A stretch of DNA of 64,000 nucleotides from Natribaculum luteum (GTDB lineage Archaea > Halobacteriota > Halobacteria > Halobacteriales > Natrialbaceae): the NCBI RefSeq assembly GCF_023008545.1, contig NZ_CP095397.1, positions 2,903,199 to 2,967,198 of the forward strand. Reading direction: 5' to 3'. Below the pieces are notes generated by a model. That model was not told the origin of the DNA. It worked only from the letters and a program-made list of their open reading frames with translations, and searched no databases. Shown here piece by piece: positions 1 to 64,000 of the stretch. Both the position numbers and the translations under genes were made by a program. The number at the start of each line of letters is the position of its first letter. Position 1 is the first letter of the stretch.

Positions 1-935
1 GACTGGAGCCGTCCGTAGGCGCGATCGACTCGCTCCGTTCGCTGGGGTCGATAGCCGGAGAGCCACAGCAAGATCAACGCGGTGAGGTTGATAGAGAGCA
101 GGTTGACGAGGACGAGGGTGCCCGCAGTGACGACGACCGCGGGGTGCCACCAGGCGATTCCGAGGCCGACCGTCGCGGCGGGCGGGACGAGCGCGACGGC
201 GATGGCGACGCCGACGAGCACCGAGCCGACGTTTCGCGTGAGGCTGATCACGCCGGCCGCGCCGGAGCCGAGCGCGAGTACCAGCGCGAGGAGACTCGGT
301 GTGATCCGCTCGTAAATCTGCGGGACCGTCGTCGGGTCGAACCCCGGCGGGAGGAGGATCGTTCCGCGCAACGTCGCGCCGACGACTGCGGCCGTCGCCA
401 CGGCGACGAGCAGTCCGGCGATCTGGAAGACGACCCCACGAGACGTGAGTTCGTCGTCGTCGACGACGAGGCCGACGCTCGCCGAGAGCGCGGGTCCCAT
501 AAGCGGTGCGACGACCATCGCACCGATGATCGTCGCCGCCGAGTCGAGCAACAGGCCGGCGGTCGCGATCACCGTACTCAACACGAGCAAAGAGAAGTAC
601 GTCAGAGCGGTCGGCGCGAGTTCGTTCGCGCGTGACTGGAGTTCCTCTCGCGAGATCCTGTCGTCGACGAATCGACGAGTCAGGTCGCCGGCTCGTCGGG
701 AGACGACCGCTTCCGCGGCCACGACGACTGCGTACGAGTCTTCGCTGATCCCAGCGTCCTGGAACTGCGAGAGCAGGGGTTCGACGCCGGCCGGCGGAAT
801 TGGAATCGAGACGATCACTTCGAACTCGCCGGTACCGACTTCCTCCGTGACGGCGTAGTCGAGGTCCTCCGCTTCGAGGACCTCGAGGACGCGCCCGCGG
901 TCGCCACGCGGGACGAACAACTGGACGAGGCGCAT
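1..935 (-). CDS. DUF389 / TIGR00341 family membrane protein (3' end outside window)
   Basis: The minus-strand frame is open from an ATG at 935 to the window edge, about 311 codons, so the C-terminus is missing. Residues 1-100 form a soluble alpha/beta domain that starts MRLVQLFVPR. From about residue 108 there are several hydrophobic segments, beginning LTYFSLLVLSTVIATAGLLL and followed by the IIGAMVVAPLMGP motif typical of DUF389 proteins. The family is multi-pass and of unknown biochemical role. The order of soluble domain then membrane domain is the usual haloarchaeal form. No operon partner is visible: the next gene on this strand ends 100 bases upstream. Confidence 0.88.
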   Translation of the reverse strand, partial: MRLVQLFVPRGDRGRVLEVLEAEDLDYAVTEEVGTGEFEVIVSIPIPPAGVEPLLSQFQDAGISEDSYAVVVAAEAVVSRRAGDLTRRFVDDRISREELQSRANELAPTALTYFSLLVLSTVIATAGLLLDSAATIIGAMVVAPLMGPALSASVGLVVDDDELTSRGVVFQIAGLLVAVATAAVVGATLRGTILLPPGFDPTTVPQIYERITPSLLALVLALGSGAAGVISLTRNVGSVLVGVAIAVALVPPAATVGLGIAWWHPAVVVTAGTLVLVNLLSINLTALILLWLSGYRPQRTERVDRAYGRLQ

Positions 936-1035
936 AGAATAGTTACGGCGCTGACAGGGAAATGACGCCTGTACGACGACGACGATTGTCTGCCGTTCAG
1001 AACGTACACAGCGAACTAGATTCGGGAACGAACGA

Positions 1036-1887
1036 TCAGAACGTCTGTCGGCCCTCGTCGGTGATCACGCTCTCGAGCAGGGACACTGGCGTCGCGTCGT
1101 AGGCGGGATTTTCGACGTCGAACCCCTCTGCCGGCTCGGGCAGCACCTCGCTGCCCGGTCGAAACTCGTTCTCGAAGACGAACCCCTCGGTGATGAGCTT
1201 GGCAGCGGAGCCGAAGACGGTGACGGGGACGTCGAGTTCGGCCGCCGTGGTCGCGATCGGGAAGGTGCCGACCCGGTTGTACAGCGTCTCCTCGACGATA
1301 CAGTCCATGCCGACGACGACCCGGTCGCAGTCGGCGAGGTAGTGGCCGCTGGCGCTGTCGGTGATCAGCGTGACGTCGACGCCGTCCATCTCGGCGAGCG
1401 TCCGTGCAGTCTTGCGCCCGATGTACCGCGGTCTGGCCTCCGTGACGTAAACCTCGAAGGTCTTCCCCGCGTCGGTCGCGAGCGACAGCGCCTCCAGGAC
1501 CGTCGAGGAGTAGTCGTGGGTGAGCAACGTCGCGCCGTCTTCGAGGTGCTCGACCGCGTTCTCGGCCGCCCGGCGCTTTCCGGACTCGACGCGGGCGACG
1601 ACCTCGTCGATCCGCTCTGCGGTCAACTCCTTGGCCTCATCGACACTCTCGCAGTCGGCCGCCGACACCGTCTCGACCACGTCGCGAACGGCATTCTGGA
1701 GCGAGGCGTGGGAGGGGTTGGCCCGCCTGAGCACCGTCCCGTTGCGCTCGAGCGCCCGGACGTACTCCTCGACCGTCGCGAACTCCCGGTCCAGCAGGTC
1801 CTCGAGGGCGCGGGTCGCCTTCACGGCGACCACCGAGGAGCTGTGTGTCTGCATCTCCTGGATCTCCTCGACAGTCTCGTCGATCAT
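1036..1887 (-). CDS. eIF2B alpha/beta/delta-like protein, probable ribose-1,5-bisphosphate isomerase family
   Basis: A 283-aa protein of the eIF2B/MtnA-like Rossmann superfamily. Residues 1-110 are helical. The C-terminal alpha/beta domain carries the family signatures TLLTHDYSSTVLEAL, the TEARPR loop, a DCDRVVVGMDCI strand and the NRVGT loop. In archaea such proteins are either annotated as eIF2B subunits or act as ribose-1,5-bisphosphate isomerase in the NMP/pentose-bisphosphate route; sequence alone does not decide. The ATG at 1887 (MIDETVEEIQ) fits the family better than the 26-residue, low-complexity upstream extension that begins at 1965. It is transcribed alone, divergently from the small zinc protein at 2000. 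Confidence 0.88.
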   Translation of the reverse strand: MIDETVEEIQEMQTHSSSVVAVKATRALEDLLDREFATVEEYVRALERNGTVLRRANPSHASLQNAVRDVVETVSAADCESVDEAKELTAERIDEVVARVESGKRRAAENAVEHLEDGATLLTHDYSSTVLEALSLATDAGKTFEVYVTEARPRYIGRKTARTLAEMDGVDVTLITDSASGHYLADCDRVVVGMDCIVEETLYNRVGTFPIATTAAELDVPVTVFGSAAKLITEGFVFENEFRPGSEVLPEPAEGFDVENPAYDATPVSLLESVITDEGRQTF

Positions 1888-1999
1888 ACTCGAGTGAACT
1901 CTCGTGTGGGCAAAAGGTGTTCCGGGTGGACCCGCCGCGTCTCCACAGCTGCCTCGCGTAGGCAACGTCCTTAGGACCCGCCAGCACCTACGGTCGCCT

Positions 2000-2323
2000 A
2001 TGACAGTCTCCGTCAGCTACACCTGTCCCCACTGCGGCGCGGTCACGCGCGTGGAACGCCGCGCCGACCTCGCGGACAAGTCCGTCACCACCGTCCCACA
2101 GCCGGGCTGGGAGTACGCCGACCCCGGCGACGACGATCTCGAGTCGGCCGACGGCATCGCCTTCATCTGTGGCGAGGACGGGCCGACGACCGACCGTGAG
2201 GGCGAGCCGGTCGAGGGCTGCAGTCGGCCGTTTTACCTCAACTTCGTTCGGTTCGAACGCGGAGTCGAACTCGAGCCGGACCCGCCGACCTACGGCGGGC
2301 CGCGCTTTGACTTCCGGCCGTAA
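2000..2323 (+). CDS. Small zinc-binding hypothetical protein
   Basis: A 107-aa protein not recognised by name. Cysteines at 9, 12 (CPHC), 57 and 74 are spaced as a treble-clef or zinc-ribbon site. The middle is acidic and the C-terminus ends PRFDFRP. The start at 2000 (MTVSVSY) is chosen because the upstream in-frame extension is low-complexity and overlaps the promoter region of the divergent gene. It sits 51 bases upstream of mrp on the same strand and may share its transcript. A role in metal or Fe-S handling is suggested only by this neighbour. Confidence 0.8.
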   Translation: MTVSVSYTCPHCGAVTRVERRADLADKSVTTVPQPGWEYADPGDDDLESADGIAFICGEDGPTTDREGEPVEGCSRPFYLNFVRFERGVELEPDPPTYGGPRFDFRP

Positions 2324-2374
2324 GCGAGACGAACGAACACAACGCTTTTCGACCGTGCGGTGTCACTCTTCGAC

Positions 2375-3460
2375 ATGGACGAAGCCGCCGTTCGTGACCG
2401 GTTGCGGACCGTCGAAGATCCCGACCTCGGCGACGACATCGTCTCGCTCGGACTCGTCAACGATATCTCCGTCGACGACGGGGACGTCACGATCGACCTC
2501 GCACTCGGTGCACCGTACTCGCCGACGGAGACGGCGATCGCTGGCGAGGTTCGTGACGCCCTCGCCGAGGATGGAATCGAACCGGAGCTCTCCGCGACTA
2601 TTCCGGACAGAGACGACGCGCCGGCCGAGGAGTCGGTGTTGCCGAACGTCAAGAACGTCATCGCCGTCGCGTCCGGCAAAGGCGGCGTCGGCAAGTCGAC
2701 CGTCGCCGTCAATCTCGCCGCCGGGCTCTCGCAACTCGGTGCTCGAGTCGGGCTGTTCGACGCAGACGTCTACGGACCGAACGTGCCACGGATGGTCGAC
2801 GCTGACGAACCACCGATGGCGACCGAAGAGGAGACCCTGGTTCCACCGGAGAAGTTCGGCGTGAAGCTGATGAGCATGGCCTTCCTCGTCGGCGAGGACG
2901 ACCCCGTCATCTGGCGCGGACCGATGGTCCACAAGGTCATCACGCAGCTCACCGAGGACGTCGAGTGGGGCCACCTCGACTACCTCGTTGTCGACCTGCC
3001 GCCGGGGACCGGCGACACGCAGCTGACGATGCTCCAGACGATGCCCGTCACCGGCGCGGTGATCGTCACGACACCCCAGGACGTCGCGCTCGACGACGCC
3101 CGGAAGGGGCTGCAGATGTTCGCCCGCCACGACACCGTCGTGCTTGGAATCGCCGAGAACATGGCGACGTTCGTCTGTCCCGACTGCGGGAGCGAACACG
3201 ACATCTTCGGCTCCGGCGGCGGCGAGGCGTTCGCCGACGCCCACGACCTGCCTTTCCTCGGCTCGATTCCTCTCGATCCGAGCGTCCGCGAGGGCGGCGA
3301 CGAGGGCGAACCGACCGTCCTCGACGAGGGGAACGAGACCGGCGAGGCGTTCCGCGAACTGACCGCGAACGTCGCGAACAACACCGGCGTCGTCCACCGT
3401 CGGGACGCCTCCGGATCGGTCGAGCAGCGGACGCCGCCCGCCGAGCCCGACGAACGATGA
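2375..3460 (+). CDS. mrp: Mrp/NBP35/ApbC family Fe-S cluster carrier ATPase
   Basis: A 361-aa cytoplasmic P-loop ATPase that assembles and transfers Fe-S clusters to apo-proteins. Residues 1-80 are a MIP18 (DUF59) domain (DPDLGDDIVSLGLV). The deviant Walker A GKGGVGKST is at 101-109 and the switch region contains DLPPGTGDTQLT. A CPDCGS motif in the C-terminal third supplies the bridging-cluster cysteines at the dimer interface. The family usually runs 340-370 aa. The ATG at 2375 begins the MIP18 domain directly; a GTG at 2360 would add five residues. The next gene overlaps its stop by ATGA, which implies translational coupling. Confidence 0.95.
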   Translation: MDEAAVRDRLRTVEDPDLGDDIVSLGLVNDISVDDGDVTIDLALGAPYSPTETAIAGEVRDALAEDGIEPELSATIPDRDDAPAEESVLPNVKNVIAVASGKGGVGKSTVAVNLAAGLSQLGARVGLFDADVYGPNVPRMVDADEPPMATEEETLVPPEKFGVKLMSMAFLVGEDDPVIWRGPMVHKVITQLTEDVEWGHLDYLVVDLPPGTGDTQLTMLQTMPVTGAVIVTTPQDVALDDARKGLQMFARHDTVVLGIAENMATFVCPDCGSEHDIFGSGGGEAFADAHDLPFLGSIPLDPSVREGGDEGEPTVLDEGNETGEAFRELTANVANNTGVVHRRDASGSVEQRTPPAEPDER

Positions 3461-3696
3461 CCGACGCCGGGTCCGACGAGGGGTCGGACTTCGAACCGGA
3501 CCCCGGGCGCGTCGACTTCCTGCGGACGGTCGCCGACGACGTCCGCGGCGACAGCTCCGAGAGCAAACAGCTCGCGAACGTCCTCTACCGGGTGAGCGAC
3601 CTCTACGACGAAGACGAGGACACCTCGCCAGAAGAGATCGTCAGAAACGTGAAGTTCATCCTCGAGGTCAACGAACGCGGCGGCCTCGGGCGGTGA
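3457..3696 (+). CDS. Small acidic hypothetical protein coupled to mrp
   Basis: A 79-aa acidic protein whose ATG overlaps the mrp stop codon (ATGA), so it is almost certainly co-translated with mrp. It has a short disordered acidic N-terminus (TDAGSDEGSDFEPD). A helical body follows (VDFLRTVADDV, KQLANVLYRVSDLYD, PEEIVRNVKFILEVN). There are no cysteines, no membrane segment and no motif I can name. The tight coupling suggests a function with the Fe-S carrier, but this is inferred from position only. Confidence 0.82.
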   Translation: MTDAGSDEGSDFEPDPGRVDFLRTVADDVRGDSSESKQLANVLYRVSDLYDEDEDTSPEEIVRNVKFILEVNERGGLGR

Positions 3697-3736
3697 CGGT
3701 CGACGCGATTTTGTACGCGCCGGCCGAGGTCCACCT

Positions 3737-4366
3737 GTGGACGCAGACCAGCAGACCTGGGCGAACCCGTTCGGCATGGACGAGGAGTGTCGGAACTGTC
3801 CGGCACTCTGTGAGACGCGCACGCAGGTCGTCCACGGCTACGGCGACGTCGGGGCCGACTTCCTGTTCGTGGGCGAGCGGCCGAGTGCCAGTGCGGACGA
3901 GGCCGGCGTTCCGTTCGTCGACGAGGGCGAGACGACGCTCCGGCGACTCCTCGAGCGCCTCGGCCTGTGTGCGGTCGACTCCGACCCGGAGCGGCCCGAC
4001 CTCGAGAACGTCTACCTGACGAATCTGACGCGGTGTCGCGATCCGGAACGGCCGCCGACCAACGACGAGATCGGCAACTGCGAGCCGTTCCTGAACGCCG
4101 AGATACGGATGATAAATCCCGAGATCATCGTCCCCGTCGGGCAGCGTGCCCTCCGTGAGATCGGGACGGAGTACACGACCACGCCCGCGGACGATCTGGA
4201 CGTCGAGACACACCACGGCGAGTCGATCCGCGGACGGGGATTCGAGCTCGTCCCGATGATCGACCCACGCGAGCAGACAGACGCACAGACCCAGACATGG
4301 CTCGAGGGATTCGCGGAGCTGATGGCGTCGGACTACCGCCAGACGAAGGGTCGACGCGAGCGGTGA
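3737..4366 (+). CDS. Uracil-DNA glycosylase superfamily protein with non-canonical motifs
   Basis: A 209-aa protein resembling type IV Fe-S uracil-DNA glycosylases. Cysteines C18, C21, C100 and C115 are spaced for a 4Fe-4S cluster, and the strand LTNLTRC and loop VPVGQRALREI match the fold. The motif A region reads GERPSASADE (46-55) instead of the usual GEAPG, and the motif B position reads MIDPREQ (174-180) rather than a His-Pro loop. Base recognition or activity may therefore differ. The GTG at 3737 gives the full N-terminus; an ATG at 3776 would start just before the first cysteine pair. It follows the mrp-linked gene by 40 bases. Confidence 0.83.
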   Translation: MDADQQTWANPFGMDEECRNCPALCETRTQVVHGYGDVGADFLFVGERPSASADEAGVPFVDEGETTLRRLLERLGLCAVDSDPERPDLENVYLTNLTRCRDPERPPTNDEIGNCEPFLNAEIRMINPEIIVPVGQRALREIGTEYTTTPADDLDVETHHGESIRGRGFELVPMIDPREQTDAQTQTWLEGFAELMASDYRQTKGRRER

Positions 4367-4369
4367 CGG

Positions 4370-4591
4370 CTACCAGTACGGACTCCGGATCCAGCTGTCA
4401 GACCGCGCCCCGAGGACGAACAGGCCGAAGACGGCGGCGGCGACGACGAACAGCGTGACGAGCGTCGGGACGAGCAGGTCGCCGGCGGACGCCTCGAGCC
4501 CGTAAGTCGTCACGAACGCCACCGCGCCCGCTGCCACCATCGCGACCACGACGAGCGTGCCGAGCAACCCCAGGAGTTTTCGTCCGATCAT
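4370..4591 (-). CDS. Small two-helix membrane protein
   Basis: A 73-aa protein with two hydrophobic helices (LLGTLVVVAMVAAGAVAFV and LLVPTLVTLFVVAAAVFGLF) joined by a short acidic turn. It starts MIGRK and has a charged C-terminal tail. It converges on the glycosylase gene with only three bases between stop codons and is divergent from the gene at 4699. No family is recognised. Confidence 0.75.
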   Translation of the reverse strand: MIGRKLLGLLGTLVVVAMVAAGAVAFVTTYGLEASAGDLLVPTLVTLFVVAAAVFGLFVLGARSDSWIRSPYW

Positions 4592-4698
4592 ACAGTTCGG
4601 TCACCGGGCTGACCCATAAATCCCGACCGGCGGATCGCCCGCTCGCTGAACTCGAGATAAAGCGCCGCGTTGAAGTCGCTGACGGCCCGACGTAGCGT

Positions 4699-5436
4699 AT
4701 GATCGTCGTCGTCCCGGTAGATCCACCTCGTGACGGACTCGTGCTGGCCTCGCTCGTCGAAGAAACGTCGCTGTCGAGCGACGACGCGACGCGCCTCTAC
4801 GAAGCCGCGACGGCAGACGTCCTCCGGGCCGTCGCCTCGAGCGGCGGCGACCTCCTCGTGAACTACCGCGACGAGGAGACCCTGCCCGACGCCCTCGGCG
4901 GCGAGCCCGAGGCCGAGATTCGCGCGCTGGCCGCCGACGCCCTCGGCGGCACCGACGAGGTTCGCTTCGAGCGCCAGGTCGGATCGACGCAGGCGGCACG
5001 AGTCGGCAATACGGTGACACATCTCCTCGAGAACGAGGACGCGACGAGCGTCGGCGTCCTCGAGCCGACCGCGGCGCTGGTCGCACGCACCGAGATCGAC
5101 GGCGCGGCGATGTCGATCCGACGCAACGACGTGGTGCTCGGCCCGGCACCGGGTGGCCGGACCTACCTCGCTGCGTTCGCCGAACCGATCGACTTCGAGG
5201 ACGCGTACGCGACGCCCGAACTGTCGACGCTCGCCCGTCGCGGTGCAGACGCCGGACTGGACGTCGGCTTCGCACCGATGCTACCGACGGTGGCCACCGA
5301 GACGGACCTCTGTTCGACGATCGCCGGACTCGAGGCTCGCAGCGCGGCCGGCCGGCCGCTCCCCGAAGCGACGGCGACAGTGATCGACGACCTCGGACTC
5401 GTCGTCGAGGACGGACCGACGCTCGCCCGACGATAG
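4699..5436 (+). CDS. Conserved haloarchaeal protein, DUF2064/GT-A-like nucleotidyltransferase fold suspected
   Basis: A 245-aa alpha/beta protein. It begins MIVVVPVDPPRDGLVL and contains GGDLLVNYRDEE, VGSTQAARVGNTVTHLL and LGPAPGGRTYLAAF. This order resembles DUF2064 (TIGR04282-like) and CofC-like nucleotide-diphospho transferase folds, but a complete metal-binding DxD is not obvious, so the enzyme class stays open. There are no membrane segments or signal peptide. It is monocistronic and ends 41 bases before tRNA-Ser. Confidence 0.78.
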   Translation: MIVVVPVDPPRDGLVLASLVEETSLSSDDATRLYEAATADVLRAVASSGGDLLVNYRDEETLPDALGGEPEAEIRALAADALGGTDEVRFERQVGSTQAARVGNTVTHLLENEDATSVGVLEPTAALVARTEIDGAAMSIRRNDVVLGPAPGGRTYLAAFAEPIDFEDAYATPELSTLARRGADAGLDVGFAPMLPTVATETDLCSTIAGLEARSAAGRPLPEATATVIDDLGLVVEDGPTLARR

Positions 5437-5477
5437 ACCGACAACGCTTTTTGACGGGATGTGAAAGGCGTACTCGA

Positions 5478-5561
5478 GGTGGGGTGGCAGAGCGGCCTAA
5501 CGCGCCTGCCTTGAGAGCAGGTGGCTGTCAAGCCTCATGGGTTCAAATCCCATCCCCACCG
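5478..5561 (+). tRNA. tRNA-Ser (anticodon TGA)
   Basis: An 84-nt class II tRNA. The acceptor GGTGGGG pairs with CCCCACC and the discriminator is G (5561). The anticodon stem CCTGC/GCAGG encloses the loop CTTGAGA with anticodon TGA. A long variable arm holds the GGCT/AGCC stem. The T-arm is ATGGG-TTCAAAT-CCCAT. CCA is not encoded. The 3' half is repeated downstream (see the following repeat). Confidence 0.97.
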
Positions 5562-5800
5562 TATTTTGCCGCGAGCAATTCCGCGAGCGGCAAATTGGTT
5601 CGATAGGATTTGAAGCAGGGAGCAGCTTTGCTGCGACCGTGGTTCAAATCCCATCCCCACCGTTTTTCCGCGAACAACTGCGACGAGCGCAGCGAGGAGC
5701 ACATGAGCGGAAAAACGAGACGGTGGGATTTGAATTAGACCGAGGTTCTGCACGACGCGCAGGTTCTCGGGCGCAGTTCAAATCCCATCCCCACCGTTTT
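5562..5800 (+). repeat. Two extra copies of the tRNA-Ser 3' end, each in a hairpin unit
   Basis: The tRNA 3' terminus (T-loop to discriminator, 5540-5562) recurs exactly, about 22 nt, at 5641-5663 and 5776-5797. Each tRNA-end copy except the last is followed by a hairpin beginning CCGCGA: TTTGCCGC...GCGGCAAA near 5566-5594 and TTTTTCCGC...GCGGAAAAA near 5662-5715. Each extra copy is preceded by an inverted partial T-loop (GGATTTGAA at 5606-5614; GGTGGGATTTGAA at 5722-5734), so it can fold back on itself. The 5566-5594 hairpin may also terminate the tRNA transcript. The pattern fits scars of repeated integration into the tRNA gene, but no integrase is nearby. Confidence 0.85.
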
Positions 5801-5927
5801 CTCTGGGAGGGCACGACGAGTGCAGCAGGCGACCTCTCGAGTACTCGCTCGAGCGGTCGGCGAGAACCGCTGGTCGACGACTCGAGCAGTAACCTCTCGG
5901 TAGCGTGAGAGACAGTTTCACGCCCGA

Positions 5928-5975
5928 TGACACGGGTGTCACGTGGTTACACCACTGTTTCTACAGGATATTTAG
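5928..5975 (+). promoter_or_regulatory. Palindrome plus TATA box upstream of the FAD protein
   Basis: TGACACGGGTGTCA (5928-5941) has perfect 6-nt arms around GG. A TATA-like ATATTTAG is at 5968-5975, 27 bases before the ATG at 6002, consistent with a leaderless transcript. The palindrome lies just upstream of the likely TFB/TBP site, where activators usually bind. The rest of 5801-5927 shows no gene. Confidence 0.5.
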
Positions 5976-6001
5976 CTGTCCGAAAATAAGTGGTGGACGC
6001 A

Positions 6002-6592
6002 ATGAGTGACACCGACGTAATCGTCGTCGGCGGTGGTCCCGCCGGACTGAGTACAGCACTGTTTACCGCGAAAAACGGCCTCGAGACGACAGTCTTCGAC
6101 ACCGACGAGACGTGGATGCACAAGGCACACCTGTTCAACTACCTCGGCGTCGGTTCGATCGGCGGCAGCGAGTTCATGGCGACGGCACGCCAGCAGGTCG
6201 ACGCGTTCGGCGTCGACCGCCACCAGGGCGAACAGGTCACCGGCGTCGCGTCGTCCGACGGCGGGTTCGTCGTCGAGACCGAGGACGGCGACTACGACGC
6301 GCGGTACGTGATCTTCGCGACGGGGGCGAACCGCGAACTCGCCACCGACCTCGGCTGTGAGACGGACGACGACGGCGTCGTCGAGGTCGATCTGGACATG
6401 GAGACGAGCGTCGACGACGCCTACGCGACGGGTGCGATGGTGCGTCCCGAGAAGTGGGAAGCGACGATCGCCGTCGGCGACGGTGCCGCAGCCGCCCTCG
6501 ACGTCCTCTCGAAGGAACGTGGCGAACGCTACCACGACTTCGACGTGCCAGCCGACGCCGAACGCGTCTTCGGCGGACTGGGGGACGAGTAA
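6002..6592 (+). CDS. Short FAD-dependent oxidoreductase (thioredoxin-reductase-like, no CxxC)
   Basis: A 196-aa flavoprotein-like Rossmann protein. The dinucleotide site VIVVGGGPAGLST is at the N-terminus, followed by the FAD-family ATG motif (YVIFATGANREL) and the C-terminal FAD clamp region DDAYATGAM. It aligns with the FAD half of thioredoxin reductases but is about 110 residues shorter: the NAD(P)H domain and the redox CxxC are absent and the only cysteine is C116-like in LGCET. It may work with a partner or act as a ferredoxin- or sulfide-type oxidoreductase. The ATG at 6002 (MSDTDV) is preferred to a GTG four codons upstream. A TATA box lies 27 bases ahead. Confidence 0.85.
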   Translation: MSDTDVIVVGGGPAGLSTALFTAKNGLETTVFDTDETWMHKAHLFNYLGVGSIGGSEFMATARQQVDAFGVDRHQGEQVTGVASSDGGFVVETEDGDYDARYVIFATGANRELATDLGCETDDDGVVEVDLDMETSVDDAYATGAMVRPEKWEATIAVGDGAAAALDVLSKERGERYHDFDVPADAERVFGGLGDE

Positions 6593-6631
6593 GCAGTACG
6601 GTCGGTAGAACGGAACCGCTCGCGAACCGGG

Positions 6632-7672
6632 TTACTCGTAGGAGAGTTCGAGTTCGAGCGCCCGCTCGAGCAGGTCCTCGTCGTAGCGTTCTTCGGTCTG
6701 TGCGGGACGGGTCTCGTGGATCGTCCGAACCTGCTGGACGGTGTTGCGGAAGTTCTTGAACGTGGCCTCGTCGACCATCTGGCCGTCGAGGGTCACGGCA
6801 CCCGTCCCCTCGCGTTTGGCCGCGTTGAAGCGCTCGATCTTGCTGACGTCGCGCTCGAGTTCCTCGGGCGTGGGCATGTGGATCGTGTTGGCCTGGATCG
6901 TCTGTTTGGGGTACAGCGACCAGGAACCGTCGAGTCCCAGGCTCGCCTCGTGTTCGACCTGGTCGGCGTAGGCGTCGGCGTTGTAGTAGGTGAGGCCGGC
7001 GCGCTCTTTGAACAGGTCGTCGAACGGACCGCCGATCGAGAGCAGGTCGCCCGCGCTGGCCTCGTTCGAGAGTTCCTCGAGCAGGCCGTCCCAGCGGGGC
7101 ATGCCGTCGCCGAAGTCACGACCGCCGAGTTCGGCCGCGTAGTCGACGGGACCGAAGACGAGCGCGGTGAGCCGGGAGTCCTCGCCGAACTTCGCGATCT
7201 CGCGCAGGTCGGACTTCGCCCGGCCGGTCTCGATGATGACCGAGAGGCCGATCGAGCCGTCCGCGTGGCCGTGTTCGGCCTCGGCGTCGGCGACCGCGGC
7301 GGCCGCGCGTTCGACGTCCTCGAGTCGGCCCACCTTGGGGACGACGACGCCGTCGATCTCGTCGCCGATCTCCGCGACGAGGCGGTCGATCTGGTCGCGA
7401 CCGCGCTCGCGGAACGACTCGTCCTCGTAGCTCCACTCGACGCGGGGCCAGATCTCGCCCGGGAAGTCGTACTCGGGAACGAAGTCGATCGTGTTCTCGA
7501 GTCCCTGCTCTTTCATGTCCGGGGCCGTGCCGTCTTCCATGTCGGGCACGAGCCAGTCTGGAGCCTGGAAGCCCTCGGCCTCGAGGCCGGAGCGGAGGTA
7601 CTTCGCCGTGTCGTCTTTCGGGACGGCGGCCGGTGCGGTCTGGAAGGTTCGGCAGAGTCTCACGTCGCTCAT
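6632..7672 (-). CDS. mcl: L-malyl-CoA / beta-methylmalyl-CoA lyase (CitE-like)
   Basis: A 346-aa HpcH/HpaI (CitE-like) TIM-barrel lyase. In the haloarchaeal methylaspartate cycle it cleaves beta-methylmalyl-CoA to glyoxylate and propionyl-CoA. Visible features are PDMEDGTAPDMK near the N-terminus, IIETGRAKSDLREI (metal-binding Glu), FGPVDYAAELGG (metal-binding Asp) and WSLYPKQTIQAN near the CoA site. Its length matches haloarchaeal homologues. It is the last gene of the leftward cycle operon, 48 bases after mesaconyl-CoA hydratase. Confidence 0.95.
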   Translation of the reverse strand: MSDVRLCRTFQTAPAAVPKDDTAKYLRSGLEAEGFQAPDWLVPDMEDGTAPDMKEQGLENTIDFVPEYDFPGEIWPRVEWSYEDESFRERGRDQIDRLVAEIGDEIDGVVVPKVGRLEDVERAAAAVADAEAEHGHADGSIGLSVIIETGRAKSDLREIAKFGEDSRLTALVFGPVDYAAELGGRDFGDGMPRWDGLLEELSNEASAGDLLSIGGPFDDLFKERAGLTYYNADAYADQVEHEASLGLDGSWSLYPKQTIQANTIHMPTPEELERDVSKIERFNAAKREGTGAVTLDGQMVDEATFKNFRNTVQQVRTIHETRPAQTEERYDEDLLERALELELSYE

Positions 7673-7720
7673 GTATCTGGTAGATTCGATAGTTAACGTT
7701 TAATCGTTGTGTTTCTGGTC

Positions 7721-8773
7721 CTATTCGCCTCGCTTTCGGATCGCCGCCGTCCGGGTGCCGGAGTAGACGGGTTCGTCGTTCTGGTTGAACGCGATGTGCT
7801 CGAAGCGGACGGTGCCGGCGACGTCGCCATCGTTCTCGGCGTCGAGGACGCGCGTGAAGGCGTAGACAGTGTCGCCGGGCGTGACGAAGGTGTGGAACTT
7901 CTCGTCGTCGAAGCCGACCTCGCGGTAGGTCTCCTCGTCCGAGCGGGCGTGGCCGAGCGCGGTCGAGCGGGTCACGTCGCCGTAGGTGACGATGTCGCCC
8001 GAGGGCGAGTCAGCCATGACGTCGACGTTGTGGTGCTGTTTGGCCGTGTTCAGCGTCGAGAGCGGCAGGTAGGCGACAGTGACGTCGTCCTGGGTCCGTC
8101 CGCGTTCGTGACGGTAGGCGACCGCGGCGTCGCGGCCCTCGGCTTCCTCGAGCGCCTCGAGGAAGTCCTCGAAGTAGCCGCCCTCGGGCGTGACGAACTC
8201 ACTGGGGAGGCCGGGTTCGTCTTCTTCTGGATTTTCGACCGCGCCCCCGTCCGTCTCGAGGGGCTGGCGTCGCGGGATCATGTTCGTGCGCTCGTACGAG
8301 CAGAGTACCTCGCCCGTCTCGGCGTCTTTCCCGCGGGTGCGCCAGGAGACGATGCCGTAGTTGGGGCGAGAACTCGAGGAGGCCCTGTTGACGACTTCGC
8401 TTTCGACGTGGAGTTCGGTTCCCGTGTACACCGCGTCGGTCGGGAACCGGACGTCGGTTCGGCCGAGGAAGTAGCCGCCTTTCTCGCTCAGGTCCTCGAC
8501 GGTGATGCCGAGGGTGGCGGCCGTGAGATAGTCCGGGTGGACCGGCGGTTCCTCGAAGTCCCGGGCTTCGGCGACGTCTTGCCGCCAGTAGGCGGGGTCG
8601 TGGTTGAGCGTCTGGCTCATCCACGCCTCGTTGCCGTGGCGAGTCAGCGTGAGGCCGGGTTCGTGTTCGATGATCTGGCTCTCTTCGAAGTCCTCGAAGC
8701 AGTTGCCCTTCTCTTTGGTCTCGACCTGTTCGAGTGCCTGTGCGAACGTCTCGGGGTCAGTCCAGTCAGTCAT
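7721..8773 (-). CDS. mch: Mesaconyl-CoA hydratase (MaoC-like)
   Basis: A 350-aa double hot-dog hydratase that hydrates mesaconyl-CoA to beta-methylmalyl-CoA. Residues 1-170 and 190-350 each look like a MaoC hot-dog unit. The C-terminal unit holds TPGDTVYAFTRVLD and the N-terminal one ATLGITVEDLSEKGGYFLGRTDVRF-like strands. Length and flanking genes match the haloarchaeal enzyme. Its ATG overlaps the end of the ammonia-lyase gene by 8 bases, so the two are translationally coupled. Confidence 0.95.
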   Translation of the reverse strand: MTDWTDPETFAQALEQVETKEKGNCFEDFEESQIIEHEPGLTLTRHGNEAWMSQTLNHDPAYWRQDVAEARDFEEPPVHPDYLTAATLGITVEDLSEKGGYFLGRTDVRFPTDAVYTGTELHVESEVVNRASSSSRPNYGIVSWRTRGKDAETGEVLCSYERTNMIPRRQPLETDGGAVENPEEDEPGLPSEFVTPEGGYFEDFLEALEEAEGRDAAVAYRHERGRTQDDVTVAYLPLSTLNTAKQHHNVDVMADSPSGDIVTYGDVTRSTALGHARSDEETYREVGFDDEKFHTFVTPGDTVYAFTRVLDAENDGDVAGTVRFEHIAFNQNDEPVYSGTRTAAIRKRGE

Positions 8774-10040
8774 CTGCAGTCACCTCGTCTTCAGTTTCGA
8801 GTCGCCCACGCCGTCGGCGAGCGACCGTGCGACGCATCTCGTTTTCGACGATCATGTACCCCTCGTCGAAGCCCATACCCGGTTTCGCGAGTACCTGGGC
8901 CGCGTTCGTCGCGAGCGCGACGTGGGCACAGGCACGTGCGGACGTCTCCGTCTCGTTGCAGGTGCCGCCGAGGTACGCGCGAGTGTCCGTCCCGTCGCAG
9001 TACTGGACGGCCCGAGCGCTTCGCTGGATGCCACCGAGGTCGGGTGTTTTCACCTGGACCACGTCGGCGGCACCCGCGTCGACGAACGCCTGAACGTCCT
9101 CGAAGGTGTTACACCACTCGTCGGCGACGACGTCGACGCCGACGCCGGCCTCGGCGAGTCCCTCGCGGAGTTCACACATCGCCTCGATCTGGGCCTCGCG
9201 GTCGCCGACGTCCATCGGCCCCTCGATCTGGATCGGGAGGTCGCCGGCGGCTTCCTCGAGGTCGGCGAAGTACTCGACGACCTCCGGGCGGTCGTAGGGC
9301 GCACCGAAGATCTCGCCGATCATCCCGTAGACGTCGATGTGGATCCGCGGTTCGTAGCCGTCGGGGCCGAGTTCCTGCGAGCGGGAGACGAGCCACTCGA
9401 CGTACTCGAGTAGGGTCTCACCCTCCGAGCCGATCTTCTCTTCGGCGTTGATCAGTCCGTGGGGGAGGACGGGGACGCCCTTGATGAACATCTTCTCGGC
9501 GTTGACGTAGCGGTCGTCGCCGCTCTGGCCGAACACCGGGATCGGCTCCTCGGCGGGTTCGGTGTCGAGTTCGGCGGCTAAGACGTCCGTCCGGGTCGTC
9601 CCCTCGGCCTCGGCGGCCGCGGCGAGCAACGCCTGGGAGACGCCGTAGCGGATCGCCGTGTGAAGCCGGTCGCCCTCGACGACCATCTCCTCGAGCAGTT
9701 CCGCGTTCTCGAGGAAGTCCGTCGCGTCGCGGCCGACGAGTTCCTCGGCCACGGGTCCCTCGACGACGGGGGCGTACTCCTCGGCCTGGAAGAGCGGGTC
9801 GCGTCCGCCAGCACCGGAGTACTGGACGGCGGCGCAGTCGCCCCGAACCACGCTTCCGTCCTCGAGTTCGACGTCGACGATCAGGGCCTCGCCGGCCTGA
9901 CGGATCGAGTCGAAGCCCTCGGTGACGGGCTCGCCCACGTAGGCGAAGCCGTCCTGGCTCGCTCCCCGCTTGATCGCGCGCTGGTCGTCGAAGTAAAAGC
10001 CCGAGAAGCCGGGCGTGGCGTGGACGGCCTCAATCCGCAT
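8766..10040 (-). CDS. mal: Methylaspartate ammonia-lyase
   Basis: A 424-aa enolase-superfamily lyase that deaminates (2S,3S)-3-methylaspartate to mesaconate. The barrel shows IHIDVYGMIG, IEGPMD and VADEWCNTFED, which carry the metal-binding Asp/Glu/Asp triad, and the VQVKTPDLGG strand holds the catalytic lysine. The ATG at 10040 (MRIEAVHATPGFSGFYFDD) is the family start; the upstream in-frame stretch lies inside the mutase gene. It overlaps the mutase epsilon gene by 11 bases and the hydratase by 8. Confidence 0.96.
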   Translation of the reverse strand: MRIEAVHATPGFSGFYFDDQRAIKRGASQDGFAYVGEPVTEGFDSIRQAGEALIVDVELEDGSVVRGDCAAVQYSGAGGRDPLFQAEEYAPVVEGPVAEELVGRDATDFLENAELLEEMVVEGDRLHTAIRYGVSQALLAAAAEAEGTTRTDVLAAELDTEPAEEPIPVFGQSGDDRYVNAEKMFIKGVPVLPHGLINAEEKIGSEGETLLEYVEWLVSRSQELGPDGYEPRIHIDVYGMIGEIFGAPYDRPEVVEYFADLEEAAGDLPIQIEGPMDVGDREAQIEAMCELREGLAEAGVGVDVVADEWCNTFEDVQAFVDAGAADVVQVKTPDLGGIQRSARAVQYCDGTDTRAYLGGTCNETETSARACAHVALATNAAQVLAKPGMGFDEGYMIVENEMRRTVARRRRGRLETEDEVTADD

Positions 10041-11484
10041 TGCCGACACCTCCAGTGCCGCTGTGGGGACGACCAATCAGTTTCCCGTCGCTGATCGCGT
10101 CGACGTCGTCGGCGACCATCCGGAACGACTCCTGTCGTCCCTCGGTCTCGGCCCGCTGTGAGAGTCGCGCGCGGTGGATCTCCTTGATGTCGTCGTCCAT
10201 CTCGAGGTCCGCCCACTCGAAGATGCGGACCCGGCCATCGTCGTCGCGTGCAGGGAGCACCGCACCCGCCGCGCTGTCGCTCGGGGCGAAGGGCACGTCG
10301 AGTGCACCGGACTCGAAGGCCTTGATTGTCCCCCAGGCGACGTCGCCGTCGCCGTGTTTCAGGATCGTGTCCATGAGACAGTGAGTCTCGCGTTCGATCA
10401 GTTCCTGCTCCTCGTCGATACCGTCGATGTCGATGTTCTGCTCGATCGCCATGTCGATGATCTGTCTCGTCGTTCGCAATCCGGCGGCGTTGGCCTCCTT
10501 GGTCGGCACACCCTGGAACTCCTGTGGGGACTTGGTGATGACCTTGTCGGGCTGGGCGATCGCTGCGGTCATCCCGCCGAGGCTGATGACGCCGTTGGCA
10601 CGAGCCTCGTCCGGCGGGAACCCGCCCATCCACTCGTGGAAGACGGTCGTCACATAGACGTCGTCCGGGAGGTACTCGTTGCCCAGTTTCTTCAGGGCAC
10701 GCAGGGCGGCGACGTCCTGGACGACGTTGCCGACCTGTCCGTATCCCAGCGTGACCGACCGGACGCCCTGGGTGGCCGCAAGCTGGCCCTCGACGATACC
10801 GATCGCGATCGCGATCGAGGGCGGGACGAGCGTCCCGGTCAGCGGACCGAACGGCTCGCGATTGATCCGGACGCCGCGTTCGGTGTACGCGCCGGCCAGC
10901 CGATCGACGAACTGCCAGTGTTCGATCGTCTCGGCGAGGCCGTGCTCTTTCGTGTAGGGGATGTTGTACGAGATCGGTCCGCCCTCGAAGCTCTGGAAGC
11001 CGCCCGCGAAGGTGATCGCCGCGAGCAGCCGAGCGTCGGGCGTGCCGTGGCGGACCTCGATCGGGGCGTCGATCGCCTCGATCAGGTTTCGGCAGCCGTC
11101 GACGCCGTGGTTGACGGCCGGAAAGCCGTTCAGGGTGTCCTCGCCCGTCTCCCGGGCCTTCTCGAGACCTTCCTGGGCTTTCCCGTACTCGTTGTCGCGC
11201 GTGTAGGAGTCGATGGTCGTCGGGAGGAGGTCCGCCTCGCCTTCACCGTGGAGGTACTCGAGCAGCTCGATCTGGTCGTCGAGTCGCGGGACGCCCGCTC
11301 TGGGCTGCAACAGCGGTTTGTCCGCGGACTCGAGCACCTCGGCGAAGCGCTTCTCGGCCGGAAGCGACTCGTGGTAGCGAATCGCCTCGTCGAAGTCGAC
11401 GGCCGCACCCGTCGCCCAGTTGGATCGGATCTCGTCGTCGATACGCCGTAGCTCGTCGGAAGGAATACGCTCGTCTCGTATCAT
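10030..11484 (-). CDS. glmE: Methylaspartate (glutamate) mutase, large subunit epsilon
   Basis: A 484-aa TIM-barrel catalytic subunit of adenosylcobalamin-dependent glutamate mutase, which converts glutamate to 3-methylaspartate. Signatures are LLQPRAGVPRLDDQ near residue 57, HGTPDARLLAA (glutamate binding), FEGGPISYNIPYTK, NREPFGPLTGTLVPPS and GYGQVGNVVQD. Length is as in clostridial MutE/GlmE. It starts immediately after the sigma-subunit stop codon, a 0-base junction, which fits stoichiometric synthesis of the heterotetramer. Confidence 0.97.
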   Translation of the reverse strand: MIRDERIPSDELRRIDDEIRSNWATGAAVDFDEAIRYHESLPAEKRFAEVLESADKPLLQPRAGVPRLDDQIELLEYLHGEGEADLLPTTIDSYTRDNEYGKAQEGLEKARETGEDTLNGFPAVNHGVDGCRNLIEAIDAPIEVRHGTPDARLLAAITFAGGFQSFEGGPISYNIPYTKEHGLAETIEHWQFVDRLAGAYTERGVRINREPFGPLTGTLVPPSIAIAIGIVEGQLAATQGVRSVTLGYGQVGNVVQDVAALRALKKLGNEYLPDDVYVTTVFHEWMGGFPPDEARANGVISLGGMTAAIAQPDKVITKSPQEFQGVPTKEANAAGLRTTRQIIDMAIEQNIDIDGIDEEQELIERETHCLMDTILKHGDGDVAWGTIKAFESGALDVPFAPSDSAAGAVLPARDDDGRVRIFEWADLEMDDDIKEIHRARLSQRAETEGRQESFRMVADDVDAISDGKLIGRPHSGTGGVGNAD

Positions 11485-11925
11485 CTAGGAATTAACGGTA
11501 ACACGCTCCGACTCTGTCGTCGTGATCTGCAAGTCGCGCTCCAGGGCGGCGATCGCCTCTTCGGGATCGGTCTCGGAGTCGAAGACCCGGTCGAACCCGA
11601 GGTCCTCGAACGTCGCCCGAGTCTCCTCGAAGTCGTCCTGGCCGACTGCGAGGTTGCCCCCGATGTAGGTGATCGCGTCGACGTCCGCCTCGGCGAGGAC
11701 GTCGTGGAAACCCTGACAGTCCTGCTCGGCGTGACCGTAGAGCGAGGAGACCAGTACAGCCTCGGCGTCGTGGGCTTTCGCTGCCTCGGCGAACTCCTCC
11801 TGGGAGGTCTGTACGCCGAGGTTGACGACGTCGAAACCAGCTGCACTGAACGCCTGCTCGAGGATCGTGATCCCGACGACGTGCGCGTCGGACCCGATCA
11901 CACCGAGGACGACCGTTCGGGTCAT
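11485..11925 (-). CDS. glmS: Methylaspartate (glutamate) mutase, B12-binding subunit sigma
   Basis: A 146-aa B12-binding Rossmann protein. The DxHxxG motif is D13-H15-G18, so the histidine replaces dimethylbenzimidazole as the lower cobalt ligand. Later loops are LVSSLYGHAE and YIGGNLAVGQ, typical of the mutase sigma subunit. The ATG at 11925 (MTRTVVLGVI) is the family start; an in-frame ATG 15 bases upstream is possible but adds unconserved residues. This is the promoter-proximal gene of the five-gene methylaspartate operon. The symbol glmS here is not glucosamine-phosphate synthase. Confidence 0.96.
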   Translation of the reverse strand: MTRTVVLGVIGSDAHVVGITILEQAFSAAGFDVVNLGVQTSQEEFAEAAKAHDAEAVLVSSLYGHAEQDCQGFHDVLAEADVDAITYIGGNLAVGQDDFEETRATFEDLGFDRVFDSETDPEEAIAALERDLQITTTESERVTVNS

Positions 11926-12082
11926 TGTATGGACAACCATGAGGAATGGGGCCTTAACTCTAATGGTTTTTCATGATAATACTCCTTATACAGCCTTGGA
12001 CCCTCAGATTGTCACGTGTGAACACCATCATGATCTATAGTAAAGGTTTTTGCGTCCCTGTCTGCATTGTGGGGATACACGC
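11926..12082. promoter_or_regulatory. Divergent control region of the methylaspartate operon and CoA-transferase
   Basis: This 157-base AT-richer gap drives both directions. Rightward, CTATAGTAAA (12035-12044) is a TATA candidate for the CoA-transferase. Leftward, the stretch around 11953-11964 (TTAGAGTTAAG on the minus strand) is the best TATA candidate for glmS. CATGAT occurs at 11972-11977 and again at 12029-12034, and CACGTG (12013-12018) is a palindrome between them. Shared sites would let one regulator co-control the whole cycle. Confidence 0.5.
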
Positions 12083-13264
12083 ATGGGAGCGCTCTCGAAC
12101 TTACGCGTCCTCGATCTGACGCAGGTGCTTGCCGGACCGTACTGTACGATGTTGCTCGCGGACATGGGCGCAGACGTCGTAAAGATCGAGCGTCCCGGCG
12201 GCGACTTCATCCGGCCGAACCCGCCGTTCGTCGACGATCCCGACGAAGAAGCCTACGGCGGCTACTTCCAGAGCGTCAATCGCGGGAAGCGAAGCATCGA
12301 GCTCGACCTGGGCGACGACGACGACCGCGAGGCGTTCCTCTCGCTGGTGGAGAAAGCGGACGTCGTCATCGAGAACTATCGCGCGGGCACGATGGAGAAG
12401 TTCGATCTCGGCTACGAAACCCTGCGCGAGCACAATCCGCAACTCATCTACTCCTCGATTCGCGGCTTCGGCGACCCGCGGACCGGCGAGACCCACCGAC
12501 AGGGCCAACCGTCGTACGACCTCATCGCCCAGGCGCTCGGCGGCGTCATGGAGATCACAGGTCAGGAGGACGGCCCGCCGACGAAAGTCGGCCCCGGCAT
12601 CGGCGACCTCTTCACCGCGACGCTGAACTGCATCGGCATCCTCGCGGCGGTCAACCACCGCGAACAGACCGGCGAGGGGCAGTACGTCGACACGGCGCTG
12701 TACGACTCGATGGTCAGCATGACCGAGCGCGCCATCTACCAGCAGTCGTACACGGGAGAACCGCCGACGCGCCAGGGCAACTCCCACCCGACGCTGTTTC
12801 CCTTCGACGCCTTCGAGGCCGCCGACGGCCACGTCGTGATCGCCGGATTCGGGACCAACCACTGGACGGCCCTCTGTGAGGAGATCGGCCGCCCGGACCT
12901 CGCCGAGGAGTACCCCGACCGCGAGAGCCGCCTCGAGAATCGCGAGTACCTCCGCGAGGAGATCAGCTCGTGGACCACCGAACGGACCGCCGAGACGATC
13001 TGTGAGACCCTCGAGGGACGGGTCCCGGTTGCGCCCGTCCAGAACACGGAGGACATCTTCGCGGACTCTCACGTCCACGATCGCGACATGATCGTCCCGG
13101 TCGAACAGCCGGGTGCCGGCCGCGAGGTCGAGATCGCCGGCAACCCGATCAAGATGACCGAGACGCCACCGCGCGTGCGGGGCCGTGCGCCCTTGCTCGG
13201 CGAACACCAGGAGGAGATCCTCGGCGACGAGACCGCCGACGCGGAGACAGCCGCCGACGACTGA
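12083..13264 (+). CDS. mct: Succinyl-CoA:mesaconate CoA-transferase (class III)
   Basis: A 393-aa CaiB/BaiF-type class III CoA-transferase. It opens with LSNLRVLDLTQVLAGPYCTM, and the CoA-loop residues FQSVNRGKRS are at 62-71. The likely nucleophile is D175 in GIGDLF, which matches the family aspartate near 169. In haloarchaea this enzyme activates mesaconate using succinyl-CoA, linking the ammonia-lyase and hydratase steps of the methylaspartate cycle. The position opposite the other five cycle genes supports this role over other family members. The ATG at 12083 (MGALSNL) is preferred to an upstream extension. Confidence 0.93.
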   Translation: MGALSNLRVLDLTQVLAGPYCTMLLADMGADVVKIERPGGDFIRPNPPFVDDPDEEAYGGYFQSVNRGKRSIELDLGDDDDREAFLSLVEKADVVIENYRAGTMEKFDLGYETLREHNPQLIYSSIRGFGDPRTGETHRQGQPSYDLIAQALGGVMEITGQEDGPPTKVGPGIGDLFTATLNCIGILAAVNHREQTGEGQYVDTALYDSMVSMTERAIYQQSYTGEPPTRQGNSHPTLFPFDAFEAADGHVVIAGFGTNHWTALCEEIGRPDLAEEYPDRESRLENREYLREEISSWTTERTAETICETLEGRVPVAPVQNTEDIFADSHVHDRDMIVPVEQPGAGREVEIAGNPIKMTETPPRVRGRAPLLGEHQEEILGDETADAETAADD

Positions 13265-13318
13265 TCGCCAGGCCGACAGAGAGTAACGTTTTTGCGGTGG
13301 CCACGCACATCACGGCGT

Positions 13319-13639
13319 ATGGACTGGCCACACGATCCCGACGGCGAGGAAGGAAGCGAAGGGATGCGCAAGTACGATATGGCGATCATCGCGAAGAAAG
13401 TCGACGAGGAAGAGGACTTCCCGCTCGAGCGCGACGACCTCGTCGCGGAACACGGCGACGACCCCATCCGAATCAACCACCAGACGGTCGTCGCCCTGCG
13501 CGACATCTTCGAGTACGTCGACCAAGAGGAGTTCGAGACGATCACCGACATGCACAAGGCCGTCGGGAACGCGATGCGGGAAGGCGGCTTCTGGGAGTAC
13601 CACCCTGAGGGCGCGAACCCCGAGAAAAAGCCAGCGTAA
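13319..13639 (+). CDS. DUF5785 family protein
   Basis: A 106-aa haloarchaeal protein beginning MDWPHDPDGEEGSEGMRKYD, which I recognise as the DUF5785 start. It is acidic and helical (DMAIIAKKVDEE, IRINHQTVVALRDIFEYV, ITDMHKAVGNAMREGGFWEY), without cysteines or membrane segments. The function is unknown. A T-rich AACGTTTTTGCG (13286-13297) about 25 bases ahead may be the promoter, so it is probably monocistronic. Confidence 0.88.
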   Translation: MDWPHDPDGEEGSEGMRKYDMAIIAKKVDEEEDFPLERDDLVAEHGDDPIRINHQTVVALRDIFEYVDQEEFETITDMHKAVGNAMREGGFWEYHPEGANPEKKPA

Positions 13640-13715
13640 TCGACGGCGGCACACGCCATCACGAATCTGGATTACGTATCACTTATACGAAGACAGACGG
13701 TACCGTTGGATACCC

Positions 13716-14477
13716 GTGACGAACACGCAGGTTACGCTCGTTCAAATCGACAACTACGGACCGTGGACGGTGACGCCGGAGCCACGGCGGGAGGCAGACC
13801 TTCAGACGCTGCAGTCGCGGCTGTACGCCGACATCTCGCAGTTCGTCGGCAACCGTGACGGCTACACCTTCTTCACGCGCTTCGACAACATGATCGCCGT
13901 CACGAACGGCCTCGACGTCGACGATCACGCCCTCCTCCAGGAATCGATCGGGAACCGATATCCCGTGACGCTCAGTCTCGGCGTCGCGACGGGAACCAGT
14001 CCCGCGCAGGCGCTTTCGGACGCCACCTCGCTCCTGCAGGAAGCCGGCAGTGCCCAGGACGCGAATCGTCGCGAGATCCTCGACGGTCGCGTCGTCGACG
14101 CGAACCACCGCACCGACGACGACGTCCAGATCGCACACTTCGACGTCAACGACGCCACCGGCGAGTACACGGACGAACTCAACGCCTTCGACAGCTTCAT
14201 CGAGATCGAACAGGGCTACGCCGCGCTCATGAAGTACATGCGCCGGACCCACGACAGCCTCTCGTTTTTCGTCGGCGGCGACAACGTCATCGCCGTCTGT
14301 CCCGACCTCGAGCGAGACGACTACGAGGACGCCATCGCTCACGTCGAGGCGTCGGTCGGCGTCGAACTCAAAGTCGGCGTCGGCCGCGGGGAGACTGCAC
14401 GCGCCGCCGGGATGGACGCCAAACACGCCCTCGAGACCTGTCGGGCGGACTGCTCTCGCGTGGAACTCGAGTGGTGA
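13716..14477 (+). CDS. gch3: GTP cyclohydrolase III
   Basis: A 253-aa archaeal enzyme (also called ArfA in some lineages) that converts GTP to the formamidopyrimidine FAPy, the first step of archaeal riboflavin/F420 pterin-like synthesis. It contains two tandem nucleotidyl-cyclase-like halves. Each has a strand pattern of the type FFTRFDNMIAVTNG (about 50) and SFFVGGDNVIAVCPDL (about 185), with GVATGTSPAQAL and GVGRGETARAAG as the nucleotide loops. Length equals the family norm. Translation starts at GTG 13716. Confidence 0.94.
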   Translation: MTNTQVTLVQIDNYGPWTVTPEPRREADLQTLQSRLYADISQFVGNRDGYTFFTRFDNMIAVTNGLDVDDHALLQESIGNRYPVTLSLGVATGTSPAQALSDATSLLQEAGSAQDANRREILDGRVVDANHRTDDDVQIAHFDVNDATGEYTDELNAFDSFIEIEQGYAALMKYMRRTHDSLSFFVGGDNVIAVCPDLERDDYEDAIAHVEASVGVELKVGVGRGETARAAGMDAKHALETCRADCSRVELEW

Positions 14478-14564
14478 GACGACGGGAGACGAGACCGTCA
14501 CAGAACTGTCGAAACTACCGAAAAGAAACCTTCGTCGGCCGATTTGATAAGCCTGCCGGAGGTA

Positions 14565-14574
14565 GTTTTTAGAC
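14565..14574 (+). promoter_or_regulatory. TATA box of the CBS-domain gene
   Basis: GTTTTTAGAC is centred about 27 bases before the ATG at 14597, the usual spacing for a leaderless haloarchaeal transcript. Confidence 0.5.
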
Positions 14575-14596
14575 TCCCTGTGGTCATTGTTCACAC

Positions 14597-15181
14597 ATGG
14601 AACCGGAACTGTCGGTCAGGGATGTCCTGACGAAAGAGTACGTTGCCGCAAGCGAGTCGGACACCGTCCTCGGTGCCGTCGAACTCATGCGCGCAGAGCA
14701 CGTCGGGTGCGTCCTGGTCCTTCGCGGGTCGGATCCCGTCGGCATCATGACCGAGTGGGACGTCCTCGGTCTCGTCGACGACGAGAGAGATCCCGGAGAA
14801 ACGCTCGTCGAGGACGTCATGTCGACGCCAGTGGTGACGATCGACGCCGACCGGTCGCTCACCGACGCCGCAGACACGATGTCCAGGGAGAACTTCCGTA
14901 ATCTCGTCGTCTTCGACGGCGACAACCTGCTCGGCGTCCTCACACAGCGAGACGTGATCGCCGCTGCAGGGTCGTTCCAGGCAACGACCGCCCCGTCGCG
15001 ATCCCAGGAGCCACCGATCGGCCAGCCCTCGAATACCGACACCGACGCCAAGTTACGTCCCAACGGTAGCGGTGGCGACGAGTACACGACGCAAGGCGTC
15101 TGTGAGGCCTGTGGCTCGCTGGCAGAGTCACTGTGGGAGTCGAACGGACAGCTCGTCTGTGCCGACTGCCGTACCGTCTGA
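14597..15181 (+). CDS. CBS-pair protein with C-terminal zinc ribbon
   Basis: A 194-aa protein with two CBS domains at residues 5-60 (VRDVLTKEYVAAS...GIMTEWDVLG) and 70-125 (VEDVMSTPVVTIDAD...GVLTQRDVIA). A Pro/Ser-rich linker follows, then a zinc ribbon at about 165-192 (CEACGS...CADC). CBS pairs bind adenine nucleotides. The added ribbon is common in haloarchaeal signalling proteins, but the target is unknown. It has its own TATA box and lies between GTP cyclohydrolase III and pgk. Confidence 0.9.
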   Translation: MEPELSVRDVLTKEYVAASESDTVLGAVELMRAEHVGCVLVLRGSDPVGIMTEWDVLGLVDDERDPGETLVEDVMSTPVVTIDADRSLTDAADTMSRENFRNLVVFDGDNLLGVLTQRDVIAAAGSFQATTAPSRSQEPPIGQPSNTDTDAKLRPNGSGGDEYTTQGVCEACGSLAESLWESNGQLVCADCRTV

Positions 15182-15349
15182 TACTGCCAGTCGTGCCTGG
15201 TTCCCGGCGTGACCGCGAGCGCGTCACAGTTGCGCCGAACTGGCGGACGATCGGCGTTACGAGAACGACCCCGGTTCCGTGCCAACAAATAACGCACTCT
15301 ACCTTTTCGATGGAAAGACCTTTCGGTCGTGCCGGTGGACAGATCGGTA

Positions 15350-16570
15350 ATGATCGCTACCCTCGACGACCTCGACGTTTCTGGGACGACCGTCGGGGTT
15401 CGGGTCGACGTCAACAGTCCGATCGGAGACGACGGGTCGCTCGCAGACGACGCTCGACTGCGCGCACACGTCGACACGCTCTCGGAACTGCTAGAGCGTG
15501 GCGGCCGCGTCGCCGTCCTCGCCCACCAGGGGCGGCCTGGCGGCGACGACTTCTCCTGTCTCGAACCCCACGCGGCTCGACTCTCGGATCTCCTCGGTCG
15601 TCCCGTCGACTACGTCGACGCGACGTTCTCCAGTGCCGCCAGAGACGCCGTCTCCTCGCTCGAGGACGGCGAGTGCGTCGTCCTCGAGAACACCCGCTTC
15701 TACAGCGAGGAGTACATGGAGTTCGAACCCGACCGTGCCGCTCGAACCCACCTCGTCGAGGGGCTCGCACCCGTCCTGGACGCCTACGTCAACGACGCGT
15801 TCGCCGCGGCCCACCGCTCACAGCCGTCGCTCGTCGGGTTTCCGACCGTCCTCCCCGGTTACGCCGGCCGCGTGATGGAAGCCGAACTCGACGTCCTCGG
15901 CAACATCGAGGAGACGCCCGAGCCGCGAGTCTACGTCCTCGGCGGGGCGAAAGTCCCCGACTCGATCGACGTCGCCTGGAGCATCCTCGAGAAGGGGCTC
16001 GCCGACCACGTCCTCACCGCCGGCGTCGTTGGAAACGTCTTCCTCATCGCCGACGGCGTCGACCTGGGGGACGCGAGCTCCGACTTCATCTACGATCAGG
16101 GCTACTGGGACGAGATCGACCGCGCTGCCGACTTGCTCGACGCCTACGGCGAGCAGATCGCGTTCCCGCGCGACGTCGCAGTCGCTCGAGACGGCGAGCG
16201 ACACGAGATCGGCGTCAACGCCCTCCCGCCTCGAGAGGGAGAGGCAGCAATGGACGTCGGCGACTCGACGCTCACGTACTACCGGCGCATCCTCGAGGAC
16301 GCCGGCACCGTCATCCTCAACGGTCCTGCCGGCGTCTACGAGGACGACAACTTCGAGAAGGGTACTCGCCAGCTGTACCGTGCGGCGACCGACGTCGAGG
16401 TGAGCATCGTCGGTGGCGGCGACACCGCGTCGGCGCTGCGTCACCTCGGCGTCGAGGGCTTCACCCACGTCAGCACCGGCGGCGGGGCCGCCCTGAAGAT
16501 GCTCACCGCCGAACCGCTTCCCGCCGTTACGGCGCTCGAGAATGGCCCCCGACGAACAGCCGGTGATTGA
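15350..16570 (+). CDS. pgk: Phosphoglycerate kinase
   Basis: A 406-aa glycolytic/gluconeogenic kinase that interconverts 1,3-bisphosphoglycerate and 3-phosphoglycerate. The N-domain shows VRVDVNSP (substrate loop) and HQGRPGG, then ENTRFYSEE, YVNDAFAAAHR and YVLGGAKVPDS. The C-domain has LNGPAGVYED and the nucleotide loop VGGGDTASAL with STGGGAAL. The ATG at 15350 (MIATLDDLD) matches haloarchaeal Pgk; a GTG 21 bases upstream is possible. Its end overlaps the GNAT gene by 29 bases. Confidence 0.96.
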   Translation: MIATLDDLDVSGTTVGVRVDVNSPIGDDGSLADDARLRAHVDTLSELLERGGRVAVLAHQGRPGGDDFSCLEPHAARLSDLLGRPVDYVDATFSSAARDAVSSLEDGECVVLENTRFYSEEYMEFEPDRAARTHLVEGLAPVLDAYVNDAFAAAHRSQPSLVGFPTVLPGYAGRVMEAELDVLGNIEETPEPRVYVLGGAKVPDSIDVAWSILEKGLADHVLTAGVVGNVFLIADGVDLGDASSDFIYDQGYWDEIDRAADLLDAYGEQIAFPRDVAVARDGERHEIGVNALPPREGEAAMDVGDSTLTYYRRILEDAGTVILNGPAGVYEDDNFEKGTRQLYRAATDVEVSIVGGGDTASALRHLGVEGFTHVSTGGGAALKMLTAEPLPAVTALENGPRRTAGD

Positions 16571-17054
16571 ACCGGCGACGCGAGAAGACGTCGAGACCCT
16601 CACCGACTACTGGGTCGACCTCGCCCGCGAACAGCGCCAGCACGATTCGCACGTCCTGCCGGACGCGAACCGCGAAACGATCGGTGAAACGCTCGCCGCA
16701 CACCAGGTCGGTGGCGGGCTGCTGGTCGCTCGCGTCGACGGCGACGTCGTCGGGTTCGCCTCGTTCTCGCTCGAGCGGGGGACGTTTGCGCTCGATGCGA
16801 CCCGTGGACTGCTCTCGAACCTGTACGTCCGTCCGGCGTATCGCGGACGGGGAATCGGGACGGCGTTGCTCGAGGCGACGGAAGAGGAACTCGCCCAGCG
16901 AGGGGCCGACGTCGTCACGCTCGAGGCGATGGCGAAAAACGACGCGGCGCGGCGCTTTTATCGCCGCAACGGGTACGATACCCATCGCGTGGCGATGGAG
17001 CGATCGCTCGACGACCGGAGCGAAAACGATACACACTCAAAGGAAGAGCAATAA
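16542..17054 (+). CDS. GNAT family N-acetyltransferase
   Basis: A 170-aa acetyltransferase. The acetyl-CoA pyrophosphate loop is VRPAYRGRGIGTALLEA (about 97-113), followed by FYRRNGYDTHRVAM, which is the beta6-beta7 end of the GNAT fold. The acceptor substrate is unknown. Its ATG lies inside the last codons of pgk in another frame (29-base overlap), so both are probably on one transcript. The C-terminus runs up to 12 bases before tRNA-Thr. Confidence 0.9.
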   Translation: MAPDEQPVIEPATREDVETLTDYWVDLAREQRQHDSHVLPDANRETIGETLAAHQVGGGLLVARVDGDVVGFASFSLERGTFALDATRGLLSNLYVRPAYRGRGIGTALLEATEEELAQRGADVVTLEAMAKNDAARRFYRRNGYDTHRVAMERSLDDRSENDTHSKEEQ

Positions 17055-17066
17055 TCAACGGATCGC

Positions 17067-17140
17067 GCCAGGGGAGCATGGGCGGTTCATGCACTCGACT
17101 TGTAATCGAGACTTCCCGGGTTCAAATCCCGGCCCTGGCT
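17067..17140 (+). tRNA. tRNA-Thr (anticodon TGT)
   Basis: A 74-nt tRNA. The acceptor GCCAGGG pairs with CCCTGGC, with discriminator T (17140). The D-stem is GCAT/ATGC. The anticodon stem CTCGA/TCGAG encloses CTTGTAA, giving TGT. The variable loop is ACTTC and the T-arm CCGGG-TTCAAAT-CCCGG. CCA is not encoded and there is no intron. Confidence 0.97.
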
Positions 17141-17252
17141 TACTGTCGCGAACGAATTCGCGAGCAACAGCAAGGCAACAGTTTGAACCGCGCGAGACTT
17201 CGCTCGATCTCGCAGCCGGGTTCGATTCCGCCCCTGGCTTGACGTCGCGAAC
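17141..17252 (+). repeat. Degenerate copy of the tRNA-Thr 3' end in a hairpin unit
   Basis: After the tRNA comes a hairpin (CTGTCGCGAA...TTCGCGAGCAACAG, 17143-17170). Next is an inverted T-loop fragment GTTTGAACC (17181-17189). A diverged copy of the tRNA 3' end plus flank follows at 17216-17252 (CCGGGTTCGATTCC, then CCCTGGCTT and GTCGCGAAC). The copied unit includes the first bases downstream of the tRNA, since GTCGCGAAC occurs after both. The layout is the same as after tRNA-Ser. Confidence 0.8.
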
Positions 17253-17541
17253 TAGCTACCACTTGCTCGCTGGAACTGATCGGTGAGATAGTATCGTTCA
17301 ATAGAGTATTTTCCGTGGAAAGGGAAGACACCACGCCCGTAATCAGTTACTAACGGTCTCTATTTCTGTTTCTTCTCTTTCTTGAATAGTTCTGTATAAG
17401 ACGACCGTACTAAGAATATCTCTATCGATGACGCCAAAATAGCCCCCAATGTATATAAATATGCATTAAAACACAAAAGAGCCCATTAGCTACGAGGAGG
17501 GCCCACAGGATTTATATCTGATCGGGTGAACCCACCTTCCA
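17253..17541 (+). other. AT-rich intergenic stretch with the HalOD1 promoter
   Basis: No ORF is supported here. Base composition drops sharply between about 17290 and 17480 (for example TATATAAATATGCATT near 17453-17468), unlike the flanking genes. The TATA box TTTATATC (17511-17518) sits about 27 bases before the ATG at 17542. The AT-rich segment directly follows the tRNA-Thr repeat, which would fit residual foreign DNA. Confidence 0.6.
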
Positions 17542-17811
17542 ATGCTACTATCAGTGGAACGTTCGGGCGAAAGCATTCCCCTTAGTTTCAAGATCATTAA
17601 CGCAATTGCCGAACGAGAAGGAGTAGAGGCGACCGAGATCGAACCACCGGAGTACGAAGCCCTTTACGACGTTCTCAATCCAGAAGCGCTCGACGCACTG
17701 TTTGCGCCTCGAGAAGACGGGACACCTCGCAGTTCCGGGCGAGTAGCGTTTTCCTACTGTGGATACGACGTCGTCGTCACGAGCGACGGCGACGTCGAGA
17801 TCCTCGACTGA
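17542..17811 (+). CDS. HalOD1 output-domain protein
   Basis: An 89-aa stand-alone HalOD1 domain. Its pattern is an N-terminal SFKIINAIAEREGVEATEIE, PPEYEALYDVLNPEALDALF in the middle, and the closing strands VAFSYCGYDVVVTSDGDVEI. Such domains act as output modules in haloarchaeal signalling and are often free-standing. The ligand and partner are unknown. It has its own promoter and lies next to the AT-rich stretch after tRNA-Thr. Confidence 0.9.
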   Translation: MLLSVERSGESIPLSFKIINAIAEREGVEATEIEPPEYEALYDVLNPEALDALFAPREDGTPRSSGRVAFSYCGYDVVVTSDGDVEILD

Positions 17812-17995
17812 GTTGCTGGTCACACATCTGTACCCCGTCTCGGCTACTGCAAGGGACGAGGAGCCGTTCTCGTCACAACGGAGATCGGTCGCGATCGACG
17901 GCCACCGCGATCGTACCGACACCGAGAACGCGTAGAATCCAGCTCCAGCTTTCGCGGTCGCACTGATCGGCGACGTCGCCGGTTGGGCAGTCTCG

Positions 17996-18754
17996 TCATC
18001 CGCGCTGGGTGGCAGCCACCGACTCGAACACGTCGTCGTGGAGTCGACTGGTGACGACGTCCATCAGCGTCTCCAGGTTAGCCGTATCGGCGCGGTTGTA
18101 CTCGACGAGCGTCTCGAGGGCGCCGTCGTCGCCGCGCTCGTACTCGCGCCAGAGTCGGACCGCGTCGCGACCCGAGATGTCCGGTCGGTCGCGATCGATG
18201 CCGACGTCCCGTTCGATTCGTTTTAACCCGCCCTCGAGCCCGAGTCTGCGACACGGATACATGAGGTCGACGTGGGGTAACGAGGCGTCGACGTCGTAGC
18301 ACGTTTCGAGAAAGGGGACGTCGAAGCGCTTTCCGTTGAACGTGACGAGCAGCGACGCCTTCTCGAGTTCGGCCTGCAATCGCGTCGCGGTCAGATCGCG
18401 GTCTCTGACGAAGGTCGTCGTCTCGCCGCCGCGGTGGACGCTGACCGTCGTCACCTCGTGGCGGGTCGCGTCGAGACCGGTCGTCTCGATGTCGAGAAAA
18501 CACGCGTCCTCGCGTACGTTCTCGTACAGTCGCCAGTGACTCGAGGTGGGAAACGCGTCGGCGAAGTAGGAGACGTCGCCGGCCTCGAGGCGAGCGTGGG
18601 CGTCGTCGATGAACGACTCGATGCGGTCTGCGACCGTCGGTCCGACGACGCTGCCGTCGAACTCGTCCCAGTGGGTGACGCCGTGTGCCCACAGGTCCCG
18701 TTCCGTCTTCTCACCGACGCCCCGGACGGGGATGAAACTGTTCTCGATTCGCAC
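17996..18754 (-). CDS. RNase H-like (DEDD) exonuclease domain protein
   Basis: A 252-aa YprB-like DEDD-family nuclease. Residues 8-60 carry a helix-hairpin-helix-like segment (RGVGEKTERDLWAHGV). The nuclease core has FLDIETTGLD (D88, E90), LLVTFNGKRFDVPFL for the second acidic residue, and EYNRADTANLETL for the last ones. The family is probably a 3'-5' exonuclease on nucleic acid; the substrate is unknown. It is transcribed alone, divergently from the coiled-coil gene at 18903. Confidence 0.87.
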   Translation of the reverse strand: MRIENSFIPVRGVGEKTERDLWAHGVTHWDEFDGSVVGPTVADRIESFIDDAHARLEAGDVSYFADAFPTSSHWRLYENVREDACFLDIETTGLDATRHEVTTVSVHRGGETTTFVRDRDLTATRLQAELEKASLLVTFNGKRFDVPFLETCYDVDASLPHVDLMYPCRRLGLEGGLKRIERDVGIDRDRPDISGRDAVRLWREYERGDDGALETLVEYNRADTANLETLMDVVTSRLHDDVFESVAATQRG

Positions 18755-18902
18755 GTTCGTTCAGGTGCATCGCCCCGTCAAAAACGCTTGGATCACGTTC
18801 GACGAGCCGACGAACGCGTGACACGTACCGATCGCGCGGGGGATCCGACTCGAGGAATCACGCCTCGATTATCGTTTTGAATCCGCGGTCCGTAGGTCAC
18901 GC

Positions 18903-19547
18903 ATGGCCAACCGAGACGAAGACCTCGCGGAATCCATCGACGAACTCACACAGACGCTGCGCGACCTCCGCCACGAACTCGAGCCGCGTCCGGAGCCGCG
19001 ACTGCGACCGCCGACGCCGGGGGAACTCCTCCGGTTGACCGACGAGGTCGCGATCCCCGCGCTCGTCGCGATCCTCGAGGCGAACGTCCGGGCACTCGAG
19101 GCGTTCCAGCGCGGTCTCAGGCTCGTCCGCCGGGACCGCGACGTTCGGGAGCGGACCGGGAGGGCGACCGACGTCACCCGAACGCGGGCGACCGAACTCC
19201 GGGAGACGACGCTCGAGCAACTCGACGGAGCGCTGGCAGAACTCCAGCGGGCGCTCGGGGAGGGGGCGCTGCCACAGAACCGCCAGGCACGCGACCTCGT
19301 CGAGGACGCACGCGAGTTGCGCGACGAGGTAGATCGACGACTGCGAGACGCCGGTGAGGAGGTCGACGCCGAGACGAAGGGCCGAACGATCGAAATCGAC
19401 GACTCGACCGACGACCGACCCGACGAGTCGGACGTCGACGTCGACGCCGAACTCGAGACGCTGAAAGATCAGTACGGATCGGACGACGCCGGTGACGAGA
19501 CAGACGGCGACGAACCGGACGACGAGACCGGCGAGAACGAGTCGTGA
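18903..19547 (+). CDS. Acidic coiled-coil hypothetical protein
   Basis: A 214-aa haloarchaeal protein (DUF7547-like, uncertain). Residues 1-35 and 75-150 are predicted coiled coil (ESIDELTQTLRDLRHELE; TTLEQLDGALAELQRAL). A short segment LTDEVAIPALVAILEANVRA could be a buried helix rather than a membrane span. The last 50 residues are disordered and very acidic. No catalytic motif is seen. It converges with the OB-fold/thiolase pair without a gap. Confidence 0.8.
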   Translation: MANRDEDLAESIDELTQTLRDLRHELEPRPEPRLRPPTPGELLRLTDEVAIPALVAILEANVRALEAFQRGLRLVRRDRDVRERTGRATDVTRTRATELRETTLEQLDGALAELQRALGEGALPQNRQARDLVEDARELRDEVDRRLRDAGEEVDAETKGRTIEIDDSTDDRPDESDVDVDAELETLKDQYGSDDAGDETDGDEPDDETGENES

Positions 19548-19955
19548 TCAGACCGGTTCGAACCGGTAGCCGTCCCACTCCTGGCTCTCCGGTTCTCTGA
19601 TCCCCGCGCCGGGCTCGCGGAGTTCCTCGACGTGGACGGGTCGGACCGTATCGCCCGTCTCGACGTCGTCGGTCGTCACCTGCCCGAGCGCCCGGACGGA
19701 TTCGCCGTCGTCGCCGGACTGCGTCCGGCTGCTCGAGGCGTCGTCGGACGCCTCGCTGACGTCGAACTCGACGATCGCCATCGTGTTCGGCTCGCGCACG
19801 CCTGGCGGCGTCGCGGTGCTCGTCGTCCAGGTGACGACCTCCGCGGTGTACTCGCTCAGGTCGATCGTCTCGACTGGTTCGCTCCCGTCCGGTCCGATCG
19901 GGTGGCCGGGGTAGGTGATCGATCCGTTCTCGTAGCGGTAGGCTTCCATCGTCAT
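19548..19955 (-). CDS. OB-fold (DUF35-like) acyl-CoA-associated protein lacking zinc cysteines
   Basis: A 135-aa partner protein of the thiolase encoded just upstream. It resembles the OB-fold half of DUF35 proteins (YTAEVVTWTTSTATPPGVREPNTMAIVEF...ALGQVT...TGDTVRPVHVEE). In archaea, DUF35 proteins bridge thiolase and HMG-CoA synthase to channel acetoacetyl-CoA. This copy has no cysteines, so the zinc rubredoxin-like part is missing. Its ATG overlaps the thiolase stop by four bases, indicating a fixed pair. Confidence 0.85.
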   Translation of the reverse strand: MTMEAYRYENGSITYPGHPIGPDGSEPVETIDLSEYTAEVVTWTTSTATPPGVREPNTMAIVEFDVSEASDDASSSRTQSGDDGESVRALGQVTTDDVETGDTVRPVHVEELREPGAGIREPESQEWDGYRFEPV

Positions 19956-21109
19956 CGTGCTGCCTCCATGATGGTGGTGATGACACAGTTTCCGAAGCCG
20001 CCGACGTTACAGGTCAGGCCGACGTCGGCCTCGACCTGTCGCGGACCGGCCTCGCCCATCAGCTGTTCGTAGATTTCGACCGCCTGTGCGACGCCGCTGG
20101 CCCCGAGCGGATGGCCCTTCGACTTGAGGCCGCCGGAGGTGTTGATCGGCAACTCCCCGGTGTCGCGCTCGGTATAGCCTTCCTCGACGAGCTGCCAGGC
20201 CTCGCCCTGCTCGGCGAAGCCAAGCCCCTCCATCTGGAGGAACTCGAGGATGGTGAACATGTCGTGGAGTTCTGCGACGTCGATGTCGTCGGGTCCGTAG
20301 CCGCTCATCTCGTAGGCACCCTCGCCGCTCTCGACGACGCCACCCATGATCGTCGGATCTTCCCGCTCGTGGACGACGTGGGTGTCGGTCGCACCGTCGA
20401 CGCCCGCGATCACGACGTACTCGTCGGTGTACTCTTTCGCGACCGACTCGGGACAGAGCATGAGTGCCGCCGAGCCGTCCGTGATCGGGCAGAAGTCGTA
20501 CAGTCGAAGCGGGTCGGCGACGATCGGCGACTCCATGGCCGTCTCGAGGTCGATCTCCTTCTGGAACTGCGCCTTGGGGTTGTCGACGCCGTTCTTGTGG
20601 TTCTTGACGGCGACCTTCGCGAGACTCTCCCGTGGCGCGTCGAAGCGCTCGAGGTAGTGGCGCGCGGTCAGGCCCGCAAAGGAAGGGAGCGTGACGCCGT
20701 GTTTGTACTCGACCGGGTGGGTGAGCGACGCGATGACGTCGGTCGCCTCAGCGGTCGTCCGGTGAGTCATCTTCTCGCCGCCGACGAGCAACGTCATGTC
20801 GCTTGCCCCGCTGGCGACCGACTGCCAGGCGGCGTAGATCCCTGCACCGCCGCTCGAACTCGTCTGGTCGACGCGCTGGGTGTACGCCGGCATCGCGTCG
20901 AGGTCGTGAACTAGCGCGTTCACGACGCCGCTTTGTCCCTCGAACTCGCCACTCGCCATGTTCGAGACGTACAGGTGCTCGACGTCAGCGGGGTCGACGC
21001 CCGCATCCTCGAGACAGGCAAGGCCGGCCTCCACGAGCAACTCGCGGATCCACTCCTCGCGTTTCCCGAACTGGGTCATCGACGCCCCGATGATCGCGAC
21101 TCGTTCCAT
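19952..21109 (-). CDS. Thiolase-family protein with Ser at the nucleophile position
   Basis: A 385-aa SCP2-type thiolase homologue. The fold is complete: MERVAIIGAS start, GGEKMTH, an FCPITDGSAALML strand, GHPLGASG (catalytic His loop) and TCNVGGFGN near the end. At the usual Cys nucleophile (AxCxSGG) it reads QTSSSGGAG, which puts Ser84 in place of the cysteine. It may be non-catalytic, or may bind acyl-CoA or use another chemistry. The ATG at 21109 is chosen over an upstream in-frame start inside the promoter. A TATA-like AATTTATATTTAAG (21132-21145) lies ahead. Confidence 0.9.
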   Translation of the reverse strand: MERVAIIGASMTQFGKREEWIRELLVEAGLACLEDAGVDPADVEHLYVSNMASGEFEGQSGVVNALVHDLDAMPAYTQRVDQTSSSGGAGIYAAWQSVASGASDMTLLVGGEKMTHRTTAEATDVIASLTHPVEYKHGVTLPSFAGLTARHYLERFDAPRESLAKVAVKNHKNGVDNPKAQFQKEIDLETAMESPIVADPLRLYDFCPITDGSAALMLCPESVAKEYTDEYVVIAGVDGATDTHVVHEREDPTIMGGVVESGEGAYEMSGYGPDDIDVAELHDMFTILEFLQMEGLGFAEQGEAWQLVEEGYTERDTGELPINTSGGLKSKGHPLGASGVAQAVEIYEQLMGEAGPRQVEADVGLTCNVGGFGNCVITTIMEAAR

Positions 21110-21307
21110 GGTCTCACAGACTTGGGTCGAGAATTTATATTTAAGGTATTGGTCACTTCTCGCGACTGTCGCCGCGAGCGTCGAGTCGGCGTCGTCCGGG
21201 AACCGTCGTCGAGTTGCGTCGAACTCGTCATAACGTCTGCTGTAAGTCATTCCAGGAGCAACCCCGAACTGTCCGGCGGTTTTCGGAAACAGGTACAGCA
21301 GGCAGTA

Positions 21308-22609
21308 TCAGGCCGACTCTGCGGCCGCCGTCTGCAGGTCGCTCGCTCGAGCGCGAGCCTGCGAGATGACGGCCGGTCGAGCCTCGAACGAGAGGATGAC
21401 GTCGTCGTCGCCGTATGTGACGTCCTCCACGCGCGCGTTATCGTGAATCCACGAGACCAGACTCATCGTGTCGTCGGTCATCGGAAGCACCAGTCGTTCG
21501 CGCTCCCAGTCCGGTAACTCGCGGTCGATGCGCTCGAGCAGTTCGTCGACGTTCGTCCCCTCTTTCGCGCTCACGGCGACCGGGTTCGGCGCGAGCGCCG
21601 ACAGCGCAGCTCGCTTCTCCTCGAGTTCGGCCTCGCTGACCTGGTCGATCTTGTTCAACACCGTCACGATCGGCGCCTCGTTGCGCTCGTAGAGCGTGTC
21701 GTGGCTGGTGACGAGCTTCTCGCGAATCTCCTCGACCGGTTCGCTCACGTCGACGACGAGCAAGACGAGATCCGCCCGGTAGACCGAATCGAGCGTCGAC
21801 TTGAACGATTCGACGAGCCAGTGGGGCAGGTCGCTTATGAACCCGACCGTGTCGGTCAGCAGGACCTCGCGCGGGCCGACCTCTGCCCGGCGGGTCGTCG
21901 TGCCGAGCGTCGTGAACAGCCGATCTTCGGACTCGGCCGTCGCCTCGAGGTCCGGGTGGAGTTGCTCGTTTTCGTCGACCGCGAGGTCCGCCGCGAGCTG
22001 GCGAAGCAGCGTCGACTTCCCGGCGTTCGTGTAGCCTGCCAGCGCGACGAGGTCGAACCCCGACGCACGGCGACGTTCGCGTCGGTGTTCTTCGGTCTGC
22101 TCGATCCGCTCGAGTTCGTCCCTGATGCGGCTGATCTGGGCTTTGATGTCCTGTTCGCGACTCTCGTCGTACTCGCCGAGCCCCATGAAGCCGGGGTGTT
22201 CGTCGCGTTTGGCGAGGCTCGTCTTCGCCTCGACGCGTGGCAGTTCGTACCGCAACTCGGCGAGTTCGACCTGGAGTTGCGCCTTGCGCGTCTGGGCCCG
22301 CTGGCCGAAGATCTCCAGAATCAGCGTGAAGCGGTCGATCACTTCGACGCCGTCGGGGAGCTTCTGTCCGAGGTTGTACGTCTGGTAGGGGCCGAGTCGA
22401 TTGTCGAAGATAACTGTCGTGACGTCTTCTCTGGCCGCCATGTCGGCGAGTTCGTCGGCTTTCCCCTCGCCCAGCTGGAGGGCAGGATCGGCCTTTCTGG
22501 ACTGTGTTACTTCGCCGGCGACCTCGTAACCCGCGGCTTCGGCGAGGTCGCGAATCTCTTCGGTGTCTGGCGTTCCTGAGTCGACGCGTTTTGCAATGAT
22601 CGCTCTCAT
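21308..22609 (-). CDS. hflX: GTPase HflX
   Basis: A 433-aa ribosome-associated GTPase. The N-terminal domain (1-180) ends in a coiled coil (IKAQISRIRDELERIEQTEEHRRERR). The G domain follows with G1 GYTNAGKST, G3 DTVGF and G4 NKID. A short C-terminal domain is present. HflX binds the 50S subunit and rescues or splits stalled ribosomes. The gene is part of the leftward block with SBDS and psmA but has its own gap, so co-transcription is uncertain. Confidence 0.95.
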   Translation of the reverse strand: MRAIIAKRVDSGTPDTEEIRDLAEAAGYEVAGEVTQSRKADPALQLGEGKADELADMAAREDVTTVIFDNRLGPYQTYNLGQKLPDGVEVIDRFTLILEIFGQRAQTRKAQLQVELAELRYELPRVEAKTSLAKRDEHPGFMGLGEYDESREQDIKAQISRIRDELERIEQTEEHRRERRRASGFDLVALAGYTNAGKSTLLRQLAADLAVDENEQLHPDLEATAESEDRLFTTLGTTTRRAEVGPREVLLTDTVGFISDLPHWLVESFKSTLDSVYRADLVLLVVDVSEPVEEIREKLVTSHDTLYERNEAPIVTVLNKIDQVSEAELEEKRAALSALAPNPVAVSAKEGTNVDELLERIDRELPDWERERLVLPMTDDTMSLVSWIHDNARVEDVTYGDDDVILSFEARPAVISQARARASDLQTAAAESA

Positions 22610-22886
22610 GTGGGTGAGTGAACGTGGAAGAGTCTACCGCCGCCGCCCGGGGACGTTTCGTCTTCGAGACGGATCCCGCAGGTCACCGGCCGTTCGGTCG
22701 CGGTTCCTTGGGGCGGCACGTTCCGAACCACGTTACGGACGGCGACCGATCACCTCCGTTCGCGAGACGGCACTCATAGACCAGGGTACGGCACCAGCCG
22801 TCTTGAATCCCGTGGCGAAAACATAATCGACCGGTACAGTCACAGTACCACAAAGGTCTTGACGACTGACTCGAAAACGTGGACTC

Positions 22887-23189
22887 ATGGAACTCGATCC
22901 AACGGCACTCGGTTTTGAGTTCGGCGGTGGTGCCTTCATCGGCGCCGTCATGGGGTTTGCCGCGAAGAAAATTGCGAAGCTCATCGCCGTCCTCGTCGGC
23001 GTCCAGCTCGTCGTCTTCCGATACCTCGAGTCACAGGGCATCATCATCGTCGACTGGGACGCACTCACTGCAGGACTCGTGAGCACCAGCGAGTACGCTG
23101 ATCCGAGCTACCTCGAGTCGCTCGTGTCGACGCTGTCTATCGGAGCCGGTTTCACCGCCGGCTTCCTCGTCGGCTTTCGTCGTGCGTAG
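22887..23189 (+). CDS. FUN14 family membrane protein
   Basis: A 100-aa protein with the FUN14 layout: a glycine-rich first segment (FGGGAFIGAVMGFAAKKIAK), a second helix (LIAVLVGVQLVVFRYLESQG) and a C-terminal helix (LSIGAGFTAGFLVGF). Function in archaea is unknown. It is the only rightward gene between HflX and SBDS. The 277 bases upstream contain no other supported gene. Confidence 0.88.
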   Translation: MELDPTALGFEFGGGAFIGAVMGFAAKKIAKLIAVLVGVQLVVFRYLESQGIIIVDWDALTAGLVSTSEYADPSYLESLVSTLSIGAGFTAGFLVGFRRA

Positions 23190-23242
23190 CGTTCTCGAAG
23201 CTGTCGGCGGTCGACCGGGGCGTCGACCGGTGAAAAACGAGC

Positions 23243-23968
23243 CTACCGCGTGCTAAGTTCGTCTTTGTCCTTGACGATCCGGGTCTCGGCCTCGCCGCTC
23301 GTGTTCTCGTTGACCACGTCGTAGAAGTCGTTCTGGAGTCCGGCAGGGAACGTGACGACGCCGATCCACGAGCCGTCTGGTTGCCACTCCTCGCGTTCCA
23401 GGTCGCCGTACTGGCGGATCTTCGCCTGTGCACTGCCGGCGTACTCCGCAGGCACCTGCACCGCGACGGTCACTTCCTCGAATCGGATCGGAATGACCGG
23501 GCGCAACGCATCGAGGGCATCATCGACCTGGCTCTCGGCGGGCTCCATCGGATCGACCGTAAACCCCGCTTCTTCGAGTGCGTTCTCGATGCGTTCGGGC
23601 GGATGGGGCGCGTCGTCCATCTGCGGGTTAATCGCGTTGCGCGCGATTCGGTTGATCAACTGTTTTCGCTTCTGTTCTTGCATCTCGCGGCGCTGGTCGG
23701 CCGTAATCTGGATCTCGCCGCGTTTGATGACTTCGGGGATGATCTCGAGTGGATCGGTCGTATCGAACACCTTCTCGAGATCGTTTTCTGCCGGTCTGTC
23801 GCCACGAGAGGCGTCCTCGAAGACGTCTTCGGCGGCAATTACGTCCTCCAGGTTGCCATCGAACTCACCGCGTTTGATCGCGAGTGCGGCGTCCGGATCG
23901 ACCAGCACTTCGAAGCGCGCCCCGTGGGACTCGAGTCGCGCCGTCACCGCCTCGTCGAGTGATATCAT
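23243..23968 (-). CDS. Ribosome maturation protein SBDS (SDO1)
   Basis: A 241-aa SBDS orthologue with three domains: FYSH (1-90, [27 protein letters not shown] pattern), a central helical domain ([28 protein letters not shown]) and a ferredoxin-like C-domain ([19 protein letters not shown]). In archaea and eukaryotes it promotes release of the 60S/50S anti-association factor (aIF6). The position next to the proteasome alpha/RNase P operon is conserved in haloarchaea. The 282-base gap before psmA holds no supported gene. Confidence 0.95.
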
Positions 23969-24250
23969 ACCAGCACGTAGCCGTGCGTGAATAAAAGACC
24001 TTTTCCCGATGGTCCGCGCCGACGCGCGGATCGCAAACGACCTCGAAACGGTAGCGTCTCACCCGTCCTGTGTAGACGTGGCGACGGTAGCCACGCATCT
24101 ACCGAACGGGCATCTCGCCGGACGACAGGGATCGAAACAGTCGTCGCGACGGGGCAGAACGATCGACGGCGTCGAAACTGCTGCCGTCCGCGATCGAGCG
24201 TTACTCGACGGGAGAACGGCAAGCGTGTCGCCGAAAGAACGCCGGGATCG

Positions 24251-25006
24251 TTACTCGTCTGTCTCCTCGTCTTCCTCGGCGAGGAGATCGTTCTCGACGA
24301 GGTGCTCTTCGATCCGATCGTAGTCGAACTGCTCGAACTGCTCGGTCTCGACGTCGATCGTCGCGAGGCCGACCTCGTTGGGGAGCAACGACCCGTCGTT
24401 GACCGACGCGAGCGCATCGAGCGCGAGCGCGATTCCGCCGTCGAGGTCCGCCTCCTCGTCGTAGTTCTCCTCGAGGTAGCTCTGCAGTTCGCCGCGGTCG
24501 GCGCCGACTGCGAGGGCCTTCCACTCGTAGGGCGTCCCCGACGGGTCGGTCTCGAACAGGCGCGGTTCGCCGTTCTCGATGCCACCGACGATGAGCGCGA
24601 CGCCGAACGGACGCGCACCGCCAACCTGCGTGTACTGCTGGATGTGGTCGGTGACGTCCTTGGTCAGCGTCTCGACACCGATCGGTTCGCCGTACCGGAG
24701 CTGGTTGACCTGCGCCTGGCGGCGTGCGAAGTCGATGAGCTGGCGGGCGTCGGCGACGTGACCCGCACTCGCGATGCCGATGTGGTCGTCCGCCTTGTGG
24801 ATCTTCTCGACGCTCGAGTCCTCGAGCAACGGCGAGGGGATCCGTTTGTCGACTGCGAGTACGACGCCGCCGTTCGTCCGGATGCCGATGCTCGCAGTGC
24901 CACGTTTGACCGCCTCGCGGGCGTACTCCACCTGGTAGAGTCGGCCGTCGGGCGAGAAGATCGTGATGCCACGGTCGTACGCCTGCTGTTGGGCTTGTCC
25001 CTGCAT
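24251..25006 (-). CDS. psmA: Proteasome subunit alpha
   Basis: A 251-aa alpha subunit of the 20S proteasome. The N-terminal YDRGITIFSPDGRLYQVEYA segment is the gate and signature. GTASIGIRTNGGVVLAVDKR and the final VGGARPFGVALIVGG are further family marks. The tail is acidic. It forms the outer rings and binds PAN/AAA ATPases. It begins four bases after the rnp2 stop, making it the last gene of the rnp3-methyltransferase-rnp2-psmA operon. Confidence 0.97.
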   Translation of the reverse strand: MQGQAQQQAYDRGITIFSPDGRLYQVEYAREAVKRGTASIGIRTNGGVVLAVDKRIPSPLLEDSSVEKIHKADDHIGIASAGHVADARQLIDFARRQAQVNQLRYGEPIGVETLTKDVTDHIQQYTQVGGARPFGVALIVGGIENGEPRLFETDPSGTPYEWKALAVGADRGELQSYLEENYDEEADLDGGIALALDALASVNDGSLLPNEVGLATIDVETEQFEQFDYDRIEEHLVENDLLAEEDEETDE

Positions 25007-25010
25007 AGTA

Positions 25011-25490
25011 TCACGCTAAATCGAGGTCTGTCGCGCCCGCGAACGCGTCATCGAGTCGCACGTCTGCAGATCCATCACGCACGACGGCGACACGCTCTTC
25101 GTTCCCGAACACGACGTTTCTCTCCTTCGAAACTTGCCCGCGGCGTCCTAAATACTTTTCTTCAGCGGCACGGATCGTGCCACTGATACCGTGAACGAAA
25201 ATTCCGACGGGCGAGCCGTCGATTTCGTCGACACAGGCGATCGCCGCCCTCGCCGCCTCGAGTTCTCCGTGACGGACTTTGACCAGCGCCTCGCCGGCGC
25301 CGTCCTCGAAGTCGAACCGGACGACCGTGAGATCGGCGTCGGCGCTTCCCGGGTCGCCAAGCAGGTTCTGTCCCGCGTACCAGACCTCCCGCTGGAACGC
25401 CCGACGGCCGATTCTCGCGTCCGGCCAGGACTCGATGCCGACCGCGAGATACCGCCAGCGGGGCCGGAGGTGTTTCGGGAGGTGTTTCAT
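25011..25490 (-). CDS. rnp2: RNase P protein component 2 (Pop5)
   Basis: A 159-aa Pop5/Rpp14-family subunit of archaeal RNase P, which matures tRNA 5' ends. It starts MKHLPKHLRPRWRYLAVGIE, typical of Pop5, and has the RNP-like strands TVVRFDFEDGAGEALVKVRH and IFVHGISGTIRAAEEKYLG. The ATG overlaps the methyltransferase stop by four bases. It lies between the methyltransferase and psmA, as in other haloarchaea. Confidence 0.94.
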   Translation of the reverse strand: MKHLPKHLRPRWRYLAVGIESWPDARIGRRAFQREVWYAGQNLLGDPGSADADLTVVRFDFEDGAGEALVKVRHGELEAARAAIACVDEIDGSPVGIFVHGISGTIRAAEEKYLGRRGQVSKERNVVFGNEERVAVVRDGSADVRLDDAFAGATDLDLA

Positions 25491-26119
25491 TTGTCGTCGC
25501 CGGATTCGGTCGCGTCGCGGGCACGCTCGGCGACGAGCACGCCGACTTGCTCGTGGACGCGTTCGACGGCGGTCAGCGAGAAGCCGGCGTCGGTCAACGC
25601 GTCAGCCAGGACGCCGACCGTCGCCGGGTCATCGACGTCGGGACTGTAAAACGGTTCGCCGGGATCTGGCTCACCGAAGAACATCACGTCTCCTAGCACG
25701 AACCGCTGCGGGCCGAGACCCGCGATGACGTCGATCGCCTCGCGTTTCTCCTCGTCGCTCAGGTGGTGCATCGCGAAGTTCGAGGTGACGATATCGACGT
25801 CGTCGCCGTACTCGGGTTCGCGGAAGGTTCCGTAGGCGAACTCGACGTTCGCGAGTCCCTCGTCGTCGGCTTTCGCCCGCGCCTCGGCCATCATTCCGTC
25901 GCTGATGTCGCGGCCGACGGCCCGTGCCGCGTCGGGGGCGAGTGCAAGTGCGATCGCTCCCGTCCCGGTGCCGAGATCGAGGACGACGTCGTCTGGGCCG
26001 GGTGCCGCGTGTTCGATCACGAGGTTCGCGCAGGCCAGATACTCCTCTTGTTTCGAGTCGTCGTACTCGCTCGCCTTCTCGTCGAACCGGGCCGCGTGTT
26101 CCTCAACGCTCTTTTTCAT
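25487..26119 (-). CDS. Class I SAM-dependent methyltransferase
   Basis: A 210-aa Rossmann methyltransferase. Motif I is VVLDLGTGTGAIALAL, motif II VGRDISDGMMAEAR and motif IV DIVTSNFAMHHL. The substrate is unknown; the position between the two RNase P protein genes suggests RNA or translation factors, by context only. The ATG at 26119 (MKKSVEEHAARFDEKA) overlaps the end of rnp3 by 17 bases, so the in-frame extension further upstream is not needed. Confidence 0.9.
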   Translation of the reverse strand: MKKSVEEHAARFDEKASEYDDSKQEEYLACANLVIEHAAPGPDDVVLDLGTGTGAIALALAPDAARAVGRDISDGMMAEARAKADDEGLANVEFAYGTFREPEYGDDVDIVTSNFAMHHLSDEEKREAIDVIAGLGPQRFVLGDVMFFGEPDPGEPFYSPDVDDPATVGVLADALTDAGFSLTAVERVHEQVGVLVAERARDATESGDDK

Positions 26120-26807
26120 ACCGTCCTCGTTCGACTCCCGGCTCAATGAAAGACTCGGAGAGCACGCGGCGATTTCGCTCGGCGAGTCGACCCCACTCCC
26201 GGAGCCCCGACTCGATCCACTCACTCGAGAAGCCGATCTGTTCGCCGAGCGCGCATAGCTCGCGAGGTGCCCGTATCTCGAGGTGGGAAGCGGGGTCGGC
26301 GCTCACCACGTATGGCGTATCGTAGTAGTCGACGATCTCTCGAAGCTTGCGCAGCGACTGGATCGTCCGGACCCGCCGCCCGCCGCTCTGGCGCAAGACG
26401 CCGGAGAGATCGAACTCGATTCGGACGCCGTTCTCGACGGCAGCCCTGGCGAGAACGTGATTGAACTCACCCTCCCGCGCCATCGGATGGGTGAGCACGT
26501 CGACCTTGTCGTTCTCGACGGCGAAGCGATTCAGCGCCGGGGTCCCGCCTGCGACCGCGACGACCGTGTGCGTGCTGCGGACGTTTCCGACCGACCCGCT
26601 CGCTTCCCGTTTGGTGTCCGCACGGACCTCGACGCCGTCGACGACGTCGACGTCGTACTCGTTCCCGACGGTCGTCGCGTCGTACGTCGCGCGCGCGTCA
26701 GAAGAATTCAAGACGACGACGCCGTCGAAACCGTATTCGGCGGCCGTCTTCGCCACTCGAGCGACCGTGCTGTCGCCGTCGGGTCGAGCGTGGACGGCCT
26801 CGTACAT
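26103..26807 (-). CDS. rnp3: RNase P protein component 3 (Rpp30)
   Basis: A 234-aa TIM-barrel Rpp30/PHP-like subunit of RNase P. It starts MYEAVHARPDGDSTVARVA; further strands are GVVVLNSSD, VDVVDGVEVRA, DVLTHPMAREGEFNHVLARAA and IEFDLSGVLR. The ATG at 26807 is chosen because the 33 upstream in-frame residues are low-complexity. It is the first gene of the leftward operon ending in psmA and lies next to the origin repeats. Confidence 0.94.
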   Translation of the reverse strand: MYEAVHARPDGDSTVARVAKTAAEYGFDGVVVLNSSDARATYDATTVGNEYDVDVVDGVEVRADTKREASGSVGNVRSTHTVVAVAGGTPALNRFAVENDKVDVLTHPMAREGEFNHVLARAAVENGVRIEFDLSGVLRQSGGRRVRTIQSLRKLREIVDYYDTPYVVSADPASHLEIRAPRELCALGEQIGFSSEWIESGLREWGRLAERNRRVLSESFIEPGVERGRYEKER

Positions 26808-27004
26808 ACTCGAGACGAGTCCCGGTCGGAACTTGGGCGTTGCGTCTCTCGGCCACCGTCGCGATATCGACGTCCAGTAGTGCTGGTCGGCCGACGACGG
26901 GGGCAACGCCGGACAGGCGGCCGAGGGCGTTCGATTTGTGCTGGCTCGAGACGATCCCGGGTCGCCTTCGAACTCGAGTGGTCACAGGCATAATCGTTCA
27001 CAGA

Positions 27005-27341
27005 CCGCACCCCTCGTTTCCGACGTTTCTTTGGGCCATCACGTTCGCATCGTGACTCTCGCCCGTGACTCTCGCCCGTGACTTCAGGCCGGATGTCGGA
27101 CCCCGGATTTCCGTCGTTTGTCAGACCCACCCCACGTTTCCGACGTTTCTGCAGACTCCCGACACGCCGAGTTTCCGTCGTTTCTTCGCGAACCGCCCCG
27201 TATTTCCGGCGTTTTTCAACCCCACCCCACGTTTCCGCCGTTTCCGTAGAGTCGCGTCGATCGCACCGTATGTGGACGCGTACCCCACCCCATGTTTCCG
27301 ACGTTTCCGGCGTGTCACCCTGGGTTTCCGTCGTTCGAAAC
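27005..27341 (+). repeat. Array of eight ORB-like repeats downstream of orc1/cdc6
   Basis: Eight same-orientation copies of a roughly 25-base motif occur, with consensus CCCCACCCCACGTTTCCGAC followed by GTTTC. They begin near 27005, 27100, 27125, 27162, 27192, 27220, 27282 and 27316. The cores TTTCCGNCGTTT are well kept and the C-run varies. The motif resembles Orc1/Cdc6 origin recognition boxes (a G-run plus a half-palindromic core) and recurs upstream of the same orc gene. 26808-27004 shows no gene or repeat. Confidence 0.82.
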
Positions 27342-27398
27342 GACGTCCGACTGTGCGCTCCGGCGGATCCTGCAGGTCTCGAAAGTGCGGCGACGACG

Positions 27399-28631
27399 CT
27401 AGCGATCCGCCCAGTTTTGCATCCGACTGTCCTCGAGGATCGTCTCGCGAACGACTTCGTGATCCTCGATGAGGCGATTCTGGAGGTGGATTCCTCCCGC
27501 ACTCCCCTTGTTGATCTTCTCGATCTCGACGACGCCGAGGAAGGCCTGTTCTTTGAGAATGTCCCGGAATCGACGGACAGAGAGGGTGTCCATGTCGAGG
27601 TAGTTGCAGATGCGCTCGTACTCGTCGTAGACGCGACTCGTGAGAAACGCGTCCTCCTGGGAGGTGACCGTGAGTTCGGTCAACGCGAGCAACGCGGCTT
27701 TCGCCTGGGTCGGCGCGCCGTTGACCAGCTCGCGAAACCGGTCTTTCTCGGCGTGCTGTTGTGCCTGGCGGACGTGCTCCTCTCGAACCGTGTCGTCTCC
27801 GGACTCGTAGGCGACCTCGCCGGCGTGACGAAGGATGTCGATCGCCTTCCGTGCGTCACCGTGTTCCTGGGCGGCGAACGCCGCAGCGAGCGGGATGACG
27901 TCGTCCGAGAGTACGCCCTCCTGGAAGGCGTCGTCGCGGTTGTACATGATCTCGCGGAGCTGGTTGGCGTCGTACGGCTTGAAGAACAACTCCTTGTGCT
28001 GGAAACTGCTTTTGACCCGCTCGTTGAGGTCGTCGACGTACTGAATCTTGTTACTGATCGCGATGATTCCGATACTGCAGTCGATCTTGCCCGCTTCCTC
28101 CGCTCGAGACAGCTTCATCAGCACGCTCCCGTCGGTCATCAGATCGATCTCGTCCAGGATGATGATCACCGAATCGAACTGCGAATCGAGGGTCTGCCAG
28201 AGGAGTTTGTAGTACTTCGACGTGCTCAACCCCGTGTGCGGGACGGTGATTCCAGTGACCGACTCGTCGTTGAGTTTCGCGGCGAGCGAAGAGATTGCCT
28301 GGGTCTCCGTGTTGTCCTCCGCACAGTCGATGTACGCGGTTCCGATGTCGACGCTATCCTGGGCGGCGTTCTGTGCTCGCTGGCAGACGTGACGGGAGAC
28401 GAGCGACTTTCCGGTCCCGGTCTTCCCGTAGATCATCACGTTCTCGGGAGAGTAACCGTGAACGGCACCGTTCAGTCGCTTTGCCAGCTTCGAGATTTCT
28501 TCGTCGCGGCCGACGATCCGGTCGGCCTCTGGAACGTGACCGATCTTCAGGAGATCCTTGTTCGCGAAGATCCGGTGGCCGGACTGGAACAACGGATCGT
28601 CGACGGAGTCCAGGGAGGAATCAGACGTCAT
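27399..28631 (-). CDS. cdc6: Orc1/Cdc6 replication initiator
   Basis: A 410-aa AAA+ initiator that binds origin recognition boxes and loads MCM. Walker A is GKTGTGKS (69-76), Walker B LDEID (159-163), sensor 1 is IGIIAISNK, and the sensor 2 region is EHGDARKAIDIL. The C-terminal winged helix (about 310-400) contains VYDEYERICNYLDMDTLSVRRFRDILKE. The gene is flanked by ORB-like repeats on both sides, including its 3' side. A minus-strand TATA candidate, GGTTTTATCAG, lies at 28661-28671. Confidence 0.96.
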   Translation of the reverse strand: MTSDSSLDSVDDPLFQSGHRIFANKDLLKIGHVPEADRIVGRDEEISKLAKRLNGAVHGYSPENVMIYGKTGTGKSLVSRHVCQRAQNAAQDSVDIGTAYIDCAEDNTETQAISSLAAKLNDESVTGITVPHTGLSTSKYYKLLWQTLDSQFDSVIIILDEIDLMTDGSVLMKLSRAEEAGKIDCSIGIIAISNKIQYVDDLNERVKSSFQHKELFFKPYDANQLREIMYNRDDAFQEGVLSDDVIPLAAAFAAQEHGDARKAIDILRHAGEVAYESGDDTVREEHVRQAQQHAEKDRFRELVNGAPTQAKAALLALTELTVTSQEDAFLTSRVYDEYERICNYLDMDTLSVRRFRDILKEQAFLGVVEIEKINKGSAGGIHLQNRLIEDHEVVRETILEDSRMQNWADR

Positions 28632-28685
28632 CTACTACGACGAGGTAGCGGAAGGTGGACTGATAAAACCAGTGGATTTGATCAC

Positions 28686-28870
28686 ACCGTATTTCCGACG
28701 TTTTCGACCACGAAACCGGGCATATGAGAGAGTGAGAAGGGAGGTTCGGTATTCGACCATTCACGCCGCGTTTCCGACGTCCCGTGCGATGCCGTGACTG
28801 TGACGACAGTTGGTGGGATGAGTCCGTGAAGAGGGGGTGTGTCCCACCCACCCCAGGTTTCCGTCGTAAT
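28686..28870 (+). repeat. Left ORB cluster of oriC
   Basis: Three plus-orientation ORB-like elements: ATTTCCGACGTTTTC (within 28686-28705), CGTTTCCGACGTCCC (within 28764-28784) and the long element at 28830-28870 with GGGGGTGTGTCCCACCC and CAGGTTTCCGTCGT. Confidence 0.8.
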
Positions 28871-29003
28871 TGTGCGAGAGTGGGTGGGTGGAGACGAAAC
28901 GGACGTGGGCGTCCATGGGATTCCAGAAGGAGAGTCAGTCAGCGACAGAGATCGTCAGTCTACGTCGGATTCAACTCGAGTTCCATACTCGAGGTAAGAC
29001 TAC

Positions 29004-29145
29004 TGGAAACCTCTATTTCGGCTGAATAAACGAAATTACTATTCGTTTATTCCTTAAACGAAGTTAACCCAATGGACTATTCTCAAATCTAGTACTTATA
29101 GATCTAGGATAGAGTTTGTAGATCTATAGAGCGGTATAGTATACG
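29004..29145. other. AT-rich DNA-unwinding element of oriC
   Basis: This is among the most AT-rich stretches of the window. It contains an 11-bp inverted repeat, GAATAAACGAA (29024-29034) and TTCGTTTATTC (29042-29052) with a 7-nt loop. Two TAGATCTA palindromes lie 20 bp apart (29099-29106, 29119-29126), and there are two CTAG sites (29089-29092, 29104-29107). Confidence 0.8.
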
Positions 29146-29189
29146 GCGCCTGCATCGTGGAACGTCAAAACGGGGACGAGAACTGGCGT

Positions 29190-29664
29190 CGGAGGAACGA
29201 CGGAAACGACGGAAACGTGGGGGGTGTCGTGTTCGCTTACTGTGCGCTGCTCGAGGGATCGGTTTGTTTCACTCACTTTGTCTTCCCACTTCCATCCTCC
29301 TCTTTACGTCTGCTCGTATCATCTCGCCTCTTCTCGTCACTCGTCGCTCGTCGCTCGTATCGTCATATCTTCTTCCACTACCCACTCGATATCTCCTCCA
29401 CTCCTCCCTCCTCCACTCCTCCCTCCTCCACTCCTCCCTCCTCCACTCCTCCCTCCTCCACTCCTCCCTCCTCCACTCCTCCCTCCTCCACTCCTCCCTC
29501 CTCCACCTCTCCCTCCCTCCTCCCTCCTCCACTCCTCCCTCCTCCACTCCTCTCTCCTCCACTCCACCCCACCCCCACCTTCTTCACCAATACGTCGGAA
29601 ACCTGGGGTGGGTGGGACACACCCCCTTCGATACGTTGGAAACGACGGAACCGAAGGGGGTGTG
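29190..29664 (-). repeat. Right ORB cluster of oriC
   Basis: Minus-orientation ORB-like elements at 29190-29229 (CGACGGAAACGACGGAAACG plus GGGGGG), 29593-29632 (GTCGGAAACCTGGGGTGGGT) and 29634-29664 (TTGGAAACGACGGAACC plus GGGGGTGTG). They mirror the left cluster. Confidence 0.8.
29394..29565 (+). repeat. 15-bp polypyrimidine tandem repeat inside oriC
   Basis: Seven perfect copies of CTCCTCCCTCCTCCA fill 29401-29505, with a partial copy before and degenerate copies to about 29565. The top strand is almost pure C/T, with one A per unit. Open frames through it read as simple HSSLL or PPSST repeats and are not credible genes. Confidence 0.95.
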
Positions 29665-29776
29665 AAACGACTGGTGCCCCGGCAGTGCCGACGTCGTGAA
29701 ATGAACGCAACGCCTGGTAGAAACAGTGAGAAAGAGGGCAGGGCAACCGGTTGGGGACGTTTCGATCCTCGAGTCG

Positions 29777-30595
29777 TCAGTTCAGAATCGACTGTGCGAC
29801 CGTCGCGAGCTGGCCGTTGTCGGCCTCGCGCAGGCGGTCGTCGCCGATCTTCAGACGGAGACGGGGACGGCCGACGTCGATCGGCACCTTCTCGGTGTCG
29901 AGCAGCCCCATGTCTTCGAGTTTGGTCTTCGTACGTGAGAACGTTGCCTTGCTGGCGATGCCAACGTCTTCGCCCCACTTGCTGATGTCGTACAGCAAGG
30001 CCTCGTTTTTCGCGGCGACGAGCAGCGAGATGGTGACTTCGTCGAGCCCTTCGCCGTCTCCACGGGCAGTCTCGAGTGACTCGAGGATGGCGGTGAAGTC
30101 CTCCTCGGCGTCGGGACCGATCTCCTCCGAAAGAGTCTCGCGCACGCGCGAGATCGGCGGTGTCCGGAGGTTAAAGGACGTCGCATCTTCCCAGCGCGCC
30201 GCGTAGGTCTCGTACGCGGCATCGACGAACTCCTGGTCGTCGGTGACGAGTCCCCCGACGCGGTCGCCTGCGTGGACGATGGCGACAACGGCGTCGTCGG
30301 CGACGAGCAGCGAGTTCTCCGGCGCTTCCTCGAGCGTTCGGAGCGCGAGTACGTCGTCCGCGATGAGGTCGGCGGCGTTGCTGGCCACGATGAAGTCGTC
30401 CATCACGTCTTTGAGCGTCCGCTCGTCGGCGAGCATGTGGACGGTCGGCAACTCACCGTCGAACCCGGTCGCGACGGTGACGAACTCTTCGATCGCGTCC
30501 CACGATGGGTTGACCATGTATACGTCCCCTGTCGTATCCTCGAGGACCGACTCGAGAATATCGTCAATCTGGTGGTTTAATAAATTCGAGTCCAT
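29777..30595 (-). CDS. tbsP: TbsP-like transcriptional regulator (DUF5821)
   Basis: A 272-aa haloarchaeal regulator. Residues 1-190 form an alpha/beta domain (VYMVNPSWDAIEEFVTVATG, VHMLADERTLKDVMDDFIVAS). The C-terminal winged helix (about 195-260) reads LLVAAKNEALLYDISKWGED then ASKATFSRTKTKLEDMGLLD. I match it to TbsP, which with TrmB controls sugar and gap genes in Haloferax; the identity is from memory. The ATG at 30595 (MDSNLLNHQ) is used; the upstream in-frame stretch is AT-rich promoter DNA. It borders oriC, divergent from glyA. Confidence 0.85.
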   Translation of the reverse strand: MDSNLLNHQIDDILESVLEDTTGDVYMVNPSWDAIEEFVTVATGFDGELPTVHMLADERTLKDVMDDFIVASNAADLIADDVLALRTLEEAPENSLLVADDAVVAIVHAGDRVGGLVTDDQEFVDAAYETYAARWEDATSFNLRTPPISRVRETLSEEIGPDAEEDFTAILESLETARGDGEGLDEVTISLLVAAKNEALLYDISKWGEDVGIASKATFSRTKTKLEDMGLLDTEKVPIDVGRPRLRLKIGDDRLREADNGQLATVAQSILN

Positions 30596-30976
30596 GGCTA
30601 TGCAGAAGTAAAAGACTGCCCAATACTTAATTTTGTTGGCCAACACCGTGCCGCAACTTCTGATCACACTCATTAATTGGTTATTTTTAATGGTAATCAG
30701 ATCATTTCTTCGTTTGTACAATGAATAATTCCATAATTATAGCACTTTAGTTGTTTATCCACGATCTACTTATCGGTAGAGGGTAATGTTCTCGCTGTCG
30801 ATGGATCGCCCCTCTCGGCCGTCGGTACGGACGGTACTCGTCGAACCGACGAGATTCCCGGTCGGAACCCGACGTCGAGCAGCGAACGTCGCCGACGGCG
30901 TGGTGTCCGGGTACCGTCTCGACTCCATTTGCCGGAGAAAGGTACACTTATACATCGCCCAGACTCCACTCCAGAT
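30596..30976. promoter_or_regulatory. Divergent tbsP-glyA control region
   Basis: Near tbsP, a 12-bp perfect palindrome TGTTGGCCAACA (30634-30645) lies directly upstream of a minus-strand TATA-like AAAATTAAGTATT (about 30621-30633). 30600-30780 is AT-rich. For glyA, CTTATACAT (30947-30955) is 22-30 bases before the ATG at 30977. No ORF in between looks genuine. Confidence 0.6.
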
Positions 30977-32224
30977 ATGGAACACGAGCACGTCCGGGCC
31001 GTCGACCCGGCGGTCGCTGACGCCCTCGAGGGCGAGGTAGAACGCCAGCGGAACACGCTGCAGATGATCGCGAGCGAGAACCACGTCTCCGAGGCCGTCC
31101 TCGACGCTCAGGGGAGTGCTCTGACGAACAAGTACGCCGAGGGCTACCCCGGGGAGCGATACTACGGCGGTTGCGAGTACGCAGACGAGGTCGAACGACT
31201 CGCGATCGATCGGGCGAAAGAGCTGTTCGGTGCCGAACACGTCAACGTCCAGCCCCACTCGGGCACGCAGGCGAACCAGGCGGTCTACTTCGCGATGCTC
31301 GAGCCGGGTGACAAGATCCTCTCGCTCGATCTCACCCACGGTGGCCACCTCAGCCACGGCCACCCGGCGAACTTCACGGGCCAGCTCTACGAGGTCGAGC
31401 AGTACGAGGTCGACCCCGAGACCGGCTACCTCGACTACGACGGACTTGCCGACCACGCCGAGGAGTTCGAACCGGACATCATCGTTTCGGGGTACTCCGC
31501 GTACCCGCGCGAGGTCGAGTGGGAACGCATCCAGGCGGTCGCCGACGACGTCGACGCGCTTCACCTCGCGGACATCGCCCACATCACCGGACTGGTGGCG
31601 GCGGGCGTCCACGACTCCCCCGTCGGCGTCGCCGACTTCGTTACCGGGAGCACGCACAAGACGATCCGCGCCGGTCGCGGCGGCATCGTCATGACGAGCG
31701 AGGAGTACGCCGACGACGTCGACGCGGCGGTCTTCCCCGGTGGACAGGGCGGCCCACTCATGCACAACGTCGCCGGCAAGGCCGTCGGCTTCAAGGAAGC
31801 ACTCGAGCCCGAGTTCGAGGAGTACGCCGAACAGACGATCAGAAACGCCGAAGTCCTGGGCGAGACGCTCACCGACCACGGGTTCTCGCTCGTCTCCGGC
31901 GGCACTGACAACCACCTCGTGCTCGTCGACCTTCGTGACTCACACCCCGATACGACCGGCGGTGACGCCGAGGAGGCACTCGAGGAGGCCGGCATCGTCC
32001 TCAACGCCAACACGGTTCCGGGTGAAACCCGATCCGCGTTCAACCCAAGCGGTATCCGTGCTGGAACGCCCGCACTCACCACTCGTGGGTTCGACGACGA
32101 CGCGATCCGAACGGTCGGAGAGTGCATCGCTCGCGTCATCGACGCACCCGACGACGACGCAGTCAAAGCTGACGTCCGCGAGACGGTCGACGACCTCTGT
32201 GCGGAGTTTCCGCTGTACGAATAG
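30977..32224 (+). CDS. glyA: Serine hydroxymethyltransferase
   Basis: A 415-aa PLP enzyme that interconverts serine and glycine with a one-carbon transfer to tetrahydrofolate. It shows QMIASENHVS near the start, NKYAEGYPGERYYGG, ADIAHITGLVAAG and the PLP-lysine motif TGSTHKTIRAGRGG, then GVPLLT-type ending FNPSGIRAGTPALTTRGF. The ATG at 30977 fits both the family start and the TATA spacing. folD lies 1.1 kb downstream on the same strand, so both one-carbon genes cluster here. Confidence 0.96.
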   Translation: MEHEHVRAVDPAVADALEGEVERQRNTLQMIASENHVSEAVLDAQGSALTNKYAEGYPGERYYGGCEYADEVERLAIDRAKELFGAEHVNVQPHSGTQANQAVYFAMLEPGDKILSLDLTHGGHLSHGHPANFTGQLYEVEQYEVDPETGYLDYDGLADHAEEFEPDIIVSGYSAYPREVEWERIQAVADDVDALHLADIAHITGLVAAGVHDSPVGVADFVTGSTHKTIRAGRGGIVMTSEEYADDVDAAVFPGGQGGPLMHNVAGKAVGFKEALEPEFEEYAEQTIRNAEVLGETLTDHGFSLVSGGTDNHLVLVDLRDSHPDTTGGDAEEALEEAGIVLNANTVPGETRSAFNPSGIRAGTPALTTRGFDDDAIRTVGECIARVIDAPDDDAVKADVRETVDDLCAEFPLYE

Positions 32225-32358
32225 CGTTCTGGCCGGGTACCATCGGTTCCAGTCTCCTTTTTCGATCGTCTACTCACCGCAAGGCTGCGGCAACTACCTT
32301 GTCGTTCGTAACGGTTATTGGGTCCGCAATCAATGACAAGTAGTATCATACAAGACCG

Positions 32359-33273
32359 ATGACGACCTACTACTCCAGGGCCTCTCCAAAGCTCGAGCCA
32401 GAGACGGCCTGCTCCGGGATCGAGTGTACGCTCGCGGGCACGATCGATCACCTGCTCGTGTTCCTCTGGCTCGGTGCGCTCGGAATCGTCGTCGCGGCCC
32501 TGTGGTACGTTCCACGGGCGCTCGAGGCGTGCGACGAAGAGTACGATCGCACCCGCGAGGAAGCACAGGCCTTCGATCGATTCGCACGCCGCGTCGCCGA
32601 GATCGACGTCTCGTCACCGCGAGAGCAGCCGACCCAGCAAGCGCTTGCGGGCGCGGTGACGGCTTCGTTCGCCACGTCGTCGAACGACCGAGCGTTACGA
32701 GACGTTCGAGAAACCTATCGAGAGACAGTCATGTCCGTTTCGCACTACCGAGAAGAGTACGACGAGCCGCTTGCCGAGAACGTCGCCGAGGAGTTCGACG
32801 AAACCGTCGCGACGGTACTTACGGACGGCGGACAGTGGACGCCGGAGGTCAAACGGCTCGTCGTCGCCCGAGCGACCGAAGCGCGAAATCGGCGCGAACG
32901 ATTCCTCGAGGTGCTCGAGCGCGAAACCGACGCGCTCGAGTCTGCCACCGACTCGTTCGAGCGCGTCGAGGCGACCCTCGAGTCGATCAACGATCGACCG
33001 TCGCTCGACTACTCCTACGAGGAACTCGAGGACGCCTGGGACGAATTGCGAGAGCTCGAACGACGGACCGACACGCAACTCACGTCTCGCCAGGAGGCGA
33101 TACAGGGCTCCGAGACTGTCGGCCGACAGTTCACCGACCCGTGGACGATGTACGCCTATCTCTACCGATCGCTTTCGACGTCACATCCGATTCTGACCGA
33201 CGGCACGCGGTTACTCGAGAAAGTGACGACGACGAAACACCGGATCGTGAGGGCGCTCACGAGCCGCGTCTGA
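32359..33273 (+). CDS. Haloarchaeal DUF7260-like protein, one membrane helix
   Basis: A 304-aa protein with one hydrophobic helix (HLLVFLWLGALGIVVAALWYV, about 30-50). A long helical, coiled-coil cytoplasmic part follows (FLEVLERETDALESATDSFE). It lies between glyA and folD, but no enzymatic motif is seen. The DUF assignment is from memory and uncertain. The ATG at 32359 follows a small TATA-like gap of 134 bases. Confidence 0.8.
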   Translation: MTTYYSRASPKLEPETACSGIECTLAGTIDHLLVFLWLGALGIVVAALWYVPRALEACDEEYDRTREEAQAFDRFARRVAEIDVSSPREQPTQQALAGAVTASFATSSNDRALRDVRETYRETVMSVSHYREEYDEPLAENVAEEFDETVATVLTDGGQWTPEVKRLVVARATEARNRRERFLEVLERETDALESATDSFERVEATLESINDRPSLDYSYEELEDAWDELRELERRTDTQLTSRQEAIQGSETVGRQFTDPWTMYAYLYRSLSTSHPILTDGTRLLEKVTTTKHRIVRALTSRV

Positions 33274-33294
33274 CGCGTCGAGATATCCATGAAT

Positions 33295-33332
33295 GTGTAT
33301 AATCGGTCTTCTAAATAGGTGAAGGTATACAC
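33295..33332. promoter_or_regulatory. Inverted repeat in the folD promoter
   Basis: GTGTATA (33295-33301) and TATACAC (33326-33332) form perfect 7-nt arms 24 bases apart. TCTAAATAGG between them may be a TATA element. It lies 42-79 bases before the folD ATG and could bind a dimeric regulator. Confidence 0.4.
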
Positions 33333-33373
33333 GAATCCGGGTGTTTAAGGGAATCGAAGCCACTCGTTCGACC

Positions 33374-34267
33374 ATGACCGAGATCATCGACGGCAACGCC
33401 GTCGCGAGCGAGATTCGCGACGACCTGACCGACGCGATCGAGACGCTGGCCGACGCGGGCGCGCGACCGGGGCTCGCCACGGTGCTGATGGGCGACGATC
33501 CCGCGAGCCAGACCTACGTGAACATGAAACAGCGGGACTGCGAGGAGGTCGGCATCGAGAGCGTGCACGTCGACGTCGACGGGGACGCGTCCGCCGAGGA
33601 GCTGTACGACGCGATCGGGGACTTAAACGACGATCCGGACGTCCACGGATACATCGTCCAGGCACCTGTGCCGGACCACGTCGACTATCGCGAAGTGATC
33701 CGCCGAGTCGATCCGATGAAAGACGTCGACGGCTTTCACCCCGAGAACGTCGGTCGTCTCGTCGCGGGGGAGGCTCGTTTCCGTCCGTGTACGCCCCACG
33801 GCGTTCAGAAACTCCTCGAGGCCTACGACGTCGACACCGAGGGTGCGGACGTGACGATCGTCGGTCGGTCGAACATCGTCGGGAAACCGCTCGCCAATCT
33901 GTTGCTCCAGAAAGCCGACGACGGCAACGCGACGGTGACGGTCTGTCACTCCCGGACTGACGACCTCGCGGCGAAGACCCGGAACGCGGACGTCGTGGTC
34001 GCTGCGGTCGGCGTCCCGGAACTGATCGACGGCTCGAAGATCGGCGAGGACGCCGTCGTGATCGACGTCGGCGTCAACCGGGTGGATGCGGACACCGAGA
34101 AGGGCTACGAACTCGTCGGCGACGTCGAGTTCGAGAGCGCCAGGGAGAAAGCAAGCGCCATCACGCCCGTCCCCGGTGGCGTCGGCCCGATGACGCGGGC
34201 GATGTTGCTGTACAACACCGTAAAGGCGGCGAGCCTGCAGGAAGACGTCGACGTCGACCTGCCCTGA
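33374..34267 (+). CDS. folD: FolD, methylenetetrahydrofolate dehydrogenase/cyclohydrolase
   Basis: A 297-aa bifunctional enzyme that oxidises methylene-THF to methenyl-THF and hydrolyses it to formyl-THF. Seen are YVNMKQRDCEEVGI (catalytic Tyr/Lys), VQAPVPDHVD, PMKDVDGFHPENVG, PCTPHGVQKLL, the NADP loop GRSNIVGKPLANLLL and the final ITPVPGGVGPMTRAML. The ATG at 33374 (MTEIIDGNAVAS) is the family start. It partners with glyA upstream in one-carbon metabolism. Confidence 0.97.
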   Translation: MTEIIDGNAVASEIRDDLTDAIETLADAGARPGLATVLMGDDPASQTYVNMKQRDCEEVGIESVHVDVDGDASAEELYDAIGDLNDDPDVHGYIVQAPVPDHVDYREVIRRVDPMKDVDGFHPENVGRLVAGEARFRPCTPHGVQKLLEAYDVDTEGADVTIVGRSNIVGKPLANLLLQKADDGNATVTVCHSRTDDLAAKTRNADVVVAAVGVPELIDGSKIGEDAVVIDVGVNRVDADTEKGYELVGDVEFESAREKASAITPVPGGVGPMTRAMLLYNTVKAASLQEDVDVDLP

Positions 34268-34277
34268 TCCGTCCCTT

Positions 34278-34790
34278 TTACTCCCTTCGCCGATCCCGGT
34301 TGCGCCGTCCCGACTCGATCGCAGTCAGGAGGTCGTGTGGCCGCTCGGAGCTCAGGAAGATCGGTTTCGCATCCGTTCGGTAGATCCGAACCCCTTCGCT
34401 CGAGTCGGGCGCGTACTCCCAGCCCGAGCGCGTCCACCTGAGTCCGTAGCTGTAGGAGCGTCGTTCCTCACGTCGCACGTCCTGAATCGCGGAGAACGGA
34501 ACGTGGCGATACGAGCGATGGAACGGCCAGTACCGGAAGTAGACGCCGTCCTCGCGCACCTCGGTGTGAAGCGTCGAGCGCAAGAGGAACGGCAGCGGTG
34601 CCACGACGATGGCGACGGTCGCGACGACGATCGCCGTCGACTCGAGGGTCACGCCTTCGTCGGCGAAGATCAGGATCGGCGTCACGAGCAAAGCGGGCAG
34701 CGAGAGGGCGATCAGCGCCGGCCCCATCCACGAGGGGAACGTCTGGCACTCCTCGAACGTGAGGTCTCGAGAACCGGCTGCGTCTGCCAT
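34278..34790 (-). CDS. DUF6141-like membrane protein
   Basis: A 170-aa protein with two hydrophobic helices (PALIALSLPALLVTPILIFA; IVVATVAIVVAPLPFLL). A PH-like beta domain follows (EVREDGVYFRYWPFHRSYRHVPFSAIQDVRREE...GVRIYRTDAKPIFLSSERP). The arrangement fits DUF6141, of unknown function. It ends ten bases after folD on the opposite strand and starts six bases after the zinc-protein gene, so it is the second gene of a leftward pair. Confidence 0.82.
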   Translation of the reverse strand: MADAAGSRDLTFEECQTFPSWMGPALIALSLPALLVTPILIFADEGVTLESTAIVVATVAIVVAPLPFLLRSTLHTEVREDGVYFRYWPFHRSYRHVPFSAIQDVRREERRSYSYGLRWTRSGWEYAPDSSEGVRIYRTDAKPIFLSSERPHDLLTAIESGRRNRDRRRE

Positions 34791-34796
34791 TCGAGA

Positions 34797-35528
34797 TCAC
34801 TCGAGACTGTCCTCGAGGCGCTCGAGCCGGTTTTCCGCCCGGAGGATCGCCTCGTCGTCGTCTTCGCAGAGCCCGGTCGTGAGGTCGCGTGTCGCCTCGA
34901 CGAGCGTCTCGGCCGTCCGGGGCGGGACGTCGCCGTCGAGCATCCGAATCCGCTTGACGTGTTCGGTGAGCATCTCGAGCGTCGATCGCTCGAGCGGAAC
35001 CAGTTCCCGTTCGCCGTCTTCCACCCAGGTCCTGACGTCGCGCCGGTACTCGCGGACGGCGTTCGCGTAGGCGAGCCCGCGCGCGTCACGGAGCGTCGTC
35101 GGGACTTCCTCGACGGGTGGGCGCTTGCCGGCGTCCGCATCGCCCAAAAGCGAGAGGAAGTACAGCTCCTCGCGCTCGTCTAGCGTGCGTGCTCTGGCGA
35201 CGACGTCTGCGACGTGGAGCAGTTCGATTGCGGCCAGATACGCGTCGTCGAGCAGTTGCAAGGTCCCGCCGCGGACGAATCCTCGGCGACGAACGTACTC
35301 GCGTGCGTGATCGCGGGCGCGTTCGGCGAGGTCGGTCGTCGCCGCCTCGTCGACGTCGTTTCGCACGGCGGTGAGGTCGAACTCGACCTCGAGATCCGTG
35401 TGTTCGGTTCGTTCGTCGAGGCCGACGCTTCGAAGGCTTCCACAGGCTGGACAGCCGACGCTGCCAGTCTCGTAGTACGACCAGCGGGTCCCACAGTCGG
35501 TACACTCTCGTTCGCCGCGGATCTTCAT
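34797..35528 (-). CDS. Zinc-ribbon helical protein (DUF7117-like)
   Basis: A 243-aa protein. An N-terminal zinc ribbon has C9, C12, C26 and C29 (ECTDCGTRW...GCPACGS). A helical body contains YLAAIELLHVADVVARARTL and YANAVREYRRDVRTW. No enzyme motif is seen. The ATG at 35528 (MKIRGERECTDCG) begins directly with the ribbon. It is upstream partner of the DUF6141 gene and divergent from the ferredoxin at 35605. Confidence 0.83.
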   Translation of the reverse strand: MKIRGERECTDCGTRWSYYETGSVGCPACGSLRSVGLDERTEHTDLEVEFDLTAVRNDVDEAATTDLAERARDHAREYVRRRGFVRGGTLQLLDDAYLAAIELLHVADVVARARTLDEREELYFLSLLGDADAGKRPPVEEVPTTLRDARGLAYANAVREYRRDVRTWVEDGERELVPLERSTLEMLTEHVKRIRMLDGDVPPRTAETLVEATRDLTTGLCEDDDEAILRAENRLERLEDSLE

Positions 35529-35604
35529 ACGGGAGGATACTCGAGCAGACACAAAAGCTCCGTCGTCCGGTAGTATAAGTCGGTTCCCACCCTACAGATT
35601 TCTC

Positions 35605-35970
35605 GTGACCGAGACGTACATCGTCGAGATCGAAGTGCCCGAGGACGTCGACAGCGACCACGCCGGCGAGACAGTGACGATCGACGTCGGTGCCGACGAG
35701 TACGTGCTTCCGGCGGCACGCGAGGCAGGACTGTGGCTCGAGGCCGACTGCCAGCAGGGCTGGTGTACGCGATGTGCCGCACGGTTGCTCGAGGGCGACG
35801 TCGACCAGAGCGACGCCAGACGCTACTACGAGGTCGACGAGGAGGCGGACTTCGTCCTCACCTGCACGGCGAAGCCACTGTCAGACCTCCGACTTCGTGC
35901 GTTCCGCTACGACGAAATTCTCGAACACCGAGCAGCACACGACCTTCCGCCGGGTCGATCGAAGTTGTGA
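35605..35970 (+). CDS. Plant-type [2Fe-2S] ferredoxin
   Basis: A 121-aa electron carrier with the cluster ligands C49, C54 and C57 (CQQGWCTRC) and C87 (LTCTAKP). Haloarchaeal ferredoxins usually carry an acidic helical insertion near residues 10-30; the start here (VPEDVDSDHAGETVTIDVG) is shorter than the 128-aa major form, so this is a secondary ferredoxin. Translation starts at GTG 35605. No redox enzyme is adjacent. Confidence 0.93.
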   Translation: MTETYIVEIEVPEDVDSDHAGETVTIDVGADEYVLPAAREAGLWLEADCQQGWCTRCAARLLEGDVDQSDARRYYEVDEEADFVLTCTAKPLSDLRLRAFRYDEILEHRAAHDLPPGRSKL

Positions 35971-36129
35971 CGATGGAAACGTCGGGCTTCTCTCATCTGT
36001 AACAGATCACCTGATAGAAATACATCGCTGACGGGACACTCTCCGTATGTTACTGGATACTCAATAGGTGATTAATGTGCGGCAGTTGCAGGCCGCACTG
36101 CAACGTATCTGAACGTGATACTCGCAGAT

Positions 36130-36759
36130 ATGTCATGCCGACGACTCAGTCGACGAAAGTTCGTAGCTGCCGCTGGAACCACGAGTGTCGTCGCTCTCGC
36201 CGGATGTGCAGACGGCGGCGACGGGAACGGTGCCGAGGACGACGAACCAGAGGACAACGAGACGACGGACAACGAAACGGCCGACGGGGAGACGTACACT
36301 CTGACGGTGACGGTCGAGGACAGCGAGGGTGAACCGGTCGAGGGCGCCACCGTCATGCTCGAGGAAGCCGGCATGATGGAAGACGGTGGGGCCGACAACG
36401 AGACCGACGCCGGCAACGAAACCGACGCCGACAACGAGACCGACGTCGGCAACGAGACCGGCACTGACAACGAAACTGGGGCCGACAACGAGACCGACGC
36501 CGGCAACGAGACTGACACCGAAGACGGGATGGGCACCGAGATGGAGCAGGAGACCGACGGAGAGGGGATGGTCGAGTTCACCGAACTCGAGGACGGAGAG
36601 TACACCGTCACCGCCGAATCCGACGGGCAGCAGGCCGAAGAGGACGTCGAGATCGACGGTGCCGACGAGGAAGTGACGCTGACGCTGGGCGAAGACGGTG
36701 CTGGCAACGAAACCGGCGACAACGAGACGGACAACGAAACCGGCGACGACGGCGCGTAA
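36130..36759 (+). CDS. Tat-exported lipoprotein with N-glycosylation sequon array
   Basis: A 209-aa envelope protein. The Tat signal S7-R8-R9-K10-F11 is followed by a hydrophobic stretch and lipobox LAGC (C26), so it should be lipid-anchored outside the cell. A small beta-sandwich of the carboxypeptidase-regulatory/PEGA type (YTLTVTVEDSEGEPVEGATV...MVEFTELEDGEYTVTAES) is interrupted by seven NET units. There are twelve Asn-Glu-Thr sequons in total, two before, seven in and three after the array. The ATG at 36130 is preferred to a GTG at 36115. Function is unknown. Confidence 0.88.
   Translation: MSCRRLSRRKFVAAAGTTSVVALAGCADGGDGNGAEDDEPEDNETTDNETADGETYTLTVTVEDSEGEPVEGATVMLEEAGMMEDGGADNETDAGNETDADNETDVGNETGTDNETGADNETDAGNETDTEDGMGTEMEQETDGEGMVEFTELEDGEYTVTAESDGQQAEEDVEIDGADEEVTLTLGEDGAGNETGDNETDNETGDDGA
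36391..36516 (+). repeat. 18-bp tandem repeat, seven units, coding
   Basis: Exactly seven 18-base units (for example GCCGACAACGAGACCGAC) encode the six-residue unit A-D/G-N-E-T-D. Units differ mainly at the third codon position and the D/G codon. They lie in a loop of the lipoprotein's beta-sandwich. Confidence 0.9.
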
Positions 36760-37052
36760 TCCGGCACCACGGCCACGTCCCATCGGCTTTCGCGACGCCC
36801 ACCGTCTTCCTCGAGCACCGTTTTGCAACGTGCTCACGCGAGTCGGCGGGCCGATTCCACGGTGCGTGTGACGATCCAGCTGGACGTTCACTGAACTGAA
36901 CGGAACGCTTTTGAGCCGAGAGGAGGACGTCGAACGTACGATGACGCGGAGTTCCCACACTCCTGGTCGCGAAATTCTCCGACAGTGACGACGCCACTGT
37001 CGTCCTCGAGGACGGCCGTGTCCGGATCGAAGTCGGCTCGGAGACGTACCTG

Positions 37053-37406
37053 TTGTCCAGAACCGACGCGCTCGCCCTTCGAGATCGACTGTCGTCGACA
37101 CTGGCGTGCGAACACGAGTTTTCCCACACGGTCGGTTGCCACCGTGAGGACGGGACGTACGTCGTCGAGCGCCGGCGAGCGGACTCGAGTGGTCACCGAA
37201 AGGTGTTCGAGTCGTTCGAGCAGTGTCGACGCCTCTACGATCGGCTTCCGGACCGGTTTACCGCCACCGACGTCGGGCGAGCGGGACTGACCGGCAGCAG
37301 ACGTCATCTGCTCGTCCGTCACTTCGACGAACACCCGGATTTCGAGTGTGAACTCGTCGCCAGACAGCCGCTGACTGTTCACAAACGTCGTCCGGAGCGG
37401 AACTGA
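37053..37406 (+). CDS. DUF7528-like hypothetical protein, N-terminus uncertain
   Basis: A 117-aa product if the TTG at 37053 is used. Typical stretches are REDGTYVVERRRADSSGHRKVFESF and LYDRLPDRFTATDVG with a helical end. The frame is open from 36945, and its upstream codons read as protein (ATVVLEDGRVRIEVGSETYL), so the true start probably lies upstream. No ATG or GTG is in frame there: the ATG at 36941, preceded by AGGAGG (36921-36926), is one base out of frame. A frameshift or sequencing error is therefore suspected. Confidence 0.65.
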   Translation: MSRTDALALRDRLSSTLACEHEFSHTVGCHREDGTYVVERRRADSSGHRKVFESFEQCRRLYDRLPDRFTATDVGRAGLTGSRRHLLVRHFDEHPDFECELVARQPLTVHKRRPERN

Positions 37407-37495
37407 CGGCCACGAGCCGCCGAGAGTCCAGGTGACGAAATTCGCTCGATCATCCGTACTGGACTTTTTTAGGCCATCGCTCGATAGCTGCAGGT

Positions 37496-37642
37496 ATGCG
37501 CGACGAAGAAGAGATTCGCGAACAGTACGAGTTTCTCAAAGAACACCTCGAGAGCGAGGAGATGCGTCACGAAGGCGTCGAGCGGATGTTCACGTACTAC
37601 AAGCGGGCGCTGGGGTGGGTCCTCGAGGAAGAACATATGTGA
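37496..37642 (+). CDS. 48-aa conserved-looking helical small protein
   Basis: A 48-aa ORF starting MRDEEEIREQYEFLKEHLES and ending WVLEEEHM. It is acidic and fully helical, with a heptad-like pattern. GGACTTTTTTAGG (37471-37483) upstream is a good TATA candidate about 20 bases before the ATG. Codon use resembles neighbouring genes. It has no known motif; function is unknown. Confidence 0.72.
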   Translation: MRDEEEIREQYEFLKEHLESEEMRHEGVERMFTYYKRALGWVLEEEHM

Positions 37643-37728
37643 CGCCGGGAGTCCGACAGAACGCCTGCAGACCTATCACGTGCTCAGCCGTTGTCGGTAC
37701 ATTTAAGTTCAACCGGCGAAATTCTCAA

Positions 37729-37830
37729 CGTGACGCTTCGCTTGGAGGGCCGAAGCGTCAGCGGGGACCAATTCAGGGCGGCAAGCGATCGCGCGACCCT
37801 TTTCACGTCGCGCGATCTGCTTTCCTGTTT
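37729..37830 (+). ncRNA. Candidate structured non-coding RNA with two perfect hairpins
   Basis: Two perfect stems lie within 87 bases. Stem 1 is TGACGCTTCG (37731-37740) with CGAAGCGTCA (37751-37760) and loop CTTGGAGGGC. Stem 2 is GATCGCGCGAC (37787-37797) with GTCGCGCGATC (37807-37817) and loop CCTTTTCAC. A TATA-like CATTTAAG (37700-37707) is 24-30 bases before stem 1, and a T-rich tail (CTTTCCTGTTT) follows stem 2. The short overlapping ORF is basic and unlike haloarchaeal proteins. 37831-38120 holds nothing else I can name. Confidence 0.5.
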
Positions 37831-38120
37831 ACTCTCGATCAACCAGTCACTTCTCCGGCAGCGTACGCGAATCTCGCTGTGACGTTCCCTCGAGCTAACG
37901 GTTCGGTCGAATTAGCCCGAACACTGCGTTGAATTCGGACACCGTCGTTCGCCCGATCGTCTGCCGTATCCGAGAGATCCAACTAGTGACTAATTGTACC
38001 CGTCGAAACGGTCAGAAGAGTAAACATGATCTAGCGGTTATGTAACCGATCCCGGCGATCAATCACGAGCGTTATCATTCGGAGTCGACCAATACATCTG
38101 TCTTCGATGGTAATATCGCT

Positions 38121-38183
38121 GTTTCGATCGAAACGACCCGACATGTTTATTAAATTCCGACAGTAAGTACGACCGGTACTTAC
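38121..38183. promoter_or_regulatory. PadR promoter with two palindromic operators
   Basis: GTTTCGATCGAAAC (38121-38134) is a perfect 14-bp palindrome. TTTATTAAA (38146-38154) is the TATA box. GTAAGTAC (38163-38170) and GTACTTAC (38176-38183) are perfect 8-bp arms with a 5-bp spacer, sitting between the TATA box and the ATG at 38187. The second operator would block transcription start, as in PadR autorepression. Confidence 0.7.
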
Positions 38184-38186
38184 CCA

Positions 38187-38462
38187 ATGTACGACCTGAC
38201 AGGATTCCAGCGTGACTTGCTCTACGTCATCGCTGGCGAGGAGGAACCACACGGACTGGCGATCAAAGAAGAACTCGAGGAGTACTACGAAAAAGAGATC
38301 CACCACGGTCGGCTCTACCCGAATCTCGACACGCTCGTCGATAAAGGCCTAGTCGAGAAGGGTCGCCGTGACCGACGGACGAACTTCTACACGCTCACCC
38401 GACGAGGACGCAGGGAACTCGAGGCCCGCCGGGAGTGGGAAGCCCAGTACGTCGACCTGTAG
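38187..38462 (+). CDS. PadR family transcriptional regulator
   Basis: A 91-aa winged-helix repressor. The motif order is LTGFQRDLLYVIAGEEEPHG, IKEELEEYYEKEIHHGRLYP then LDTLVDKGLVEKG and RRTNFYTLTRRGRRELEARR, the standard PadR fold with a short C-terminal helix. It probably represses its own operon through the palindromes between TATA and ATG. The zinc-ribbon membrane protein begins two bases after its stop and is the likely target. Confidence 0.93.
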   Translation: MYDLTGFQRDLLYVIAGEEEPHGLAIKEELEEYYEKEIHHGRLYPNLDTLVDKGLVEKGRRDRRTNFYTLTRRGRRELEARREWEAQYVDL

Positions 38463-38464
38463 CA

Positions 38465-38716
38465 GTGGTCTCCTCGCGGACGATCACTGCACTGGTCGGA
38501 CTCGCCATCGGACTCGCCGTGAGCGTCGGCGCCTGGGTATACTTCGATACGGTTCTGCTACTGCTGTTTCTGCCGTTCGTTCCCTTCCTGTTCGCCGACC
38601 GCAGTGCCGGCGAACGGACCGCCCCCGACTACCGATCCTGTCCTCAATGTGGCTTCCGGACGGCCGACTCGGAGTTCGAGTACTGTCCTCGAGACGGGAC
38701 ACGACTCCACGAGTGA
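38465..38716 (+). CDS. Membrane-anchored zinc-ribbon protein, PadR operon
   Basis: An 83-aa protein starting at GTG 38465, two bases after the padR stop. Two hydrophobic helices span about 8-44 (TALVGLAIGLAVSVGAWVYF and VLLLLFLPFVPFLF). A C-terminal zinc ribbon has C59, C62 and C74 (SCPQCGF...YCPRDGT); the fourth ligand is not a cysteine. It may sense or present a metal at the membrane, but no function is known. A longer in-frame ORF starting inside padR is not needed. Confidence 0.82.
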   Translation: MVSSRTITALVGLAIGLAVSVGAWVYFDTVLLLLFLPFVPFLFADRSAGERTAPDYRSCPQCGFRTADSEFEYCPRDGTRLHE

Positions 38717-38857
38717 TCGCCAGTCTTCGTCTCCCTGGATTCGGAACACACGAAGTCGGAGGTCTCGCCTCTCGCGTGATGGGATGGCGACGAACCGGCT
38801 TTGCCCGCCGTCGGCGTCGTTGCCGGCCGTTTATAAGGGGGCGACTGTTCTGGCACG

Positions 38858-38870
38858 TTATTTATATTCG
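38858..38870 (+). promoter_or_regulatory. TATA box of the MgtC/DUF4010 gene
   Basis: GTTATTTATATTC is centred about 27 bases before the GTG at 38891, consistent with a leaderless transcript. Confidence 0.55.
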
Positions 38871-38890
38871 GTTACGGAGAATCACGGAGA

Positions 38891-40183
38891 GTGAACGAGG
38901 TCACGCTGCAGGTCGTCGACCCACCGCTCGAAGAGACGGTCGTTCGAATCGCGCTGGCCGGAGCACTCGGTATGTTCCTCGGACTCGAGCGTGAGTGGTC
39001 TCAAAAGTCCGCGGGCATCCGAACGTTTTCACTCATCAGTCTGCTCGCAGCGGTCTTTACGATCCTCGTCCTCGAGACCGAGGTCGGTGAGAGCCTCCTC
39101 GTTCTCGGCGGGGTTTTGGTCATCGTCCAGGGCGTCTTGCTCGCGGTACAGGGACTCACCGGCGAGGAGGACACGGGTCTCTCACTGACCACGTCCGTCA
39201 CGATGCTCGTCGCCTACGGCGTCGGCGCGATGGTCGCCGCGGGGTTCATCCTCGAGGGGGTGACCGTCGCCGTCCTCTCGTCGCTGCTGCTCGTGCTCAA
39301 ACGCGAACTCCACGAGTTCGCCTGGGGACTCTCACGCGAGGAGATGCGCTCGAGCACCGAGTTCGCCATCCTCGCGTTCGTCATCTACCCGCTTCTCCCC
39401 CCGGAGTGGACCCTGGAGGTCGGCGAGGTGTCCATTCCACTCGAGCCACAGGTCATCTGGCTGATGGTCGTCGCCGTCGCGGGAATCGGCATCGTCAACT
39501 ACGCGATCGTCTCGACGTACGGTGGTCGAGGGATTGCCGTCACGGGCTTTTTTGGCGGGCTGGCCTCCTCGACAGCCGTCGTCGGAACGATGCTCGACCA
39601 CGTCAGACAGCGTCCGGAGGCGGCTTCCTACGCCGTCGCCGCAATCTTGCTCGCCGACGCCGCGATGGCCGTCCGAAACCTCACGATCGCCGTCGCGTTT
39701 ACGGTCGGAAACGGCGTCTCGCCGCTTTTCGAGGCGATCATCCCGCTTGGCGCGGTTATCGTCCTCGCGTTCGTCATCGCCGGCACGACGGCAGACTGGC
39801 GAGAGCCGATGTCGATGGACCTCGAAAGTCCGTTCTCGATGAAAAACGCCCTCGGATTCGGGGCCGTCTTCCTCGTCGTTCTCGTGTTCGGGTCGCTCGC
39901 CGAAACCTGGTTCGGCACACTCGGCTTCTACGCGACCGCCGTCGCGAGCGGCCTGGTCTCGAGTGCCGGTGCGACGACGTCGGCGGTCGTCCTCTACCGC
40001 GGGGGACAGCTGACAGCGCCCGAGGCGACGATCGCCGTCCTCCTGGCGACCGTCTCGAGCATCGTGGTCAAGGCGATACTCGCAGCGACGTCGACGAACA
40101 CGCAGTTTCGCTACCGCGTCACCGTCTACAGCGGTGTGTTGCTCGTCGGCGGGGCGGTCGCCTCCGTCGCGGTCGTCCTCTAA
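38891..40183 (+). CDS. MgtC/SapB - DUF4010 membrane protein
   Basis: A 430-aa, multi-pass inner-membrane protein. The N-terminal MgtC unit (1-130) has RIALAGALGMFLGLEREW and QKSAGIRTFSLISLLAAVFT. The DUF4010 part (about 150-430) has the repeated glycine/alanine-rich helices (GFFGGLASSTAVVGTML; AVASGLVSSAGATTSAVVL). About 12 helices are expected. MgtC proteins are linked to Mg limitation and envelope homeostasis; the role in archaea is not known. Start is GTG 38891. Confidence 0.92.
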   Translation: MNEVTLQVVDPPLEETVVRIALAGALGMFLGLEREWSQKSAGIRTFSLISLLAAVFTILVLETEVGESLLVLGGVLVIVQGVLLAVQGLTGEEDTGLSLTTSVTMLVAYGVGAMVAAGFILEGVTVAVLSSLLLVLKRELHEFAWGLSREEMRSSTEFAILAFVIYPLLPPEWTLEVGEVSIPLEPQVIWLMVVAVAGIGIVNYAIVSTYGGRGIAVTGFFGGLASSTAVVGTMLDHVRQRPEAASYAVAAILLADAAMAVRNLTIAVAFTVGNGVSPLFEAIIPLGAVIVLAFVIAGTTADWREPMSMDLESPFSMKNALGFGAVFLVVLVFGSLAETWFGTLGFYATAVASGLVSSAGATTSAVVLYRGGQLTAPEATIAVLLATVSSIVVKAILAATSTNTQFRYRVTVYSGVLLVGGAVASVAVVL

Positions 40184-40237
40184 GATTTGCCCGAACCATA
40201 ACGAATATTTTAATCGACCAGTCGTCGAACGTGTCGT

Positions 40238-41581
40238 ATGGATCGAGACACGGTCGAACCCGAAGTGGACTCCATTCCGGGTGCACGTGCCGAAAGGTGG
40301 GTGAACTACCACCACGAGTTCGCTGCCCCGAGCACCTACGTCTACGAGTTCGTCTGGGACACGCAGGCCGAGGCGATCGGCCCGTTCTGTACCGACGTCG
40401 ATGGGAACGTCCTGATGGACTTTACGAGCCACGTCGCCGCCGCGCCGCTGGGATACAACAACCCCACGATCGTCGAGAAGCTCCGCGAGTTCGATCTCGT
40501 CGATCCACTCAAGATCGCCGGCCAGGACTTCTACGTCAGCGGCGGCTTTCCGCCCGAAGACAGCGAGTTTCCCGGCCCGACCCAGCTGATGGATCGGCTC
40601 GTCGACGCGACCGATCACTACGACATGGACACCGTCTTCCTCTCGAATTCGGGCGCCGAAGCGATCGAGAACGCCATCAAGATCTGCTACGCGAGCGGCG
40701 GCCACCGTGCGTTTACGACCGACGGTGCGTTTCACGGCCGGACGCTCGGTGCGCTTTCGCTCAACCGCTCGAAGACGGTTCACCGCACGGGCTACCCCGA
40801 AGTGCCGGGCGTCGTCAGCGTTCCGTACCCCTCGACCGACCGGGAGTACGAGCGCGAGTGGCGTACCGACGGTCCCGGCGGCAACGTCGTCGCCGACCAG
40901 CTCGACCCCGAACGGGGCGTCGTCGACCCCGACGAAGTCGCCTTCCTCATCCTCGAGCCGATCCAGGGCGAAGGCGGCTACCGGCCCGCCCACCCCGAGT
41001 TCGCCCGCGACCTCGAGGCCCTCCGCGATCGCTTCGGCCTGAACGTGATCGCCGACGAGATCCAGTCCGGGCTCGGCCGTACCGGCGAACTGTGGGCCGT
41101 CGATCACCTCGAGCTCACGCCGGACGTCATCACGAGTGCGAAGGGACTGCGCGTCGGCGCGACGATCTCTCGCTCTGACGTGTTCCCGGCGGAGGGTGGT
41201 CGACTCTCCTCGACCTGGGGTGCCGGCGACGTCGTCGCCGCGATGCAGGGCGTGCTCACCATCGACGCCATCCGCGAACAAAACCTCCTGGCGAACGTCC
41301 GCGAACGGGGCCAGCAGCTCCGTGAGATAATCGTGGGTGCCGACGCCGACTGCGTGGTCGATGTCCGTGGACGCGGACTCATGCTCGGCGTCGAATTCGA
41401 CACCAAAGAGCGACGCGAAGCGATCGTCGAGGCGGCGATGCGACGCGGCCTGCTCACGCTCGGCTGTGGCTACAAGACGCTGCGACTGCTTCCGCCGCTC
41501 GACGTCACCGAACGCGAGATCGACCTCGGAGCGGACCTTCTCCTCGAGGCCATCGACGACGTCACCGAGAAGGCGACGTAG
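40238..41581 (+). CDS. Class III aminotransferase (omega-amino acid type)
   Basis: A 447-aa fold-type I PLP transaminase related to 4-aminobutyrate, diaminobutyrate and ornithine aminotransferases. Seen are VFLSNSGAEAIENAIKIC, FHGRTLGALSLNRSK, ILEPIQGEGGY, the aspartate strand IADEIQSGLGRTGELWA and the PLP-lysine loop ITSAKGLRVGAT. Precise substrate cannot be read from sequence. It stands alone between MgtC/DUF4010 and a small leftward gene. Confidence 0.93.
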   Translation: MDRDTVEPEVDSIPGARAERWVNYHHEFAAPSTYVYEFVWDTQAEAIGPFCTDVDGNVLMDFTSHVAAAPLGYNNPTIVEKLREFDLVDPLKIAGQDFYVSGGFPPEDSEFPGPTQLMDRLVDATDHYDMDTVFLSNSGAEAIENAIKICYASGGHRAFTTDGAFHGRTLGALSLNRSKTVHRTGYPEVPGVVSVPYPSTDREYEREWRTDGPGGNVVADQLDPERGVVDPDEVAFLILEPIQGEGGYRPAHPEFARDLEALRDRFGLNVIADEIQSGLGRTGELWAVDHLELTPDVITSAKGLRVGATISRSDVFPAEGGRLSSTWGAGDVVAAMQGVLTIDAIREQNLLANVRERGQQLREIIVGADADCVVDVRGRGLMLGVEFDTKERREAIVEAAMRRGLLTLGCGYKTLRLLPPLDVTEREIDLGADLLLEAIDDVTEKAT

Positions 41582-41611
41582 CGGGCTACCGTTCCCCGGC
41601 CGGTACGGCAC

Positions 41612-41935
41612 CTAGAACTGGTACCGACGCTCGTCGTCTCTGGTCGGGTACTGGTCTGCACCCGTCATCTCGTCGAAGGTCATCCCCGTGAGGTACTCGT
41701 CGTAGGTGACGTCGTAGCCCGACCGCAGGTGGAAATCCAGGTTCCCCGTGTCGACCGCCGTCTGGAAAAGCATGTGAATCGCACGGCGGACGAGTTCGTC
41801 AGTCTCCTCGGGATCGAGTGCTGTCTCGAGCAAGGCGAGTTCGTTTCGCGTTTCGCGATCGAGCGAGACCTCGAGTTCGTCACCCAGGTCGGCGTACGCG
41901 TCCTGTATCTCGTCGTTGAGGTCGTCGAGACCCAT
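41612..41935 (-). CDS. Helical hypothetical protein
   Basis: A 107-aa protein beginning MGLDDLNDEIQDAYADLGDE. It is acidic and helical (LALLETALDPEETDELVRRA, HMLFQTAVDTGNLDFHLRSG) and ends TRDDERRYQF. There are no cysteines or membrane segments and no family I can name. The ATG at 41935 is the family-like start; the gene is divergent from mutY. Confidence 0.78.
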   Translation of the reverse strand: MGLDDLNDEIQDAYADLGDELEVSLDRETRNELALLETALDPEETDELVRRAIHMLFQTAVDTGNLDFHLRSGYDVTYDEYLTGMTFDEMTGADQYPTRDDERRYQF

Positions 41936-42095
41936 ACGCTGGAGGTATCGAGCCGGCCGCATATGCCTTTCGTGCTCGTGGTGCTCTTGCTCTGTCGTGG
42001 TATTCTCACCCTGCTACTCTACTATCGTCTTCACGTGCGCGCGCCGGACGGCGAACTTCCGGACGTATAAGACGGTACGCTCGCTAGGGCGACCG

Positions 42096-43016
42096 ATGAG
42101 CGAACGGGAGGAGCCCACGCTGCCCGACGACCTCGAGGCAGTTCGTGAGGCGCTGATCGCGTGGTACGAGGACGACCACCGGCCGTTTCCCTGGCGACGA
42201 ACCGACGATCCGTACGCGATCCTCGTCAGCGAGGTGATGAGCCAGCAGACCCAACTCGAGCGGGTCGAAGCGGCCTGGGAGGAGTTTCTCGAGCGGTGGC
42301 CGACGACGGCGGCGCTCGCCGAGGCGGATCGCGCCGACGTCGTCGGGTTCTGGACGGACCACAGCCTCGGGTACAACAACCGGGCGAAGTACCTCCACGA
42401 GGCGGCCCACCAGGTCGAGACCGAGTTCGACGGCGAGTTCCCGACGACGCCCGACGGCCTCCAGGAACTGATGGGCGTCGGGCCGTACACGGCGAACGCG
42501 GTGGCGAGTTTCGCGTTCAACACCGGCGACGCCGTCGTCGACACGAACGTCAAACGCGTCTGCTATCGGGCGTTCGGAGTGCCGGACGACGACGCGGCCT
42601 TCGAGACGGCGGCGAACGACCTCATGCCGGACGGGCGATCGCGCGTCTGGAACAACGCGATCATGGAACTCGGTGGCGTCGCCTGTCGCCAGCGGCCCCG
42701 CTGTGACGAGGCGGGCTGTCCCTGGCGCGAGTGGTGTGACGCCTACGCGACCGGCGACTTCACCGCTCCCGACGTCCCCACCCAGCCGACGTTCGAAGGA
42801 AGCCGTCGCCAGATGCGTGGCCGTGCGATTTCGATACTCAAAGAGTACGACGAACTCTCACTCGACGACCTCGGGCCGCGAGTGCGAGTTGACTACACTC
42901 CAGACGGTGAGAACGGCCGCGAGTGGCTCCGCGACCTCCTCTCGGACCTGGCCGACGACGGCCTGGTCTCACTCGAGATGCGAGACGGCGAGACGGTCGC
43001 CCGGCTCCGGCGCTGA
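42096..43016 (+). CDS. mutY: A/G-specific adenine glycosylase MutY
   Basis: A 306-aa base-excision repair glycosylase that removes adenine mispaired with 8-oxoG. It has RPFPWRRTDDPYAILVSEVMSQQTQ-like start pieces (WRRTDDPYAILVSEVMSQQT), the helix-hairpin-helix LMGVGPYTANAVASFAF with catalytic Asp in VVDTNVKRVC, and the 4Fe-4S loop C-x6-C-x2-C-x5-C type (ACRQRPRCDEAGCPWREWC). The C-terminal domain is reduced. The ATG at 42096 (MSEREEPTLP) is used, since the upstream in-frame residues are basic and unlike the family. Confidence 0.95.
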   Translation: MSEREEPTLPDDLEAVREALIAWYEDDHRPFPWRRTDDPYAILVSEVMSQQTQLERVEAAWEEFLERWPTTAALAEADRADVVGFWTDHSLGYNNRAKYLHEAAHQVETEFDGEFPTTPDGLQELMGVGPYTANAVASFAFNTGDAVVDTNVKRVCYRAFGVPDDDAAFETAANDLMPDGRSRVWNNAIMELGGVACRQRPRCDEAGCPWREWCDAYATGDFTAPDVPTQPTFEGSRRQMRGRAISILKEYDELSLDDLGPRVRVDYTPDGENGREWLRDLLSDLADDGLVSLEMRDGETVARLRR

Positions 43017-43066
43017 CGTGTGGCGTCGGGACAGCGGTTTTCAGGCCCGACCACGAGGTGAACGGT

Positions 43067-43681
43067 ATGACCGAAGCCGACCCGCCGTCGGAGGACGTCG
43101 ACGACGCGGTTCGCGTCGTCGCGATCTGTGGCAGTCTTCGCGAGCGCAGTTACACCCGCATCGCCCTCGAGCGCGCACTCGAGGAAGCCGCCCGGCTGGA
43201 CGCAGAGACCGAACTGCTCGACCTGCGCGAGTGGGACCTCCCGCTCTACGACGCCGACGTCGACCGCGAGGACGCGGGTGAGGCAGAAGCGTTCACCGCT
43301 CGCGTGCGCGCGGCCGACTCAATACTACTTGGATCGCCGATGTACCACGGATCGTACTCCTCGCCGCTGAAGACCGCACTGGACTACTGTGGCTTCGACG
43401 AGTTCGAAGACGAGACCGTCGGCCTCCTCGCAGTCTCCGGCGGTGCGTTTCCGGTGACCACCCTAGAGCACATGCGGTCGGTCTGCCGGGCGCTCAACGC
43501 GTGGGTAATTCCACACCAGGCAGCCATCCCGAACGCGAGCCGTGCGTTCGACGACGGCGAGTTCGTCGACACGAGCCTCGAGGAGCGTGTGGCGACGCTC
43601 GGCCGGCGAGCGGTCCAGTACGCGACGATCGAACCGGACCCGGACTCCTTCGAGAGCGGCCAGAACGTCGGCGCACGGTGA
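43067..43681 (+). CDS. NADPH-dependent FMN reductase family protein
   Basis: A 204-aa flavodoxin-like reductase. The FMN phosphate loop is VAICGSLRERSYTRIAL, then LLGSPMYHGSYSSPLKTALDY (flavin ring loop) and VGLLAVSGGAFP. Such enzymes reduce FMN, quinones or azo compounds using NAD(P)H. The start ATG at 43067 follows mutY by 50 bases, and both may share a transcript. Confidence 0.93.
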   Translation: MTEADPPSEDVDDAVRVVAICGSLRERSYTRIALERALEEAARLDAETELLDLREWDLPLYDADVDREDAGEAEAFTARVRAADSILLGSPMYHGSYSSPLKTALDYCGFDEFEDETVGLLAVSGGAFPVTTLEHMRSVCRALNAWVIPHQAAIPNASRAFDDGEFVDTSLEERVATLGRRAVQYATIEPDPDSFESGQNVGAR

Positions 43682-43692
43682 CCGGTGGCGGA

Positions 43693-44361
43693 TCACGGCT
43701 CGAGTATCCGCCGGAGACGGTGTTGCTGTGCGAAAAGGGAGACGAGCCAGAACGCGAGGGCACCGAGCTGGTATGCCTGGATTCGAAGGAAGAGACTCAT
43801 CTCGCGAACCGAGAAGAGGGCTGTGGTAAACGACCAGTCGGTGAACCACGCCGTTGCGAGCAGCGTCGTCGCACCGAGAGCGATGAGCGCTCCCGGAACC
43901 AACGTCGCGGGGTTCGCGACACTAGTCAGCAGCGAATCGCCGTCGTATCTATGCTCGAACCGAAAGACGTAGCGTTCCAGGGTGAACTGGCCGGTGAGAA
44001 CGACCGCGAGGGTGAGCGCAGCGGCGACGACCCCACCGACGCCCCCGACCCACTCGGCGACCAGGAGCCAGACGATCCAGCTTCCGGTGAGCACCATCGC
44101 GGTGACGAGTCGCTGCGGGCGAAGCAGGTCCCCGATGCTTCGGGTCGCCATGCCAAAGACGCCGGTCCTGAGAAGCGATCCACAGAAGAGGATCCCGAGT
44201 CCGGCCATGGCGGTCGAGACCGTCCGCGATTCGACGACGAGCACGAACCACGAGACGACCGCGACCGTCTCGACCGTCGCCGCAGAGAGCGCAGCAGTTG
44301 CACCGACGAGCCGCCGCTGTGTGGTTCGGCCGAGGACGCCCGGCCGGCGAATGACGCTCAT
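43693..44361 (-). CDS. Six-helix membrane protein, unknown function
   Basis: A 222-aa multi-pass protein with hydrophobic stretches at about 20-45, 50-70, 85-105, 108-125, 150-170 and 195-215. It includes a short basic N-terminus (MSVIRRPGVLGRTTQRRLVG) and a C-terminal QQHRLRR tail. No motif is recognised. It converges with the FMN reductase. The 245-base gap to 44607 shows no gene. Confidence 0.78.
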   Translation of the reverse strand: MSVIRRPGVLGRTTQRRLVGATAALSAATVETVAVVSWFVLVVESRTVSTAMAGLGILFCGSLLRTGVFGMATRSIGDLLRPQRLVTAMVLTGSWIVWLLVAEWVGGVGGVVAAALTLAVVLTGQFTLERYVFRFEHRYDGDSLLTSVANPATLVPGALIALGATTLLATAWFTDWSFTTALFSVREMSLFLRIQAYQLGALAFWLVSLFAQQHRLRRILEP

Positions 44362-44606
44362 ACCGACGCTTCGAACTCGAGCCGTTTCGTTATGGAACTG
44401 TTATTCGCTCCCGATCGGACAACCGGGGCCACAGCCAGCCGCGGCGGAATTGGCAAACGATTTAAGCAACGCTTTCCCCGGTTCCATCCGATGGACGTGA
44501 TCGCGACGGAACCGACCACTCTCCCCCTCTCGAGATCGGCTTCTCGGAGATCGATGCAACCGAGACGCGACGTCGAAACCGCGACACTGCGGTCCGATCG
44601 ATTCGA

Positions 44607-45206
44607 ATGACACAGTGGATAGAGAACCCGAGCGGTGGACGCGACCGCGGCGTGAAAGCGCTGGTGAGAGCGTGGTTCGAAGTGCTCGTTCGGCCGTGGC
44701 GGTTCTTCCGCGTCGGCGTCGCACCCGGCGATCAGGCGCCGGGGCTGGTCTTCCTGATGGCCGTCGTCCTGGTCTCCGAGACGTCGCGGTACCTCCTCGT
44801 CGACGGCGCGTACCCGTCGTTGCCGATCGCCCGCCCGCTCGAGGGTGCGTTCTGGCTCAGTCTGGTCGTCCTCTTCGTCGCACCGCTCTCGTTACACCTC
44901 GTCTCGGCGGTCCAGACCCTGTTTCTCGCGCTGTTCGTCCCCGACCGGGCCGGAATCAGCCAGACGGTGCAGGTGATAGCCTACTCGACTGCACCGTGTG
45001 TCTTCGCCGGCATTCCGGTTCCTGGACTCCGCCTCATCTGTGCAACGTACGGGGCCGTGTTGTTGATCGTCGGTCTCCAGGTCGTCCACGAGACGTCGCT
45101 GATCCGGGCGACGCTCGCCGGCGTCGTTCCAGCCGCGCTCGTCTTCGGTTCTGGCTTCCACGGATTCACCGCACTCGAGGCGCTCGGCGTGCCAATTCCT
45201 CTCTGA
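44607..45206 (+). CDS. YIP1-family membrane protein
   Basis: A 199-aa protein that fits the YIP1 domain. An N-terminal cytoplasmic helix (LVRAWFEVLVRPWRFFRVGV) with the PxxFF-like motif is followed by five hydrophobic helices. The second includes WLSLVVLFVAPLSLHLVSAV and the fourth carries the polar YSTAPCVFAGIPVPG. In archaea the family has unknown roles in membrane organisation. It is a single gene. Confidence 0.85.
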   Translation: MTQWIENPSGGRDRGVKALVRAWFEVLVRPWRFFRVGVAPGDQAPGLVFLMAVVLVSETSRYLLVDGAYPSLPIARPLEGAFWLSLVVLFVAPLSLHLVSAVQTLFLALFVPDRAGISQTVQVIAYSTAPCVFAGIPVPGLRLICATYGAVLLIVGLQVVHETSLIRATLAGVVPAALVFGSGFHGFTALEALGVPIPL

Positions 45207-45363
45207 CAACAAACACATACCCAACCGGTCACTTTCCCCTCTCGAGCGTCGAAATGGACTTCGACAGATCCCGATTAGTCCCGTATTTCCCTGACGGAAC
45301 GACCGTATTATGATGTTGGTAACAGAGTACTGCTCGACCGAACTGATCGAAACGTTGGACAGA

Positions 45364-45372
45364 ACTATTTAC
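45364..45372 (+). promoter_or_regulatory. TATA box of the acidic membrane gene
   Basis: ACTATTTAC is 22-30 bases before the ATG at 45394 and supports that start over the longer in-frame ORF. Confidence 0.5.
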
Positions 45373-45393
45373 AGTGATGTATTCGACCGCAAT

Positions 45394-45993
45394 ATGCCCG
45401 ATACTGACCAACCGGACGAAAATCTGTCCGAGCGTGTCGTGAAAGAGGCAGTCGGCATCGGCATGGAGTCACCGATGCGAGAGTCGATTCTCGAGGCAGT
45501 CGAAGAGGCCGACGGCAGCCGTCCGGCGCGGAAACGCCAGCTTCCGCTGCTGGGTGCCGTCCTCGGACTCGGTGCTGCGGTGGGCTATCTCATCGGAAGC
45601 CGGGGCGAGCAGATCGTCGAGTCCGACGAACTGTCGATCGAGGAGTTCGAGACGCCGACCGTCATCGACGGCCCCGAAGAGACAGACGAGTCCACAGAAG
45701 CGGAATCCACGGGCGAAAGCACAGAGACCGACGACGAGACAGAGGCGGAGTCAGGTGGCAGCCGCCTTCGGCGGATTCTCCTCGCACTCGGAATTCTCGC
45801 CGGAATTGCCCTCCTTCGTCGTCGTTTCTCGTCGTCAGAACAGGAAGAGTGGGAACCGATCGAGGAGTTCGAACCCGCTGTGAGTACCGACGAAGAGACG
45901 GAGGAGGCTGGCGAAGAGACTCCCGAACAGGAGTCCGAAGCCGGAGCAGGCGAGGAGTTCACGGACGAAGAAGAGGAGACGACCGAGGAGTGA
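45394..45993 (+). CDS. Acidic two-helix membrane protein
   Basis: A 199-aa protein. It has an N-terminal helical part (DENLSERVVKEAVGIGMESPMR), a glycine-rich membrane helix (LPLLGAVLGLGAAVGYLIGS), an acidic linker, a second helix (ILLALGILAGIALL) and an E/T-rich acidic tail. The layout resembles the glycine-zipper genes 1.3-3 kb downstream. The ATG at 45394 (MPDTDQPDENL) fits the TATA spacing. No known function. Confidence 0.82.
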   Translation: MPDTDQPDENLSERVVKEAVGIGMESPMRESILEAVEEADGSRPARKRQLPLLGAVLGLGAAVGYLIGSRGEQIVESDELSIEEFETPTVIDGPEETDESTEAESTGESTETDDETEAESGGSRLRRILLALGILAGIALLRRRFSSSEQEEWEPIEEFEPAVSTDEETEEAGEETPEQESEAGAGEEFTDEEEETTEE

Positions 45994-46063
45994 TCGTCTG
46001 AGTGGGCGCCCACCACGGCGTCTGGCGAAGAAGCTAAGGGGGCGACGGCGACAGTGTGGTGCA

Positions 46064-47104
46064 ATGGAGACGTCCCATCGCGTTATCGTCGGCGACTCGA
46101 GAGCGTTCACCGAAGTCGACGACGACTCGGTCGAACTCGTCGTCACCTCCCCGCCGTACCCGATGATCGACCTCTGGGACGACCTCTTTATCGATCTCGA
46201 TCCGACCGTTGGCGACGCCCTCGAGCGTGGCGACGGTCGAGAAGCGTTCGAGGCGATGCACGCCCAGCTCGATCGCGTCTGGGACGAACTCGAGCGTGTC
46301 CTCGTCGACGGCGGCATCGCCTGTATCAACGTCGGCGACGCGACGCGCACCCTCGACGGGAGCTTTCGCGTCTATCCCAACCACGCCCGGATCGTCGAGG
46401 CGTTCGAACGGCGCGGATTCGACCCGTTGCCCGACGTTCTCTGGCGAAAACCGGCCAACAGCGCCGCGAAGTTCATGGGCAGCGGGATGATCCCGCCTAA
46501 CGCCTACGTCACCCTCGAGCACGAGTACGTGCTCATCTTCCGGAACGGCTCCTCGTCCCGGCGCTTCGAGTCCCGTGCCGACTGTCGCTACGAGGCGGCG
46601 TACTTCTGGGAGGAACGAAACCGCTGGTTCTCCGACGTCTGGACCGATGTCCGTGGCGAACTCCAGGCGCTCGAGCGAGACGACCTCCGGGAGCGGTCCG
46701 CGGCGTACCCACTCGAGATCCCCTATCGCCTCATCTGTATGTACTCGACGTATGGCGACACCGTTCTCGATCCCTTCTGGGGAACTGGGACGACGTCGCT
46801 CGCCGCGATGTGCGCCGGACGAAACTCTATCGGCTGCGAGCTCGAGGCGGAGTTCGTCTCCGTCTTCGACGACCGCGTCTCGACGGTCGACGAACTCTCC
46901 CAGGAGGTCGCCAGAACGCGACTGGCCGACCACCGGGCGTTCGTCGCCGAGCGACGAGCCGACGGCGACGACCTCGAGTACCGGGCCGAGCACTACGACG
47001 TTCCCGTGATGACCAAGATGGAGCGCAACATTCGGTTGTACGCCGTCGACGCGGTCGAATCGCTCGAGGACGGCTACCGGATCGACCACACCGTATTCGA
47101 GTAG
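46064..47104 (+). CDS. zim: DNA (cytosine-N4) methyltransferase, probable CTAG methylase
   Basis: A 346-aa beta-class amino-methyltransferase. The catalytic motif TSPPYP (28-33) precedes the SAM motif DPFWGTGTTSLAA, which is the m4C/beta order; TSPPY rather than DPPY favours N4-cytosine. I match it to the orphan haloarchaeal CTAG methylase (Zim), which modifies CTAG without a restriction partner; the specificity is inferred from family, not proved. It stands alone between the acidic membrane gene and the glycine-zipper cassette. Confidence 0.88.
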   Translation: METSHRVIVGDSRAFTEVDDDSVELVVTSPPYPMIDLWDDLFIDLDPTVGDALERGDGREAFEAMHAQLDRVWDELERVLVDGGIACINVGDATRTLDGSFRVYPNHARIVEAFERRGFDPLPDVLWRKPANSAAKFMGSGMIPPNAYVTLEHEYVLIFRNGSSSRRFESRADCRYEAAYFWEERNRWFSDVWTDVRGELQALERDDLRERSAAYPLEIPYRLICMYSTYGDTVLDPFWGTGTTSLAAMCAGRNSIGCELEAEFVSVFDDRVSTVDELSQEVARTRLADHRAFVAERRADGDDLEYRAEHYDVPVMTKMERNIRLYAVDAVESLEDGYRIDHTVFE

Positions 47105-47252
47105 GCCATCGCGTGGTGACGAGCGGTCCCGTTCGCTTCGGTCGTCAGCGATTGCGAATGCCGTGAACGGTTACACGAGAACGTGTGAGCGTAGCACACG
47201 CAAGCCCAACTTGCACACCGACGTGGACCGTAACCTATATTGGTTTTATCAT

Positions 47253-48056
47253 ATGTGGAACCGATCAAAAAAAGACAGCGGTAGTGAACGTACGGATTCC
47301 GGACAGCCGGAGATGCGCTATCGTACTCCGGATACGATTCGTATTGCGTCTGAGCAGTCGAAATCCAGCGGACGGCTCGTACCTGATGGCGGCGAAGTCG
47401 ACGAGAGTTCGGACCAGAACGCCGAATCGGACGGCGACGCAGAAGCGAGCGATTCAGAAGAAACGCCGGTAGAAGAGACGGACGGGAGTGAAGCAGCGTC
47501 GGAGGAGGCCGAGGAGATCGAAGGCGAGGAAGTCGAAGAAGAGAGTGAAGAGGCCGAAGAAGAGGGTGAAGAAGCCGAAGAAGCCGAAGAAGAGGGGGAG
47601 GAGGCCGAAATCCTGCACCTCGATCTCGAGGGGCTGTTCCTGAACGTGCTCGGACTCGAGGTCGACCTGAACGAAGTCGTCCTCGACGTGTCGGCCCATC
47701 CGGGATCGAACCGGCTCCTCGGGAACCTGCTGTCGACCGTGTCGTCGCTGTTCGACGGCACGTCCGGCTCCCTCCTTGGGGGACTCGGATCCTCTCTCGG
47801 CGGGCTGTTCGGATCGGGCGACGGATCGGACGGCGGCGGCATCCTGTCCTCGATCGCCGGAAGCGTCCGAAGCGGCGTCAATCGTGCCGTCTCGAGCATC
47901 CCTCTCGAAGAAGTAATCGCCCAGGGCGTGCAGGCGCTGATTCGACAGCTTCTCGACCAGTCTGGATCCCAGGCCAGCGAGGACGTCGCCGAGCAGGCGA
48001 GCGAAGGCCCCGCCCAGTCACAGCCTGAGTCACAGCAAGCGGAGGCAGAATCATGA
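47253..48056 (+). CDS. Cassette protein 1: acidic linker, L/V-rich repeat domain and Gly/Ser tail
   Basis: A 267-aa protein with no family name I know. Residues 1-40 are basic/polar and about 45-125 are E/A/S-rich coil (EEAEEIEGEEVEEESEEAEE). A compact alternating strand block of about 40 residues follows (ILHLDLEGLFLNVLGLEVDL then PGSNRLLGNLLSTVSSLFDG). The tail is Gly/Ser-rich and ends with an amphipathic helix. The NLLGNLL-type motif resembles one I recall in uncharacterised bacterial proteins. The start could be 47253 or 47313. Its stop overlaps the next gene by ATGA. Confidence 0.8.
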   Translation: MWNRSKKDSGSERTDSGQPEMRYRTPDTIRIASEQSKSSGRLVPDGGEVDESSDQNAESDGDAEASDSEETPVEETDGSEAASEEAEEIEGEEVEEESEEAEEEGEEAEEAEEEGEEAEILHLDLEGLFLNVLGLEVDLNEVVLDVSAHPGSNRLLGNLLSTVSSLFDGTSGSLLGGLGSSLGGLFGSGDGSDGGGILSSIAGSVRSGVNRAVSSIPLEEVIAQGVQALIRQLLDQSGSQASEDVAEQASEGPAQSQPESQQAEAES

Positions 48057-48523
48057 GCGGCGACTCCGTCGTTCAACAGATCGACTACGGAAAAATCGCC
48101 GAGAACATCGACACCGACGAGCTACTCGAGGGGACCAGATGGGAGGGCGAGTTCGACGAGAGCGAGAATTTCGGGGCGGCGATCGGCGGGATCATCGGCG
48201 CGATCGTCGGCCAAAAAATCGGCGAAGCCGTCGGACAAACGGTCGGAGATACGCTGGTGAAAGAGCTCTTGGGCTCGGAAGAAGCCGAAAAAGGGGAAGA
48301 CACAGAAGAGACGGCAGAAGAGGAGTCGGAAGCCGAAGAAACACCGGAAGAGACGGAAGAAGCAGAGACGGAAGAAGCAGAAGCGGAAGAAAAGCCAGAA
48401 GAAACCGAAGAAGCACGCTCCGTCGAGACTCCGGCGGACGAACAGGCGGCGTCGAACGGCGGTGAGACCGAAACGGAACGCGAGGGAGAACAGACGGAGC
48501 CCGAAGACGTAGATTCGGAGTAA
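48053..48523 (+). CDS. Cassette protein 2: glycine zipper with acidic tail
   Basis: A 156-aa protein. An N-terminal helix VQQIDYGKIAENIDTDELLE leads into a glycine-zipper segment (FGAAIGGIIGAIVGQKIGEA; GxxxG spaced), then a long E/T/A-rich acidic tail. The zipper could insert in membranes or self-assemble. Its start overlaps the upstream stop by four bases, so the two are translationally coupled. Confidence 0.82.
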   Translation: MSGDSVVQQIDYGKIAENIDTDELLEGTRWEGEFDESENFGAAIGGIIGAIVGQKIGEAVGQTVGDTLVKELLGSEEAEKGEDTEETAEEESEAEETPEETEEAETEEAEAEEKPEETEEARSVETPADEQAASNGGETETEREGEQTEPEDVDSE

Positions 48524-48604
48524 TACGATGAACAGCATACTAGCTCCGAGCGAGACGGCGACCTCGGTCGAACGTCCGACGCGACTCGGTGCTAATCGAC
48601 CGGC

Positions 48605-49348
48605 GTGGATCGCCGTCTCCTCATCGACGAGGTGTCTCGCGTGAGCGACGATACCAGCTTGGTCGATGCCGTCGCCGAGGAAGTGACCGATCAGATCGCC
48701 GTCGACGACCTGCTCGGGGACGGGGATCTCGAGGAGCAGCTCGATACGGGATCTATCGGCGCCTCCCTGGGCCGCGAGTTCGGTGCCCAGATCGGCCGCG
48801 AACTGGGCAAAGCGGTCGGACGGGAGATACACGCGGCGATCTCTGACGGATTGGAGCAGGGCCGCGATCTGGGCGAACTCGTCGCCGACGCCGAATCGGC
48901 GGCGGTACGCGGTGCTCGGAACGCCCTCGACGAACTCGACGGTAGCGACTCGTTCGCCTCTCTCCTTCGGGGGGTCGGTGAGAGGGATGCCGGCGATCAG
49001 CTGACCGGCGCGGCAGCGAACGCACTCACCGGGGACGGCGAGCGAGCCAACGACGAACCGCAAGCGGACGAACCGGCCGCCGACGAAGCCGAGGCCGAGG
49101 ATAACGAAGGCGAAGACGAAGGAGGCGAAAGTGACGGTGAAGAAGTGGCCGAGAACGAACCGACAGACGACTCGTCGAATCACGTCGGAGCGGACGACCT
49201 CGACGACCTCCGACGCGACACGCTCGAGGACTTCCTCGAGGTAATGTCCGACGAGCATCTCCAGTCGGTCGCCCGTGACGTAGGAGTCGACGCGGATCTC
49301 AGCCGCGAGGAGATGACCGACCAGATCGTCGCGGAAGTTGCGGGGTAA
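48605..49348 (+). CDS. Cassette protein 3: zipper paralogue with SAP-like C-terminus
   Basis: A 247-aa protein. The N-terminal third resembles protein 2 (TDQIAVDDLLGDGDLEEQLD then GASLGREFGAQIGRELGKAV), with the same glycine spacing but fewer hydrophobics. A middle acidic linker follows. The C-terminal 45 residues (LRRDTLEDFLEVMSDEHLQS...REEMTDQIVAEV) look like a small SAP or Rho-N helix-turn-helix, which usually binds nucleic acid. Start is GTG 48605; an ATG at 48529 is in another frame. Confidence 0.8.
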   Translation: MDRRLLIDEVSRVSDDTSLVDAVAEEVTDQIAVDDLLGDGDLEEQLDTGSIGASLGREFGAQIGRELGKAVGREIHAAISDGLEQGRDLGELVADAESAAVRGARNALDELDGSDSFASLLRGVGERDAGDQLTGAAANALTGDGERANDEPQADEPAADEAEAEDNEGEDEGGESDGEEVAENEPTDDSSNHVGADDLDDLRRDTLEDFLEVMSDEHLQSVARDVGVDADLSREEMTDQIVAEVAG

Positions 49349-49372
49349 TCCGAAGCCACAGCCACAGTAGCC

Positions 49373-50044
49373 ATGACCGAGACCGATCACCTACGAGAAC
49401 GCGTGACTGACCTGTTGGACGAGGCCGAAGCGGGCGTCGATTCGCTCCCCTTGCACGGAGACGCGAGTGAAGACGACCTCGTCGGCGCGTTAGCGGACGA
49501 AGACGGCCACCGACTGCTCGAGGCCGCCGACGACGCCGCCGACCTGCTCGAGACGGCGGACTCTCGGGCGTTACTCGAGGCGCTCGATCTCGCCGAGTTG
49601 CCTGACGGGAGCCGTCCGGAGACGATCCCCGAGGCGATCGCCGGTGGCGAGCAGAGTGGAGTCGAGGACCTCCGCGTGCTGGTGAAACTCGCGAGGCTCT
49701 CGGACGGTATCGATCGCGACTGCGGCGAATCGCTCGCGGAGCTTCGGACCGTGGTCGCCGATCGCACCGACGAGCACGGACGAGAAGAGGGCCTGCAATC
49801 GACGATGCGTTCCGCACTTGGTGACTTCGGTGACGAAGTTCAAGATTTGCGTGGCCGACTCGAAGGGATGGCTGGTGATGACGGCGACGCGGATACGGCT
49901 GCAGATGACGCTAGTAACGACGAGAGAGATTATGCCGATGTCGGCTCGCGACAAAACTCGACGATGTATTCGACGATGGCGCTACCGCCGTCCGAACGAC
50001 CGGATATGGGACAATCGACGCGACATTCCACGATGCCAAAGTGA
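49373..50044 (+). CDS. Cassette protein 4: helical protein with STM-repeat tail
   Basis: A 223-aa acidic helical protein (LRERVTDLLDEAEAGVDSLP, GHRLLEAADDAADLLETADS, LRVLVKLARLSDGIDRDCGE) with one cysteine in DCGE. The tail is not acidic and repeats STM (NSTMYSTMALPP...HSTMPK). No family is recognised. It begins 24 bases after protein 3 and ends just before the first rRNA promoter. Confidence 0.8.
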   Translation: MTETDHLRERVTDLLDEAEAGVDSLPLHGDASEDDLVGALADEDGHRLLEAADDAADLLETADSRALLEALDLAELPDGSRPETIPEAIAGGEQSGVEDLRVLVKLARLSDGIDRDCGESLAELRTVVADRTDEHGREEGLQSTMRSALGDFGDEVQDLRGRLEGMAGDDGDADTAADDASNDERDYADVGSRQNSTMYSTMALPPSERPDMGQSTRHSTMPK

Positions 50045-50062
50045 ATCAATCCCACCACGGAG

Positions 50063-50410
50063 CCGATCCGACGGCCTTATACATACCCGACCGTTGAGAT
50101 AGGGATGCAAACGCGCCACCGGGCGCCGTCCGGTGGTGCCCCGATCTGGGGCTGTCAGTATGTGAGGTCGTTCGGAACGTAATCTGGTCGGTTTTGCCGA
50201 CCTGATTCGATCCGACGCCCTTATATACTTTTGGCCGTTCAGATTGGAACGCAAAAGCCCTCGCCGGATGCGGTTTCCGGCAGGGGATCGATCCGATGCC
50301 CTTAAGTGTACGAGGGCACTCGGATGTAAACGCAACGAACGCGTGATCGACGGGGCGTTCAACTCGCTCCGTCATCTTGGACGTCCGCTCCGAAGGGGTT
50401 AAGTACTCCT
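50063..50410 (+). promoter_or_regulatory. Four tandem rRNA promoters
   Basis: Four copies of a GATCCGAYGSCCTTA element with TATA core occur: P1 50063-50087 (CCTTATACAT), P2 50208-50234 (CCCTTATATACTT), P3 50286-50312 (CCCTTAAGTGTAC), P4 50383-50410 (GGGGTTAAGTACTCC). Each is followed 20-30 bases later by a similar start region (ATGCAAACG, GAACGCAAAAG, ATGTAAACG). 50045-50607 contains no genuine gene; open frames here are spurious. Confidence 0.85.
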
Positions 50411-50482
50411 CGGGGCTTACGAATACGTCCGAAGGAAATGAGGATCTCACCCCTGCGGTCCGCCGTACAGATGGGATCTGAT

Positions 50483-50546
50483 GTTAGCCTCGACAGTTCG
50501 GTGACGCCTGATCGGTCTCTCGATCTGGAGTCGCCGAACGTGGACC
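50483..50546 (+). other. 5' arm of the 16S processing stem
   Basis: GTTAGCCTCGACAGTTC (50483-50499) pairs with GAACTGTCGAGGCTAAC (52164-52180), and CCGAACGTGGACC (50534-50546) pairs with GGTCCACGTTCGG (52116-52128). The nested stems enclose the 16S rRNA and form the bulge-helix-bulge endonuclease substrate. Confidence 0.85.
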
Positions 50547-50607
50547 CATAGTGTGAGTGTGTACCTACATTCACCGCCAAACCTCCCTGGCTCCGCCAGG
50601 GAATAGC

Positions 50608-52079
<1,472 letters not shown>

Positions 52080-52219
52080 CAGACCGGGACCGGGGCGTCG
52101 CCCCGGCCCACCAGCGGTCCACGTTCGGTCACCACTCCAGCGAGTGGCCGACCGGGCACCTTTGAACTGTCGAGGCTAACACTTGCTCCTCGTCGGGCCC
52201 CGATTGGCTCGACGAGGGT

Positions 52220-52291
52220 GGGCCCATAGCTCAGTGGTAGAGTGCCTCCTTTGCAAGGAGGATGCCCAGGGTTCGAATCCCTGTGGGTCCA
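52220..52291 (+). tRNA. tRNA-Ala (anticodon TGC) in the 16S-23S spacer
   Basis: A 72-nt tRNA. The acceptor GGGCCCA pairs with TGGGTCC through one G-U, with discriminator A. The anticodon stem CCTCC/GGAGG encloses TTTGCAA (anticodon TGC). The T-arm is CAGGG-TTCGAAT-CCCTG. This is the usual archaeal spacer tRNA. Confidence 0.97.
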
Positions 52292-52436
52292 TCTCTCGGA
52301 GGAAATCTCGGATCGTATCCCTTAAGTGGGAGACGGCCCGACGATTGAATCCGAACGAAACCGATGCACCAGTCCGTGTAAACGTGGCTGGGAAGGGTCA
52401 ATGCACGCCAGCCGTCTACTGGTGTTGCAGATGAGA

Positions 52437-52476
52437 CCGTGTGTACGTGTAGTCCAGGCGTCCACTGGACCCGTTC
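52437..52476 (+). other. 5' arm of the 23S processing stem
   Basis: CCGTGTGTACGTGTAGTCCA plus G (52437-52457) pairs with 55459-55479 with one mismatch, and GGACCCGTTC (52467-52476) pairs with GAACGGGTCC (55440-55449). The stems close around the 23S rRNA. Confidence 0.85.
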
Positions 52477-52500
52477 CCGGGTCACTTTGATCCGACGAAC

Positions 52501-55415
<2,915 letters not shown>

Positions 55416-55486
55416 TTTCGCATGGATCACAGGACCCGCGAACGGGTCCAGGCGCTAACTGGACTACACATACACACGGTTTTCCA

Positions 55487-55530
55487 CCGATCCTGGCCAG
55501 GTGTGACGACGGTTCGATTCCGTCGATCGG
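55487..55530 (+). other. tRNA-minihelix-like fold in the 23S-5S spacer
   Basis: CCGATC (55487-55492) pairs with GATCGG (55525-55530). Directly adjoining is a T-arm-like hairpin, GACGG-TTCGATT-CCGTC (55508-55524), whose 7-nt loop has the TTC-x-A tRNA T-loop pattern. The T-arm abuts the 3' acceptor strand without a gap, as in a real tRNA, but D and anticodon arms are absent. Confidence 0.55.
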
Positions 55531-55532
55531 CG

Positions 55533-55654
55533 TTACGGCGGCCACAGCGGCGAGGTACCTCCCGTACCCATCCCGAACACGGAAGATAAGCTCGCCTGCG
55601 TATCGGTCACTACTGGAGTGGGCGACCCTCTGGGAACACCGATTCGCCGCCGAC
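55533..55654 (+). rRNA. 5S ribosomal RNA
   Basis: Begins TTACGGCGGCCACAGCGGCG and ends GATTCGCCGCCGAC, with the loop region CCCGTACCCATCCCGAACAC typical of archaeal 5S. Length is about 122. Terminal helix I pairs GGCGGC with GCCGCC. Confidence 0.93.
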
Positions 55655-55667
55655 CATTCATACTGAT

Positions 55668-55735
55668 CACGGCCAGCGTTCGCTGGTCGTGGTTTTCATC
55701 ATTACCCCACACAGTGGCGATGCTGTGTGGCGATT
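55668..55735 (+). terminator. Two terminator hairpins after 5S rRNA
   Basis: Hairpin 1: CACGGCCAGCG with CGCTGGTCGTG (55668-55692, one G-U) followed by GGTTTTC. Hairpin 2: CCACACAG with CTGTGTGG (55707-55730) followed by CGATTTTC. Both stem-loops with T runs fit rRNA operon termination; no tRNA follows 5S. Confidence 0.7.
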
Positions 55736-55895
55736 TTCATTTATCCGCGAACGGTTGAAAAGCCAAGCAGCAGTCGCTTTGCATCGGTTTCCGTAGACTG
55801 GAGTCCGGTCGCGAGTGGCGAGCAGCTGTGCCGACGCTCTATCGATTTATGAACCGTTTTGGCCGGCAGTATGAGGAGTGCGACCGGTCGGCCGC

Positions 55896-57131
55896 TCAGG
55901 CGCTTTCGGGAACGAGCACCGTCTGAACGAGGCGTCGAGTCTGCGGGAGAGCCGCGACGCCAGTCGCAATTAGCGCGACGATTCCGGCACCGAGCAGAAG
56001 GGTCTCGTACCCGTATCCGGCCGGGATCGCCAGTCCTGTGAACGCGAACGGGCCGGCGGTTCGTCCCAGAAATGTCGTGCTGTTCCGGAGGCTCATCGCG
56101 CCGGCGAGTTGGTCGGTAGGGACCAGGTCGCTCACTGCAGCGTCGACCGCCGGCATCAACAATCCTACCCCGACGCCGACGATCGTCACTGCGGCGACGA
56201 CGGACAGTAGTCCAGATGAGAGCCAGATCGCGGCGAATCCGACTGCATAACACGCAAATCCGCCTGCGATCAGTCGCTCGTTCGAGGTGGTGCGGGCAAG
56301 TTTCCCGTTCGCTGCGGCGACGATCATCGACGCGGCCTCCGACGCAAGGATCACCAGCCCGATCACGACGGGTGCCAGGGCCGCTGCGAGCAGGAACGGA
56401 AGGGCGGTGAAGAGTACGCCGAACAGCAGAAACTCCGTCAGGAACGCGACGCCGAACAGCGCCAGCGTGGGGACGGTCGCGATTGCTCGGGTGGCATCCG
56501 TGAGGTACGCCGTGCCGCGACTGGTGCGGTCGTGCTGGGGTTCCTCGAGTGTCACCAGCGCGAACAGCGCGACGGGAATTGCCGCGAGGTAGGTGAGAAA
56601 CGGCGCGTTCCACGCGACGGTCGCGAGCGCGCCGCCGACGACGGGAAACAGCGCCGCGGTGGCGGACAGGACGGCGACGTTGACGCCGAGTACCGCGTTG
56701 CGCTGGACGCCGTCGAACTCGTCGCCGACGAGCGTCACTGTCGTGATGAAGATCGCCGCGGCAGCGCTCCCTTGCACGATGCGAAGTGCGAGCAGCGCCT
56801 CGAAGGTCGGTGCGACGGCCATTCCGCCGCCGATCACCCCGAACGAGATCAGTCCGCCCACGAGGACCCGCTTGCGACCCAGCCGATCGACGAGGACGCC
56901 GATGAACGGCGAGAGCACGATTCCGACGAGGAAGTAGGAACTCACCAGGAGGCTCGCCTGCGCGTCGGAGATACCAAAGGTGTCGCGGAACACGGGGAGT
57001 GCGGGGCTGATGAGCGGCACGCCCAGCGGTGCGAGTGCCGTACTCACCAGAACGACCTGCACGGTTCGTGAGTCCCACGGCACCGTCGCGTCCGATTTGT
57101 CGGTTCGAATGGCGTCCGTCTCTGCTTTCAT
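55896..57131 (-). CDS. MFS (DHA1-type) transporter
   Basis: A 411-aa, 12-helix major facilitator of the drug:H+ antiporter type. The loop 2-3 motif A GVLVDRLGRKRVLVGG is present, and the antiporter motif C-like GVNVAVLSATAALFPVVGG lies in helix 5. It starts ATG 57131 (MKAETDAIRTDK). The divergent neighbour at 57273 is an HTH regulator, and an operator lies between them, so the efflux gene is probably controlled by it. Confidence 0.92.
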   Translation of the reverse strand: MKAETDAIRTDKSDATVPWDSRTVQVVLVSTALAPLGVPLISPALPVFRDTFGISDAQASLLVSSYFLVGIVLSPFIGVLVDRLGRKRVLVGGLISFGVIGGGMAVAPTFEALLALRIVQGSAAAAIFITTVTLVGDEFDGVQRNAVLGVNVAVLSATAALFPVVGGALATVAWNAPFLTYLAAIPVALFALVTLEEPQHDRTSRGTAYLTDATRAIATVPTLALFGVAFLTEFLLFGVLFTALPFLLAAALAPVVIGLVILASEAASMIVAAANGKLARTTSNERLIAGGFACYAVGFAAIWLSSGLLSVVAAVTIVGVGVGLLMPAVDAAVSDLVPTDQLAGAMSLRNSTTFLGRTAGPFAFTGLAIPAGYGYETLLLGAGIVALIATGVAALPQTRRLVQTVLVPESA

Positions 57132-57195
57132 ACTCGTCCGGAGGTCGCCACGGACCGTATAGTCATTCTCTGATTTTGATACCTTTATCGGAGTA

Positions 57196-57233
57196 GTGTC
57201 TCAAGGGCTGAGACACAGATAAGCGGCTGAGAC
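57196..57233. promoter_or_regulatory. Operator between MFS transporter and HTH regulator
   Basis: GTGTCTCA (57196-57203) and TGAGACAC (57209-57216) are perfect 8-bp arms with a 5-bp spacer. A third half-site, CTGAGACG, is at 57226-57233. CCTTTATCGG (57182-57191) upstream may be the TATA of the rightward gene. Confidence 0.6.
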
Positions 57234-57272
57234 GCGAATGTACGCCCAGTCGCATGACGGCTATCGATTCAG

Positions 57273-58139
57273 ATGACAAAATCAGTACTCGACGAAATAC
57301 TGGAGACGACACTCGAGATCGAGGACAACTCGGTCTCGGCACACGAACTCACGTCGCGGATGGAGACCGACGACCTCGTCGACGTCGTTCGTCACCGCGA
57401 GGTACTCGAGGCGCTGTTCGAGACGCCGCTCGATCGGCGTGATCTCGAGGCACGGCTGGAGATTTCCCGCGCGACGAGCCATCGGTTCACTCGCTGGCTC
57501 GCGGAGCGCGACTTAGCAGAGCGCGTCGACGGCCGGTTCACGCTGACGGGAAAGGGCCAGGCGTACGCCGACGCCGTCTTGCACCTCGAGCGGGATCTCC
57601 GCGCGGCGACGGCGCTGGCGCCGCTGCTCGAGTCCATCTGTGAGGTCCACCGGGAGTTCGTCATCGCCCCGTTCGCTGACGGGAGGGTGACCACGGCGAC
57701 GCCGGAAGATCCGTACGCGCCGGTTTCTCGATTCGTCGAACTGTTAGGAGAGAGCGAGACGCTTCGCGGGTTCAACACGATGCACGTGATCCCGCCGACG
57801 TCGGGGGACGCGTCCGACCACCTCTTCGACGGAGTCGAGGCGGAGCTCATCTACCTGCCGGACGTCGTCGAGAGCCTACTCGAGACGCATCCGGATCGGG
57901 TCCGCGAGGCCGTCGACGCGGGACATCTCACACTGCGAACGCGCGAACGGCTTCCTTACGGCCTCGCCATCTTCGACGATCGCGTCGGGGTCGCGGGCTA
58001 CGACGAGGAGACGGGGACGATGCGCGTCTTCGTCGACACCGATTCCGCGATCGCTCGCGGGTGGGCCGAACGCGTCTTCGAGACGTATCGGAGTCGTTCA
58101 GATCCCATCCGGTCGCTGGACGACGTCGCGATCGACTGA
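57273..58139 (+). CDS. HTH transcriptional regulator with MO1-like (DUF1724) domain
   Basis: A 288-aa regulator. The winged helix (about 38-90) reads LEALFETPLDRRDLEARLEI then SRATSHRFTRWLAERDLAER. The C-terminal output domain (about 130-270) has VIPPTSGDASDHLFDGVEAE, LIYLPDVVESLLETHPDRVR and GLAIFDDRVGVAGYDEETG. The layout is shared with many haloarchaeal regulators. It is divergent from the MFS gene with the operator between. The ATG at 57273 is taken. Confidence 0.9.
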   Translation: MTKSVLDEILETTLEIEDNSVSAHELTSRMETDDLVDVVRHREVLEALFETPLDRRDLEARLEISRATSHRFTRWLAERDLAERVDGRFTLTGKGQAYADAVLHLERDLRAATALAPLLESICEVHREFVIAPFADGRVTTATPEDPYAPVSRFVELLGESETLRGFNTMHVIPPTSGDASDHLFDGVEAELIYLPDVVESLLETHPDRVREAVDAGHLTLRTRERLPYGLAIFDDRVGVAGYDEETGTMRVFVDTDSAIARGWAERVFETYRSRSDPIRSLDDVAID

Positions 58140-58254
58140 CCGTCGAATCTTCGATTCGACCGCAGTCCTGGAGTCTTCTGAGAATCGTCTCGGTTGGTGA
58201 GATACCGCTCACCGGTTGCCGGGGCTCTCTTTTGTTGCCACACGTACCGATGGT

Positions 58255-58263
58255 GAATTATAG
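58255..58263 (+). promoter_or_regulatory. TATA box of the DMT transporter
   Basis: GAATTATAG is 29-37 bases before the ATG at 58292 and supports this start. Confidence 0.4.
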
Positions 58264-58291
58264 TGCGTCTGTCGTCCTCCCTCCAACCGGG

Positions 58292-59236
58292 ATGACGACA
58301 CTTTCTTTCGACGCCTCGGGTGTGGTTCGGCGATTCGTCGTCGCGCTCGCTGTTCGGTACCGGGCCTGTCTCCTGTTCGTGGCGACGGCCGTCGTGATGG
58401 GTTGTGGATACGTGGCGATTCGAGTCGGTACCGAAACGGTTCCACCGGCGTTTCTCGCTGCAGTCCGTTTCGACCTCTCTGCGGCGATCCTGCTGTCGTA
58501 CGCCGTCACGCGCGGCCGGTGGTATCCGCAGGCGAGAGCGGATGTGGCCGCCATCCTCCTTCTGGGTGGCCTCGTCTTCGCTGGCACGATCGGCTTCCTG
58601 TTCGTCGGCCAGCAGTACACGACGGCGTCCACGGCAGCGATCGTAATGAGTCTCGGTCCGGTCTTGACCGCACTCGTCGCGTCCGCCCTCGTTCCCGAGG
58701 AATGCCTGTCCCGGACGGACGCCCTCGGCGTCGGGCTCGGACTCGTCGGTGCCGTCGTCCTCGTCTATCCGTCCCCCGGTGGAATCGACGGTGGAATGGG
58801 CGTCGTGTTCGTGCTCTGTGCGGTAGTTTGTTCGAGCCTGGGGACCGTCCTGCTCAGTCTCCTCGAGACGACGCTTTCGACGCCGGCACTGACTGGCTGG
58901 GGTGCACTGCTGGGTGGACTCGTCCTCCATCTCGTGAGCGTTGGACTTGCCGAACCCGTCGGGACCGTTCGGTGGCAACCGGGTGCCGTCGTGGCGGTGC
59001 TCTACCTTGCGGTCGTGGTCAGCGTCGGTGGGTACGTGGCCTACCTCCTGTTGCTCGCGGAGGTCGGTCCCGCGCGAAGCAGTCTGACGTCGTACGCCAG
59101 TCCGGTGGTCGCTACCGTCGTCGGATGGTCGATCCTCGGCGAGGTCGTGACGGCAGTTACGCTGCTGGGATTTTTCGTGACGACTGCGGGGTTCGTCGCG
59201 ACGAACTGGTCGTTGATCGACGGCCGATCCCGTTGA
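58292..59236 (+). CDS. EamA/DMT-superfamily permease
   Basis: A 314-aa, 10-helix drug/metabolite transporter with two EamA repeats: FVATAVVMGCGYVAIRVGTE and GFLFVGQQYTTASTAAIVM in the first, VVVSVGGYVAYLLLLAEVGP and YASPVVATVVGWSILGE in the second. The transported substrate is unknown. ATG 58292 fits the TATA spacing; an ATG at 58250 is possible. It follows the HTH regulator by 152 bases and may belong to its regulon. Confidence 0.88.
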   Translation: MTTLSFDASGVVRRFVVALAVRYRACLLFVATAVVMGCGYVAIRVGTETVPPAFLAAVRFDLSAAILLSYAVTRGRWYPQARADVAAILLLGGLVFAGTIGFLFVGQQYTTASTAAIVMSLGPVLTALVASALVPEECLSRTDALGVGLGLVGAVVLVYPSPGGIDGGMGVVFVLCAVVCSSLGTVLLSLLETTLSTPALTGWGALLGGLVLHLVSVGLAEPVGTVRWQPGAVVAVLYLAVVVSVGGYVAYLLLLAEVGPARSSLTSYASPVVATVVGWSILGEVVTAVTLLGFFVTTAGFVATNWSLIDGRSR

Positions 59237-59309
59237 AATCCACTCGTCGGACACCTCTTTCTGTGGATCGACTACCGCTCCCACGTGCATCCCTCATAGC
59301 GGGGCCGTT

Positions 59310-59534
59310 TCAGAACAGTCCCGCGAGCAGGGCCAACCCACCGACGCCTGCGATGACGATGCTCCCGAACTGATAGAGGATAACCTTCCAGTTTGCTGGT
59401 TCAACCGCATCCCACGACGTCGTGCTTCCGATTGCATCCAGCCGTTCGTTCAACTGTGCTAACTCGTAGGCGTACCGATACCCGAGTACACCGCCGACGA
59501 GACATGCGAGTCCAACGAATGCCTGATTATCCAT
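59310..59534 (-). CDS. Small two-helix membrane protein
   Basis: A 74-aa protein with helices at 4-20 (QAFVGLACLVGGVLGYRY) and 52-72 (ILYQFGSIVIAGVGGLALLA) and a coiled linker (LAQLNERLDAIGS). No family is recognised. It converges on the DMT gene and is divergent from the second HTH regulator. Confidence 0.75.
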   Translation of the reverse strand: MDNQAFVGLACLVGGVLGYRYAYELAQLNERLDAIGSTTSWDAVEPANWKVILYQFGSIVIAGVGGLALLAGLF

Positions 59535-59737
59535 GAATGTATCTCGTGTGATTGTCGATTGGTATTAAACGTCTTTGTCCGTGTTGACTACTGATGTAAA
59601 CCAAACCAATCGTCAACTGAGAGTTTCGATGAAGCCGGACGGGTGAAACGAATGCTCTTCGCGGGTGTGGGATGACTACTTACGCCGTCACAGCATACGC
59701 TCTGTTCGATGGGTGGGAGATAGTGACACACACTACG

Positions 59738-60553
59738 ATGCAGACTGACGGGATCGAACCGCAACTCGAGGTCATCGACGTTCTCGCACGGTCTACGAAC
59801 CGCGTTCGCGTCCTCGAGGTTCTGGCCTCCCGGTCGGAACCGATAGAACGACGCGACGTCGCGGCTGCGGCCGACCTCTCGCGTGCGACCCTGAGTCGAA
59901 CGCTTGCCACGTTCGAGCAGCGCGGCTGGGTCGATCACACCGGGTGCGAATACGAACTAACGGAACTCGGTGCGTTCGTCGCCAGCGAGTTCCTGCAACT
60001 GCTCGATCGACTGCGCGTCGTGCGGGAACTTCAGGGAATCGTCTCCTGGTTCCCCGCCGAGGGGTACGGGTTCGACCTCGCCCGGTTAGCCGGGGCCGAC
60101 GTCGTTCGCTCGAGCAAGGAGGACGCGTTCGCCCCGACGAACCACCTCGCCGAGCGGCTCGAGGCCGCCGAGCAGGTGCAGATTACGTCGTACTCGATGT
60201 TCCCCGACTGTCTCGAGACGTGCTGGCGCGCGGTCACCGACGGCGGCCAGGAACTGGATCTGATCGTCGAGGAACCAGTCCTCACCGCCATCGGCAGCCA
60301 CCCGACGCTCGCGTCTCACCTTCGAGAGCTGTTGCGATCGGACTCGGCTCGAGTGTACCGCTCCGGGAGTCCCTTCCCCCACGTCGTCGTCGTCACCGAC
60401 GATGTCGTGAACCTGTGTCTGTTCGACGAGGACGGGGTTCCCCACGCGACGATCGATACGACCGACGAGGAGGTACACGCGTGGGCGACGTCCCGTTTCG
60501 AGTCGTATCGGCGAGACGCAGTCCCGGTAGACGAGACGTTGCTCGGCCCGTGA
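59738..60553 (+). CDS. HTH transcriptional regulator, paralogue of the 57273 gene
   Basis: A 271-aa regulator. The winged helix (about 14-68) is LARSTNRVRVLEVLASRSEP, RRDVAAAADLSRATLSRTLA then FEQRGWVDHTGCEYELTELG. The output domain resembles that of the protein at 57273 (ITSYSMFPDCLETCWRAVTD; HVVVVTDDVVNLCLFDEDGV). The ATG at 59738 (MQTDGIEPQLEV) is chosen; the upstream in-frame ORF is not conserved-looking. It has no obvious partner except the neighbouring transporters. Confidence 0.88.
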   Translation: MQTDGIEPQLEVIDVLARSTNRVRVLEVLASRSEPIERRDVAAAADLSRATLSRTLATFEQRGWVDHTGCEYELTELGAFVASEFLQLLDRLRVVRELQGIVSWFPAEGYGFDLARLAGADVVRSSKEDAFAPTNHLAERLEAAEQVQITSYSMFPDCLETCWRAVTDGGQELDLIVEEPVLTAIGSHPTLASHLRELLRSDSARVYRSGSPFPHVVVVTDDVVNLCLFDEDGVPHATIDTTDEEVHAWATSRFESYRRDAVPVDETLLGP

Positions 60554-60601
60554 CTGCGGTCGGCGATCGATTCGAGAACCGAGGAACACGAACGGCCGGT
60601 C

Positions 60602-61480
60602 CTACCTGACGCCACCGACTTCGTCCGTCTCTCCGATCGTCGGGCTCGATCGAGACGTCGTCGAGCGTCTCGCTTCACCGCTCCCCACGAGGAGGAGGAC
60701 CCCGCCCGCGAACGCGAGCGAGAGGATCCGTGCCGACGGCGGGACCGTCTCACCGACGCCGACTCCGAAGAGACCGCCGACGGCGTATCCGACCTGGACG
60801 AGGGCGATGGCGAGGAGCCCCTGGAGCCGATACGGCGCATACACCCCGCCGACGGCGGCCGTCTCGAGCGTCGTGTGACCGGCGATGGCGATCGCGCCGA
60901 GCAGTCCGATGGCCGCGCCAGTGCTGTAGAGCGCACCGACCAGGAGCCCCTCCAGCAGCCGGTGCACGAAGAGTCCCCCGAAGGTCAGTTCGGCGTGACC
61001 CCGACAGCGTCCCGCGGCCCTTCTGCTTCGCGTGGCGAACCACAGCGCCGCGATGACGCCAGCGATGACGCCCGCGATCGACAGCCAGACACCCATCGTG
61101 AGCGCCGTGATCACGGATGCGATGGCGAGGCCGACGAGGAAGACGCCGAAGGCGAGATTCGACCGTCGGGACGTCTCACTCGAGTAGGCCCGCGTTCGGT
61201 GTCGCACGGTGACGACGCCACCGACGAGTCCGGCGACGATCGGGAGCCCGATGACGATCGCGAACGCGACGCCGGAGCCAGCGCCACCGGTATCGTGAGC
61301 CGTGTGGGCGCTGACCGTCGCGGAGGCGGCGACCAGCCCTATAGCGAACAGGACGACGCGAGTGAGGACTCGAGACGGAGCTGTCGACGGCCACACGTCA
61401 CCCCGATCGCCGGCGCGACTGGGCGGTCGCTTCTCGCGAGTCGGCGACTCTCGTCGATCGATCCGGTCGGTCACTTCCAT
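60602..61480 (-). CDS. ZIP-like multi-pass membrane protein
   Basis: A 292-aa protein. A charged N-terminal part is followed by about eight hydrophobic helices. Two helices carry polar motifs reminiscent of ZIP metal transporters: HRLLEGLLVGALYSTG (HxxxEG) and AIAGHTTLETAAVGG (HxxxE). It also has AHTAHDTGGAG after the first helix. Metal transport is suspected, not shown. It is last gene of the leftward SBP operon, with its ATG at 61480 overlapping the ferredoxin stop by 10 bases. Confidence 0.78.
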   Translation of the reverse strand: MEVTDRIDRRESPTREKRPPSRAGDRGDVWPSTAPSRVLTRVVLFAIGLVAASATVSAHTAHDTGGAGSGVAFAIVIGLPIVAGLVGGVVTVRHRTRAYSSETSRRSNLAFGVFLVGLAIASVITALTMGVWLSIAGVIAGVIAALWFATRSRRAAGRCRGHAELTFGGLFVHRLLEGLLVGALYSTGAAIGLLGAIAIAGHTTLETAAVGGVYAPYRLQGLLAIALVQVGYAVGGLFGVGVGETVPPSARILSLAFAGGVLLLVGSGEARRSTTSRSSPTIGETDEVGGVR

Positions 61481-61806
61481 GGGTTCGACACCATCGCGGT
61501 TCGGACGTCCGCGCCAACTTCGATTCGGCAGTCGGTTCGCGGCCGGGCAATACAGCACAGCACGTACCCTCTCTCGAGGTGTCGCGGCTTCAACGCACGC
61601 GGCTCCCTGTCGTGGGTGACTCGCCCGTCTGCGACCCGCCCGGTACACGTCGCACACGCTCCGGTTCGACAGCCAAACGGCAGGCCGACCGCTCTCGCCT
61701 CGGCGGCCTCGAGTATCGTCTGCGCTTCCGTCGCTCGGACCGTCTCCCGGCGGCCGTCCCGCCACGTCAGCGTTACCTCGCGCGTCGTCGCCTCACTGCC
61801 AGACAT
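61471..61806 (-). CDS. [2Fe-2S] ferredoxin of the SBP operon
   Basis: A 111-aa plant-type ferredoxin. Cluster ligands are C46, C51 and C54 (CRTGACATC) and C84 or C85 (YVLCCIARP). Its N-terminal part (VTLTWRDGRRETVRATEAQT) gives the standard beta-grasp fold. It overlaps SBP56 by 14 bases upstream and the ZIP-like gene by 10 downstream, so the three are one translationally coupled unit; it probably passes electrons to or from the oxidase. Confidence 0.92.
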   Translation of the reverse strand: MSGSEATTREVTLTWRDGRRETVRATEAQTILEAAEARAVGLPFGCRTGACATCTGRVADGRVTHDREPRALKPRHLERGYVLCCIARPRTDCRIEVGADVRTAMVSNPWK

Positions 61807-63190
61807 CGCTCGTACAGTCTCCGTCGGGCCAGCGGATCTCGTGGGCGCGAGCCGGCCCGTCCGGCAGGTTGCCGAAGTCGACGAGGAACTCCTCGTCCAG
61901 CGTCATCGTCCCCCGCCGGGGATCGACGTCGGCTTTCAGCATCACTGAGCCCCTCTCTCCCTCCTCGGGGAAGAACTGGTCGTCCCACGTAGAGTACAGC
62001 GACGTCGTCCAGTAGAGCCGCTTCCCGTCTAGGCTCAACTGAATCATCTGTGGTCCACTGATCAGTTCTCGATCCTGCACCGCCTGAATCTCGCCGAAGT
62101 ATCCGCCGATCGAGATCGAGTCGCTCTCGCGCGGGTTCGCCGGATCGCTGACGTCGTACATCCAGACCTCGCCGTGCAACCAGTTGGCACCGAAGAGGTA
62201 CCGATCGTCCATCGAGAGCAGGATGTCCGTCGGCAGCGCCGGCACGGGCATGTCCCATCCCTCGAGGTCGCGGCCCTCGAAGTCGATGACCTTCTCGGCG
62301 TGGTACTCCCCGTCTTCCCTCCAGAAGTGGAAGATGTTCGACGAGAGTGCAGCGTTGACGTAGCCGTGGGCGACCTCCGGGTTGTGCATGAACCGAACTT
62401 CGAGCGGGATCATCCCCTCTTCGCCGAGGTCGATCGTCTGCTCGACCGTCCGGTCTCCCCAGTTCCAGAAATGCAGGCTGTGGCCGTACTTGCCGGCCTC
62501 GACGTCCTCGAGGTCGAACCCCGGCTGGTACGTCGCGGGTGCGGCCCACTCCGAGGAGACCATGACGTCGCGTCGCGGCTGGTACCAGAAGTCGTAGTTG
62601 AACTCGATTTCGCCGGGGGCGTCCCAGCGCCCCTCGATCTCGAAGTCGTCGTCGAGCACGAGGAAGCCACCCGGAAGTTCGCCGTCGGCGTTCCCCAGCA
62701 TACTGATCATGATCTCCCTGCCGGGAGCACAGTGGACGGTGTGTGGCCCCGAGAGGTCCTGCTCGTGGACCTCCTCCGGTTCGATGACCTTCACAAGCTC
62801 CGGGTGTCGACGGTCGGACGTGTCCACGACGTGGATGCGCGAGGAGCGGTTCCCTGGAATCACGAGGTACTGGCGCTCGAGTCCCTCGACGTGACAGGAC
62901 GACGAACAGGCGTTCCAGCCGAAGTGGTGGAGTTCGTCGCCTCGAGTCGGCATCTCGATCCGGTCGACGATCTCCCGGTACGTCGGCGATCCCGGATCGA
63001 CGTCGACGACCGCGACGAAGTCAGACGCGTCGACGTCCGTCCCCGTGTAGAGTGCTGCGACGTACGCGAGTTTTTCGGGAGTCGACTCCTCGATGGCGGC
63101 CTGTGGGGTCGCGTACCCCGGTCCCTCGACGCCGTGTTCGTGGTGGGCGTGCTCGTGGTGGCTGTGTCCGTGGCGATCTTCTGTTGCCAT
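61793..63190 (-). CDS. Selenium-binding protein SBP56 / methanethiol oxidase family
   Basis: A 465-aa beta-propeller protein of the SELENBP1/methanethiol oxidase family, which oxidises methanethiol to formaldehyde, H2S and H2O2. Seen are ELHHFGWNACSSSCHVEG (metal/Se cysteines), GPHTVHCAPGREIMISMLGN, WYQPRRDVMVSSEWA, GHSLHFWNW and ANWLHGEVWMYDVSDP. The N-terminus is unusually His-rich (HGHSHHEHAHHEHG), suggesting a metal store; the bacterial enzyme needs copper. ATG 63190 (MATEDRHGH) is used; the in-frame ORF upstream is not family-like. Confidence 0.93.
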   Translation of the reverse strand: MATEDRHGHSHHEHAHHEHGVEGPGYATPQAAIEESTPEKLAYVAALYTGTDVDASDFVAVVDVDPGSPTYREIVDRIEMPTRGDELHHFGWNACSSSCHVEGLERQYLVIPGNRSSRIHVVDTSDRRHPELVKVIEPEEVHEQDLSGPHTVHCAPGREIMISMLGNADGELPGGFLVLDDDFEIEGRWDAPGEIEFNYDFWYQPRRDVMVSSEWAAPATYQPGFDLEDVEAGKYGHSLHFWNWGDRTVEQTIDLGEEGMIPLEVRFMHNPEVAHGYVNAALSSNIFHFWREDGEYHAEKVIDFEGRDLEGWDMPVPALPTDILLSMDDRYLFGANWLHGEVWMYDVSDPANPRESDSISIGGYFGEIQAVQDRELISGPQMIQLSLDGKRLYWTTSLYSTWDDQFFPEEGERGSVMLKADVDPRRGTMTLDEEFLVDFGNLPDGPARAHEIRWPDGDCTSDVWQ

Positions 63191-63433
63191 GAAGCCGGTA
63201 CGATTGGTGGCAGTAAAGAGACATCTGGTGAAACCGTCCCAACTGCAGGTCGAATTGCATGGTGTACACTGGTTGCACGGCGTGCAACGCGACGCGCGGA
63301 CAGATCTCCGATCGACCGTCGACGACACACGGCCCTCGAGTCCGGGCCACTCGTGCGGTCGGTGCGACGCTACGCCGCGTGGGGCCGTCCTCGGGCGTAC
63401 ATTTGAGTGGCGTCGCCGTCGTACTACTGAACG

Positions 63434-63847
63434 ATGACTGGTGACGACCGATACAAACTGTTCGGTGTGTACGTTCCGCAGTCGATCGCCGATTCGCTCG
63501 CCGAGTTCGCCTACGAGGAAGGCGGCGTCGTCGACCTCGAGAGCTACTTCGATCCCGACGCGTCGACGGTTCCCGTCGGCGATCCCGGGGCCGACGCGAC
63601 CGACGCGCTCGTCTCGGCGGTCGTCGAGAATTTCGCTGCCCTGTACGACGCCGCCGACTTCGAGGCGGCCCGGCGGGTCGACCCCGACGCGTTCGTCCTC
63701 GTCCACCTTGCCGCCGAACCCGAGACGGTGGCGAGCGCCCGCGAACGCTTTCGGGCCGCCGCGACGATCCAGGAGGCCGACCTGCGGACAGTCCACACGG
63801 CAATCCTGGCCGCACAGCTCGACGACGGTGACGCGACTCGAGCGTGA
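63434..63847 (+). CDS. Haloarchaeal hypothetical protein
   Basis: A 137-aa acidic protein (MTGDDRYKLFGVYVPQSIAD; YEEGGVVDLESYFDPD; LVHLAAEPETVASARERFRA; LRTVHTAILAAQLDDGD). It is helical with no cysteines or membrane segments. No family is recognised. It is divergent from the SBP operon and ends where the decayed winged-helix gene converges. Confidence 0.75.
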   Translation: MTGDDRYKLFGVYVPQSIADSLAEFAYEEGGVVDLESYFDPDASTVPVGDPGADATDALVSAVVENFAALYDAADFEAARRVDPDAFVLVHLAAEPETVASARERFRAAATIQEADLRTVHTAILAAQLDDGDATRA

Positions 63848-63853
63848 TCGACG

Positions 63854-64000
63854 CTACTCGGCGTCTCCCTCGAGGTCGCTCGCGTCGAGGTCTCCCTCGA
63901 GAGACATCCGTCCCCGATCGGATAGCCGGTAGATTCCCCGTCTGGTCGTAGTATTCGACGCAATTCTACTCGCGAAGCGTCATAAGACGTTCTCTGACGG
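63854..64000 (-). pseudogene. Decayed winged-helix regulator, C-terminal remnant (runs off window)
   Basis: Reading leftward from the edge, one frame gives VRERLMTLRE then a TAG, then NCVEYYDQT. The adjacent frame continues TRRGIYRLSDRGRMSLEGDL and DASDLEGDAE to a stop at 63854-63856. Joined, this is the end of a haloarchaeal winged-helix regulator (recognition helix, wing, LSDRGR motif). One nonsense codon and one single-base shift would be needed, so it is probably a pseudogene, although a sequencing error is possible. Confidence 0.5.

Follow-up and report, generated by a model that had tools for sequence, protein, structure and literature searches.

The analysed window, 64,000 nucleotides of contig NZ_CP095397.1 of Natribaculum luteum, carries an orc1/cdc6 initiator gene of the orc4 type (27399 to 28631, minus strand), detected as an open reading frame and 90.7% identical to the orc4 of pNRC200. 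Members of this initiator family are annotated as orc4 on haloarchaeal plasmids, where the type is usual; in both species of the genus the gene lies on the main chromosome contig, with synteny around it. The replicon is a chromosome contig of 3.66 Mb, syntenic with that of Natribaculum breve, and a plasmid replicon was ruled out on these grounds. Just downstream of the gene, a cluster of ORB-like repeats (27009 to 27335, no strand assigned) contains eight copies of repeat family D3. Nine ORB-like cores occur in 700 bp downstream of the initiator in N. luteum and N. breve, and four to seven at most loci of the orc4 family.

Upstream of the initiator gene, a left ORB with its G-string (28832 to 28874, plus strand) and an outer right ORB with its G-string (29585 to 29627, minus strand) are inverted partners, forming a 43-nt inverted repeat with 93% matches. 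The region between them includes an AT-rich centre (29000 to 29130, no strand assigned), which is the AT maximum of the intergenic region and a putative duplex unwinding element, and an inner right ORB (GGAAACGACGGAAACGTGGGGGG, about 29197 to 29227, minus strand; repeat family D5) at the place matching that of the family's inner ORB. Local inverted alignment further revealed an imperfect inverted repeat directly inside the outer pair, with the G-rich element GGGTGGGTGGAG (28882 to 28893, plus strand) as its left half and the C-rich element CTCCACCCCACCC (29562 to 29574, plus strand) as its right half; GGGTGGGTGGAG aligns with GGGTGGGGTGGAG on the other strand. In most origins of the orc4 family a G-rich counterpart was found inside the left ORB and a C-rich one inside the right ORB. 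The sequence features by which haloarchaeal origins next to orc/cdc6 genes are recognised are present, namely the orc1/cdc6 neighbour and the inverted G-string ORBs around an AT-rich element, and the locus is classified here as a putative haloarchaeal replication origin of the orc4 type.

The right arm, from the inner to the outer right ORB (29231 to 29585, plus strand), is rich in pyrimidines, with 185 C, 111 T, 33 A and 26 G among its 355 bases. It includes a tandem array of the 15-bp unit CTCCTCCCTCCTCCA (29393 to 29569, plus strand), supported by TRF, exact units, composition and genome-wide uniqueness. The array adjoins the outer right ORB, and its placement between two ORBs of a putative origin, proposed in the initial annotation, holds for the inner and outer right ORBs. 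TRF describes it with period 15, 12.1 copies, 92% matches and a score of 305. The array of perfect and degenerate units noted initially is thus real, but the perfect copies number nine rather than seven; seven are head to tail at 29401 to 29505, and the others start at 29517 and 29532. Its 177 bases comprise 118 C, 47 T, 12 A and no G, so that the tract is free of G and dominated by C and T, as annotated, but not purely pyrimidine, because about one A occurs in each 15-bp unit. Dinucleotide shuffles (n=300 each) reached a top TRF score of 66 for the whole intergenic region and 115 for the right arm alone. Allowing at most one mismatch, the 15-bp unit has ten matches in the 4.6-Mb genome, every one within the array, and the array is the genome's sole match to a pyrimidine pattern of 44 bases, two of them free. 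Another tandem repeat of 18/54 bp (GCCGACAACGAGACCGAC) was detected by TRF at 36391 to 36521, perhaps within a coding region.

N. breve, the only companion of N. luteum in the GTDB genus, is syntenic around the origin, and its ORBs and AT-rich centre can be aligned to those of N. luteum. The alignment shows that the 15-bp array is absent from the N. breve origin, and the 44-base pyrimidine pattern with its two free positions has no match in the N. breve genome. The right arm of N. breve occupies the same place with nearly equal length and is also pyrimidine-rich, but shares no alignment with that of N. luteum beyond this pyrimidine character. Since the sister species lacks the repeat yet has the pyrimidine-rich arm, the array is young, while the composition and its place are older. 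The absence from N. breve bears out the earlier expectation that copy number changes easily, the array being unstable. Likewise, the 15-bp repeat did not appear in any of nine further origins of the orc4 family that were inspected. The initial annotation had taken absence of the tract from all close relatives with working origins, together with a loss without effect, as a sign against a role; the repeat is indeed missing from N. breve and those nine origins, but an arm rich in pyrimidines is a general feature.

The spacing of the right ORB pair is 63 to 71 bp at most orc4-family loci, 148, 153 and 207 bp in three other species, and 351 and 386 bp in the genus Natribaculum. Pyrimidine content is higher in the right arm than in the left in 35 of 37 members of the family. 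For a comparison anchored on ORBs, 38 sequences were taken and three without an ORB pair and one duplicate were dropped. Among the 34 unique origins, the stretch directly inside the left ORB is below 0.5 pyrimidine in 31, and of the three exceptions, L063 and L071 are loci where the pattern picked up only the more distant left ORB. The stretch directly inside the right ORB is above 0.5 pyrimidine in 30 of the 34, although its 60 bases take in part of the inner ORB's G-string where the spacing is short, which counteracts the signal.

Similar tracts at other loci prompted a survey of 80 further orc loci, with 40 regions of 20 kb as controls, excluding the N. luteum window and N. breve from the counts. 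A first survey by ORB pattern recognised only 5 of 82 loci, because other Orc families carry other ORBs, and was replaced by motif-free measures. Each locus was oriented like the N. luteum window, genes were called by a simple codon model, and pyrimidine content was measured in the two flanks, 50 to 400 bases from the AT maximum of the intergenic region upstream of orc. Measurement was possible at 66 of the 80 loci; seven had no 400-base intergenic region and seven more had an arm shorter than 100 bases. The right arm is richer in pyrimidine in 61 of the 66 orc-upstream regions, compared with 32 of the 80 measured control intergenic regions (145 regions were at least 400 bases long). The polarity appears in both layouts of the next gene (28/31 and 33/35) and in eight of the nine Orc protein clusters formed at 70% identity, and is stable under other anchor and arm sizes. 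A switch was seen for the C-G skew in 60 of the 66 regions and for the T-A skew in 48. With random anchors in the same regions the mean bias is 0.037 instead of 0.094 and 67% are positive, and because this weaker bias persists, the region as a whole accounts for some of the signal. A polarity in which purines prevail left of the AT-rich centre and pyrimidines to its right is widespread among haloarchaeal origins next to orc genes. In Haloarcula hispanica, the pyrimidine fraction upstream of the pHH400 initiator gene is 0.47 in the left arm and 0.57 in the right, and the origin there has been reported as active (PMC3528665).

Strong tracts and tandem arrays are also concentrated in these regions. 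In 40 of 80 fetched stretches the strongest purine or pyrimidine tract falls in the 1.5 kb upstream of orc, against 9 expected if positions were uniform. TRF gave 77 rows in 42 of 75 orc-upstream regions, compared with 22 rows in 16 of 145 control regions. The polarity is obeyed in eight of the nine other orc-upstream regions having off-centre arrays with at least 75% pyrimidine or purine. At L114, an unrelated origin, a polypurine tandem array of its own (33 bp x 3.7) occupies the mirrored left arm, from -355 to -215 relative to the AT maximum, as the polarity predicts. At L163, a tandem array of CTCCATCC lies about 6.2 kb from orc, possibly near another element.

A held-out set of 60 unused and more distant orc loci was run through the fixed pipeline; 47 had an intergenic region and 37 could be measured, of which 23 are positive when taken together. 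Split by an inverted repeat with a score of at least 15 flanking the AT maximum, as a stand-in for ORBs, 23 of 30 loci with the repeat and none of seven without it are positive, a split that was introduced along with the test and not fixed beforehand. The same split of the control regions gave 4 of 4 positive with the repeat and 28 of 76 without. A looser earlier test on same-genus loci had been positive in 5 of 18. In non-halophilic members of the phylum no polarity was seen (8 of 24 measured among 30 loci, taken without gene calling).

The best reading of these comparisons is that the tract represents the overgrown right half of an enhancer-type G-rich/C-rich element. We consider it somewhat more likely than not that it is a species-specific slippage expansion in the right arm of an orc4-type origin, the arm itself belonging to an enhancer class and, less firmly, taking part in a priming step. 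The array would then probably be a dispensable and unstable expansion, and the arm around it is likely functional. In function, the arm may be of one class with the G-rich inverted repeat acting as an enhancer at oriC1 in H. hispanica, and selection would preserve the composition of the strands and not the exact sequence or the number of copies.

A neutral spacer, in which a low-complexity stretch between ORBs grew by slippage with no role and its pyrimidine bias is a by-product of mutation, is the most probable rival to this reading, though itself unlikely. The confinement of the array to one species agrees with it, as do the variable ORB spacing in the orc4 family (63 to 386 bp) and the general abundance of tandem arrays upstream of orc genes. 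It does not predict a polarity of fixed sign across unrelated origins. Nor does the switch of the C-G skew in 60 of 66 regions fit deamination of cytosines on exposed strands, which would lower the C content. Less probable still is a structural element, in which G-quadruplexes of the G-rich complement, or H-DNA, would help to open or mark the origin in the high-potassium cytoplasm. The purine strand is predicted to be G4-prone by G4Hunter, with a mean of 1.46 against a cut-off of 1.2, and over the whole window the 150-nt score is most extreme at 29429. G4 structures have been described in Haloferax volcanii cells (PMC12873603), and the enhancer mutations made in H. hispanica take away G runs while keeping purines (PMC3936714). 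On the other hand, the G runs of the array are just 2 to 3 long, in most origins the polarity amounts to a mild skew and not to a G4 motif, and a triplex would be interrupted by an A about every 15 bases. The triplex formation, helicase loading and unwinding initially ascribed to the tract are unsupported.

Two further proposals were rejected. Repeat number could fix the distance between the inner and outer right ORBs, as in the spacing adjustment suggested by the initial annotation, and the long distances in Natribaculum compared with most relatives fit such a tuner. However, N. breve, which has no 15-bp repeat, retains almost the same spacing (733 between the left and outer right ORBs, compared with 742 where the array is present), and relatives with short spacing carry the same ORBs, which leaves the tuner very improbable. 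A Ser/Pro/Thr-rich peptide or a small RNA encoded by the repeat deserves practically no credence. Open frames do cross the array, for example at 29157 to 29699, but a stop-free 15-bp repeat is open in several frames by construction, and the sequence is not retained in N. breve.

Under the preferred reading, an overgrown half of an enhancer-type element, the tract would act either by directing priming to one strand or through a structure that the G-rich strand adopts. In standard fork geometry, the strand running 5' to 3' outward from the centre is the lagging-strand template, and in each arm this outward strand is the pyrimidine-rich one. Prim-Pol primases favour a purine start on pyrimidine templates (PMC10345425), and strand-specific priming would be an economical reading of these two observations. 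Orc/Cdc6 might open the AT-rich centre, after which MCM might unwind outward. The pyrimidine strand could then be the preferred template of the primase, starting with purines, so that the first primers would be laid there and might turn into the leading strand of the opposite fork, the G-rich complement of the arm possibly serving as leading-strand template.

Archaeal origins are usually described in terms of ORBs and an AT-rich element. A composition switch whose polarity is the same in several Orc families of haloarchaea, one short version of which is a shown enhancer, suggests a further readable layer of the origin. It is conceivable, though we rather doubt it, that the polarity ranks with these two as a third general element of origins in haloarchaea, marking the sites of the first primers and paralleling trypanosome origins, with the array as an extreme and fast-evolving case. 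If the polarity does set the sites of leading-strand priming, it would bear on a poorly understood stage of initiation in archaea, and also on a possible parallel with eukaryotic origins.

The closest known system is oriC1 of H. hispanica, where GGGGAGGGGG and CCCCCTCCCC are located directly inside the left and right ORBs (PMC3936714). Mutation of this repeat gave smaller colonies, most strongly with both halves changed, and the authors termed it an enhancer (PMC3936714). The mutations replaced G/C by A/T, keeping purines and pyrimidines in place and removing the G runs, and the origin was still weaker (PMC3936714); therefore purine/pyrimidine character does not fully account for the effect. 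Both systems share a G-rich left and a C-rich right half, inverted and directly inside two inverted ORBs. They differ in that the H. hispanica enhancer is a perfect 10-bp repeat, whereas the N. luteum repeat is imperfect, 12/13 nt long and part of an orc4-type origin, its right half being extended towards the centre by the 177-bp array and the wider pyrimidine arm. The exact GGGGAGGGGG/CCCCCTCCCC repeat is not present at the N. luteum origin. With this different, imperfect sequence and an orc4-type initiator, the N. luteum element may work like the oriC1 enhancer without being a member of its class. An enhancer was thus already known for oriC1, and our comparison suggests that the polarity of such an element is wider than oriC1.

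The neighbourhood of the array, rather than the tract itself, resembles oriC2 of H. hispanica, where the oriC2D region, an ORB cluster immediately following the initiator gene, is comparable to 27009 to 27335 and restrains its origin (PMC3936714). Haloarchaeal origins next to orc/cdc6 genes have in common with this locus the initiator gene, the inverted ORBs with G-strings and the AT-rich centre (PMC3528665). The passages considered here cover ORBs, G-strings and the AT-rich region and make no mention of a purine/pyrimidine polarity (PMC3528665), and among the titles of open-licence papers covered none describes it for haloarchaeal origins; the polarity across haloarchaeal origins is the new content of this study. 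A like polarity is reported for origins of Trypanosoma brucei, where A and G are enriched upstream of the initiation centre and T and C on its downstream side (PMC13179062). These are eukaryotic origins mapped by nascent strands and feature mainly poly(dA)/poly(dT) (PMC13179062), and their likeness to the haloarchaeal polarity may reflect convergence.

Follow-up and report, generated by a model that had tools for sequence, protein, structure and literature searches.

A probable four-gene accessory module of GvpC-less gas vesicles in Natribaculum luteum and other haloarchaea

The window, the whole stretch of 64 000 nucleotides of Natribaculum luteum DNA that was analysed, contains four rightward open reading frames at 47253–50044, here named g1 to g4, and their coordinates and spacing (a 4-base overlap followed by gaps of 81 and 24 bases) were confirmed by reading the window. 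All lie on the forward strand: g1 (47253–48056) encodes 267 amino acids with an acidic N-terminal half, an unnamed beta/helix domain and amphipathic C-terminal helices; g2 (48053–48523) encodes a glycine-zipper protein of 156 amino acids with an acidic tail; g3 (48605–49348) encodes a second glycine-zipper protein with a SAP/Rho-N-like C-terminus; and g4 (49373–50044) encodes 223 amino acids, an acidic paralog of GvpI. The start of g3 is probably the GTG at 48641 and not 48605, because its homologs begin there. The acidity ascribed to all four products in the first-pass annotation was borne out (pI 4.05–4.10, D+E 25–35%) and, as it had also reported, none has a recognised function, all scoring below the Pfam and NCBIfam cut-offs; g2 gave sub-threshold matches to glycine zippers only. 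Comparison with Natribaculum breve yielded dN/dS values of 0.35–0.48 for g1–g4, indicating purifying selection, and these are therefore real genes; they evolve faster than the neighbouring methyltransferase (dN/dS 0.08 in the same comparison). This N4/N6 DNA methyltransferase (46064–47104) lies just 5' of g1, adjoins the operon in five examined genomes and has no restriction partner in the surrounding gene map. Three copies of TCGATCCGACGCCCTTA, spaced by 144 and 81, are located at 50063–50304, 5' of the 16S rRNA, and are probably tandem rRNA promoters.

The strand block followed by an NLLGNLL motif that had been read in g1 was recovered in a structural model of 156 residues, in which four short strands (residues 7–37) and then a helix (44–57) are predicted with moderate confidence (pLDDT 67). 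The core domain of ~50 residues (HLDLEGLFLNVLGLEVDLNEVVLDVSA..LLGNLL; 47607–47759, forward strand) has 18 invariant columns among 19 homologs and no Pfam entry, and no PDB relative of g1 was found by fold or sequence match with this model. A GvpA-like beta hairpin was considered for g1 and rejected, the profile comparison being negative (P 0.1) and PDB fold and sequence matches absent; profile comparison likewise gave no similarity between g1 and GvpA, GvpJ or GvpM. Actinobacteria and haloarchaea also have the core domain in secreted proteins without a gvp link, and a GNLLGNLLCAVAGLLD-type version with cysteines ends secreted proteins in L196, L211, L242, L222, L224 and L237. The g1 homologs in L160, L161, L163 and L164 reach ~590–840 amino acids, long arrays of amphipathic helices accompanying N-terminal repeats of Ig-like or carboxypeptidase-regulatory-like type. 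The L163 homolog also carries a C-terminal glycine zipper, a fusion which hints that g1 and g2/g3 act together.

A conserved element, TAGCACACGCAAGCCCAACTTGCACACCGA, is located 5' of g1 (47192–47221, forward strand) and was present in 40 Natrialbaceae loci as well as in the window; the pattern RCANACGCAAGNCNAA occurs once in the entire host genome. In relatives the element stands 53–59 nt ahead of the g1 start, and this fixed distance supports the start at 47253. It is weakly like a conserved TTGCAGTCGCAG.GCAAGCC element 5' of gvpA (L083–L101), and a regulator common to the two is possible. Scored with the position weight matrix of the g1 element, sequences 5' of gvpA had a mean of -15.8 against -20.5 (sd 5.0) for shuffles, and those 5' of gvpF were not above shuffles. 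A regulatory element shared by the g1 and gvpA promoters was rejected, the signal being too weak and the sequences too related for a claim of co-regulation.

The glycine zippers of g2 (GxxxG repeats, 48173–48259) and g3 (48758–48832), both on the forward strand, retain invariant glycines at G49, G53, G57, G61 and G65 among 22 sequences, and at G56, G60, G64 and G68 among 37 sequences, respectively. The glycine-spaced helix noted in both proteins proved to be homologous by profile–profile comparison (P 97.4, E 9e-12, 72 columns), and the internal duplication suspected with it also stands, g2 and g3 being duplicates of one glycine-zipper protein. In L099 (genome G037) a g2-type zipper is fused to a g3-type C-terminus in one protein, and the ancestor of g2 and g3 was perhaps a single protein of this kind. 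Membrane insertion, which had been suggested for these helices, was not supported: the best hydropathy was 1.33 over 19 residues, below the usual transmembrane level, and the g3 zipper helix is rich in charge, so that a soluble helical layer is to be expected and not a membrane span.

The C-terminus of g3 (49190–49342, forward strand) was modelled as a SAP/Rho-N-type helix-loop-helix with AlphaFold pLDDT 93–96, in agreement with the fold first proposed, and the model matches the DEK SAP and Rho N-terminal folds at 1.0–1.2 Å. The helix–extended loop–helix arrangement is present, and the match to DEK SAP extends over 42 residues. Foldseek returned DEK SAP (8kd1, 8kcy) and Rho (5jjl) with probabilities up to 0.96 and E-values above 1, as is expected for a domain this short; no SAP/Rho-N sequence profile was significant on the g3 C-terminus, where the best homolog matches (E 0.12–0.14) fell under the cut-offs. 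Given the gas-vesicle context described below, the modelled domain probably binds protein. Some GvpC proteins (L097:11755-11931, L250:8055-9077) end in a SAP-like segment, YxKLKxAANxxGYDGNLNAAxKDELV, in place of which Halobacterium-type GvpC has a zinc-finger-like end. Homology between the g3 C-terminus and these GvpC ends, which are alike by eye, was rejected (hhalign P 2, not significant).

The STM-repeat tail reported for g4 is present (49955–50041, forward strand), but its identity had been missed: it corresponds to the C-terminal motif of GvpI, NxTxxSTM..R.DM...R.STMP, and g4 carries the C-terminal STxP repeats of that family. Alignment of g4 with a GvpI profile by hhalign gave P 99.4 and E 3.6e-21 over 239 columns, and the g4 search also retrieved the GvpI proteins of gvp clusters. 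Genome G007 encodes, between gvpH and gvpJ, a 117-aa protein that matches both the annotated Halobacterium gvpI and the large acidic protein found between gvpH and gvpJ in the host family. The YGxR of the terminal RxYGxR is invariant in the GvpI set, and the motif is absent from 28 of 28 g4 sequences. The host has its own GvpI between gvpH and gvpJ (L080:8612-9544); g4 is therefore a diverged paralog and not the orthologous GvpI. Stand-alone GvpI-like genes away from gvp clusters were also seen in two Natrialbaceae genomes (L058:8020-8793 and L059:7358-8146).

The genes behave as a co-inherited set of conserved order, as had been proposed. The complete g1-g2-g3-g4 order was present in 47 of the 71 loci of a genome scan, in which relatives' genes were called by an in-house codon-usage script that missed or mis-started some (e.g. 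g2–g3 in L199 and L227); the complete loci include Halogeometricum, Halegenticoccus and Halogranum of the Haloferacaceae. A search of 41 genomes found g4 in 23, and the 16 kb around its matches preserved the g1–g4 order in the host genus, in nearly every other host-family genus with a match and in one genome of another family.

At ~20 loci from several families, the host not among them, g1 or the whole operon lies at or in a gvp cluster. Four loci have the whole operon at a gvp cluster: it stands beside gvpO in L170, L176/L187 and L200, and follows gvpL directly in L052/L179 (L052 is G036); g1 and a glycine zipper lie inside or flank gvp clusters in L055, L099, L157, L159-164, L168, L173-175, L191, L192, L201, L216, L245 and L246. 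In L055 (G029) homologs of g1, the glycine-zipper protein and g4 occupy the place of gvpI between gvpH and gvpJ, and in L099 g1 and the fused g2/g3-type protein adjoin gvpO. Most members of the host family have the operon and the gvp cluster far apart, and in the host itself the cluster (L080; G000:C1, about 247.9–253.5 kb) is ~2.7 Mb from g1–g4 by contig coordinates. In the host cluster gvpA and gvpO are 124 bases apart, with no gvpN between them; most relatives have a ~340-aa gene there. In N. breve (L081:1-18001) the gvp cluster is gone except for a gvpM remnant, and the flanking genes and g1–g4 are intact; this represents a recent gvp loss, useful for testing the dependence of g1–g4.

Across 342 haloarchaeal genomes the g1 profile was found in 120, GvpA in 143 and both in 118, and g1 was absent from 197 of the 199 genomes without GvpA. 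Co-occurrence gave a Fisher p of about 1e-63 (6e-9 inside the host family and 3e-33 outside it), values that overstate independence since the genomes are related, and the pattern recurs in several families. Within the host family g1 was carried by 69 of 72 gvp-positive genomes and by none of the eight gvp-negative ones; outside it, 49 of 51 g1-positive genomes had GvpA. Both exceptions, which have g1 but no GvpA, seem to be artefacts: G031 gave a weak match (E 6e-6), and the G109 match covers the core only and contains two stops, the genome being 70% complete. The first-pass annotation had seen components of a self-assembling structure; these data agree that the proteins are parts of one, and what it had missed is that the structure would be the gas vesicle.

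GvpC was assigned next to gvpA in 11 of the 342 genomes, an adjacency confirmed by direct reading for G047 and four clusters, with strong profile scores standing in for it in the remaining genomes. It was present in one of 118 g1-positive and 10 of 25 g1-negative gvp-bearing genomes (p about 5e-8; 4.5e-8), and the exclusion persisted when stratified by family (p 7e-7), holding within four families. G047, the sole genome with both, has GvpC in a separate gvpA-C-N-O half-cluster and a full gvp cluster without it. Both GvpC and g1 are missing from 15 gvp genomes, so loss of GvpC does not require the module. The GvpC profile found nothing in the host genome, and hence no match to g1–g4. Among 62 examined clusters, GvpI was of 117–141 aa and pI 10–11 in all four clusters with GvpC, and of 246–369 aa and pI 4.1–4.5 in each of the 57 GvpC-less clusters whose GvpI was identified. 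The presence of GvpC thus tracks the type of GvpI, which suggests two designs, with g1–g4 belonging to the GvpC-less one. Vac regions without gvpC and gvpDE have been described in Natrialba, Natrinema, Halopiger, Haladaptatus and Natronobacterium, the species being vesicle-negative (PMC4390858); a later review table gives gvpACNO for these genera (PMC9501494), a listing that the gene maps of the host family do not support.

That g1–g4 belongs to gas-vesicle machinery is well supported. Since it travels with GvpC-less gvp clusters, the operon probably supplies an alternative set of gas-vesicle parts that has been overlooked, and there are good grounds for regarding its four genes as an accessory module of haloarchaeal gas vesicles of the GvpC-less type. 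Against this reading stand the distance between operon and gvp cluster in most of the host family, the intact g1–g4 of N. breve, the gvp genomes lacking both GvpC and g1, the g1 domain of secreted proteins with no gvp link, the lack of similarity of g1 to GvpA, GvpJ and GvpM, and the vesicle-negative reports for species with such clusters. No description of g1–g4 was found in the literature searched, subscription journals and preprints aside; the genes are undescribed as a set, and they are not an orphan cassette.

Deletion of gvpI leads to extremely long vesicles, and GvpI binds GvpH, GvpF and GvpL (PMC7688916). In classical haloarchaea GvpC would brace the exterior of the shell, and the small basic GvpI, with GvpH, GvpL and GvpF, would limit vesicle length; in the GvpC-less type GvpI would have turned into a large acidic protein. 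Because g4 is homologous to GvpI, it would most likely dock on the same assembly proteins, via the common STxP tail. Glycine zippers lend themselves to close lateral packing of helices; those of g2 and g3 may line up against one another and, joined by the g1 domain, could make up an acidic layer or a cap complex that sits on the shell and takes over the bracing and shaping done by GvpC. The least certain step, which we infer only tentatively, is that g1–g4 takes the place of GvpC as a coat of the shell. A similar reserve applies to the scheme of two haloarchaeal designs, one in which GvpC is paired with a small basic GvpI and the other GvpC-less, with an acidic GvpI and g1–g4 as an alternative shell coat; in that scheme the alternative coat might set strength and shape, and the GvpC-less design is the commoner among the sampled genomes.

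A role in assembly or regulation, as a chaperone or nucleation complex with GvpH, GvpL and GvpF, would also make the module gas-vesicle machinery; a pure assembly role, itself a tentative proposal, appears about equally likely as a GvpC-like coat. It draws on the relationship of g4 to GvpI, an accessory binder of these three proteins that affects vesicle length, on the existence of some GvpC-less clusters without g1, and on the upstream element of g1, which differs from the gvpA promoter and resembles it weakly, so that the timing of expression may differ. A role purely in assembly, however, would not predict the near-exclusion of g1 and GvpC. It is unlikely that the module works apart from gas vesicles, for example as a cytoplasmic or envelope scaffold, sharing merely common ancestry (the GvpI paralog) and lineage with gvp. 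The separation of operon and gvp cluster in most of the host family, the retention of g1–g4 by N. breve after gvp loss and the g1 domain of secreted proteins elsewhere would fit such a job, but g1 and GvpA are almost inseparable in the genome counts given above (118 of 120 and 197 of 199), and placement inside gvp clusters is repeated in several families. That gvp clusters of the g1–g4 type build a GvpA-based shell of some other compartment, and not a flotation vesicle, is also improbable: GvpI is radically changed, GvpC is absent and a vesicle-negative state is reported for Natrialba and Natrinema, among other carriers (PMC4390858), but GvpA and the assembly set F–M are conserved, and a vesicle-negative phenotype may depend on growth conditions. 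A tie of the cassette to nucleic acid or to the rRNA operon, as had been hinted at first, is highly improbable and was rejected by synteny: in N. breve as in the window, g1–g4 lies ~560 bases upstream of the 16S rRNA, and the SAP-like fold of the very acidic g3 end was the sole basis for a nucleic-acid link, but outside Natribaculum none of the examined genera had rRNA within the 16 kb surrounding the operon, which makes the neighbourhood an accident of the host genus.

The archaeal gas-vesicle parts list is based on Halobacterium and Haloferax, which both belong to the type with GvpC; among the sampled genomes the g1 module occurs in 118 of 143 GvpA carriers, compared with GvpC in 11 of 342. 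Should the module be needed, this could account for the incomplete look of GvpC-less clusters and for the vesicle-negative scoring of the species that own them, and g1–g4 is a concrete gene set to add when such clusters are expressed elsewhere. Gas vesicles serve as ultrasound reporters whose acoustic response is set by the proteins that brace the shell, so another natural set of such proteins would be of use.

Several known systems resemble parts of the module. The Pfam families Gly-zipper_Omp and Rick_17kDa_Anti have a GxxxG-spaced helix as in g2 and g3, which score below every curated cut-off (20.3 against 25 bits), have no lipoprotein or outer-membrane signal and, in g3, carry a highly charged zipper. 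The SAP and Rho N-terminal domains of DEK, 3'hExo and Rho have a fold like that of the last 50 residues of g3, which are strongly acidic and without significant sequence match. The secreted GNLLGNLLCAVAGLLD-domain proteins (e.g. of Arthrobacter, Nocardioides and Halogeometricum) have the core domain in common with g1; unlike g1 they have signal peptides and cysteines, with no gvp neighbours in the stretches read. Haloarchaeal GvpI of GvpC-less clusters aligns with g4 over 239 columns and shares the tail NPTAxSTxP..RxSTVP, whereas g4 is without the terminal RxYGxR and its gene lies behind g3, not between gvpH and gvpJ; compared with the small, basic Halobacterium GvpI, g4 is acidic and about twice as long. 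GvpC, the outer reinforcing protein, has tandem helical repeats that g1–g4 do not, and its gene sits between gvpA and gvpN; like g1–g4 it is acidic and accessory, and the distribution of g1–g4 is the complement of its own.
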